Below, in pieces: positions 1 through 39,352 of a DNA stretch of 39,352 nt (its first letter is position 1; every line of letters starts with the position of its first letter). The stretch is from Nitrospirota bacterium (GTDB taxonomy: Bacteria; Nitrospirota; Nitrospiria; Nitrospirales; Nitrospiraceae), in the NCBI GenBank assembly GCA_023248295.1, contig JAHFEU010000002.1, forward strand, positions 9,858 to 49,209. The letters are read 5' to 3'. The position numbers and the translations under genes are program-made. Under the pieces are notes generated by a model, which was given only the letters and a program-made list of their open reading frames with translations, was not told the DNA's origin and did not search any database.

Positions 1-78
1 GGCATCACGGACGTGGAGGACCAGCGCATCGGGATGGTCTACGCCGCGCTGATCGAGGAGCGCAAGAGAGAGGTCTAG
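1..78 (+). CDS. prcB: 20S proteasome beta subunit, C-terminal end (partial)
   Basis: Only the last 25 codons are present; the gene begins before the window. The open frame from base 1 ends at TAG 76-78, two bases before the ATG of the proteasome alpha gene. The visible tail has the pattern V-E-D-x-R-I followed by a short helix ending in basic residues, as at the end of actinobacterial PrcB. The catalytic N-terminal threonine lies outside the window. The identification rests mainly on its place immediately upstream of prcA and pafA, in the usual prcB-prcA order. Confidence 0.75.
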   Translation, partial: GITDVEDQRIGMVYAALIEERKREV

Positions 79-80
79 GT

Positions 81-764
81 ATGCCGTTACCCTACTACGT
101 TTCTCCCGAGCAGATGATGCAGGACAAGGCGGAGTATGCCAAGAAGGGCATCGCGAAGGGACGGTCCATCATCGCCATGGAATACGAGGACGGAGTCTTG
201 CTGGTCGCCGATAATCCCAGCGCGTCCTTGTACAAGATTTCGGAGATTTACGACAGCATCGCATTCTCCGGCGCCGGCAAGTACAGCGAGTTCGAGAACC
301 TGCGCAAGGCGGGCATCCGCCATGCGGACTTGAAAGGGTTCATGTACAGCCGCGAAGACGTCACGGCGAGGTCCCTCGCCAACGGCTACTCGCAAAGCGT
401 CGGTACGATCTTCAGCCAGGAGCTCAAGCCGCTGGAGGTGGAAATTCTGGTCGCGCAGGTCGGGGAGCAAGGGAGCCCGAATGAGATGTATCGCATCTCA
501 TTCGACGGAAGCCTTTTCGATGAGCGGGGCTTCACCGCGATCGGAGGCCGCGCTGAAGCCTTGCTGGTCTTTCTCAAAGAGCGGTATAAGGGCGCCCCCC
601 CGACGTTGAAGGCGGCTCTCACGCTCTGCGTGGCGGCGTTGGAGAGCGTGACGAACCAGAAGCTCCCGATCGAGGGACTCGAGGTCGCCGCCTTAGATCG
701 AACCCGCTCGGGCCGCAAGTTCCGACGAATTCCGCCTGCCGAATCCCGCCAGATCCTTGCCTGA
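81..764 (+). CDS. prcA: 20S proteasome alpha subunit
   Basis: This 227-residue protein forms the outer, non-catalytic rings of the bacterial 20S proteasome, which gate substrate entry into the cytoplasmic chamber. It follows actinobacterial PrcA closely: a YYVSPEQ start, a KKGIAKGRS segment, VLLVADNPS, KISEIYD, GKYSEFENLR, the LANGYSQSVGTIF helix, and an LYRISFDGS-like strand (here MYRISFDGS). The length is close to that of mycobacterial PrcA. The ATG lies two bases after the prcB stop, so translation is probably coupled. The C-terminal tail is basic (RTRSGRKFRR). The next gene is the conjugating ligase, so this is a complete tagging-and-degradation locus whose upstream part is cut off. Confidence 0.95.
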   Translation: MPLPYYVSPEQMMQDKAEYAKKGIAKGRSIIAMEYEDGVLLVADNPSASLYKISEIYDSIAFSGAGKYSEFENLRKAGIRHADLKGFMYSREDVTARSLANGYSQSVGTIFSQELKPLEVEILVAQVGEQGSPNEMYRISFDGSLFDERGFTAIGGRAEALLVFLKERYKGAPPTLKAALTLCVAALESVTNQKLPIEGLEVAALDRTRSGRKFRRIPPAESRQILA

Positions 765-766
765 TA

Positions 767-795
767 TTGAAGAACCCCGCGCGGGAGTGTATGCT
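767..795 (+). promoter_or_regulatory. possible sigma70-type promoter for pafA
   Basis: TTGAAG at 767-772 and TATGCT at 790-795 are separated by 17 bp, each with two mismatches to the consensus hexamers. The predicted start near 802 is about 30 bp before the pafA ATG. The spacer holds the 10-bp palindrome CCCGCGCGGG (776-785). It could give pafA and the M23 gene some independent expression, although read-through from prcA is equally possible. Confidence 0.35.
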
Positions 796-830
796 CAGGG
801 TGTCGTTCGTACAGCATCCGCGACTGCCCT

Positions 831-2207
831 ATGAAACAGCGAATCTTCGGTCTAGAGAACGAGTACGGCCTGATCTTCTCCCCCAACGGGCGCATCTATC
901 TCCCGATGGAGAAGGTCCTGGGGTACATCTTCGAGGGCCTCATCCCCAACAGCTGGCCCTCGAACGCCTTCCTGATCAACGGTGCCCGGTTTTACCAGGA
1001 CACGGGCTGCCACCCGGAGTATTCGACGCCCGAGTGCGACAACATTCTGGATCTCGTCGTTCATGACAAAGCCGGGGAGCGCTTGCTGGAGGCCTGTCTC
1101 CCCGCCGCGGAGGAGCGGCTCAGGGAAGAGGGACTCTCGGGAGAGATCTACATCTTCAAGAACAACACCGACTCGCTCGGCAATACCTACGGCTGCCACG
1201 AAAATTATTTGATGCGCCGGGACGTGGATTTCTGGAAGGTGACGGAACAGCTCATTCCGTTCTTTGTGACACGCCAGATCTACTCCGGGTCGGGCAAGGT
1301 CCTGAAGGTCTCGGGCAAGCCGCAGTATTTCATCTCCCAACGGGCCCAACACATCCACGAAAAGACCTCCTCGTCCACCACGTCTTCTCGGAGCATCATC
1401 AACACGAGGGACGAGCCGCACGCCGACGCCGAGAAGTACCGCCGACTCCACATCATCGTCGGCGATTCCAACATGTCCGAGTACGCCACCTACCTCAAGG
1501 TGGGAATCGCCGCGTTGGTCCTCTCCATGATCGAGGATGGGTACACGGTCACCGGCATCGAGCTGGAGGACCCGGTGAAAGCCATCCGGGAAATCTCGCG
1601 CGATCCGACGGTGAAGAAAAAGGTCAAGCTGGATGACGGCAGACAGATGAGCGCCATCGAGATTCAGCGCGTGTATCTGGAGCGGGCACAGGAGTACCTC
1701 AGCGAGCAGCCACACGATCCGATCATGGAGGATGTGCTGGTCAGGTGGAGCAGTATGCTGGACCGGCTCGAAGATGACCCGATGCAGTTGTTCCGCGAGA
1801 TCGATTGGGTGGGCAAGAAGCTGCTGATCCAGTCGTTCGTGGACAAGAAAGGGTGCGGGTGGGACGATCCGAGAGTCTTTCTGATGGATCTCCAGTATCA
1901 TGATGTCAAACGGACGCGGGGCCTGTATTATTTGATGGAGTCACGTGAGATGGCCGAGAGGATCGTGGATGAGGATGCCGTGCAGCGCGCGATGTCGGTG
2001 CCGCCGCAGACGACTCGGGCCAAAGTGCGTGGAGACTTCATCCGGTTCGCCAGAGCGAAGAACCGGTCTTATACGGTGGACTGGACCTACCTGAAGCTGA
2101 ACGGGTACTGGGAAGAGACGATCCTGTGCATGGATCCATTCAGCGCGATCAACCGGCGGGTTGAAGAGCTGGTCTCTCAAGTGGCCGGCCTGCGGTTCTA
2201 CCGATGA
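831..2207 (+). CDS. pafA: Pup/UBact-protein ligase, PafA family
   Basis: This 458-residue carboxylate-amine ligase is of the glutamine synthetase-like fold. PafA uses ATP to join the C-terminal glutamate of a small modifier (Pup, or UBact in Gram-negative lineages) to substrate lysines, marking them for the proteasome. Diagnostic segments are GLENEYG at residues 7-13 (Mg/ATP-binding glutamates), the GARFYQDTG strand with Asp57 at the position of the PafA catalytic base, HPEYSTPECD, FKNNTDSLGNTYGCHENYL, INTRDEPHADAEKYRRLH and DSNMSEYAT. The N-terminal insertion of the related depupylase Dop is absent, and the C-terminal DWTYLKLNG segment is PafA-like. The stop overlaps the start of the next gene. 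Confidence 0.93.
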   Translation: MKQRIFGLENEYGLIFSPNGRIYLPMEKVLGYIFEGLIPNSWPSNAFLINGARFYQDTGCHPEYSTPECDNILDLVVHDKAGERLLEACLPAAEERLREEGLSGEIYIFKNNTDSLGNTYGCHENYLMRRDVDFWKVTEQLIPFFVTRQIYSGSGKVLKVSGKPQYFISQRAQHIHEKTSSSTTSSRSIINTRDEPHADAEKYRRLHIIVGDSNMSEYATYLKVGIAALVLSMIEDGYTVTGIELEDPVKAIREISRDPTVKKKVKLDDGRQMSAIEIQRVYLERAQEYLSEQPHDPIMEDVLVRWSSMLDRLEDDPMQLFREIDWVGKKLLIQSFVDKKGCGWDDPRVFLMDLQYHDVKRTRGLYYLMESREMAERIVDEDAVQRAMSVPPQTTRAKVRGDFIRFARAKNRSYTVDWTYLKLNGYWEETILCMDPFSAINRRVEELVSQVAGLRFYR

Positions 2208-3142
2208 TGATCCACCGCATCGACCGAGCACGAGCGACGAAGAACCGGCCCGATCTGATGGTGATCATGGCGATCGTGCTCTTCGCCAGCGTATTCCCGG
2301 TCAATCTCCTGCCCAGCGCTCCCAATGAGCTCCGAGGCACCGACGGGCAGTTCAGCGGCAAGCAGGGTCAGGTGTTGCTGGTGACAGTCCTGGCCGACGG
2401 ACGCCCGACCGAGGTGGTCGGGCAATTTCTCGGCCGGCGGGTTCTGTTCTTTCCCGATACCGGGGCACGCTATGCCGGGCTGTTGGGTATCGACATGCAG
2501 GATGCGCCCGGCACACATGAGCTCGCGGTCGAGATGAGACATCCTGAGGGGCCACGCCGGTTGAGCTACAACGTGCTGGTGATGAAAGAAAAGTACCCGC
2601 TTCAGCACCTCACCCTGCCGAAGGGGATGGTGGATCTGAATGAAGACAACCTGGTCCGAGTCAAGGCCGAGCAAGAACAGGTGCGAGCGGTGCTGGACGC
2701 AGTGTCCCGGGATCGATTCTGGAACGGACGATTTATCGAGCCAGTGAGCGGGCAGGTGACGGGCGCATTCGGCCGGGTACGGATCATCAACGGCCAGTCA
2801 CGAAGCCCTCACAACGGGGAAGATATCACCGCCCCCTTCGGAACCGCGGTCGTGGCGGCGAACGACGGGATCGCACGGTTGACGGCTGAGCACTTTTTTT
2901 CCGGCAAAGCGGTGTACGTGGATCATGGCCTCGGCCTCTACTCCATGTATTTCCACCTTTCTGAGGTGACGGTGCAGGACGGTGAGGCGGTCAAGCGCGG
3001 TCAAGTGGTCGGCAGGGTGGGCGAGTCTGGTCGGGCCACCGGGCCCCACCTCCATTGGGCCGTTCGTCTCAACGGGGCGCGTGTGGACCCCTATTCCCTC
3101 GTCAAGCTGCCGCTGGACAGCATCACGACGGCCACCCGGTAG
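2204..3142 (+). CDS. membrane-anchored M23 metallopeptidase
   Basis: This 312-residue protein has one membrane segment at residues 18-38, so the rest probably lies in the periplasm. After an Ig-like central part, the last 130 residues form an M23/LytM peptidase domain that cleaves peptidoglycan peptide bridges. The zinc and catalytic residues look intact: His203 and Asp207 (HNGED), His251 (YFHLS), and His282/His284 (GPHLHW). The ATG overlaps the pafA stop (ATGA), so the two genes are translationally coupled. A functional link with the proteasome is not obvious. The domain assignment is firm; the exact substrate is unknown. Confidence 0.9.
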   Translation: MMIHRIDRARATKNRPDLMVIMAIVLFASVFPVNLLPSAPNELRGTDGQFSGKQGQVLLVTVLADGRPTEVVGQFLGRRVLFFPDTGARYAGLLGIDMQDAPGTHELAVEMRHPEGPRRLSYNVLVMKEKYPLQHLTLPKGMVDLNEDNLVRVKAEQEQVRAVLDAVSRDRFWNGRFIEPVSGQVTGAFGRVRIINGQSRSPHNGEDITAPFGTAVVAANDGIARLTAEHFFSGKAVYVDHGLGLYSMYFHLSEVTVQDGEAVKRGQVVGRVGESGRATGPHLHWAVRLNGARVDPYSLVKLPLDSITTATR

Positions 3143-3196
3143 CAGGAGCGGGCGCGAGAAGCACTCTGATCCTTCAGCGAGGGCGCCCAGCGAGAC

Positions 3197-3805
3197 ATGG
3201 AGCACATCCACGTGTTCAGAACCCAGGGTACTTGCCGCCAGCCGGTGGTCGGCTCCGTGCGCGCGCGGTGGTTCCCCGGGATCGTCGGGTTCATGGTGCT
3301 CTCGGGGTTCGGGGCCTGCGCCACGATTCCCGGCAAGTTCGTCAGGCAAGCGGAACCGGGCGTTACACTCACGATGCTCGCGAGTCACCCCGACACCTAC
3401 CGCGGGAAGGTCGTCATTTTAGGCGGAACGGTCGTGACACAGAAAGAAGAGAGCGGGCGCCTATGGCTCCTCGTGGAGAACAGACCGCTGGACGCCGATT
3501 ATGTCCCTCACCTCCCTACCTCGCCTGACGATCCCGAGGCTGGCGAATACTGGATCATGGTCGCTCCGGAAGGTCTGCCTAAAACGTCTCGAAACTGGTC
3601 TCGGCTCACCGTGGTCGGTTGGGTCTCTGATGAACCGCCTCTCCAACATGAGCGTGGGACGGGCAAGGAGCCGGTGCTTGCCGCAATGTATTTACACGGG
3701 TGGGGCAGTCGGATGGGTGGCTACGGCTTGCAGGAGGAAGTCTGGGAGGATACTCATGCTGCCAGCGTCAGGCTTTCGACTCCTCTGAAAGTCAAACCCC
3801 AGTAA
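3197..3805 (+). CDS. Slp-family outer-membrane lipoprotein
   Basis: This 202-residue protein has a hydrophobic stretch at residues 28-40 ending at Cys41 (LSGFGAC), read as a lipoprotein signal. The mature part resembles the Slp/YeaY family: TIPGKFVRQA near the N-terminus, a P-x-x-Y-x-GK-x-V-x-x-GG strand, LWLLVENRPLD, and LTVVGWV near the centre. Slp proteins are starvation- or stress-associated outer-membrane lipoproteins of unknown biochemical role. The signal starts rather late, so a start downstream of 3197 is possible. The gene is convergent with the HD-domain gene. Confidence 0.75.
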   Translation: MEHIHVFRTQGTCRQPVVGSVRARWFPGIVGFMVLSGFGACATIPGKFVRQAEPGVTLTMLASHPDTYRGKVVILGGTVVTQKEESGRLWLLVENRPLDADYVPHLPTSPDDPEAGEYWIMVAPEGLPKTSRNWSRLTVVGWVSDEPPLQHERGTGKEPVLAAMYLHGWGSRMGGYGLQEEVWEDTHAASVRLSTPLKVKPQ

Positions 3806-3878
3806 GTGGAGCGATCCCTCCTGGGACCCTCTCCGTCAGAGAGCCCTCACCGATCGTTGAAAAAGAAAAGACAAGAGG

Positions 3879-5300
3879 CTAGACGTTTGTCTCGATGCTG
3901 GAGGGGGTTTTGTTCAGCACCGTGGCCGCTGCGCGCGAGAGGTCCGCGTCGGTGTCATGGTTCAGGGCGTAGATGCGAAATTGGATCAGCCGAGTCGGCA
4001 GGAGATCGAGGAACTCCTCCAGCGGCTCCGTTGAGACGGTTCGCGTGCCCGGATCGTAGACGAAGAGAGGGACGCCGCGCGCGTCCTTGGGATCCGGTCG
4101 AGGGTCCAAGGGAGCCATGTCCACCCTGAAAGGCAGGGTTTGCAGTTTGGCCGGTAACTCCTTCTGGAGCTGTTTCTCGAACTGGTCACGAGTCGGAAAA
4201 TCCATCCCGCGTTCTCGACCTTTCTCTTTCAGGACCGTGCTGTAGGCCATCTTCCACTTCACGTCTCGGCCCAGGATGCGTCCCCACTCCTCGCCGAGAG
4301 CTCGTCTCGTCGCTTGCCGGGACTTGGTCCATCCACGGACCTCTTCCAACAGGGACCAGTCGGTGAGGGTCAGGTATCCTTCCATCTTCGTTCGCGGGTC
4401 GTGAGGGAAGAGCAGGCGCATCGTGTCGCCAAAGATCTCCCGCAAATGGATGTCGATGGCGCGCGTCGTCCGGTGGTAGTACACGTTGGAATACAGGTAC
4501 ATCCGGGTGTTCAGGAACATCTGGAGCGCCGGCAGGCCGGTCTTGTGAATCGTGAAACCTTTGCCGGTGATCAGCGTGTAGTGGATGAGCCTGGTCAGGT
4601 CCACCGGGCCGACCGCGACGCCGCACATGTACGAATCGCGAAGCACGTAGTCCAGGTTATCCCCGGTGTAGCTCCCTGAAATGACCGGCTGCAGCCAATT
4701 GAGCCACGGCGGCATCCGCGAGTTGTCTTTCCCCTTGTCTTTCAGGATGAGATGCGCGATCTGATCGGGGTCCAGCTCTTCCCCCGCGGCGAACGGGCCG
4801 GATGGACTCCGCCGAATCTTCCGAATAATCGAGCCCAGGTGCTCGCGGATGATGAGCTGTCCGAGCTTCTCATGGGTCAGATGGAACGACTTGAGGAAGT
4901 TGTCGTCAAAGAAGTGGCAGAACGGGCCGTGGCCGATGTCGTGCACCAGCGCGGTGACTCGAAGGAGTGCTTCGACGTAATTCGCTGACGGGACGTCCTT
5001 GGCGGCTTCCTCCAGGAACGGGTGGAGGTGTCGGGCGAATTGACCTGCCACGTGCATCGTGCCCAGTGAGTGCACGAACCGGCTGTGTTCTGCCGAGGGG
5101 TACACCCAGCGGGCGCTTTGTAGTTGGTAGATGGAGCGCAGCCGCTGCACCCACGGCGAATCGATGAGGTCCTTTTCCGTGCGTTCCGAGTGGTTGGGTG
5201 TCGAATAGGGGACCGTAAACGAGATGTACTCATGAATCGGGTCGGCGATCAGCGCCGATCCGTCGTATGGGGCGCTGAGAGCGGGAGCCTGGGGCGTCAT
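3879..5300 (-). CDS. HD-domain phosphohydrolase (dGTPase/SAMHD1-like)
   Basis: This 473-residue cytoplasmic HD-superfamily protein belongs to the SAMHD1-like group. The metal site is visible: His in the HSRFVHS segment (residues 72-78), HD at 120-121 in LVHDIGHGPFCH, and a distal Asp in GDNLDYVLRDS. YHRTTRAIDIHL is also typical of the group. Relatives hydrolyse dNTPs to deoxynucleosides and triphosphate, or act on other nucleotides; the real substrate cannot be read from sequence. It starts at an ATG directly beside the palindrome at 5309-5361. The C-terminal 100 residues are less conserved. Confidence 0.82.
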   Translation of the reverse strand: MTPQAPALSAPYDGSALIADPIHEYISFTVPYSTPNHSERTEKDLIDSPWVQRLRSIYQLQSARWVYPSAEHSRFVHSLGTMHVAGQFARHLHPFLEEAAKDVPSANYVEALLRVTALVHDIGHGPFCHFFDDNFLKSFHLTHEKLGQLIIREHLGSIIRKIRRSPSGPFAAGEELDPDQIAHLILKDKGKDNSRMPPWLNWLQPVISGSYTGDNLDYVLRDSYMCGVAVGPVDLTRLIHYTLITGKGFTIHKTGLPALQMFLNTRMYLYSNVYYHRTTRAIDIHLREIFGDTMRLLFPHDPRTKMEGYLTLTDWSLLEEVRGWTKSRQATRRALGEEWGRILGRDVKWKMAYSTVLKEKGRERGMDFPTRDQFEKQLQKELPAKLQTLPFRVDMAPLDPRPDPKDARGVPLFVYDPGTRTVSTEPLEEFLDLLPTRLIQFRIYALNHDTDADLSRAAATVLNKTPSSIETNV

Positions 5301-5308
5301 GAATTCTT

Positions 5309-5361
5309 AGCGAGTAGCGAGCAGCTCAAAGCTCTGAGCTATTTGCTGTTAGCTATTCGCT
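5309..5361. repeat. iterated inverted repeat, AGCGAGT type
   Basis: The left arm (5309-5328) is built of AGCGAGTAGCGAGCAG-type units. The right arm (5335-5361) is its imperfect reverse complement, ending TAGCTATTCGCT. The innermost stem AGCTCA/TGAGCT (loop AAGCTC) is perfect. It lies between the DUF2062 stop and the HD gene start. On the minus strand no T-tract follows the hairpin, so it is not a standard intrinsic terminator for DUF2062. Confidence 0.75.
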
Positions 5362-5379
5362 TTTTCCTTGGCGCCTATC

Positions 5380-5874
5380 TTAACTCAAGCCGGTTCGTGG
5401 TGGCAACGGCCTCCCGCCGACCGCCGGTCGTCCGAGCCGTGCGCGATACTGTGAAATGAACAGGTACGCGGCCGGATAGCACAGCATCGCGCTCAGGAGG
5501 CTCAAGACGAACCCGCCGACGAAGAACGGGAGGGCGTAGGGCCAGATCTGTTCGTACAGGGACATGGGGCTGAGATCGGTCCAGTTAAATGGGGCAACCT
5601 CCGGGAAGCCGAGGACTTGGCACCCGGTCCAAAAGGTCGCGCCCACGATCGGCAGGACGGTCCATGGATTGTTGATGAGCGAGCCTGCCAGCAGCGCCAC
5701 ACCGTTCAGCCGGAAGGCCCAGGTACAGAACATCACGCTGAGAGTGTGGAGGCCGTAGGTCGGCGAAAATGCGATGAAGGCGCCGACGGAGAAGGCGAAG
5801 GCGGTCCGGTGGGGAGATTCGTGCAGGTGGAGGATCTGACTGAGCTGCGAGCCGATGCGCGCTAGCGAGACCAC
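5380..5874 (-). CDS. DUF2062 inner-membrane protein
   Basis: This 164-residue protein has a DUF2062 domain: ESPHRTAFAFSVGAFIAFSP, then LINNPWTVLPI, and two to three further hydrophobic segments to the C-terminus. The function is unknown; members often occur near envelope or glycosyltransferase genes. I chose the GTG at 5874, which overlaps the end of thiL by 13 bases and retains the whole domain. The frame stays open to an ATG at 6015, but that adds 47 charged, non-conserved residues lying entirely within thiL. Confidence 0.72.
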   Translation of the reverse strand: MVSLARIGSQLSQILHLHESPHRTAFAFSVGAFIAFSPTYGLHTLSVMFCTWAFRLNGVALLAGSLINNPWTVLPIVGATFWTGCQVLGFPEVAPFNWTDLSPMSLYEQIWPYALPFFVGGFVLSLLSAMLCYPAAYLFISQYRARLGRPAVGGRPLPPRTGLS

Positions 5875-6959
5875 ACTGCCTCGTGAGGGATCATGCGCGG
5901 GTCCTGAAAATGCTGGTAGCCCGCGATCGCCAGCCTCGTCGACGAGCCGTTCCCTCTCCTCAGGCGCAGCCCCACCCTCTTTGTCCGGACCGTGCCGATG
6001 CGGGAAAAGCGGCATCCCGACCGTCGAGCCAACCGTTCCAGCTTCGCACGGTTGCCGGAAGAGACGCTGAACAGGAGTTCGTAATCTTCCCCCCCGGTCA
6101 ACGCGAGACGGACGGGGTCCAGACGACTCGCCGCCGCGTAGGCCAGGCAGGCTGGTGAGAGTGGAAGCGCAGACGTTTCGATCTCAGCCCCGACGCCGCT
6201 CTGTTCACAGATGTGCCTCAGATCGCCGGAGAGTCCATCCGACAGGTCGATCGCGGCCGTGGCCAGGCGGTGGGCCGCGAGCAGTTGTCCCTCCTTGATC
6301 CGCGGTGTCGGGTGCAGGTGCCGGTCGATGAGGTAGCTCCGGTAGCGGCGATGACGCTCGTTCATCCGGTCACCGGCGGCAGGCCGCCTGGTGCGTCCGC
6401 GCTCGAGCAGGGTCAGCCCCGCCAGGGAATCGCCCAACGTGCCGGTGACATAAAGCAGGTCTCCGACACGGGCGCCGTCCCGCGTGAGGACCCGGCCGGG
6501 CTGAACGAAGCCCGTCAGGGTGATGCTGAGGAACAATCCGTGCCGGGACGCCGAGGTATCCCCTCCCACCAGTTCCACCTTGTAAAGACGGCAGGCACGC
6601 ATCATCCCGCGATACAGTTGGTCGACGTCAGACGAGGTCCGCGAGGCGGGAATGGCCACCGCCACCAACAGATATTGCGGTGTGCCGCCCATGGCCGCGA
6701 TGTCGCTGAGATTTGCGACCGCGGCCTTGTAGCCGATGTCCTCGAACGTGGCCGTTCGGAGGTCGAAATGGATGCCTTCGGCGAGGAGATCGGTGGTCAG
6801 CAGCAGCGCGTGTCCGGATGACGGTCTGATCACCGCGGCATCATCACCGATCCCGCGCAGCACTGATCGTCCGGTCCGCCCGAAACGGCGGCGAAGGTGC
6901 CGGATAAGCCGGAACTCGCCAAGGTGGGAGGCGGAGAGGCGTGCAGATCCGGACGACAT
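5862..6959 (-). CDS. thiL: thiamine-monophosphate kinase
   Basis: This 365-residue cytoplasmic enzyme phosphorylates thiamine monophosphate to thiamine pyrophosphate with ATP. It shows the PurM/ThiL-type order of motifs: GIGDDAAVI near residue 37, LLLTTDLLAEGIHF, NLSDIAAMGG, VGGDTSAS, AIDLSDGLSGDL and LTGGEDYELLF. The ATG at 6959 is one base after the lon stop and gives the normal ThiL length. An upstream in-frame ATG at 7082 would overlap lon by 122 bases with a low-complexity leader, so I rejected it. Confidence 0.93.
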   Translation of the reverse strand: MSSGSARLSASHLGEFRLIRHLRRRFGRTGRSVLRGIGDDAAVIRPSSGHALLLTTDLLAEGIHFDLRTATFEDIGYKAAVANLSDIAAMGGTPQYLLVAVAIPASRTSSDVDQLYRGMMRACRLYKVELVGGDTSASRHGLFLSITLTGFVQPGRVLTRDGARVGDLLYVTGTLGDSLAGLTLLERGRTRRPAAGDRMNERHRRYRSYLIDRHLHPTPRIKEGQLLAAHRLATAAIDLSDGLSGDLRHICEQSGVGAEIETSALPLSPACLAYAAASRLDPVRLALTGGEDYELLFSVSSGNRAKLERLARRSGCRFSRIGTVRTKRVGLRLRRGNGSSTRLAIAGYQHFQDPRMIPHEAVWSR

Positions 6960-6960
6960 C

Positions 6961-9474
6961 TCAGGGGGCCGGGGGAGACGGGAGGGAGACCGGAACGGCC
7001 GGCTGCAAGGGGCGCGAACGAGAGGCGCGTGAAGGCTTTTCGATTCGGCCGGTCTTGGTGCGGCCTGGTCCGCGCCGATCATCCGCCGGCTTGGCTTTCG
7101 ACCCCTGCGTCGTCCCTCGGCGCAGACTGGCCTTGATCACGTCGTCCATCGTCTCGGCAAAGACGAACTGAATGCCGCGCAAGAGGTGCTTGGGAATCTC
7201 CTCGAGGTCTTTTTCGTTGCGCCTGGGCAGGATCACGGTGGAGAGCTTCGCCCGCTTGGCCGCGAGGATCTTCGCTTTGAGGCCGCCGATGGGCAGCACG
7301 CGTCCGCGAAGGGTAACCTCTCCCGTCATTCCCACATCGCGGCGGATCGGGATGTTTGAGAGGAGGGACGCCAAAGCCGCTGCCATCGTGATGCCGGCCG
7401 ATGGTCCGTCCTTGGGGATCGCGCCGGCTGGCACATGAATATGGATATCGGTTTTTGAGAAGATGTCCGGGCTGATGCCCAGCAGTTTCTCCCGCGAGCG
7501 CACATAGCTCAACGCGGCGTGGGCCGACTCTTTCATCACGTCGCCCAGGTGGCCGGTGAGCGTCAGTTGCCCCTTCCCTTTCATCACGGTCGCTTCGATG
7601 TACAGGACATCTCCGCCGGTCTCAGTCCAGGCGAGGCCGGTTGCCACCCCGACCTCGTCTTTTTCCTGCTCCGCCTCGGGCAGAAACTTGGGGACGCCGA
7701 GGTACTTATGCAGGTTGGCCGGCGTGATCGTGTGACACTCCGACTTCCCTTCGGCCACCTGTTTGGCGACCTTCCTCATCACGTTGGCGATCTCGCGTTC
7801 CAGGTTCCGGACACCCGCTTCCCGCGTGTACTGAGACACGATCTGGGCCAGGCCCGCCTCGGTGATGCGGATGTGTTCCTCGGTGATGCCGTGTTCCTTG
7901 AGTTGCTTCGGGATCAGATACCGTAGGGCGATGCCCAGTTTCTCTTCCTCGGTGTATCCGGGGATTTCGATGATTTCCATCCGGTCTTTGAGGGCCGGGA
8001 GGATCGGATCGATGAGGTTCGCGGTGGTGATGAACATCACCTCGGTCAGGTCAAACGGCACTCCCAGATAGTGATCGCTGAAGGCATGGTTCTGCTCCGG
8101 GTCCAGGACCTCGAGAAGGGCAGCCGACGGGTCCCCGCGAAAGTCCATTCCCACCTTGTCCACTTCGTCCATCATGAAGACCGGGTTGTTCGTGCCGGCC
8201 TGTTTGATACCCTGGATGATGCGTCCGGGCAATGCGCCGACATAGGTGCGACGGTGGCCTCGGATTTCAGCCTCGTCACGGACTCCTCCCAAGCTGATGC
8301 GCACGAATTCGCGCCCCAGCGCCCGGGCAATCGACTTGCCGAGCGAGGTTTTCCCCACACCCGGGGGGCCTACGAAACACAGGATCGGCCCCTTCATTTT
8401 GTCCTTCAATTTGCGGACGGCCAGGTATTCGAGGATGCGTTCCTTGACCTTTTCCAGGTCGTAATGGTCCTCGTCGAGCACTTTCGCCGCCGTCTTGATG
8501 TCCAGATTGTCCTTTGATTTCTTGCTCCACGGCAGCTCGACTATCCATTCCATGTAGGTCCGGACCGTCGCTGACTCGGCCGTGTCCGGGTGCATCTTCT
8601 CCAGGCGCTTGAGCTGCTTCTCGCATTCCTTGAACACCTTGTCGGGCATCTTGGCGTCTTTGATGCGCTTGCGGAACTCCGCGATCTCCTCGCCCCGTTC
8701 ATCCAGTTCCCCGAGTTCCTTCTGGATGGCCTTCAGTTGCTCCCGGAGGAAATATTCGCGCTGGGTTTTGTCCATCTCGCCCTTCGCCTGGGCCTGAATC
8801 TTCTGCTGCATGGAGAGGACTTCGACTTCTTTGGACAGAATCTCGCTGACCCGCCTGAGCCGCGCGACGGGGTCCTCCACCTCCAGGACCTCCTGCGTCA
8901 CTTCCACTTTCAGGCCAAGGTTGGACACCACCATGTCAGCGAGGCGGCCCGGGTCTTCCAGGTTCTCGATGACCACCATCACATCCGGCATGAGAACCTT
9001 GCCCAGGCTGATCATCCGCTCGAGCTGTTCCTTGACGGTCCGCATCACCGCTTCGGCCTCAAGGGATGGTGTGGGCGGTTTGGCTTCCACGACCTTGGTG
9101 ATCCGGACCGAATAATACGGCTCGGTTTGGATGTATTCCTGAACCTTGGCCTTCGACAGCCCCTGGACGAGGATCTTGATGCGCTCGTCCGGCAGCTTGA
9201 GCATGCGCATAATAATCCCGACCGTGCCGACGGTGTGGATATCCTCCGGCTTCGGATTCTCCACGTCGAGCGCTTTCTGGGTAGCCAGGAAGATCATGCG
9301 GTTGCCGGCTAGCGCCGCCTCGATCGCCTTGATGGACATGTCGCGCCCAACGAACAGGGGCAGCACCATGTACGGGAAGACGACGATATCCCGGACCGGA
9401 AGAAGGGGAAGTTGCTCCGGTGTCTCGAGGTGTTGAGTCTCGCGTTCGTTCGGTTCCGTTGGCATCAGGGTCAC
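6961..9474 (-). CDS. lon: ATP-dependent protease La
   Basis: This 837-residue LonA-type cytoplasmic protease degrades misfolded and regulatory proteins. It has an N-terminal substrate-binding domain ([13 protein letters not shown] at 22-34), an AAA+ module with Walker A Lys375 (GPPGVGKT) and Walker B MDEVDK, and the C-terminal Ser-Lys protease with Ser692 (KDGPSAG). The last ~55 residues form a basic and proline-rich extension not expected from E. coli Lon. The start is GTG 9474 or ATG 9465; an AGAGGG element precedes both. thiL follows by one base, so the two are cotranscribed. The cell thus appears to have both Lon and a proteasome. Confidence 0.96.
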
Positions 9475-9572
9475 GTCCCTCTTGAGGCTGAACCGCTGAG
9501 ACAGGTCAGCGCGATGAGAGATCCCGCTGCATCAGACACGAGCACGTGGTTCGCACCGGACCTGCTTTTGCG

Positions 9573-10430
9573 TCAGCGCATTTCTTTCAGGTAGCGAGAA
9601 AATGTCGGACCGAGTACGGGGTCTTTGAGCGCGAACGCGACGGTGGCTTTCAGAAACCCCAGCTTATCCCCTGCGTCGTGGCGCTGTCCTCGAATCTCCT
9701 GGGCATAGATCGGGGCCTTCTGGGCGAGGAGGCGCAGCGCGTCGGTGAGCTGAATTTCATGATTCTTGCCGGGAGCGGTGTGCTCCAGAACCGCGAAGAT
9801 GTCGGGTGAGAGCACGTACCGACCGATCACCGCGTATCGGGAAGGCGCGCTTGCGGGGGACGGTTTCTCCACGAGGTCAAGGACTCGATGAAGACCCGCG
9901 GCCACGCGCCGAGTGGCGACGATCCCGTACTGGCTCACCTCGCTCGGGTGCACCTTCTGCACGCCGAGCACCGCCCCGTTGCCGACGTCGTACACCCGAA
10001 TGAGTTGGGCCAAGGCCGGGATGGGCGCATCGATCACCTCATCGCCTAAAATGACGGCGAAGGGTTCATTTCCAACGAGGCGCTGGGCGCATAACACGGC
10101 GTGCCCGAGGCCGAGTGCCTGGGACTGCCGGACGTAGCAAAAGTTCGCGAGTTCGGAGATTCGTCGGACGTCTTTCAGGAGCTGAGCTTTCCCATTTCCC
10201 TTCAGGTTCTCTTCGAGTTCGAACGAGCGGTCGAAATGGTCCTCGATCGCGCGCTTTCCGCGTCCAGTCACGATGATGATGTCCTCGATCCCGGAAGCGA
10301 CCGCCTCCTCCACCGCGTATTGGATCAACGGTTTGTCCACCAGCGGAAGCATTTCCTTGGGGGAGGCCTTGGTTGCCGGGAGGAAGCGGGTGCCGAGCCC
10401 GGCGGCCGGGATGATGGCTTTCCTGATCAT
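9573..10430 (-). CDS. galU: UTP-glucose-1-phosphate uridylyltransferase
   Basis: This 285-residue enzyme makes UDP-glucose from UTP and glucose-1-phosphate, the donor for glucosylation of LPS core and other glycans. The nucleotide-binding signature AAGLGTRFLPATKASPKEML is near the N-terminus, followed by PLIQYAVEEA, QALGLGHAVLCA, GDEVID and VEKP. I chose ATG 10430 because the family begins M-x-x-K-A-(I/V)-x-P-A-A-G. It lies about 12 bases after the predicted transcription start, so the leader would be very short. ATGs at 10442 and 10478 are also in frame. Its sugar role fits the LPS cluster on the other side of the shared control region. Confidence 0.95.
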   Translation of the reverse strand: MIRKAIIPAAGLGTRFLPATKASPKEMLPLVDKPLIQYAVEEAVASGIEDIIIVTGRGKRAIEDHFDRSFELEENLKGNGKAQLLKDVRRISELANFCYVRQSQALGLGHAVLCAQRLVGNEPFAVILGDEVIDAPIPALAQLIRVYDVGNGAVLGVQKVHPSEVSQYGIVATRRVAAGLHRVLDLVEKPSPASAPSRYAVIGRYVLSPDIFAVLEHTAPGKNHEIQLTDALRLLAQKAPIYAQEIRGQRHDAGDKLGFLKATVAFALKDPVLGPTFSRYLKEMR

Positions 10431-10449
10431 TGCAGATGACATCGTTTGG

Positions 10450-10478
10450 ATACTATGTGATGGGTAGGCGGAAGTCAA
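10450..10478 (-). promoter_or_regulatory. predicted sigma70-type promoter for galU
   Basis: On the minus strand TTGACT (10478-10473) and TAGTAT (10455-10450) are spaced by exactly 17 bp. Transcription would begin near 10443, just before the galU start at 10430. The hexamers match the consensus at 5 and 4 of 6 positions. Confidence 0.55.
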
Positions 10479-10534
10479 GGATTCGAGGCGAGCGGGACGA
10501 CCTGTTCCGGGAACCCGAGACAGGAGAAATTCCC

Positions 10535-10563
10535 TTTACATTGCTGGAGAGGGCCCCTATAAT
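10535..10563 (+). promoter_or_regulatory. predicted strong sigma70-type promoter for the bamA operon
   Basis: TTTACA at 10535-10540 and a perfect TATAAT at 10558-10563 are spaced by 17 bp. Transcription would start near 10570, leaving a leader of about 230 bases before the bamA GTG at 10802. It is the best promoter match I found in the window and probably drives the start of the long + strand envelope cluster. The remaining leader (about 10570-10800) shows no gene or clear structured RNA to my eye. Confidence 0.65.
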
Positions 10564-10801
10564 TCCTTAGTTTTTTCAAGATTTTTCACCAGGTCTCGGG
10601 CGCCCCGGGTGTGCGGAGTGTTCGCGTCTGCCTGGAAGGAGGGGCTCGCCGGCGGGCCGTCGCTCCAGGTGATCTGCCGGACGCCATGAGTTCATAGTTC
10701 GACGATTCGAGCGTCATCCGATATGTTCCTCTCGCGGATTGCCTAACCTCGGGATCGGTCACCATGCGCATTGGTCAGCGGGTCCGGGCAGAAGGGCCGC
10801 G

Positions 10802-13105
10802 GTGACCAATCGGGTCGTGAGTCGATCACTTTTTCTCGTCGTCGCGATGACCGTCTCGCTCCTGGTTTCGTCCGCGGGCAGTCTGCATGCCCAAGCCGGC
10901 GTCCAGAAGGTCAAGTCCATCGAGGTGCGGGGAAACAAGCGCATCGAGGAGTCGGCCATCCGCGGCCGCCTCACGCTCAAAGTGGATGATCCGTATACGG
11001 GAGAGGCCGTCCGGACTCAGATCAGACTGATCTACGAGATGGGCTTCTTCGAGGACGTGCGGATCGAGACTGATCCGGTCGTCGGGGGGGTGGCGGTGGT
11101 GTTCGTGGTCCGGGAGAAGCCGTTCATCACCGAGATTGTGTTTGACGGAAACGAGAACCTCGGCGAGGATAAGCTGAAGGAGAAGATCACCATCCGGAGT
11201 CAGTCCTTTCTGGACCAGCAACAGGCGAAGGAAAGCGCCGAGCGGATTCGGCTGGCCTATCAGGAGGACGGGTACTACAACGCGGAGGTGATCCCGATCA
11301 TTCTTGCGTTGGAGGAGGATCGAAAGCGGCTCACCTTCTTCATCAAGGAAGGGGAGCGGGCCAGGATCAAGACCGTCAATTTTGATGGCATGACGGTCGT
11401 GAAGAAGAAAGACGTGTTCAAGGTGATCGCCACACGCGAATGGGTCCCGCTCTACGGCATCTTGTTGGGCCGCCTCCCCTCGGTCTTTACGGATGCGGGC
11501 ATTCTCAAGCGCGAGGAACTGGGCAACGATGTCGAGCGCATCAAGGAAGTGTACATGAACAAAGGCTACCTCAACGTCCAGGTGGGTCTGCCGGTCGTCG
11601 AGCTGACTGAAGGCAAGAAATGGTTCACGGTCACCTTTGTGATCGCGGAAGGGGACCCGTACACCGTCGGAGAGGTCGGGTTTCGGGGCAACACGATTTT
11701 CGAGGAGGCAGAGCTGAACGCGGGGATGAAAATCACTCCGGGGGAAATCTTCCAACGCGCCAAGATTCGCGAAGAGCTGACCAGACTGACCGAGCTGTAT
11801 GGAATAAAGGGGTATGCCTTTACGGACGTCAATCCCTCGGTCACCCCGGATCCTCAGACGAAGACAGCCGCGATCATCTTCCACATCAAGGAAGGGGACC
11901 TCATTCGGATCCGGCAGATCCAGATTACCGGCAACGACAAGACCCGGGACAACGTCATCCGCCGTGAGCTCAGGGTCAACGAACAGGAAGTCACCGACAC
12001 GGTGGCGATGAAACGGAGCTACCAGCGATTGACCAACCTCAACTATTTTGAAACGGTCGAGCTCTTGCCCAAGCAAGTGGAGCCGGACAAGGTGGACATC
12101 GAGGTCAAGGTGAAGGAAAAACCCACCGGGTCCTTCAGTATCGGCGGCGGGTACAGCACCCTGGACCAATTCGTGGGGGTTGCCGACATCACGGAAGGCA
12201 ACCTGGGAGGGCGCGGGCAAGTGGTGCGGGTCCGAGGCCAATTAGGTCAGCGCCGGTCCCTGGGACTTCTCTCCTTTCGGGACCCCTATCTCTATGATTC
12301 GCTGACCTCCTTGCAGGGAGATCTGTACCGGACCATTACGAACTACACGACGTACCATGAGGACAAATCGGGGGCCAGTGTGTCGTTTGGCCGGTGGTTT
12401 TCCGAATACACCTCGGGGAACCTCAGTTTGGTGGCGGAGAGTCTTGAGCTCAAAGACCCGATCGACGCTCCCCCGTTCGTTCTCGCACAAATCGGAAGCC
12501 AGTCCACAACCGGATTTCGTTCTGGGCTGAGCCGGGACACGAGAGACTATTACCTGGATCCCAGGACGGGCCTGCGCAGCGCCGTCAACCTGGATTTCGG
12601 GACGCCGGCGTTGGGGGGAACGAATAATTTTTACAAGTTCATGGTTGATGTCGTCAAGTATACCCCGCTGTTTTGGGACACCCGCCATTCGATTCGCGGA
12701 CGGTTCGGCATTACTGAAGGCTTGGGAGGCAAACCGATTCCCCTCACGGAACGGTTCTACGTGGGCGGCATCAACACCATGCGCGGGTTCGTGTTCGGCC
12801 GCGCCGGCCCGGTCGTCACCGGCACCGGCTCACTGCTGGGCGCGGATCGGCAGATCATCATCAATAACGACTTCATCTTTCCGATTTCCTCGGAAGCGAA
12901 GCTCAATGGGGTGCTCTTCTTCGACTATGGCAAAGGCTTCGCCGACGGTGAGGGGTTGAGCACGAAGCTCCGGTCGTCGGCCGGGATAGAGGCCCGCTGG
13001 ATCTCGCCATTCGGCCCCCTTCGTGCCGCCTACGGAATCAACCTCGACCCGAACCCGTTGGAACGGAAGGGCGTTTTTGAATTTTCGGTCGGATCGCTGT
13101 TCTAG
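10802..13105 (+). CDS. bamA: outer membrane protein assembly factor BamA
   Basis: This Omp85-family protein (767 residues from this start) folds beta-barrel proteins into the outer membrane. A signal peptide ends near the LHAQAG site. Five POTRA-type repeats follow, recognisable by repeated G-N/V-R-x-N cores such as VRGNKRIEESAI, FDGNENLGEDKL, FRGNTIFEEAEL and ITGNDKTRDNVI. The C-terminal barrel contains GGYSTLDQF, a VGGINTMRGF segment (VRGF/Y-like loop motif) and the terminal FSVGSLF. I chose GTG 10802 for the compact signal peptide; the frame is open from a TTG at 10739. It is the first gene of the envelope cluster. Confidence 0.94.
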   Translation: MTNRVVSRSLFLVVAMTVSLLVSSAGSLHAQAGVQKVKSIEVRGNKRIEESAIRGRLTLKVDDPYTGEAVRTQIRLIYEMGFFEDVRIETDPVVGGVAVVFVVREKPFITEIVFDGNENLGEDKLKEKITIRSQSFLDQQQAKESAERIRLAYQEDGYYNAEVIPIILALEEDRKRLTFFIKEGERARIKTVNFDGMTVVKKKDVFKVIATREWVPLYGILLGRLPSVFTDAGILKREELGNDVERIKEVYMNKGYLNVQVGLPVVELTEGKKWFTVTFVIAEGDPYTVGEVGFRGNTIFEEAELNAGMKITPGEIFQRAKIREELTRLTELYGIKGYAFTDVNPSVTPDPQTKTAAIIFHIKEGDLIRIRQIQITGNDKTRDNVIRRELRVNEQEVTDTVAMKRSYQRLTNLNYFETVELLPKQVEPDKVDIEVKVKEKPTGSFSIGGGYSTLDQFVGVADITEGNLGGRGQVVRVRGQLGQRRSLGLLSFRDPYLYDSLTSLQGDLYRTITNYTTYHEDKSGASVSFGRWFSEYTSGNLSLVAESLELKDPIDAPPFVLAQIGSQSTTGFRSGLSRDTRDYYLDPRTGLRSAVNLDFGTPALGGTNNFYKFMVDVVKYTPLFWDTRHSIRGRFGITEGLGGKPIPLTERFYVGGINTMRGFVFGRAGPVVTGTGSLLGADRQIIINNDFIFPISSEAKLNGVLFFDYGKGFADGEGLSTKLRSSAGIEARWISPFGPLRAAYGINLDPNPLERKGVFEFSVGSLF

Positions 13106-13246
13106 GAGGACGGGATTCGTTACACGCTAGTCGTGAATCGTGAGAGAAGCAATTCCTGTTCGAAATCGGTCAACGATGAACGGCATCGAGCATCCGTATA
13201 TCTGTATGAAGGGTGTGCAGAGAAAAACAGGGGAGCACGTGGATCT

Positions 13247-13825
13247 ATGAAGCTGACAGTAGGGAACCGGTCGGGTCGTGAGAAGCAGGTGAACGTTCTC
13301 GTGTCCTGGATGGCGGCGATGACTGTGCTCCTTCTTGTGGGGGGATGTGCCAGCGGTTCCTCCGCCCCGGCCTCGGCCCGCCTTGGGGTCGTCGATAGCC
13401 AGAAGGTGCTCAATGAGACGGACGCCGGCAAAAAAGCGACGGGGTCGCTCAATTCGTTCATGAAGAATCGGCAGTCGCTCATCGAGCTGGAGGAGAAGGA
13501 GCTGAAACGCATGGAAGATGATCTCATCAAGCAGGCGAGCGTGCTCAGCGCCAACGCGAAAAAGGATCGGGAGGATCAACTGCGCCGTCGAGCGATGGAG
13601 TTTCAGCAGAAGGTGAACGAGATGAACCGGGAAGTCCAGGAGAAGCAGAAAGAGGTGCTCGAGGCGTTCAGGGAGAAGGTGGAGAAGGTGGTGGCGAAGG
13701 TGGCGCAGCACATGGGACTGCTGGTGGTCATCGAAAAAGGTCGGGCCGGCTCCACGGTGTACAATGACTCCTCGTTGGACCTTTCCGCCAAGGTGATCGA
13801 GGAGTTCGGTAAAGAGGCCCCGTAA
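13247..13825 (+). CDS. OmpH/Skp-like periplasmic chaperone, predicted lipoprotein
   Basis: This 192-residue protein has a hydrophobic signal ending in the lipobox LLVGGC, so unlike classical Skp it is predicted to be lipid-anchored. The mature part begins RLGVVDSQKVLNET, the conserved OmpH strand, followed by a long charged coiled coil (about residues 65-145) and a C-terminal LLVVIEKG-type strand. Skp trimers carry unfolded outer-membrane proteins across the periplasm to BamA, encoded just upstream. I chose ATG 13247; an upstream in-frame ATG at 13133 adds a leader without signal-peptide character. It is the first of two adjacent skp genes. Confidence 0.85.
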   Translation: MKLTVGNRSGREKQVNVLVSWMAAMTVLLLVGGCASGSSAPASARLGVVDSQKVLNETDAGKKATGSLNSFMKNRQSLIELEEKELKRMEDDLIKQASVLSANAKKDREDQLRRRAMEFQQKVNEMNREVQEKQKEVLEAFREKVEKVVAKVAQHMGLLVVIEKGRAGSTVYNDSSLDLSAKVIEEFGKEAP

Positions 13826-13934
13826 TGCCTCGAGGCGAGAGCGAGAGCCCTGAAACGATGCAGGCGGACCGCTGCTCGCATGATATCCTCATGACCTGTC
13901 CTGCTGCGTGCGGAAGAGAAAGGAGCTTGAGAGG

Positions 13935-14477
13935 ATGAAGCGTAGAACATGGTTTGCGATGGCCGGAGCGGTGGTGCTGACGCTCAGCCTGGAGGGGCCA
14001 TGCCTGTCGGCGGAGTCGGTCAAGGTCGCGGTGATCGATCAGCAGGCGGTGTTGGCAAAGTCGAAATCCGGCAAGCGTGCGCTGGAGGCAATCAAGGAGT
14101 TTTCCGCCAGCCGCCAACGGATCGTCTCCGCCGATGACGAGGAGTTGAAGAAGCTCGAGAAGGAGCTGAAGGCTCAGGAGGCGGGGCTCAGCGAGGCGGC
14201 CAGACGGGAAAAGCAGGAGCTGTTCCGGACCAAGCTCGAAAGCTACCAACGCCGCCTTCAGGACTTCAACCGTGAGATTCAGGCTAAACAGAAGGAGCTG
14301 GTGGAAGAGTACCAGAAAAAAATAGATAAAGCGGCCGCGGCCGTGGCGGAGAAGGCCGGCTATTCGATGGTGCTGGATAAGGGCAGTGACGCGTCGCTCC
14401 GGATCGTCCTTTATAATCACAAGGCGATTGATCTGACTGATCAGGTGGTGAAGGAATTCGATCGTCGGTATCCGTAG
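13935..14477 (+). CDS. skp: OmpH/Skp-like periplasmic chaperone
   Basis: This 180-residue protein has a cleavable-type signal peptide (MKRRTW... CLSAES). The OmpH domain starts at VKVAVIDQQAVLAKSKSGKRA, continues as a long Lys/Glu-rich coiled coil, and ends with a YSMVLDKGS strand and DLTDQVVKEFDRRYP. GAGAGG six bases before ATG 13935 is a good ribosome site. It is a paralogue of the lipoprotein-type gene just upstream. In many genomes lpxD follows skp, but here fabZ follows directly. Confidence 0.9.
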   Translation: MKRRTWFAMAGAVVLTLSLEGPCLSAESVKVAVIDQQAVLAKSKSGKRALEAIKEFSASRQRIVSADDEELKKLEKELKAQEAGLSEAARREKQELFRTKLESYQRRLQDFNREIQAKQKELVEEYQKKIDKAAAAVAEKAGYSMVLDKGSDASLRIVLYNHKAIDLTDQVVKEFDRRYP

Positions 14478-14484
14478 GGCTGCC

Positions 14485-14967
14485 ATGGAGCGTGCGAGAG
14501 AGGAGGCGGGACTGAAGTCGGTTATGGATATCGCGGCGATCCGGGCGATGCTGCCCCACCGGTATCCCTTTCTTCTTGTCGACCGCATCAGCGAACTCGA
14601 GGCCGGCCTGCGGATCGTGGGGATCAAGAACGTGACTGCCAATGAACCGTTCTTTCAGGGACATTTTCCGGATCGCCCGATCATGCCCGGAGTGTTGATC
14701 ATCGAGGCGATGGCTCAGGTGGGGGGCGTGCTGGCGTTCAAGTCGGTCCCTCCGACCGGTCGTCCCGTGGTGTATCTTACGGGGGTGGACAAGGCCAGGT
14801 TCCGAAAGCCGGTTGTACCGGGTGACCAGCTGCGTCTCGAGGTGGAAGTGCTCAACCGGCGGCCTCCGTTTTGGAAGATGCAGGGCAAGGCGTACGTGGA
14901 GACCGACCTGGTCTGTGAGGCCGAGCTGACGGCCATGGTGACGGAGGAGAAGTCCGAGAACCGTTAA
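14485..14967 (+). CDS. fabZ: 3-hydroxyacyl-ACP dehydratase FabZ
   Basis: This 160-residue hot-dog fold enzyme dehydrates 3-hydroxyacyl-ACP in fatty acid synthesis and so competes with LpxA for hydroxyacyl-ACP. The catalytic His is in LPHRYPFLLVDRI and the catalytic Glu in GHFPDRPIMPGVLIIEAMAQ. The start is ATG 14485 or, giving the more usual FabZ N-terminus, ATG 14524 (MDIAAIRAMLPHRYP). The stop lies inside the palindromic element at 14958-15040. Confidence 0.95.
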   Translation: MERAREEAGLKSVMDIAAIRAMLPHRYPFLLVDRISELEAGLRIVGIKNVTANEPFFQGHFPDRPIMPGVLIIEAMAQVGGVLAFKSVPPTGRPVVYLTGVDKARFRKPVVPGDQLRLEVEVLNRRPPFWKMQGKAYVETDLVCEAELTAMVTEEKSENR

Positions 14968-15040
14968 TCGTTAGTCGTGACCCGTTCACCGTAGGATCAG
15001 AACGCGGGTCGCCCAGTCGATTAACCGACAACGATTCACG
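14958..15040. repeat. iterated inverted repeat, TTAATCGTTAGTCGT type
   Basis: The left arm (14958-14983) contains GTTAATCGTTAGTCGTGAC. The right arm (15005-15040) carries the reverse complement with shuffled units (GATTAAC, CAACGATTCACG). GTTAATCG and GACCCG are matched exactly. It contains the fabZ stop and fills the fabZ-lpxA junction. Confidence 0.6.
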
Positions 15041-15066
15041 TGTAAGGTTTGTTGGAGGCCAATCGC

Positions 15067-15873
15067 ATGCAGATCCATCCGACGGCGGTGGTGCATCCCC
15101 ACGCCAAGCTCGACGAGGACGTGGTGATCGGGCCGTTCTCCGTGGTCGGCGAGCATACGAAGATCGGCCGCGGGACCCGTCTCTTGTCCCATGTCTATGT
15201 GGAAGGGTGGACCGAGATTGGCGAGCGCTGCCAGCTCTATCCCTATGCCTCCATCGGCACACCGCCGCAGCATCTTCAGTACCAGGGCGAGCCGACCCGC
15301 GTGGTCATCGGAAACGACAATATCCTGCGCGAGTATGTGACGGTGAACCGCGCCACGGCGTCCGGTGGCGGAGTCACCACGATCGGGCATCATAATTTTC
15401 TCATGGCCTATGTCCACGTGGCGCACGACTGTCACTTGGGCAGCCACCTCATCATGGCCAACGCGGCGACCCTGGCGGGCCACATTACGATCGGCGATCA
15501 CGCGATCATCGGAGGACTGGTCGGGATCCATCAGCACGTCCGGGTGGGCGCCTACGCGATGATCGGAGGGTGCTCGGCGGTGGGCCAGGATGTTCCCCCG
15601 TTCATGCGCGCGGCGGGCGGTTACCGTGCGCGGCTCTACGGGCTGAACTCAATCGGGCTCAAGCGTCACGGATTCTCCAACGCGCGGATCGGGGTGCTCA
15701 AGCAGGCCTATGAGGCGTTGTTCCGGTCCGGACACCGGCTGGCCGAAGCCATGAAGCGGGCGCGGGAGCAGTTTCGGGAGAGCGCAGATGTGCTGGAAGT
15801 GATCGCCTTTTTAGAGGGCTCCAGACGGGGCGTGTGCCGATCCGTGGGGAAGGATCTGGAGAGCGAGGAATAG
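15067..15873 (+). CDS. lpxA: UDP-N-acetylglucosamine acyltransferase LpxA
   Basis: This 268-residue enzyme performs the first step of lipid A synthesis, moving a 3-hydroxyacyl chain from ACP to UDP-GlcNAc (or a 3-amino analogue). Left-handed beta-helix hexapeptides run through the first ~190 residues, with the catalytic His at about residue 120 (HVAHDC), followed by NAATLAGH, AIIGG, IHQHVRVG and GGCSAVGQDVPP. The C-terminal helical part begins GLKRHGFS. TGGAGG twelve bases upstream supports ATG 15067 over an upstream TTG at 15049. It is followed closely by lpxI. Confidence 0.95.
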   Translation: MQIHPTAVVHPHAKLDEDVVIGPFSVVGEHTKIGRGTRLLSHVYVEGWTEIGERCQLYPYASIGTPPQHLQYQGEPTRVVIGNDNILREYVTVNRATASGGGVTTIGHHNFLMAYVHVAHDCHLGSHLIMANAATLAGHITIGDHAIIGGLVGIHQHVRVGAYAMIGGCSAVGQDVPPFMRAAGGYRARLYGLNSIGLKRHGFSNARIGVLKQAYEALFRSGHRLAEAMKRAREQFRESADVLEVIAFLEGSRRGVCRSVGKDLESEE

Positions 15874-15878
15874 CGAGG

Positions 15879-16820
15879 ATGCGCGGGGATCGTGACGGAA
15901 CGGCGCCGGCTCTCGCTGGAGAGCGGATCGGGCTCATCGCCGGGAATGGACGGTTTCCGATCATCTTCGCGGAGAATGCGAGGCGATTAGGGTATCACGT
16001 GTCGGCGGTGGCCCATATCGGAGAAACTGCGCCCGAGCTTGAACGGCATGTCGACCACATCCACTGGGTCAAGATCGGGCAGTTCAATAAACTGATCAAA
16101 GCGCTGAAAGAAGACGGGGTGCGCCAGGCGGTGATGCTCGGGGGGATCAAGAAGACGCACGTGTTCACCACCGTCAGGCCGGACCTGCGAACGCTGGCTA
16201 TGGCAAGCCGTCTCAGAGGGTTGAAGGACGATGCGATCTTGCGCGAGGTGGCGGCCGAGCTGGAGAAGGAGGGGATCACGATCCGAGAGTCCACCTTCGG
16301 ACTCCACGGCATCCTGGTTGAGAGCGGCGCGCTCACGAGGCGCGTTCCCGGCAAGAAAGAGTGGGAGGACATCCGGTACGGATGGGAGGTGGCCGGCGAG
16401 GTTGGGCGGCTCGACATCGGCCAGTGCGTCGTGATCAAGGATCGAGCGGTGGTGGCGGTGGAGGCTGCGGAGGGGACGGACGAGACGATCCGCCGGGGCG
16501 GGGCTCTGGCCCGCGATGGAGCAGTGGTGGTCAAGCGAAGCAAACCTCAGCAGGATCTCCGGTTCGATCTTCCGGCGGTGGGACCGGCCACGGTCGAGAC
16601 GATGGCGTCGGTGAAGGCGTCGGTCCTGGCGGTGGAGGCCGGCCGAAGCGTGCTCCTGGATCGGGAGATGACTCTTCGCAAGGCTGATCGGGCAGGGATC
16701 GCGATCGTCGGACTGAGCAGTAGTGATGAGCAACGAGCGATGAGCGATGAACACAAGAGCAGGGCGGCCGGTACTCGTGACTCGTCACTCAGTACTCATG
16801 ACTCATCACTGAAGGCATGA
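15879..16820 (+). CDS. lpxI: UDP-2,3-diacylglucosamine pyrophosphatase LpxI
   Basis: This 313-residue LpxI-type (DUF1009) enzyme converts UDP-2,3-diacylglucosamine to lipid X and UMP, the step done by LpxH in E. coli. Typical segments are IGLIAGNGRFPIIFAENAR, HWVKIGQFNKLIKALK, AVMLGGIKKTHVF, LKDDAILREVAAELEKEGI and TLRKADRAGIAIVG. A GCGAGG site precedes ATG 15879. The last ~30 residues (282-311), rich in Ser, Asp and His, are encoded entirely by the palindrome at 16722-16810 and look like an added tail. The stop overlaps the next start (ATGA). Confidence 0.93.
   Translation: MRGDRDGTAPALAGERIGLIAGNGRFPIIFAENARRLGYHVSAVAHIGETAPELERHVDHIHWVKIGQFNKLIKALKEDGVRQAVMLGGIKKTHVFTTVRPDLRTLAMASRLRGLKDDAILREVAAELEKEGITIRESTFGLHGILVESGALTRRVPGKKEWEDIRYGWEVAGEVGRLDIGQCVVIKDRAVVAVEAAEGTDETIRRGGALARDGAVVVKRSKPQQDLRFDLPAVGPATVETMASVKASVLAVEAGRSVLLDREMTLRKADRAGIAIVGLSSSDEQRAMSDEHKSRAAGTRDSSLSTHDSSLKA
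16722..16810. repeat. iterated inverted repeat, GATGAGCGATGAGC type, inside lpxI
   Basis: The left arm (16722-16750) is a run of GATGAGC/GATGAAC-like units. The right arm (16771-16810) has CTCGTGACTCGTCACTC and CATGACTCATCACT. The ends AGTGATGAG and CTCATCACT are perfect complements. The whole element is translated as the C-terminal tail of LpxI and stops seven bases before the next start codon. Confidence 0.85.
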
Positions 16821-17779
16821 AACGGATCCGGGTCGGCGTCATCGGCGTCGGGCACCTGGGACAGCACCACGCCCGCCTGTATGCCAGCCTGGCCGGGTCG
16901 GTCCTGGCGGGCGTGGTGGACGCCGATCCGGATCGGGCTCGGCTCGTGGCGGAGCGGTATGGCGCATCGGTGTTCGGGGACCCCGCTGCGCTGCTAGCGA
17001 AGGTGGACGCCGTCAGCGTGGCGGTGCCGACCTCGTCGCACTACGTGGTGGTCAAGGCCTGCCTGGCGGCGGGCGTCCACGTGCTGGTAGAGAAACCGAT
17101 TGCCATCACGCCGGGTGAGGCCCGCGAACTGGTGGATCTGGCGCGAACACGCGGGCGCGTGCTCCAGGTGGGGCACATCGAACGGTTCAATCCGGGGATT
17201 CGGTCAGTACGTCCGCATATCGGGAAACCGGGCTTCGTCGAGTGCCACCGCCTGAGTCCGTTCGGGGAGCGGGGCACCGACGTGGACGTGGTGCTGGACT
17301 TGATGATCCACGACCTTGACATGGTCCTGTCGTTTCACCCGGGGCCGGTCGAAGAAGTCCGCGCCGCCGGAGTTCCGGTGCTGTCCTCGAACATCGACAT
17401 CGCCAACGCCCGAATCGTGTTTGGCAGCGGGTGCGTCGCCAATCTGACCGCCAGCCGCGTCTCGACGACTCGTATGCGGAGGCTCCGCCTGTTTCAGCGC
17501 GACGCCTACGTCTCAGTTGACTATCAGACTCGTCAGGGGATGATCTGTCGACGGATGATCGGGCGCCATGGGCGACCCGAGATCGAGATCGAGCACGTCA
17601 AGGGGGGAGATGAGGAGCCGCTCAAGCTGCAGCTCGAGGCGTTCCTGCACGCCATCGCGACCGGAACCCCTCCCCCGGTCTCCGGTGAAGACGGCGTCGC
17701 GGCGCTGGAACTGGCGCACCAGGTATTGGAGGCGATCGGCGAGTTTCTGCGACGCCACACAGGAGCGCGTAACGAGTGA
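16817..17779 (+). CDS. Gfo/Idh/MocA-family oxidoreductase of the lipid A cluster (GnnA-like position)
   Basis: This 320-residue NAD(P)-dependent sugar dehydrogenase has the Rossmann motif VGVIGVGHLGQHHA at residues 5-18, the family motif VEKPIAIT near residue 94 with its catalytic-type Lys, GHIERFNP, and DLMIHDLD. It lies between lpxI and lpxB. In Acidithiobacillus a Gfo/Idh enzyme (GnnA), working with aminotransferase GnnB, sits between lpxA and lpxB and makes the 3-amino sugar for amide-linked lipid A. Here no aminotransferase is adjacent, so a GnnA role is only inferred from family and position. The start overlaps the lpxI stop. Confidence 0.88.
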   Translation: MKRIRVGVIGVGHLGQHHARLYASLAGSVLAGVVDADPDRARLVAERYGASVFGDPAALLAKVDAVSVAVPTSSHYVVVKACLAAGVHVLVEKPIAITPGEARELVDLARTRGRVLQVGHIERFNPGIRSVRPHIGKPGFVECHRLSPFGERGTDVDVVLDLMIHDLDMVLSFHPGPVEEVRAAGVPVLSSNIDIANARIVFGSGCVANLTASRVSTTRMRRLRLFQRDAYVSVDYQTRQGMICRRMIGRHGRPEIEIEHVKGGDEEPLKLQLEAFLHAIATGTPPPVSGEDGVAALELAHQVLEAIGEFLRRHTGARNE

Positions 17780-17794
17780 CGCGTCACGCGTAAC
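17769..17794. repeat. palindrome with GTGACGCGTCAC core
   Basis: A perfect 12-bp palindrome at 17776-17787 is extended on both sides by GTAACG/CGTAAC-type units. It contains the stop of the oxidoreductase gene (17777-17779) and ends 10 bases before the lpxB ATG. It is the shortest member of the junction palindromes in this cluster. Confidence 0.75.
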
Positions 17795-17804
17795 GGGTGT
17801 TGTC

Positions 17805-18935
17805 ATGCCGCGCATTCTGATCGTGACCGGTGAGGCATCCGGCGACCTGCACGGCGCCAACTTGGCGGCGGCCCTCCGAGCGCTCAGACCCGACGTGGAC
17901 ATCCTGGGCGTGGGGGGACCCAAGCTGAGAGCCGCCGGCGTCCGGTTGGTCCAGGGCATCGAGCGCCTGGATGTGATGGGGATGATCAGGCTGGCCGAGC
18001 TGCGGGTCGCGCTCCGCAACTACGCCACGCTGGCCCGCTTTCTGCGCCGGGAGTCCTTCGACGCCGTGGTCTTCGTGGATAACCCGGGGTTGAACCTGCG
18101 GCTGGCCCGTGTGGCAAAGGGGGCGGGGCATCGGGTCGTCTATTACATCGCTCCCCAAATTTGGGCCTGGCGCCCTGGCCGGATCCGGCTCATCTCGCGC
18201 GTGGTGGACCGCATGATCGTCATCCTGCCGTTCGAGGAGGCTCTGTACCGGCAGGCGGGAGTTCCCTGCACGTTCGTGGGGCACCCGCTGTTGGACGCCG
18301 TGGCCCCGTCGTATGATCGGGCTGAACTGCGCAAGCGGTTCGGGTTCAAGACGTCTGCCCCGGTGGTCGGACTGCTGCCCGGAAGCCGCGAGCGGGAGGT
18401 CCGGTCGTTGGTACCGGTGATGATGGAAGCCGCGGCGCGGATGGCGCGGTGGCATCCGGGGCTCCAGGTCGTGGTCGCGCAGGCCTCTTGGATCAGGGAG
18501 GGCCTCATCGAGGAGTTGGCGGCCGGCGGCGGTTTGGGCGTGCGAGTCGTCTGCGACCAGCCCAACGAGGTCATGGCCGCCTCGGATCTCCTGTTGGTCG
18601 CGTCAGGAACCGCCACGCTCCAGGCGGCCGTAATTGGCACCCCGATGGTGATCACCTACCGAACGTCGTGGATCTCATATTGGCTGGCGCGCCTGCTGAT
18701 CCGGGTTAACTGGATCGGGCTGGTCAATATCGTGGCGGGCCGCGGGATCGTGCCGGAGCTCGTCCAGCATGAGGCCACCGCCGAGCGGCTGAGCGAAGAA
18801 GGCCACCGGCTGCTCCGCGACGAGGCGGCCCTCGGCGGAATGCGTGCGGCCTTCCGGGCGGTGCGGGACTCGCTCGGCTCACCGGGCGCTTCACGGCGCG
18901 CCGCGGAAGCGGTGCTGAAGGAGTGCCGGGCATGA
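17805..18935 (+). CDS. lpxB: lipid-A-disaccharide synthase LpxB
   Basis: This 376-residue GT19 glycosyltransferase joins UDP-2,3-diacylglucosamine to lipid X, giving the lipid A disaccharide on the inner face of the inner membrane. Its hallmarks are GEASGDLHGANL at residues 8-19, VFVDNPGLNLRLA, YYIAPQIWAWRPGRI, FVGHPLLD, LLPGSREREV and ASGTATLQAAV. ATG 17805 gives the standard N-terminus; the open frame upstream belongs to the repeat and to another reading frame of the previous gene. The stop overlaps the msbA start. Confidence 0.96.
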   Translation: MPRILIVTGEASGDLHGANLAAALRALRPDVDILGVGGPKLRAAGVRLVQGIERLDVMGMIRLAELRVALRNYATLARFLRRESFDAVVFVDNPGLNLRLARVAKGAGHRVVYYIAPQIWAWRPGRIRLISRVVDRMIVILPFEEALYRQAGVPCTFVGHPLLDAVAPSYDRAELRKRFGFKTSAPVVGLLPGSREREVRSLVPVMMEAAARMARWHPGLQVVVAQASWIREGLIEELAAGGGLGVRVVCDQPNEVMAASDLLLVASGTATLQAAVIGTPMVITYRTSWISYWLARLLIRVNWIGLVNIVAGRGIVPELVQHEATAERLSEEGHRLLRDEAALGGMRAAFRAVRDSLGSPGASRRAAEAVLKECRA

Positions 18936-20671
18936 CGCTGTTTCTCCGGCTCCTTCGCTATCTGTGGCAGTATCGGCTGCGCCTGGTGGCCGCCTTCCTC
19001 TGTTCCGCGCTGGTGGCCGGCCTGACGGCGGCCTATGCCTGGCTGGTCCGGCCGGTGCTGGACGGCATCTTCATCAGCAAGGATCAATTCCTGCTGATGG
19101 TGCTGCCGCTGGCGATCCTGGGTGTGGCCGTGCTCAAAGGAATCTTCAGCTACGGGCAGAACTACCTGATGAGCTACGTCGGCAATCAGGTGATCACCGA
19201 CGTCCGTCAGGAGCTGTTCCTTCAGCTCATGCGCCTGCCGGTCGGATTCCACGATTCCACGACCTCCGGGCGGCTGATGTCGCGCGTGATCAACGACGTG
19301 AATTTGATGGCCAACGCCGTTGCGGGTGTCCTGAAGGATCTCTTCCAGCAGGGGTTGACCTTCGTCGCAATGATGGGAGTGATCTTCTATCAGAACTGGA
19401 AGCTGGCGGCGGTCTCGGTCATCGTGACCCCGCTCTCGTTCGTGACCATGGTCCGGATGGGCCAGCGCCTGCGGGGATTGTCAACGCGCGGGCAGGAAAA
19501 GATCGGCGATATGGCCTCGGCGTTGCAGGAGACCCTCGCCGGAATCCGGATCGTGAAGGCCTTTGGTCGAGAGGACTCCGAAGCGCTGCGGTTTCGTGAC
19601 AGCAATAAAGCGTATCTACGCGCCACCATGAAGGCGACGCAGGTCTCGTCCCTCGCGTCTTCGCGAATGGAGGTGATCGGTGTCCTGGGCGTCGTCACGA
19701 TCATCTGGTACGGGGGCTACCTGGTGATCGATGGCACGATGACGCCGGGCGCCTTCTTCTCGTTCCTGGCGGCGATGTTCATGGCCTACACCCCGATCAA
19801 ACGCCTGGCGGGAGCCAACAATACCATTCAGCAGGCGCTCGCGGCTGCCGAACGGGTCTTCCAGGTCCTGGATCTGCCGAACGAGCTGGACCGGGACCGG
19901 GGGGGCCACGAGCTGCAGCCCCTCACCCGCTCGCTGGAGTTCAGAGGGGTGAGTTTCCGCTATGAAGGGAGCGGCGCGCCGGCTCTCATGGGCATTCATC
20001 TGTCGGTGAAGGCTGGAGAAGTCCTGGCGCTGGTCGGCAGCAGCGGGAGCGGAAAGACCACGCTGGCCAGCCTCGTGCCACGTTTCTACGAGCCTGCCGA
20101 AGGCTCTATCCTGATCGACGGCCAGGATATCCGGCAGTGCACGCTCCGGTCTCTCCGCAGTCAGATCGGGATCGTCTCACAGGACACCGTGCTGTTCGAT
20201 GACACCGTGAAGAACAACATCGCCTACGGACGGGCGGGGGCCACGGACCAAGACGTGGAGAAGGCGGCAAGACTGGCCTACGCGCACGAGTTCATCACTC
20301 GGCTGCCGGAGGGATATCACACGCTCATCGGAGAAAACGGGATCAAGCTCTCGGGGGGAGAGCGGCAGCGGTTGGCGATCGCCCGGGCCATCTTGCGGGA
20401 CCCGCCCATTTTGATCTTGGACGAGGCGACTTCCTCATTGGATTCCGAGTCCGAGCGGATGGTCCAGCTCGCGTTCTCCAACTTGATGAGGAACCGGACC
20501 ACGCTCGTGATCGCGCACCGGCTCTCCACGGTGCAGAGCGCGGATCGGATCGTGGTCCTGGACCGAGGCAGTATCGTGGAATCCGGGTCACATGAGGAGT
20601 TGCTGCAGCGAGGGGGACTGTACAAGCGGTTCCATGCGGTGCAGTTCCAGGACATGGACGCGCCTCGTTAA
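18932..20671 (+). CDS. msbA: lipid A export ABC transporter MsbA
   Basis: This 579-residue ABC half-transporter flips lipid A-core across the inner membrane as a homodimer. It has a six-helix transmembrane domain (residues ~1-310, including the GRLMSRVINDVN coupling region) followed by a nucleotide-binding domain with Walker A GSSGSGKTT, Q-loop IVSQDTVLFDDTV, signature LSGGERQRLAIARA, Walker B ILILDEATSSLD and the switch His in VIAHRLST. ATG 18932 overlaps the lpxB stop (ATGA); a GTG at 18923 is in frame. The lipid A context supports MsbA over a generic exporter. Confidence 0.92.
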   Translation: MTLFLRLLRYLWQYRLRLVAAFLCSALVAGLTAAYAWLVRPVLDGIFISKDQFLLMVLPLAILGVAVLKGIFSYGQNYLMSYVGNQVITDVRQELFLQLMRLPVGFHDSTTSGRLMSRVINDVNLMANAVAGVLKDLFQQGLTFVAMMGVIFYQNWKLAAVSVIVTPLSFVTMVRMGQRLRGLSTRGQEKIGDMASALQETLAGIRIVKAFGREDSEALRFRDSNKAYLRATMKATQVSSLASSRMEVIGVLGVVTIIWYGGYLVIDGTMTPGAFFSFLAAMFMAYTPIKRLAGANNTIQQALAAAERVFQVLDLPNELDRDRGGHELQPLTRSLEFRGVSFRYEGSGAPALMGIHLSVKAGEVLALVGSSGSGKTTLASLVPRFYEPAEGSILIDGQDIRQCTLRSLRSQIGIVSQDTVLFDDTVKNNIAYGRAGATDQDVEKAARLAYAHEFITRLPEGYHTLIGENGIKLSGGERQRLAIARAILRDPPILILDEATSSLDSESERMVQLAFSNLMRNRTTLVIAHRLSTVQSADRIVVLDRGSIVESGSHEELLQRGGLYKRFHAVQFQDMDAPR

Positions 20672-20687
20672 ACGGCACGCATCAATA

Positions 20688-20759
20688 GTGAACCGTGGAC
20701 CATCGAAGGATGCGACAGACTTCACAACAAGTCAGGATGTGACGTACACTGGGGTTCAC
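20688..20759. repeat. weak inverted repeat, GTGAACC/GGTTCAC
   Basis: GTGAACC (20688-20694) and GGTTCAC (20753-20759) are perfect complements about 58 bp apart, and GATTCACG-like units follow the right arm. It may be a degraded member of the junction palindromes, but it is much weaker than the others. Confidence 0.3.
20721..20750 (+). promoter_or_regulatory. possible promoter before the DUF374 gene
   Basis: TTCACA (20721-20726) and TACACT (20745-20750) are 18 bp apart, about 25 bases before the next ATG. This is a moderate match in the 105-base gap after msbA, where a secondary promoter for the downstream core genes would be reasonable. Confidence 0.3.
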
Positions 20760-20776
20760 GATTCACGTTCAACGAC

Positions 20777-21432
20777 ATGGTCACGTGGCTAAAACAGACG
20801 CTGCTCCCGCCCATCGGGGCCTGGCTGATCCGGCTCTTGGGGAAGGCCGTCCGCATCCGGACGGAAGGAGCCGAGACCGTGGATGAGCTGTACCGTCAAG
20901 GCCGGCGCATGATCATCGCGTTCTGGCACGGGCGGCAGCTCATGATGCCCCTTACCTATCGTGGAGCACAGGCGCATATCCTCATCAGTCAGCACCGCGA
21001 CGGAGAGTTGATCCATCGTATCGTGAGCCGCTTCGGGTTCCGTTCGGTGAGGGGATCCACGACCCGCGGCGGTGCCGCGGCCCTCCGACAGCTCATCGAG
21101 CTCGGGCATTCAGGCGTGGACCTGGTGGTCACACCAGACGGACCCCAGGGCCCGCGGCAGGTGGTCCAGATCGGGGTGATCCACCTGGCGAAGGCCACCG
21201 GCCTCCCGATCGTTCCGCTCACGTTCAGCTGCTCAAAAAAAAAGTCTTCGTGAGTTGGGACCGGTTCCTGCTGCCGTATCCGTTCGGCCGAGGACTGTTC
21301 CTGTGGGGGAAGCCGATCTGGGTCTCGCCTGAGGCGACGGAGGCCGATCTGGAATCCAAGCGGGTCGAGCTTGAGGAGGCCCTGAACCGGATCACGGCGG
21401 AAGCCGACGCGGCCGTGATGCGTGAAGGGTGA
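20777..21432 (+). pseudogene. DUF374 / lysophospholipid acyltransferase-like gene interrupted by a -1 frameshift
   Basis: The first frame (20777-21253) encodes the start of a DUF374 protein: AFWHGRQLMMPL with a conserved His, SQHRDGELI, RGSTTRGGAAALR and VTPDGPQGPR. The second frame (to 21432) continues it with VSWDRFLLPYPFGRGLFLWGKP. They join only by a -1 shift at nine A's (21235-21243). Without the shift the protein ends SCSKKKSS at TGA 21251-21253, losing about 60 residues. The family is thought to transfer acyl chains to lipids and sits here between msbA and waaA. The A-AAA-AAG heptamer at the break could allow ribosomal or transcriptional slippage, so the gene may be functional. Sequencing error in a homopolymer is the simplest alternative. 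Confidence 0.82.
21238..21244 (+). promoter_or_regulatory. candidate -1 slippery heptamer A-AAA-AAG
   Basis: In the zero frame the codons are TCA AAA AAA AAG TCT TCG TGA. The heptamer is in register for -1 slippage, the same kind used in E. coli dnaX. A shift gives Val-Phe-Val-Ser-Trp, the expected continuation. I see no strong downstream hairpin or upstream Shine-Dalgarno stimulator. Confidence 0.45.
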
Positions 21433-21484
21433 AGCGTATCTCGTCGGAGTCTTCACGAGATACGAGATACGAACGACGAAATCC
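21429..21484. repeat. type A inverted repeat, copy 1 (before waaA)
   Basis: It starts GTGAAGCGTATCTCGTC and folds on ACGAGATACGA; further ATACGA/ACGACGA units follow to the waaA ATG at 21485. The first ~38 bases match copies 2 and 3 almost exactly. It overlaps the stop of the preceding DUF374 gene (21430-21432). Confidence 0.9.
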
Positions 21485-22915
21485 ATGTGGTATCTCGCAT
21501 ACAATATCCTGCTGATCCTGGCTTCGCCGTTCATCGCCTTGATCCTCCTGGCCAAGAAGCGATGTCGGCCTGGTCTCGCCCAGCGACTGGGTTGGTCCGG
21601 CGGTTTGTTTGGTTTGTTTCGCTCATCTGGTTTGTTTGGTTGGTTAGGACTAAAAAAACTAGAGAAACTAGACAAACCAAATAAACCGGACAAACCGGTT
21701 TTGTGGGTCCACGCCGTGTCGCTCGGCGAGGTGGTGGCGGTTGTGCCGCTGGTGCGCCTGCTCCACAGTCGGTACCCGGAGTATCGACTGGTGGTCTCGA
21801 CGGTCACCGACACCGGACGGGAGGCGGTGGAGCAGCGGCTCGCCGGCGTGGCCGAACACCGTTATGCTCCGTTGGATTTTCCGTGGGTCGTCTCGCGCGT
21901 CGTGGGGAGGCTGAACCCGGCCGCCTTTCTCTTCGTCGAGACGGAGCTGTGGCCGAATCTTCTCAGAGCGCTCTCGCGGCGCGGCGTGCCGTCCATCTTG
22001 GTCAACGGCCGATTGTCGTCCCAGTCGTTCAAAGGGTACGGGCTCGTCCGGCCCTTCATCAGTCGGGTGCTCGAGACCGTCACGTTCTGCTTGATGCAGT
22101 CTGGACGGGACGCCGAACGCATGGTCGCACTGGGCGCCGCGCCGACCCGCGTGCTGCGCACCGGGAACATGAAATTCGATCAGCCCGTCCCCGGCCACGC
22201 GGGCCAGCAGGATGGGCTCTCGCGTCGCGAGATCAATCTGGCCGAGCATGAAGAGTTGATCGTGGCCGGGAGCACCCACCCGGGGGAAGAGGAGCAACTC
22301 TTGTCCTGCTACCAGACCCTGCTCCGGGAGTTCCCTTCGTTGGTCCTCCTGCTCGCCCCCCGTCACGTAGAACGAGCGGCTGCCGTCGAAGCCGCCGTGA
22401 GGTCGAGAGGGTTGGCGGCTGTGCGTCGGAGCGCATTCCGTGAACTCGGCGCGACCTCGCGTCAACACGGGGCTCCCCGAGTGGTGATCCTGGACACGCG
22501 AGGGGAGCTGGCGGCTGTCTACCAGCATGCGGTCCTTTCATTCGTGGGCGGGACGCTGCTACCGGTGGGGGGCCATAATCTCCTGGAGCCTGCGGTCTGG
22601 AGCAAGCCTGTGTTCTTCGGACCCCACACCGACCATTGCGCGGAGGTGGCCGAACTTCTAGTCCGGGCCGGCGGCGCGGTGCGGGTCCGCGACGGGGTTG
22701 AACTGGCTGCCGAGATGGCCGGGCTGCTTCGAGACCGGGCGGGTCTGCACCGCATGGGTGCGGCGGCCCGGGGAGTGGTCATCGAAAACCAGGGGGCGGT
22801 CGAGCGAAGCCTCGAGCTGATCGGACGCGTACTGGGGAGCCGTGAGCGCTCTGATGGGAAGCTGCCGGTCGGCCAATCCTCCCATGCCGCGGGCATGGCG
22901 AAGGTTGAGCGATGA
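21485..22915 (+). CDS. waaA: Kdo transferase (3-deoxy-D-manno-octulosonic-acid transferase)
   Basis: This 476-residue GT30 enzyme adds Kdo from CMP-Kdo to the lipid A precursor at the cytoplasmic face. An N-terminal membrane anchor (residues 1-25) is followed by a GT-B fold with the catalytic-type Glu in WVHAVSLGE, VSTVTDTGRE, FVETELWPNL, NGRLSS, AGSTHPGEE, LAPRH and GGHNLLEPA. Residues 40-71, between anchor and catalytic domain, are encoded by the type B palindrome: a Gly/Leu/Phe-rich stretch followed by a Lys/Pro/Asp/Asn-rich one. ATG 21485 matches the usual N-terminus; the frame is open from 21422 only across the upstream repeat. Confidence 0.93.
   Translation: MWYLAYNILLILASPFIALILLAKKRCRPGLAQRLGWSGGLFGLFRSSGLFGWLGLKKLEKLDKPNKPDKPVLWVHAVSLGEVVAVVPLVRLLHSRYPEYRLVVSTVTDTGREAVEQRLAGVAEHRYAPLDFPWVVSRVVGRLNPAAFLFVETELWPNLLRALSRRGVPSILVNGRLSSQSFKGYGLVRPFISRVLETVTFCLMQSGRDAERMVALGAAPTRVLRTGNMKFDQPVPGHAGQQDGLSRREINLAEHEELIVAGSTHPGEEEQLLSCYQTLLREFPSLVLLLAPRHVERAAAVEAAVRSRGLAAVRRSAFRELGATSRQHGAPRVVILDTRGELAAVYQHAVLSFVGGTLLPVGGHNLLEPAVWSKPVFFGPHTDHCAEVAELLVRAGGAVRVRDGVELAAEMAGLLRDRAGLHRMGAAARGVVIENQGAVERSLELIGRVLGSRERSDGKLPVGQSSHAAGMAKVER
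21602..21697. repeat. type B inverted repeat, copy 1 (inside waaA)
   Basis: The left arm (21602-21647) is built of 9-bp units like GGTTTGTTT. The right arm (21659-21697) has the complementary ACAAACCAAATAAACC units. The 96-bp element equals exactly 32 codons and keeps the waaA frame open. Its AT-rich composition contrasts sharply with the flanking coding sequence. Confidence 0.9.
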
Positions 22916-22922
22916 AGAGAGC

Positions 22923-24068
22923 ATGATGGACCTCAGCGAGCGCAAGGCTCTGGGCGGTTATCAGGAGAGGTCCCGCGCATTGCCTGTTACCGGTCTCATA
23001 GGACCCGGGATTAGCGAGCGTCGTTCCTCATTCCTCAGGTGGCCGCTTCGGGCGCTGGCCTTGCCCTATGGGCTCGCGGTCCGGGCGCGCGCCGCGCTGT
23101 ACGAGCGAGGCTGGCTGCCCCGGCGAAGGCTGCCCTGTCGTGTGGTGAGCGTCGGCAACCTGACTGTCGGGGGAACCGGAAAGACTCCGGTCGTGATCTC
23201 GATCGCGGAATGGCTGCTCGCCCGCGGCAAACGGGTCGGGGTGCTGAGCCGGGGCTATCGCCGGCGGAGCCGGGCGCCGCGGCTGCTGGTCTCGGACGGC
23301 CGGACGATCCTGGAGGGGCCGGCTGATGCGGGAGATGAGCCGCATCTGATCGCGTGGCGATGCCCCGGGGCGGTCGTCGCGGTCGGGTCGGATCGGTACC
23401 GCCTGGGCCGATGGGTTCTGGAGCGGTTTCCGATCGATTATTTCGTGCTGGACGACGGCTTCCAGCATCTCGCGTTGCACCGCGATGTGGATCTGCTGCT
23501 GATCGATGCCTCCGATCCGGCGGGGCTGGAGGCGCTGCTGCCGGCCGGCCGTCTCCGGGAGCCGCTGGCAGCAGCGTCCCGCGCCAGCGCGCTGCTGCTG
23601 ACGCGAGCCGATGTGGCTGCCGGTCCGAATACGCTCTTGGCTCCGATCCGAGCGGCGACCGGGCGCGACAGTCGGCCGATCCTCATCCGGTTCAGGCCTG
23701 AGGCCTTCGTGAACATGGTCACGGGGGGAATCGAGGAGGTGGCGTCCGTGTCGGGGCGCACGGCGGTGACCTTCAGCGGGATCGCGAATGCCGCCTCGTT
23801 CCGGACATTGCTGGCTGACCAGGGGGTGAAGATCCTCGACGACTTGGTCTTTCCGGATCATCACGCCTATACCGCCGGAGACCTGAACCTGATCAGAGAC
23901 CGGGCAGGGCGGTGCGGCGCGGACATGATCGTGACGACAGAAAAGGACGCCGTGAAGGTGGCGACGCTGGTTTCCCGGACGGACCGGCTCTGGGCGCTAC
24001 GGCTCCGCACCGAGATCATGGAAGGACAAGAGCGGCTGGAGGGGTTGCTCCTGGGAGAACCAGTGTGA
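22923..24068 (+). CDS. lpxK: tetraacyldisaccharide 4'-kinase LpxK
   Basis: This protein (381 residues from this start) phosphorylates the 4' position of the lipid A disaccharide at the inner membrane. The P-loop is VGNLTVGGTGKTP, preceded by an amphipathic LYERGWLPRRRLP segment. SRGYRRRS, GDEPHLIAWRCPGA, LDDGFQHLALHRD and VTTEKDAVK are typical. GAAGAGAG just before tandem ATGs at 22923/22926 supports this start. About 45 N-terminal residues precede the conserved part, so a later start cannot be excluded; an ATG at 22842 would overlap waaA. Confidence 0.92.
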   Translation: MMDLSERKALGGYQERSRALPVTGLIGPGISERRSSFLRWPLRALALPYGLAVRARAALYERGWLPRRRLPCRVVSVGNLTVGGTGKTPVVISIAEWLLARGKRVGVLSRGYRRRSRAPRLLVSDGRTILEGPADAGDEPHLIAWRCPGAVVAVGSDRYRLGRWVLERFPIDYFVLDDGFQHLALHRDVDLLLIDASDPAGLEALLPAGRLREPLAAASRASALLLTRADVAAGPNTLLAPIRAATGRDSRPILIRFRPEAFVNMVTGGIEEVASVSGRTAVTFSGIANAASFRTLLADQGVKILDDLVFPDHHAYTAGDLNLIRDRAGRCGADMIVTTEKDAVKVATLVSRTDRLWALRLRTEIMEGQERLEGLLLGEPV

Positions 24069-24129
24069 GTTTTGTGTTTTGAGTTTTCTTCAGACCACTA
24101 AGAACTTACAATTCAAAACTCAAGACTCG
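24063..24129. repeat. iterated inverted repeat, GTTTTGAGTTTTGTG type
   Basis: The left arm (24063-24091) reads GAGTTTTGTGTTTTGAG. The right arm (24104-24129) reads CAATTCAAAACTCAAGACTC. It contains the lpxK stop (24066-24068) and ends 12 bases before the waaF ATG. No clear ribosome site is visible between repeat and start codon. Confidence 0.85.
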
Positions 24130-24141
24130 TTCCCATTGCGT

Positions 24142-25854
24142 ATGAAGAAGGATTCGATCAAGCGAATCGTCGTGCGGGGACCTAACTGGATCGGCGACGC
24201 CGTCATGGGCGAGCCTGCGCTGAGCGCGCTGCGCGGGCTGTTTCCGGCCGCCGAGATCACGTTGCTGGTCAAGCCGACGATCGCGGAGTTGCTGGGTAAC
24301 CATCCGGGGCTGGACCGGATTCTGGTCTATGACAGCCGCCGCCAGCATGCCGGGCTCACCGGCAAGTGGGGACTGGCGCGCGCACTACGCCGCCTGCGGT
24401 TCGATCTGGCGATCCTGTTTCAGAACGCCTTTGAGGCCGCCTTGCTGACCTTCCTGGCTGGGATTCCGCGCCGGTACGGCTACGCGACCGACGGCAGGAG
24501 CCTGCTGCTGACGGATCCGATCGCGGTACCGGAACGGACAAGGGTTGTTCATCAAACCGAGTATTACCTGGAACTCCTTCGGCCGCTGGGCGCGGACGGG
24601 CCGTCCGCCTCCCCCCGACTGTTTCTCTCGGATGGCGAGGTGGATGCGATGCGCCGCAGGCTCGCTCAAGCCGGCATCGGCGAGACCGACCTCGTCGTGG
24701 GACTCAATCCAGGCTCCACCTACGGAAGCGCCAAGCGGTGGCTGCCGGAACGCTTTGCCGAGACGGCGGACCGGCTGGCGCTGGAGCACGGGGGCAAGGG
24801 CTTGCGGGTGGTGATCGTGGGAGCACGGGGCGAAGAAGCTCTGGGCCGGGCCATCGCCGAGAAGATGCAGGCCAAGCCGGTCTTGCTTTCGGGCCACACC
24901 TCCATCCGAGAACTGATGGCGGTGATCAACCGCTGCGGGCTGTTCATCACCAACGACACCGGGCCGATGCATATCGCGGCCGCGTTCGGCATCCCGGTCG
25001 TCGCCGTGTTCGGGCCGACCGATTCACGGACCACCTCGCCGTTCGGGAACGGGCACACCATCGTGCGTCATCCGGTTGAGTGCTCCCCCTGTCTCTTGCG
25101 CGAGTGCCCGATCGACCACCGGTGCATGACGCGGGTCTCGGTCGAACAGGTCTATGCAGCGGCAGTCAAAGGGTTATCTAGTTTGTCTGGTTCGTCTGGT
25201 TTATCTCGTTCTAGCGGAACAAACCAAATAAACCAGACAAACCAAACAAACCGTCTGAACGGAGTGACCGTCTTTCTGGACCGGGACGGCACGCTGAACC
25301 GGGACACCGGCTATGTCAAGACGCCGGAGGAGCTTGAGCTGTTCCCCGGCTCGGTCAGGGCCGTGGCTCGCTTGAAGCGGGCCGGCGCGCGCGTCGTACT
25401 GACCACGAATCAGTCCGGGGTCGCCCGTGGACTGCTCACGACTGCCGCGCTGGACGCCATTCACGCGCGACTGCGCGCGCTCCTGGAGGCAGGCGGCGCG
25501 TCGCTCGACGCGATCTACTATTGCCCTCACCATCCCGATGATGCCTGCTCCTGCCGGAAGCCCCAGACCGGTCTGGTGGACCGGGCGGTTGGTGAACTCG
25601 GCCTTGACCCGTCACGGGCCTACGTGGTGGGGGATCAGAACCGAGACATGGAGTTGGCCCGAAGGATTGGAGCGCGAAGCGTCCTGGTGATGACCGGTCC
25701 GACGAGCCAGGAGGCCCTCGGCCTGATGAAGTCGGATGGACTGCGGCCGGATCACGTGGCGGCCAGACTGGACGAGGCGGTAGATTGGATCATGCAGGAC
25801 GCGGCGAAGATGGAAGACCGGCAGTGGTCGTTCCCCGGGAGCCCGCAATGGTAA
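24142..25854 (+). CDS. waaF-gmhB: heptosyltransferase II fused to D,D-heptose 1,7-bisphosphate phosphatase (WaaF-GmhB)
   Basis: This 570-residue protein has two enzymes. Residues ~1-343 are a GT9 heptosyltransferase of WaaF type: [49 protein letters not shown] and the [10 protein letters not shown] cysteine segment. Residues ~374-570 are a HAD phosphatase of GmhB type: [11 protein letters not shown] (nucleophile and acid Asp), [10 protein letters not shown], zinc-site [17 protein letters not shown] and [11 protein letters not shown]. GmhB makes the phosphatase step toward ADP-heptose, which WaaF then uses. The joining linker (~344-371, Ser/Gly then Asn/Thr/Gln-rich) is encoded by the type B palindrome. 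ATG 24142 is chosen because upstream frame sequence is repeat. The stop overlaps the next start. Confidence 0.92.
25171..25252. repeat. type B inverted repeat, copy 2 (inside the waaF-gmhB fusion)
   Basis: The left arm (25171-25214) has 9-bp units such as GTTTGTCTG and GTTCGTCTG. The right arm (25216-25252) has ACCAAATAA, ACCAGACAA and ACCAAACAA. It falls exactly between the two enzyme domains and supplies the linker. The right arm is read in a different frame than in copy 1, so the DNA, not the peptide, is what the copies share. Confidence 0.92.
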
Positions 25855-27446
25855 GAGTCGCCTGCATCGGAGGAGGGGCCTGGGGGGCGAACCTGATCCG
25901 GAACTTTTCCGCTCTCGGCGCCCTGCACGCGATCTGTGACAGCGATCCCGAAACCCTGAAGCGGCATGCGAAGGCCTACCCGCAGGCGGCGGTGAATGAG
26001 TCCTTCACCTCGCTCTTGAAGGACCCGGCGCTCGATGCGGTCGTGATTGCGACCCCTGCAGGGCAGCACGCCTCCATGGTCAAGCAGGCACTGGAGGCCA
26101 GAAAAGACGTGTTCGTGGAGAAGCCTCTGGCCCTCACGCTGTCGGAAGGGCGTGAGGTAGTCGAGATGGCTGAGCGCGCCTCCCGGATTCTCATGGTCGG
26201 CCACGTCCTGCAGTACCATCCAGCCGTGCGAGTCCTGAACGGGCTGATCGCTCGGGGAGAGCTCGGCAAGGTCCAATACGTGTACTCCACCAGACTGAAT
26301 ATCGGGAAGTTTCGTCGCGAAGAGAACATCCTCTGGAGTTTCGCTCCCCATGACATTTCCACCATGCTTCTGCTGGTGGGCCAGATGCCTTCGACGGTAC
26401 AGGCCAGTGGAGGAACCTATCTCCAGCAGGGGATCCCCGACGTGACGATCACGTCGATGGCCTTCCCCAACGGGGTGAAGGGCCATGTGTTCGTGAGCTG
26501 GCTGCATCCCTTCAAGGAGCAGAAGCTGGTGGTGGTCGGGAACGAAAAAATGGCGGTGCTCGACGATCTCTCGAAGGAGAAGCTCGTCCTGTACCCGCAT
26601 CATGTGGACTGGATTGACCGCGCACCAGTCGCCCGGAAAGCGGAGGCCGAGGTGGTGCCAGTCCCGGCCGAGGAGCCGCTGGCGAACGAATGTCGCCATT
26701 TTCTGGACTGCGTGGAACGCCGCATCCAGCCGCATACCGATGGGCGTGAGGCGCTTCGAGTCCTGGAAGTGCTGCAGGCCGGTCAGCTCTCGCTCGACCG
26801 CGAAGGGGCAGCGGTGCGGCTGGGGACTGTGAGCGAGCCTACGAACCGAGGGGTTCAGGTTCATCCCACCGCGATCGTGGACCAGCCCTGCGAGATCCTG
26901 CCGGGTACCAAGATCTGGCACTTTTCGCACGTGCATGCCGGCTGCCGGATTGGGGCGGACTGCAACATCGGGCAGAACGTGGTGATCGGACCCAACGTGA
27001 CGATCGGAACGCGTGTCAAGATCCAGAACAACGTGTCGGTCTACGAAGGAGTCACACTTGAGGATTTCGTCTTTTGCGGCCCTTCGATGGTGTTCACCAA
27101 CGTCATCAACCCCAGAAGTGCGATCCCGAGGAAATCCGAAATCAAGCAGACGTTGGTCAGGCATGGCGCGACGATGGGCGCCAACTGCACGATCGTGTGC
27201 GGCGTGACGGTAGGCCGGCACGCCTTCGTGGGAGCGGGAACGGTCGTCATCAGAGACGTCGCGGATCATGCGCTGGTGGTCGGCAATCCGGCCCGCCAGG
27301 TGGGATGGATGTGCGAATGCGGGGTCACACTCAACGTGCTGAAGGGGCGGGCGAATTGCGAGGCGTGCGGCGCCCGGTATGCCGTGGACCGGAAACGTGG
27401 CTGCCGCCGCGTCGATAAAGCGCCGCGCGCGGAGCGCACCTCGTGA
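25848..27446 (+). CDS. Gfo/Idh oxidoreductase fused to a left-handed beta-helix N-acyltransferase (WbpB/WbpD-like)
   Basis: This 532-residue fusion begins with a Gfo/Idh/MocA sugar dehydrogenase (residues 1-~330): [36 protein letters not shown] and SFAPHDIS. From about residue 335 it has hexapeptide repeats of a WbpD-like acetyltransferase ([45 protein letters not shown]). It ends with a zinc-ribbon-like CEC-x12-CEAC at ~487-512, as in many WbpD relatives. Such enzymes oxidise and acetylate UDP-sugars on the way to 2,3-diacetamido uronic acids; the intervening transamination needs a separate enzyme. ATG 25848 overlaps the previous stop. Confidence 0.9.
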
Positions 27447-27449
27447 AGC

Positions 27450-27506
27450 GTGAAGCGTATCTCGTCTGAGTCTTCACGAGATACGAGCGACGAGATACGA
27501 GATACG
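27450..27506. repeat. type A inverted repeat, copy 2
   Basis: It starts three bases after the previous stop with the same GTGAAGCGTATCTCGTC segment as copies 1 and 3, and continues with 7-bp ACGAGAT units up to the next ATG at 27507. The right arm touches the start codon, and no separate Shine-Dalgarno site is present. Confidence 0.92.
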
Positions 27507-28613
27507 ATGCCAGACTACCGGCGTATCCTGATCATCAAGCCCAGTTCGATGGGGGATGTGGTGCACGCGCTTCCCACGCTGGCAGCTCTGCGGGATAGGT
27601 TTCCACATGCGCACATCGCGTGGTTGGTGAAGCGGCGATGGGCGGGTCTCTTGGAACGAGTGGAGGGACTCGACGCGGTGTGGCCCGTCGAGTCCGGCGT
27701 GACAGGCTGGTTGTCGGTGATTCCGCGACTTCGTGCGGCCGGCTTCGACCTGGCGGTGGACCTGCAAGGCCTGCTGCGCAGCGGCGCCATGGCGTGGCTG
27801 GCCGGCTGCCCGACCCGGATCGGCTTCGCCAACGCCCGGGAGGGCAGTCCGTTTTGTTATACCCATCGGGTGTCGGTCCCGACCACGGAGATGCACGCGG
27901 TCGATCGCTACCTGCTCGTCGCGGCCGCGTGTGGGGCATCGGCACAGGGAGCCCCGGAGTTCCGACTCCGTCCCTTGCCGGCGGACCGGCAGGAGGTCGC
28001 CGTCCTCCTGAGCCGACATGGCCTGCCTGCGCGCGAGCCGTGGATCGGGGTGAGCGTCGCTGCCCGGTGGCCGACCAAGCGTTGGCCGCCGGGGTTTTTT
28101 GCGACCGCAGCGGATCACCTTCAAAAGAAAGGGTTGGGGCGTGTCGTGCTCATGGGTGGACCGGATGATCGGGCTGCGGTACAGGCCGTCAAGGGTCTGA
28201 TGCGGACCGTGCCGGCAGACCTGGCCGGAGCCACCGCGCCAGCCTTACTACCGGCCTTGCTGGAATCGGCCGCGCTCCTGTTGACCAACGATTCCGGTCC
28301 CATGCACGTTGCAGCGGCCATGGGGACTCCGGTGGTCGCGCTCTTCGGTCCGACCAGTCCGACCCGCACCGGTCCCTATGCAAACGGGCATCGCGTGTTG
28401 AGGAGCGGGGTCCCCTGCAGCCCCTGCTTCAGCCGAACCTGTCGGAACACGGTGTACCTGGAGTGTCTGAAGACGATTTCGCCCGACCAGGTGATTGAGG
28501 CGGTGCGCGATCTCCTGAAACGGGGTAACGGGGTAAAAGGGTTAAGCGGGGTAACGGATCTCTTGCTTCCTACTTCTACGCCGGTGTCCGGCTACCCCGC
28601 TGCCCCGGAATGA
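27507..28613 (+). CDS. waaC: heptosyltransferase I-like GT9 enzyme
   Basis: This 368-residue ADP-heptose-LPS heptosyltransferase acts on the inner core at the cytoplasmic membrane. The N-terminus IIKPSSMGDVVHALPTLAALRDRFP matches WaaC (SSMGDVLHTLP), followed by AVDLQGLLRSG, VSVAARWPTKRWP, LLTNDSGPMHVAAAMGTP, FGPTSPTRTGPY and a CSPCFSRTC cysteine segment. The last ~30 residues (338-368) are encoded by the GGGGTAAC-type palindrome and are probably not part of the conserved fold. ATG 27507 follows the type A repeat directly. WaaC rather than another heptosyltransferase is likely but not certain. Confidence 0.85.
   Translation: MPDYRRILIIKPSSMGDVVHALPTLAALRDRFPHAHIAWLVKRRWAGLLERVEGLDAVWPVESGVTGWLSVIPRLRAAGFDLAVDLQGLLRSGAMAWLAGCPTRIGFANAREGSPFCYTHRVSVPTTEMHAVDRYLLVAAACGASAQGAPEFRLRPLPADRQEVAVLLSRHGLPAREPWIGVSVAARWPTKRWPPGFFATAADHLQKKGLGRVVLMGGPDDRAAVQAVKGLMRTVPADLAGATAPALLPALLESAALLLTNDSGPMHVAAAMGTPVVALFGPTSPTRTGPYANGHRVLRSGVPCSPCFSRTCRNTVYLECLKTISPDQVIEAVRDLLKRGNGVKGLSGVTDLLLPTSTPVSGYPAAPE
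28520..28608. repeat. iterated inverted repeat, CGGGGTAA type, inside the waaC 3' end
   Basis: The left arm (28520-28557) has CGGGGTAACGGGGTAA-type 8-bp units. The right arm (28581-28608) has CCGGCTACCCCGCTGCCCCGG. The element is translated as the tail of the WaaC-like protein and ends two bases before the next ATG at 28610. Confidence 0.8.
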
Positions 28614-29647
28614 GCAAAGCCCTACCCATGAGGATTCTCCTCGTCAGACCCGATGGGATCGGCGACGAGATCTTGTGTCTGCCAGTGGCGTCGGCGCTTC
28701 GCCGTCTGATGCCGAAGGCGCAGATCGCCTTTCTCTCCAGCGAGGCGGCGGCGCCCATTCTGGAACACCACCCCCATGTGGATGAGGTGCTGACGGTCAC
28801 CGGTCGGGAACGCTTCGGAGAGCTGGTGGCGCTGTTTCGGCAAGGGTTTGACGCGGCTCTGTTCCTGAAGCCGTTCCGCCGCCTGATGCTGGCGGCGTTC
28901 GTGGCCCGCGTGCCGCTTCGCGTGGCGACCGGCTATCGCTGGTACAGTCTGCTGGCCAATCGACGTGTGTATCAACACCGGAGCGATTTCTCAAAGCACG
29001 AGAGCGAGTATAACCTCGGGCTGCTGGCCGGGCTTGGGCTGGAGGCCGGGACACCCCACCGGCCGGCATTGGTGGTGACTGACGCCGAGCGGCAATGGGC
29101 TCGGGCGACGCTGAGCGAGGTGCCGTCGCCCCGCGCCGTTCTGCATCCGGGAGGATTCGCCGCTCGTCACTGGCGAGGCGGGCATTATTGGGGCCTCGCG
29201 CATCAGCTCGCTCACGAGGGGTGCGGGGTGATCTTCACCGGGAATGCCGCCGAGCGGGAGCGGTTTTTTGCTGAGGCGCCGGAAGCAGGATCCTTGGGGA
29301 AGGGGATGCTGGATCTCATGAACCGCTTGACGGTGCGGGAGCTGATGGCCGTGATCGGGGCCTGTCAAGTGGTGGTCTCGGGGGCCACCGGTCCCGCCCA
29401 CCTTGCAGCGGCGTTGGGCGTCGCCACCGTGAGCCTGTTCGATCCTCGCCGGAACAATCTTCCGATCCGTTGGCGGCCGTTGGGGACTGGAATGGTGCTG
29501 AGACCGGACGTCCCGACCTGCGAAAAGTGCATCTACGAAGCCTGTCCCTACTGGGACTGCCTCGATCGGATTACGGTCGATCAGGTGAGCGCCAGGGTGC
29601 GGCAGGTGGTGGGCCACGCGGAACCCATGACGGTGCTGCATGTCTAA
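28610..29647 (+). CDS. GT9-family glycosyltransferase (heptosyltransferase-like)
   Basis: This 345-residue GT-B enzyme has the GT9 pattern: ILLVRPDGIGDEILCLPVASAL at residues 9-30, LHPGGFAARHWRG, VVSGATGPAHLAAALGVATVSLFDP, and the cysteine-rich C-terminal CEKCIYEACPYWDC. It probably adds heptose or a related sugar to the LPS core. The glycine-alanine version of the usual N-D-(S/T)-G-P-M-H motif (SGATGPAHLA) is a common variant in the family. The start overlaps the preceding stop (ATGA); ATG 28628 is an alternative. The specific acceptor cannot be read from sequence. Confidence 0.87.
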   Translation: MSKALPMRILLVRPDGIGDEILCLPVASALRRLMPKAQIAFLSSEAAAPILEHHPHVDEVLTVTGRERFGELVALFRQGFDAALFLKPFRRLMLAAFVARVPLRVATGYRWYSLLANRRVYQHRSDFSKHESEYNLGLLAGLGLEAGTPHRPALVVTDAERQWARATLSEVPSPRAVLHPGGFAARHWRGGHYWGLAHQLAHEGCGVIFTGNAAERERFFAEAPEAGSLGKGMLDLMNRLTVRELMAVIGACQVVVSGATGPAHLAAALGVATVSLFDPRRNNLPIRWRPLGTGMVLRPDVPTCEKCIYEACPYWDCLDRITVDQVSARVRQVVGHAEPMTVLHV

Positions 29648-29653
29648 GCGGCC

Positions 29654-29737
29654 GGGTTTATTTGGTTTGTCTGGTTTGTTTTGTTTCTCTGGTTCGATCA
29701 GATCAACGAGGCAAACCAGATAAACCCAGGAAACGAG
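29654..29737. repeat. type B inverted repeat, copy 3 (intergenic)
   Basis: The left arm (29654-29700) has GGTTTATTTGGTTTGTCTGG units. The right arm (29701-29737) has GCAAACCAGATAAACCC. It fills the junction completely, from seven bases after the GT9 stop to the next ATG. This is the only type B copy outside a coding region. Confidence 0.9.
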
Positions 29738-30520
29738 ATGAGCCAGACCAAAGTCTCCGTGTACGTGATCGCTTACAACGACGAGCCCAACATCAGGGCT
29801 TGCTTGGAGAGCGTGAGCTGGGCCGACGAGCTGATCGTGGTGGACTCGTACAGCACCGACGCGACCGAGAAGATCAGCCGGGAGTTCACCGACAAGGTGT
29901 ACCAGCACGAGTTCAAGGGGTTCGGACGCTTGAGGAACGAAGCGGTGGCCCACGCGACGCATGAGTGGGTGTTCAGCCTGGATACCGACGAGCGCATGTC
30001 GCCGGAGCTCCGTGACGAGGTCCGACGGGTACTCGAGAGCGGACCGCGGGCTGATGCCTACTTCGTCCCACGTCGGAACTACTTCCTAGGACGGTGGATC
30101 CGGCACTCTGGCTGGTATCCGGACTACCGGCAGCCTCAATTGTTCCGTCGGGATCGGATGCGCTATCGTGAAGAGATCGTCCATGAGGGTTTCGACCTGG
30201 AAGGACGGACCGGTTATCTCAAGGCGCACGTCCTGCAGTACCCCTTCAGAGATCTCGACCATTACCTGGCCAAAATGGACCGATACACGGACCTCATGGC
30301 GCGTCGCATGGTCGAGCAGGGTCGGCGGTTCCGGACGCACCAACTGGTGACCCACCCATGCTTCACCTTCGCCAAGATGTATCTCGGCCGGGCCGGTTTC
30401 CTGGACGGCATGCCGGGGCTGATCCTGTCCGGCCTCTATGCCTATTACACGTTCGTCAAATATGCGAAGTTCTGGGAATTGTCTCGCAGCGAGGGGCAAA
30501 GTAATTCAGTAAGTAAGTAA
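29738..30520 (+). CDS. GT2 glycosyltransferase, WaaE/KdtX-like
   Basis: This 260-residue GT-A enzyme transfers a sugar, often glucose, to the LPS core from a nucleotide donor. It shows VYVIAYNDEPNIRACLESV, DELIVVDSYSTDAT, a FSLDTDERMSPEL metal-binding region, YFVPRRNYFLGRWI, and a C-terminal amphipathic YAYYTFVKYAKFWEL segment as in WaaE. The last residues (QSNSVSK) come from the type C repeat. The ATG directly follows the type B repeat. A paralogue lies at 31594-32355. Confidence 0.88.
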   Translation: MSQTKVSVYVIAYNDEPNIRACLESVSWADELIVVDSYSTDATEKISREFTDKVYQHEFKGFGRLRNEAVAHATHEWVFSLDTDERMSPELRDEVRRVLESGPRADAYFVPRRNYFLGRWIRHSGWYPDYRQPQLFRRDRMRYREEIVHEGFDLEGRTGYLKAHVLQYPFRDLDHYLAKMDRYTDLMARRMVEQGRRFRTHQLVTHPCFTFAKMYLGRAGFLDGMPGLILSGLYAYYTFVKYAKFWELSRSEGQSNSVSK

Positions 30521-30582
30521 TTGAGTAATTGGGGGAAAACTTTCCGAGAAACAATTACTGAATTACTCATTTACTTAATTAC
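30501..30582. repeat. type C inverted repeat, copy 1
   Basis: The left arm (30501-30540) has GTAATTCAGTAAGTAAGTAA and GAGTAATT units. The right arm (30541-30582) has CAATTACTGAATTACTCA and TTACTTAATTAC. It contains the stop of the upstream GT2 gene. The next gene has its own GAGGG site after the repeat. Confidence 0.9.
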
Positions 30583-30601
30583 TTCTCTGCTGTTGAGGGC
30601 C

Positions 30602-31447
30602 ATGAAGATCAGCGGGTTTACTTTCTGCCGAAATGCGGTGCGGTACGACTATCCGCTCAGGGAATCCATCCGATCCATCCTTCCGATCGTGGACGAATTC
30701 ATCGTGAATGTCGGTCGGTGTGACGACGGCACGCTTGAGCTGGTGCGGTCGATCGAGGATCCCAAGATCCGAATTGTGGAATCCGTCTGGGACGACGCGC
30801 TGCAAAAAGACGGGTTGATCTACTCCCAGCAAACGAACATCGCGCTCTCCCTCTGTACCGGGGACTGGGCCTTCTACCTGCAGGCCGACGAGGTGGTCCA
30901 TGAGGACGATTTGCCCAAAATCGTGGACGCGACGCGCGCACATCTCACCAACCAGAAGGTCAAAGGCCTGCTCTTTCGCTACCTCCATTTCGTTGGAGAT
31001 TATCGGTCCACCAATCCGTGGTTTTACCACAAGGCCGTCCGGATCATCAGGAATAACGGCGAGATCGAGTCCTGCGGGGACGCGGTGGGCTTTCACTTGA
31101 AGAGCACCGGACAATACTTACAGAGTGGATGGGAGGAGTGGCTGGCTCCTTCGCGCGGGCGAATCTTCCATTACGGATGGGTGAAAGGCCCGCGAACCCT
31201 CCAGGCCAAGAAGCAGGAGCAGACGAGGGTCTACCACGGGGACTCTCCCCCGCCATCGGAAGAGAAGTGGTTGCTTCAGGACCATGTCGTGTTCGAAGAG
31301 TACGGGATCCTGAAGACGTTTCGAGGGACGCATCCGGCTGTGATGGCGGACCGAGTTGCGCAGTATCCGATTCTGAGACCGGGACGAAATCGCTGGCTCG
31401 AGCCGGCCTTCTACCGGGCGGTCTTGAAGAGAGGATTTCGAGGCTAG
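30602..31447 (+). CDS. GT2-family glycosyltransferase
   Basis: This 281-residue protein is a GT-A glycosyltransferase: MKISGFTFCRNAVRYDYPL start, IVDEFIVNVGRCDDGTLEL, WAFYLQADEVVHEDDLP (DxD-like site), and a FHYGWVKGP segment. Acceptor and donor are unknown; position suggests core or O-chain assembly. ATG 30602 is preceded by TTGAGGG and matches the family start. The frame is open from 30521, but that part is the type C repeat. Confidence 0.85.
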   Translation: MKISGFTFCRNAVRYDYPLRESIRSILPIVDEFIVNVGRCDDGTLELVRSIEDPKIRIVESVWDDALQKDGLIYSQQTNIALSLCTGDWAFYLQADEVVHEDDLPKIVDATRAHLTNQKVKGLLFRYLHFVGDYRSTNPWFYHKAVRIIRNNGEIESCGDAVGFHLKSTGQYLQSGWEEWLAPSRGRIFHYGWVKGPRTLQAKKQEQTRVYHGDSPPPSEEKWLLQDHVVFEEYGILKTFRGTHPAVMADRVAQYPILRPGRNRWLEPAFYRAVLKRGFRG

Positions 31448-31593
31448 TTTTAGGTTAAGGTTGAGATCGAGGTTGACGGTTAGAAGGCTCCAACGGATGA
31501 AGGACGCGGACTCTCCCATAAGGCTCGACGTAGCACGGATCTGTTTTTTTGCTTCGACTCAGCCTCAACCTTAACCTCAACCTGGGTTTTACG
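31444..31593. repeat. iterated inverted repeat, GGTTAAGGTTGAG type, long loop
   Basis: The left arm (31444-31479) has TTAGGTTAAGGTTGAGATCG. The right arm (31555-31593) has CAGCCTCAACCTTAACCTC. They enclose about 75 unmatched bases that include a run of seven T's. It contains the upstream stop and reaches the next ATG at 31594. I see no gene in the loop. Confidence 0.85.
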
Positions 31594-32355
31594 ATGAGCA
31601 TTGCAGCGGTCGTCATCACAAACAATGAGGAGCGAAACATCGCCGCCTGTCTGGAGTCGCTCCAATGGGCGAATGAGATCATTGTGGTGGATGCATGCAG
31701 CACCGACCGTACTGCTGAGATCGCCCGCGGGTATACCGATCGGGTCTTCGTCAGGGCGTGGCCGGGCTATGCGGCGCAAAGAAATTTCGGCATCGCCCAG
31801 GCAAAGTCGGAATGGATCCTCATCGTGGATGCAGATGAACGCGTGCCCCCCGCGCTAAAGGAGGAGATCTTGCAAGTTATCAAGGCCGAACCGCCTCCCG
31901 ATCTGGCCTGCTTCGAAATTCCGCGGCACAATTTTTTTTACGGCCGATGGATTCAGGGCGGAGGGCTGTTTCCGGATTACGGCATGCGTCTCTTCCGGCG
32001 GTCGGCTGGGCGGTACGATGGCGACATCCAGTTGCATGAAAACTTGATAATCAACGGCAGGACCGCCAGGCTTTTCAGCCCGCTGGATCACTACAGCATG
32101 CCAACCATCCATGAGCATGTCCGGAAGATGACGCGCTATACGACGCTGGGTGCGATCGAGAAGTTGAAGCTCCGCTCCCGCATCACCATGTTGAATCTGG
32201 CCGGCAATCATCTTGGCACGGCTCTGAAGACCTACCTTCTGCGGAAGGGGTACCGGGATGGGATCCATGGACTGATCGTGGCCGGGTTTGCCGGCATGCA
32301 CACATTTGTCAAATATGCAAAAGCCTGGGAACGGCTCAATGTCGGTCAACGATGA
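31594..32355 (+). CDS. GT2 glycosyltransferase, WaaE/KdtX-like
   Basis: This 253-residue GT-A enzyme has AAVVITNNEERNIAACLESL, EIIVVDACSTDRTAEIA, ILIVDADERVPPAL, FEIPRHNFFYGRWI and a C-terminal MHTFVKYAKAWER segment. It is clearly related to the gene at 29738-30520 and probably adds a core glucose or similar residue. ATG 31594 is chosen because the upstream frame (LSLNLNLNL) is translated repeat. Confidence 0.88.
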   Translation: MSIAAVVITNNEERNIAACLESLQWANEIIVVDACSTDRTAEIARGYTDRVFVRAWPGYAAQRNFGIAQAKSEWILIVDADERVPPALKEEILQVIKAEPPPDLACFEIPRHNFFYGRWIQGGGLFPDYGMRLFRRSAGRYDGDIQLHENLIINGRTARLFSPLDHYSMPTIHEHVRKMTRYTTLGAIEKLKLRSRITMLNLAGNHLGTALKTYLLRKGYRDGIHGLIVAGFAGMHTFVKYAKAWERLNVGQR

Positions 32356-32413
32356 GCGTTGAAGCGCCGGGGAGCGGCGAATCCTGGACCGGCGCGAGAT
32401 GGCGAGGAGCCGC

Positions 32414-33532
32414 ATGAACGTCCCGTTTCTGGACCTGCTCGGACAGTATGCGGCCATCAAGCAGGAGGTGCATCAAAAGCTCGACGCGGTGCTCGGCAGC
32501 GCTTCCTTCATTCTCGGAACACAGGTGGAGGAGTTCGAACAGGCGTTCAGTCGCTTTCTCGGCTGCCGCTCTGCGATAGGGGTGGCCAATGGGACCGATG
32601 CGCTGACCATTGCCTTGAAAGCGATTGGGATAGGGCCGGGCGATGAAGTCATCACGGCGGCGAACTCTTTCGTTGCCACGGCGGAAGCCATCGTTCACGC
32701 CGGTGCGAAGCCCGTCTTCGCCGACATCGACCCCGACACGTATACGCTGAACGTTTCTGACATCAAGGCCAAACTCACGGAGAGAACACAAGCGATTATA
32801 CCGGTGCATCTGTACGGTCACCCCTCGGATATGGACTCGGTTCTCCGTCTTGCAAGGAGCCGCGGGGTCAGGGTTGTGGAAGATGCTGCTCAGGCGCATG
32901 GTGCCAAGTATCACACGCGACGGGTGGGAACGTTTGGCGATGCGGCCTGCTTCAGCTTTTATCCCGGCAAGAACTTAGGTGCCTATGGTGACGCTGGAGC
33001 CGTTGTGACAGACGACGATGAGATTGCCGGTACCGTGCGAAAGCTGAGAGACCACGGCGGGATTCAAAAATACCAGCACGATCTGGTCGGCTACAACAGT
33101 CGCCTCGATTCCCTTCAGGCCGCCGTGCTACTGGTGAAACTCAAGCATCTTGACCAGTGGAATGAGATGCGTCGCCAACATGCGCAGTTGTACACCAAAC
33201 TCCTGTCCGACGTTCCGGGGATTGTGCCGCCATCGGTGCGAGAAGGAAACACGCATGTCTATCATCTCTACGTCATACGGGTCAGACGCGGCAGCCGAGA
33301 TGCGCTGCGGCAATATTTGCACCAACGACACATTGCCACCGGAATTCATTATCCCACGCCACTCCATCTCGTTCCCGCCTTTTCTTACTTGGGGTATAAA
33401 GCAGGAGAGTGTCCTGTCGCCGAGGACTGCGCGAACGAGATCGTATCGCTCCCTATGTACCCGGAAATGAAACCGGAGCAGGTCGGGTACGTGGTCGAAC
33501 AGATCCACCACTACGTGGAAACGGTCGGCTGA
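32414..33532 (+). CDS. DegT/DnrJ/EryC1-family sugar aminotransferase
   Basis: This 372-residue PLP enzyme transaminates a keto-sugar nucleotide. It has NVPFLDLLGQY, GTQVEEFE, GVANGTDALTIALKA, EVITAANSFVATAEA, HLYGHPSDMD, VVEDAAQAHGAKY and the PLP-Lys region SFYPGKNLGAYGDAG, with YNSRLDSLQAA. GAGGAG six bases before ATG 32414 supports this start. With the next two genes it matches the WbpE-WbpB-WbpD logic for a 3-acetamido sugar. A QdtB/FdtB-like role on a dTDP-sugar is an alternative. Confidence 0.9.
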   Translation: MNVPFLDLLGQYAAIKQEVHQKLDAVLGSASFILGTQVEEFEQAFSRFLGCRSAIGVANGTDALTIALKAIGIGPGDEVITAANSFVATAEAIVHAGAKPVFADIDPDTYTLNVSDIKAKLTERTQAIIPVHLYGHPSDMDSVLRLARSRGVRVVEDAAQAHGAKYHTRRVGTFGDAACFSFYPGKNLGAYGDAGAVVTDDDEIAGTVRKLRDHGGIQKYQHDLVGYNSRLDSLQAAVLLVKLKHLDQWNEMRRQHAQLYTKLLSDVPGIVPPSVREGNTHVYHLYVIRVRRGSRDALRQYLHQRHIATGIHYPTPLHLVPAFSYLGYKAGECPVAEDCANEIVSLPMYPEMKPEQVGYVVEQIHHYVETVG

Positions 33533-33534
33533 TC

Positions 33535-34575
33535 ATGACCAGGAAGAAAGACAGCGTCAGCGTGATTCGAATCGGCGTCATCGGGTGCGGCTACTGGGGG
33601 CCGAATCTCATTCGAAATTTCAGCAAACTCGAAGAATGCCAGGTGGTCGCCGTCGCGGATCACGAGCCGAGCAAGCTCAAGGCGGTCTCCAGGCTCTACC
33701 CGCGCATTGAGACCATCACCTCCGCAGAGGACCTCCTTTCACGGAAGGGTATTGATGCGGTCGTGATCACCACGCCGATCTCCACGCACTATAATCTGGC
33801 ACGCGAGGCGTTGCGTCGAGGCAAGCATGTGTTCGTGGAAAAGCCGATGACAGCCACCGTGGCCGAGGCGGAGAAACTGATTGAGTTAGCGGGCCGGACG
33901 CACCGCGTCCTCATGGTCGACCACACCTTCATTTACAGTGGCGCGGTGAGAACCATTAAAAGCGTGATCGAGTCCGGCGAGATCGGCGAGACCTATTATT
34001 ATGATTCTGTGCGCGTCAACTTGGGCCTGTTTCAGCACGATGTGAACGTCCTCTGGGACCTGGGACCGCATGATTTCTCGATCATGACGCACCTGTTGGA
34101 TAGAAAAGCCACGAGTGTCTCCGCGGTGGGAGCGCGGTTGTTGCGGTCTGAGAACTGGCAGGCAGAAAGCCTCGCGTATGTCACCGTAGAGCTCGCCCAT
34201 GGCATCCTGGCCCACTTTCATCTGAATTGGCTCTCACCGGTGAAGATTCGCAGAACGCTGATCGGAGGCAGCAAGAAGATGATCGTCTACGATCATCTTG
34301 ATCCCGACAATCAGGTCAAGATCTTCGACAAGGGTGTAGATATCCGCACCGATTCCGAGCGCTACCAGACGCTTGTCCAATACAGAACCGGGGACATGCG
34401 GGCGCCAAAGATTGACCAAACGGAAGCGCTCGAATTTGCATGCCGGCATTTTGTCGACTGCGTCACGAACCGTAAACGGCCTCTGACGGATGGACACGCG
34501 GGGTTGCAAGTGGTCAAGCTGCTTGAGGCTGCTCAGCAGTCAATGGAGAATCAGGGGAAGGCGGTCAAGCTTTGA
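33535..34575 (+). CDS. Gfo/Idh/MocA-family sugar dehydrogenase (WbpB/WlbA-like)
   Basis: This 346-residue oxidoreductase has IGVIGCGYWGPNLIRNF at residues 12-28, HVFVEKPMTATVAEA, MVDHTFIYSGAV, WDLGPHDFSIM and HFHLNWLSP. It is a stand-alone relative of the N-terminal half of the fusion at 25848-27446. Together with the preceding aminotransferase and following acetyltransferase it could oxidise the 3-position of a UDP-sugar before transamination. Only two bases separate it from the aminotransferase stop; its stop overlaps the next start. Confidence 0.9.
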   Translation: MTRKKDSVSVIRIGVIGCGYWGPNLIRNFSKLEECQVVAVADHEPSKLKAVSRLYPRIETITSAEDLLSRKGIDAVVITTPISTHYNLAREALRRGKHVFVEKPMTATVAEAEKLIELAGRTHRVLMVDHTFIYSGAVRTIKSVIESGEIGETYYYDSVRVNLGLFQHDVNVLWDLGPHDFSIMTHLLDRKATSVSAVGARLLRSENWQAESLAYVTVELAHGILAHFHLNWLSPVKIRRTLIGGSKKMIVYDHLDPDNQVKIFDKGVDIRTDSERYQTLVQYRTGDMRAPKIDQTEALEFACRHFVDCVTNRKRPLTDGHAGLQVVKLLEAAQQSMENQGKAVKL

Positions 34576-35084
34576 GACAAAGTCGAACTCCCTTTCAGTT
34601 GATTGCGCGCGACGTGAAGCTCGGCAGGAACGTCAGAATCTTCGGATTCGTGAATCTCTACGGGTGCCGAATTGACGACAATACGAAAATCGGTGCGTTC
34701 GTGGAAATTCAGAAAGGGGCCCGAGTCGGGAAGAATTGTAAGATCTCCAGCCACAGCTTTATCTGCGAGGGCGTCACCATAGAGGACAATGTTTTCGTCG
34801 GACATCATGTTGTCTTTATTAACGATAAATATCCGCTTGCCACCAATGAGGAGGGCGAGCTTCAGACGGAGAATGACTGGACCGTGGAGCCCACACTGGT
34901 GAAACGGAACGCGTCGATCGGGAGCGGGGCGATCATCATGAGCAATGTGGTCATCGGTGCCAATGCTGTCGTCGGAGCCGGCAGCGTCGTCACGAGCCAT
35001 GTGCCTGACCATGCTATCGTCGCCGGGAACCCCGCGCGGGTGATTCGACTTAAATCGATCGCCGTGCAGAATGTGAGAACGTGA
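34572..35084 (+). CDS. left-handed beta-helix sugar N-acetyltransferase (WbpD/WlbB-like)
   Basis: This 170-residue protein consists of hexapeptide repeats (VKLGRNVRIFGFVNLYG, IGAFVEIQKGARVG, FICEGVTIEDNVFVG) with the family segment VVFINDKYP and the C-terminal VVTSHVPDHAIVAGNPARVIR. It should acetylate the amino group made by the upstream transaminase. The start is TTG 34572, whose TTGA overlaps the stop of the previous gene, so translation is probably coupled. Unlike the fused homologue it has no C-terminal zinc ribbon. Confidence 0.88.
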   Translation: MRQSRTPFQLIARDVKLGRNVRIFGFVNLYGCRIDDNTKIGAFVEIQKGARVGKNCKISSHSFICEGVTIEDNVFVGHHVVFINDKYPLATNEEGELQTENDWTVEPTLVKRNASIGSGAIIMSNVVIGANAVVGAGSVVTSHVPDHAIVAGNPARVIRLKSIAVQNVRT

Positions 35085-35133
35085 TGGCTTCATTGAACCA
35101 TGGGACGGCGAGGGTGACACGAGAGGAAGACCG

Positions 35134-36249
35134 ATGAGGGTCGGATTTGATGCGAATCCGATCCTGGGCGATCGCGGAGGGGTAGGCTGGCATACCTACT
35201 ACCTGCTGCGGGCCCTCGTGAATCTCAAGGAGGACCTCGAATTGATCGCCTATGTCCCCCCGGGCTCCCTGAAGGGTGGGGCGGTCCCAGGCTGGGAGCA
35301 CGGTTCCGGGTTTCGCTGGGTGGAAGCCGGAAAAATGATGATGCCCTGGCGCGGCAAGCTGGATCGGCTGGATCTGTTTCACGGGACGAACTACAAGATG
35401 CGGACCGTCGGGCGCGCCGGCGGCCTTGTGACGATCTACGACCTCTGGTTGGACCGGGCCCCCCACTATTCCAGGAAACTGTTCGGCCAGCGGGCGTCGC
35501 ATCTTCGGACCAGACGGACCGCCTGGCGGGCCCGTCTGGTGATCACCATCTCCGAGTACTCCGCCCGCGAGATTGAATCCCTCTACGGTCTTCCCCGTGA
35601 TCGGATCGTGGTGATTCCCTGCGGGGTCTCGGAAGAATTTCGGCCGACTCCCGACCGGAGGGCCCTGGCCGAACTGGCCCGCCGCCTGGCGGTCCCGACC
35701 GAGCGCTTCCTGCTGTTCGTGGGCGGCGCGGACCCGCGAAAGAACCATCGGACGTTTCTGCAGGCGTTCGCGCGTTGCGCCGCGGGGTTGCCTGATCATA
35801 GCGTCATCCTGGTGGGGGACCAGCTCCACCAGTTCGGGGACATGCGAGAGACGGTGCGTGCCCTGGGGTTGGACCGGCGCGTGGTCTGCGCAGGGATCGT
35901 GCCGATGGCCGATCTGCGGCTGCTCTATTCCCATGCCGACCTGTTCGTGTTTCCCTCGGTCTATGAGGGCTTCGGCATGCCGGTGCTGGAGGCGATGGCC
36001 TGCGGCGCGCCGGTGATGACGTCCAGCAGAACGGCGCTGCCGGAAGTGGCGGGTGATGCGGCGGTGCTGGTCAATCCGGAAGACGCGGAGGAACTGGCCG
36101 ATGCGATGATCCGGGTGCTTGAGAACTCGGCGCTCCGCGATACGTTGAGGACGAAAGGGTTTGAGCGCGTGAAGCAGTTTACCTGGGAGCGGGCGGCGCA
36201 CCAGACGATGGCGGTGTACCGGGAGCTGTGTGCAAAGGCGCAAGGGTAA
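35134..36249 (+). CDS. GT4-family glycosyltransferase
   Basis: This 371-residue GT-B enzyme has [22 protein letters not shown] near the N-terminus, [50 protein letters not shown] and the retaining GT4 signature [21 protein letters not shown]. It probably adds a hexose or mannose-type residue to the core or O-chain; the sugar cannot be determined. It starts about 50 bases after the acetyltransferase. Its stop lies inside type C repeat copy 2. Confidence 0.9.
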
Positions 36250-36329
36250 ATGAGCAACTGAGTAATTAAGTAACTAAGGATGGCGTCAGGCAATTACTCA
36301 TTTACTTACTTACTCAATTACTGAGTTAG
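36246..36329. repeat. type C inverted repeat, copy 2
   Basis: The left arm (36246-36279) has GAGTAATTAAGTAACTAAG. The right arm (36291-36329) has CAATTACTCATTTACTTAC and CTCAATTACTGAG. It contains the GT4 stop (36247-36249) and ends two bases before the next ATG at 36332. The unit sequence matches copy 1. Confidence 0.9.
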
Positions 36330-36331
36330 CG

Positions 36332-37354
36332 ATGAAGAATATTCTCGTCATCAAGCTCCGGTATATCGGGGATGTGCTCCTGGCAACACCCCTGCTGCAC
36401 GCCCTGCGGGACCGGTTTCCCGACGCGCGTCTGACGATGCTGGTGAACCGCGGGACGCAAGATATCCTGAAATGGAACCGGGACGTGAACGAGGTGCTGA
36501 CGGTGGATCGTGGGACTCTCGCCGCGCAGCTCCGATTGCTGGGCGAGCTTCGCCGGCGCCGCTTCGACTGCCTGCTCGATCTGACCGATGGCGATCGGTC
36601 AGCGATCCTGGCGAGGCTGAGCGGCGCGCCTGTCAGGGTCGGGTTTAATGAGGAACGCCGCTGGCGCGGGCTCTTGTACACCGCAGTGGTACAGGCCACC
36701 GCTCCGATGCACCGGGTGGAGCGGGACCTCGAGGCGGTGCGGGCGTTGGGGATGGAGCCCAAGGCCAGCCCGTTGGTGTTACGCACCTCTTCAGAGGACG
36801 ACAAGGAAGCAGCCAGGCTCTTGGTGGAAGTAGGTGTGGGAGAGGCGCATGTTGGCGGCACTCGGCCACTGGTGCTCCTGCACCCGGGCGCCAGGTATTG
36901 GTTCAAGGCGTGGCCCGCAGAGCGATTTGCCGAACTGGCCGACCGTCTGACCGATGCCTGTGGCTGCCGGGTGCTAGTGGGCGGCGACGCCAGCGACAGA
37001 GGTGTGGCAGAAGTGATCCGGGCGCGGGCCCGCTCGGCCCCAACCGTGCTGGCCGGGCGCACGACGCTTCTGCAGCTCGCCGCCCTTCTCAAACGATGCG
37101 CCCTATTCATCGGCAATGACAACGGCCCCATGCACATGGCGGCAGCGTTGGGCACCCCGGTGGTGGCGCTCTTTGGGCCCTCAGACCCCTCGGTCTGGGG
37201 GCCACGTGGAGAGAGAGCAGAGGTCCTTTACAAGGGACTTGACTGCCGCCGGTGCTTTCACCCGACGTGTGAGCGGGGCGAGGACAACTGCATGAAACAG
37301 ATTTCTGTCGAAGAGGTGTTCGCGGCAGTCCAACGGCTCCTTGAGAAAACGTGA
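36332..37354 (+). CDS. GT9 heptosyltransferase, WaaQ-like
   Basis: This 340-residue enzyme starts ILVIKLRYIGDVLLATPLLHAL, close to the WaaQ pattern (IIKLRxxGDxLLTTP), then VNRGTQDIL, LDLTDGDRSAI, LHPGARYWFKAWP, FIGNDNGPMHMAAALGTP, FGPSDPSVWGP and a CRRCFHPTC segment. It would add a further heptose to the inner core. ATG 36332 follows the repeat directly, with no good ribosome site visible. It is the fourth GT9 enzyme in the window. Confidence 0.87.
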   Translation: MKNILVIKLRYIGDVLLATPLLHALRDRFPDARLTMLVNRGTQDILKWNRDVNEVLTVDRGTLAAQLRLLGELRRRRFDCLLDLTDGDRSAILARLSGAPVRVGFNEERRWRGLLYTAVVQATAPMHRVERDLEAVRALGMEPKASPLVLRTSSEDDKEAARLLVEVGVGEAHVGGTRPLVLLHPGARYWFKAWPAERFAELADRLTDACGCRVLVGGDASDRGVAEVIRARARSAPTVLAGRTTLLQLAALLKRCALFIGNDNGPMHMAAALGTPVVALFGPSDPSVWGPRGERAEVLYKGLDCRRCFHPTCERGEDNCMKQISVEEVFAAVQRLLEKT

Positions 37355-37370
37355 AGCGTCGCTCGTGCCT

Positions 37371-37428
37371 GCGCGCTGGAGCGCTTCCGCCTGCGGGCCG
37401 AAGCCTTCGGCGGAGAGCCCGGCGCGCT
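37371..37428. repeat. GC-rich inverted repeat after the WaaQ-like gene
   Basis: GCGCGCTGGAGCGCTTCCGCC (outer left arm, 37371-37391) pairs imperfectly with 37409-37427. An alternative inner hairpin GCCGAAG/CTTCGGC lies in the loop. No T-tract follows, so intrinsic termination is unlikely. It stands directly before a type A repeat. Confidence 0.7.
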
Positions 37429-37431
37429 AGC

Positions 37432-37493
37432 GTGAAGCGTATCTCGTCTGATTCTTCACGAGATACGAACGACGAGAAACGAGATACGAACCG
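37432..37493. repeat. type A inverted repeat, copy 3
   Basis: It carries the same GTGAAGCGTATCTCGTC segment and ACGAGATACGA arm as copies 1 and 2, followed by ACGACGAGA/ACGAGATACGA units. The next ATG is at 37494. No other plausible ribosome site lies between repeat and start codon. Confidence 0.92.
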
Positions 37494-38405
37494 ATGGGTA
37501 TGGCGAATCCGTTGGTGAGCGTGGTCATCCCCGTGTTCAACGGCGCGCCATTCGTGGAGAAGGCGGTGGAGAGCGTACGCGCGCAGACCATCAAGGACGT
37601 TGAAATCATCGTCGTGGACGATGGCTCGACCGATGGCACGCAGGCGGTGCTCGCCGAGTTGCAGGAGAGCAAGGGCATCATCTGGCTTCAACAGGAGCAT
37701 GGCGGGCCGGCCCGCTCCCGGAACCGGGGCATTGCGGCCGCGCGGGGAGAGTTCGTCGCGCTGCTGGATTGTGATGATATATGGCTGCCCGACAAGCTGG
37801 AGGCCCAGCTCGCCATCGTGCGCGCGCGGCCGGAGGTGGGGGTGGTGCATACGGATTATGAAGTGGTGGATCAGAACGGCGTGGTCCTGGAACGCATCCG
37901 GGCCCGATTCAGCGGCGAGCCGTTGGTGGAGGCTTTCGTGGGTGGACACACGGCCCTGCCGTCCTCCCTGCTGATCCGACGGCCTGTACTGGAGAAGGCC
38001 GGCGCGCTTAATCCCGATCTGTACGGATCGGAAGATTCGGAACTGACCATCCGGCTGTACACCGTTACGCAGTTCGAGTGCGTGGATCGGGTCCTGGTCC
38101 GGAAGCTCCAGCGTGGCCACGGCTATCGCGACATGGCATTTGATGAGGCGCTGCACCGGGAGAAAGTGCTGTCCAGTCGGAAACTCTTTTTGGAATGCCT
38201 TGAACGGATGCACCCGTTAACCGACCTGCAGCAGGCGGCCCTAGACCGCGAGTGGGCGAATTATTTTCTTTCGCGGGGTGTCGTCGCCGAGCGGTCGGGA
38301 CGGCGGGCGGAGGCCCGGCGCTTCTACTGGCAGGCGATCAGGAAGGCCCCGTTCCGGCTGCGGGGGTACACACGATGGCTGCGCGCGCTGAGGACATGGG
38401 CCTGA
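37494..38405 (+). CDS. GT2-family glycosyltransferase
   Basis: This 303-residue protein has a classic GT-A domain: VSVVIPVFNGAPFVEKAVESV, EIIVVDDGSTDGT, GGPARSRNRGIAAARGEFVALLDCDD with the DxD metal site, and LYGSEDSELTIRL. The C-terminal ~80 residues are helical. A second ATG at 37500 is possible. It probably adds a variable outer-core or O-chain sugar. The stop overlaps the start of the interrupted methyltransferase gene. Confidence 0.9.
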   Translation: MGMANPLVSVVIPVFNGAPFVEKAVESVRAQTIKDVEIIVVDDGSTDGTQAVLAELQESKGIIWLQQEHGGPARSRNRGIAAARGEFVALLDCDDIWLPDKLEAQLAIVRARPEVGVVHTDYEVVDQNGVVLERIRARFSGEPLVEAFVGGHTALPSSLLIRRPVLEKAGALNPDLYGSEDSELTIRLYTVTQFECVDRVLVRKLQRGHGYRDMAFDEALHREKVLSSRKLFLECLERMHPLTDLQQAALDREWANYFLSRGVVAERSGRRAEARRFYWQAIRKAPFRLRGYTRWLRALRTWA

Positions 38406-38833
38406 CACTGGACATCGGATGCGGCTCCCACAAACAGCCGGGGACAATCTGAATCGACCGGAGGCCGCTCCCCGGTGTTGATGTGGTCTGTGACTTTGAG
38501 CGTGGCTTACCGTTTCGGGAGGGGAGCGTAACGGCGGCCTATTCGATTCATTCGATTGAGCACATGCGGGACCTGATCACGTTCATGGAAGAGTTGTACC
38601 GGGTGTGCGCCCCTGGGGCGAAAGTGTACGTGAAGACGCCCTATTACGCTTCTCGGAAGGCGTTTATGGATCCGACGCACGTCCGATTTATGACCGAGGA
38701 GAGCTTCGGATACTTCACGTCTCCGAACTACTACGGGCTGAAAACCCACTTCGAGGTCCACTCGATTACCTACAACATGCGAAAGCCGTTCAAGTTCCTG
38801 CCAGCCTATTTCCAGAAGCGCTGCCGCCGGTAA
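38396..38833 (+). pseudogene. SAM-dependent methyltransferase (type 11-like) with an internal TGA
   Basis: The frame starting at ATG 38396 encodes LTLDIGCGSHKQPGTI, the SAM-binding motif I, then meets TGA at 38450-38452. The same frame continues without further stops as IDRRPLPGVDVVCDFERGLPF, SIHSIEHMRDLITFMEELYRV, GAKVYVKTPYY and DPTHVRFMTEESF, all expected of this methyltransferase family. Relatives usually have Gly at the TGA position (GTIGID), so a single G-to-T change (GGA to TGA) would explain it. A restart at GTG 38483 would lack the SAM site. It may be a young pseudogene or a sequence error; at about 145 residues it is also short for the family. Confidence 0.8.
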
Positions 38834-38883
38834 TTGTGGAATGTCTGCGAAGAAATGACTGTGGTGCTGGAGGTCGTGAAACC

Positions 38884-39318
38884 ATGACAAATCGAGCCAG
38901 CGGCGAACAGCCGGCAGCCAATAGCCTTTGGCTTTTGACGGGTCTCGTCATCTTGGGGTTAGCGGGGTGGTGTCCCGGCCTGCTTGGTCCGGCATGGGGC
39001 GGGACCCTCATGATGGAGGCAGAAGTGTTGGAAGGGTCGGGTGCGATGGCGATGCCCGGGGCGGCGCCGGATCCCATCCGATACGCGATCGTGCACCACC
39101 ACCGGGCTCAGGATCAGGCCAGGTTGTCTACCTGGTTGCGGACCCGAAGCGGCTCCCTGGTGACCTTTTTCACCAAGGATGGTGTCTCCCATCAGGCGGT
39201 GTTGAAGCGGCTCAAACACTGTTTCGGCCGGGGGCTGCTGGTATATTCCGATCCAGTGGACCTCACCGAAAAGGACATCGTGCGGCTGGGATTGCTTGTC
39301 GAGGAGACGAAGCCCTAG
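38884..39318 (+). CDS. small exported protein of unknown function
   Basis: This 144-residue protein starts at ATG 38884. A hydrophobic segment (residues ~17-40) looks like a signal peptide or anchor. The rest has HHHRAQDQARLSTWLRTR, a FFTKDGVSHQAVLKRL segment and a VDLTEKDIVRLGL end. I do not recognise the family. It lies 50 bases after the interrupted methyltransferase and may belong to another operon. The start is chosen for the signal-like N-terminus; the frame is open further upstream. Confidence 0.65.
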   Translation: MTNRASGEQPAANSLWLLTGLVILGLAGWCPGLLGPAWGGTLMMEAEVLEGSGAMAMPGAAPDPIRYAIVHHHRAQDQARLSTWLRTRSGSLVTFFTKDGVSHQAVLKRLKHCFGRGLLVYSDPVDLTEKDIVRLGLLVEETKP

Positions 39319-39352
39319 GGACTTGGGGTTTTTAGGAGAACGCCAAAGGGGA

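Follow-up and report, generated by a model that had tools for sequence, protein, structure and literature searches.

The gene for a DUF374 (LpxJ-like) acyltransferase in a Nitrospirota genome is divided between two reading frames at a run of nine A residues, and the same break is present at the same codon in 136 genomes of the phylum. Comparison of these sequences makes it likely that the gene depends on programmed transcriptional slippage and encodes a lipid A late acyltransferase.

Reading frames of the window gene

The stretch of DNA analyzed (the window) comprises 39,352 nucleotides of contig JAHFEU010000002.1, and its source genome is a draft MAG of 220 contigs that is 89% complete. Direct reading of the sequence confirmed an A9 run within the DUF374 gene, located as in a preliminary description of the window and followed immediately by G21244 (Table 1). 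The 0-frame register at the break is TGC TCA AAA AAA AAG TCT TCG TGA, and it contains the heptamer A_AAA_AAG in register, also as previously described. The 0-frame ORF matches PF04028 (DUF374) with an E value of 2.7e-27 and 94.6 bits, compared with a Pfam cut-off of 26.8. It holds the predicted catalytic His51 and Asp121 and its terminal residues are ...SCSKKKSS. The rest of the protein is accessible only through a -1 shift, in agreement with the preliminary description. From position 21244 the -1 frame reads VFVSWDRFLLPYPFGRG..., the translation starting with VFVSWDRF, and a tblastn search matched the N- and C-terminal halves to homologues as a single protein.

Counted on either strand, A9 occurs four times in the 2.5-Mb genome of the window. 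Judged from translations, the other three sites have an intergenic or terminator-like appearance, and therefore the presence of A9 at the break is not due to chance. A9 is also infrequent in the complete relatives in the window's family, with some 4-15 positions counted in genomes of 3.6-4.8 Mb, and certain members of family f2 have more such runs.

Table 1 Features of the DUF374 locus in the window.
Feature	Position	Strand	Evidence
msbA (lipid A export ABC transporter), upstream neighbour	18923..20671	+	TIGR02203 MsbA_lipidA, 636 bits (cut-off 602)
DUF374 (LpxJ-like) acyltransferase, 0-frame ORF, ATG start, 158 aa	20777..21253	+	ORF and translation; PF04028
A9 slippage run (putative), codons TCA AAA AAA AAG	21235..21243	+	Sequence; A9/A10 in 143/143 distinct frameshifted homologues
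-1 frame continuation, 62 codons and TGA (21430-21432)	21244..21432	+	Translation; tblastn of both halves; conservation
0-frame stop TGA, terminates the unslipped product	21251..21253	+	Sequence/ORF; stop position very variable among species
kdtA/waaA (Kdo transferase), downstream neighbour	21485..22915	+	PF04413, E=2.7e-60; alignment to L003 and L005
lpxK (tetraacyldisaccharide 4'-kinase), next neighbour; true ORF start possibly downstream of the listed one	22842..24068	+	PF02606, E=4.5e-89

Conservation of the break across Nitrospirota

Scanning 84,980 species genomes for the gene yielded 24 loci. In L003-L022, titled mostly Nitrospirae or Nitrospira, the two halves are in frames that differ by -1 and share an identical one-base overlap. 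The more distant loci L023-L026 are in frame, as is every match from outside Nitrospirota (34-42% identity). The contigs of L016 and L021 are titled Nitrospinota and Gemmatimonadetes, and the broken gene on them is of the Nitrospirota type (67-72% identity); they are probably mislabelled or misbinned MAG contigs.

A search of 396 genomes of the phylum located the gene in 213; in the window's family and order most of these have it as two pieces. The junction was read in 159 Nitrospirota genomes. The -1 break is present in 136 of them and an intact frame in 22, and the remaining one (G388) shows a different offset. The genomes with the break span 11 families (by family code) and 37 genera, and all 14 single-contig genomes checked have the break. 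Alignment of orthologues, which the preliminary description had proposed as a check, thus revealed that the A run and the break are both conserved, at the same codon, in 136/159 genomes. Locus L084 of G388 has an A10 run and, compared with its congeners, lacks one T downstream; with its different frame offset it was left out of the counts, and the difference could stem from misassembly or from a genuine second indel, perhaps still bridged by slippage. Four genomes of the window's family (G162, G166, G318 and G338) gave no match to the DUF374 gene, and the small size of three of these genomes (1.7-1.8 Mb) suggests that it was lost.

The broken genes comprise 143 distinct sequences, 129 with A9, 14 with A10 and none with A8, and in 27 in-frame homologues no A run near the site exceeds 7. 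The break and the A9/A10 run are strictly coupled. This coupling and the conservation across the phylum lend strong support to the programmed frameshift put forward in the preliminary description. The 0-frame tail beyond the break varies from 1 to 86 codons, so that the short product has no conserved end; a conserved function of the tail was rejected on the same grounds.

Ancestry and probable reversion

The frame state was mapped on a tree built without the junction columns. It required six changes, compared with about 25 for shuffled labels, and on a reduced tree six changes compared with 17. Four in-frame lineages lie within or beside broken ones: G332 of the window's family, G378, a pair from f4, and G274 of f6. 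Because of this nesting they are best read as reversions, on a tree whose deep branches are weak. In all four the run was lost and the frame regained together. The clearest case is G332, where the sister sequence TGTTC-A9-CTCTTT is replaced by TGTTC-CCAAAAAACA-CTCTTT, a change that adds one base, abolishes the run and puts the gene back in frame. The break was probably already present in an early Nitrospirota ancestor; gene transfer between families is a possible alternative to shared descent.

Selection on the run

Synonymous conservation along the 143 distinct sequences reaches its maximum on the run. The Ser codon at the run start is TCA in 132 sequences, TCA making up ~15% of the Ser codons of this gene, and the observed codon identity is 0.93 versus 0.20 expected. 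The peak persists with 40 representatives, one per 75% identity cluster (observed 0.89 versus 0.19 expected). A non-A at the first position (TCT, CGC, CGT) is always accompanied by an A at the last position (Fisher p = 0.003 on the 40 representatives), and consequently the run never falls to 8. Only three lineages exhibit this compensating pattern, which is therefore given modest weight, as supporting and not decisive evidence.

Gain of one A in such a run is expected to be among the easiest of mutations, yet an A9/A10-bearing gene in the full-length frame was found in none of the 143 sequences. Because run-bearing genes are never in frame despite the ease of this gain, the out-of-frame state seems to be under selection. 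Synonymous conservation is also evident at the run-flanking codons -2, +4 and +6 (GCTC-run-TCTTxGCGAGC; window 21229-21254 and homologues), for which a pure run-length model does not account. GCTC and GAGC provide four complementary pairs enclosing the run; the pairing is complete in 96/143 sequences and absent from other lineages.

Predicted function of the gene product

DUF374 proteins demonstrated to be LpxJ catalyse a secondary acylation of lipid A, and the residues essential in R. typhi LpxJ are W60, H61, D86, D132, W172 and D173 (PMC6148475). As in LpxJ of Rickettsia and Epsilonproteobacteria, the window protein belongs to DUF374 and carries the WH, D, D and WD motifs with near-identical spacing (50-51, 75, 121 and 161-162 versus 60-61, 86, 132 and 172-173). 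The window equivalents W50, H51, D75, D121, W161 and D162, assigned by motif and spacing relative to R. typhi rather than by direct alignment, are near invariant in the 143 sequences. Unlike the genes of Rickettsia and Epsilonproteobacteria, the predicted LpxJ-like gene of Nitrospirota has a conserved frameshift that interrupts it immediately ahead of WD. Trp161-Asp162 lies just past the break and by spacing corresponds to W172/D173. Because this pair, essential in Rickettsia LpxJ, lies beyond the break, the unslipped product should be inactive, and hence slippage should be needed for activity.

The gene is a probable lipid A late acyltransferase, and its lipid A gene neighbourhood is supportive; an msbA-like gene is located upstream in all broken loci with enough flank. 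No LpxL/LpxM family gene was found in the 89% complete genome of the window or in several complete relatives (for example G148, G205, G252, G180, G254, G322 and G082). In these genomes the slippage gene would be the only late acyltransferase candidate of a known type. A sequence search of the PDB returned nothing useful.

The neighbouring kdtA contains an inverted repeat with 40-nt arms (GGTTTGTTTGG.../...CCAAACAAACC) at window 21601-21688, which forms a low-complexity in-frame insert. Versions of other lengths occur in close relatives. The repeat has about 16 imperfect matches in the genome, several of them inverted pairs, including window positions about 25177-25246 and 29661-29695.

Proposed mechanism of frame restoration

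In the proposed mechanism, the gene would be kept permanently out of frame in the DNA at the A9/A10 run, and slippage of RNA polymerase on the run would generate an mRNA pool with varying numbers of A. Messages with one extra A, or two fewer, would encode the full-length enzyme, and the remaining ones would yield a predicted inactive product that stops shortly ahead of the Trp-Asp motif. How much active acyltransferase is made from the msbA-DUF374-kdtA-lpxK cluster would then be set by the ratio of slipped to unslipped messages. We infer the occurrence of slippage, its transcriptional nature, its efficiency and the dose-control function from the pattern of conservation.

The features expected of programmed transcriptional slippage are a homopolymer of at least ~9 residues with conserved length, as found here, and an intact conserved protein across the frame transition, W161 and D162 being present in 143/143 sequences. 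A length-conserved 9-A run in homologues is considered very likely to reflect purposeful transcriptional slippage (Baranov 2005; PMC1088944). Such slippage at the A9 of T. thermophilus dnaX accounts for about 50% of the product (PMC1088944), and evidence from E. coli (PMC5009743) was also counted in favour of the transcriptional process. The codon at the run end is AAC in 91/143 sequences (64%), AAG in 29/143 (20%) and AAA in 23/143 (16%). A run of at least nine, a last base that is mostly C and not G, and the failure to find a structure favour transcriptional slippage over a dnaX-type ribosomal heptamer. Polymerase slippage had been one option of the preliminary description, and the conservation of run length at nine or more makes it the preferred one. 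The dnaX-type A_AAA_AAG stands as regards its register in the window; as the mechanism it is not the best fit, with AAG in the minority and without a conserved downstream structure.

Programmed -1 ribosomal frameshifting, in which the tRNAs would move back by one base and pair again on A_AAA_AAG/C/A in the run, is unlikely although several features are compatible with it. Every sequence has the heptamer in register, A9 contains two overlapping heptamers, and A_AAA_AAC has been proven in one IS case without a known stimulator (PMC4066793). A codon-shuffle test gave a weak stability excess at +4..+40, with a mean z of -0.33 at most, and 107/143 sequences can fold a WD..VP hairpin with 6-7 pairs. 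However, this hairpin begins 12 nt past the run, and conserved amino acids account for most of it. RNAalifold gave no consensus structure for the homologues, and together with the shuffle result this led to rejection of a stimulatory RNA structure; no upstream Shine-Dalgarno-like consensus was found among them either. Moreover, AAG, the efficient bacterial heptamer ending, is present in the window but in few orthologues, and a single heptamer requires neither the strict nine-A minimum nor the TCA codon. It is possible that polymerase and ribosomal slippage act together.

Homopolymers are a classic place for sequencing error, and the fragmented draft assembly of the window genome could raise such a suspicion. 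Nonetheless, an error of sequencing or assembly, the main alternative in the preliminary description, is refuted because the identical frame relation recurs in at least 136 sampled genomes, including the single-contig ones, and its probability is negligible. A homopolymer in a surface-lipid gene is also typical of phase variation, by which cells would toggle the gene through gain or loss of A in the DNA during replication. The run does reside in a surface-lipid gene, but with no ON-frame sequence among the 143, run lengths that differ by substitutions only and A10 sequences that keep the same -1 relation, phase variation was rejected as highly improbable. The main alternative to transcriptional slippage with a regulatory purpose concerns that purpose and not the mechanism: in a neutral ratchet the frameshift would have been fixed once through rescue by slippage and would have no present regulatory value. 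'Pseudo pseudogenes' rescued by nine A's are known (PMC1088944), and the return of at least four lineages to an intact frame indicates that the shift is dispensable in some. On the other hand, the easy one-A reversion is never seen with the run retained, and conservation of the break extends over several classes of the phylum, which renders the neutral explanation rather unlikely.

Relation to known systems and implications

Few chromosomal housekeeping genes have conserved programmed slippage, dnaX and prfB being the usual examples. The Thermus thermophilus dnaX gene likewise has a nine-A sense-strand run in a housekeeping gene, with a long and a short product expected. However, it encodes a replicase subunit rather than a lipid A acyltransferase, and its templated A9 encodes full-length tau, whereas the Nitrospirota run is templated out of frame and only slipped transcripts could give the full enzyme. 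E. coli dnaX shares the A_AAA_AAG heptamer in register with the window, and the -1 direction; it differs in that most Nitrospirota orthologues have AAC or AAA and the conserved stem-loop/Shine-Dalgarno stimulator was not found in them. IS elements and the Shigella type III secretion genes mxiE and spa13 also use transcriptional slippage on A/T runs to obtain an extended or fused product, but they are mobile or plasmid-borne with a narrow range, whereas the DUF374 gene is chromosomal and conserved over several classes. The GeneTack clusters (Antonov 2013; PMC3711429) similarly took conserved frame transitions at A-rich heptamers as evidence; the main text of that survey, which included one Nitrospirae genome, does not name DUF374. 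In the literature searched, no earlier report was found that connects programmed frameshifting with DUF374 or with an acyltransferase of Nitrospira. Mechanisms of this kind are known; what appears new is the instance, its breadth and the enzyme.

Annotation pipelines will probably mark the gene as broken, though in several complete genomes it is seemingly the sole candidate for a late lipid A acyltransferase. Through the natural revertants, the question of why a gene is kept out of frame becomes open to direct test. If the proposed reading is true, programmed slippage would extend to an envelope enzyme in several Nitrospirota classes, Nitrospira included. Tentatively, much of the phylum may obtain its active late acyltransferase only via polymerase slippage, with a selected out-of-frame run setting, and perhaps sensing, the acylation of the outer membrane.
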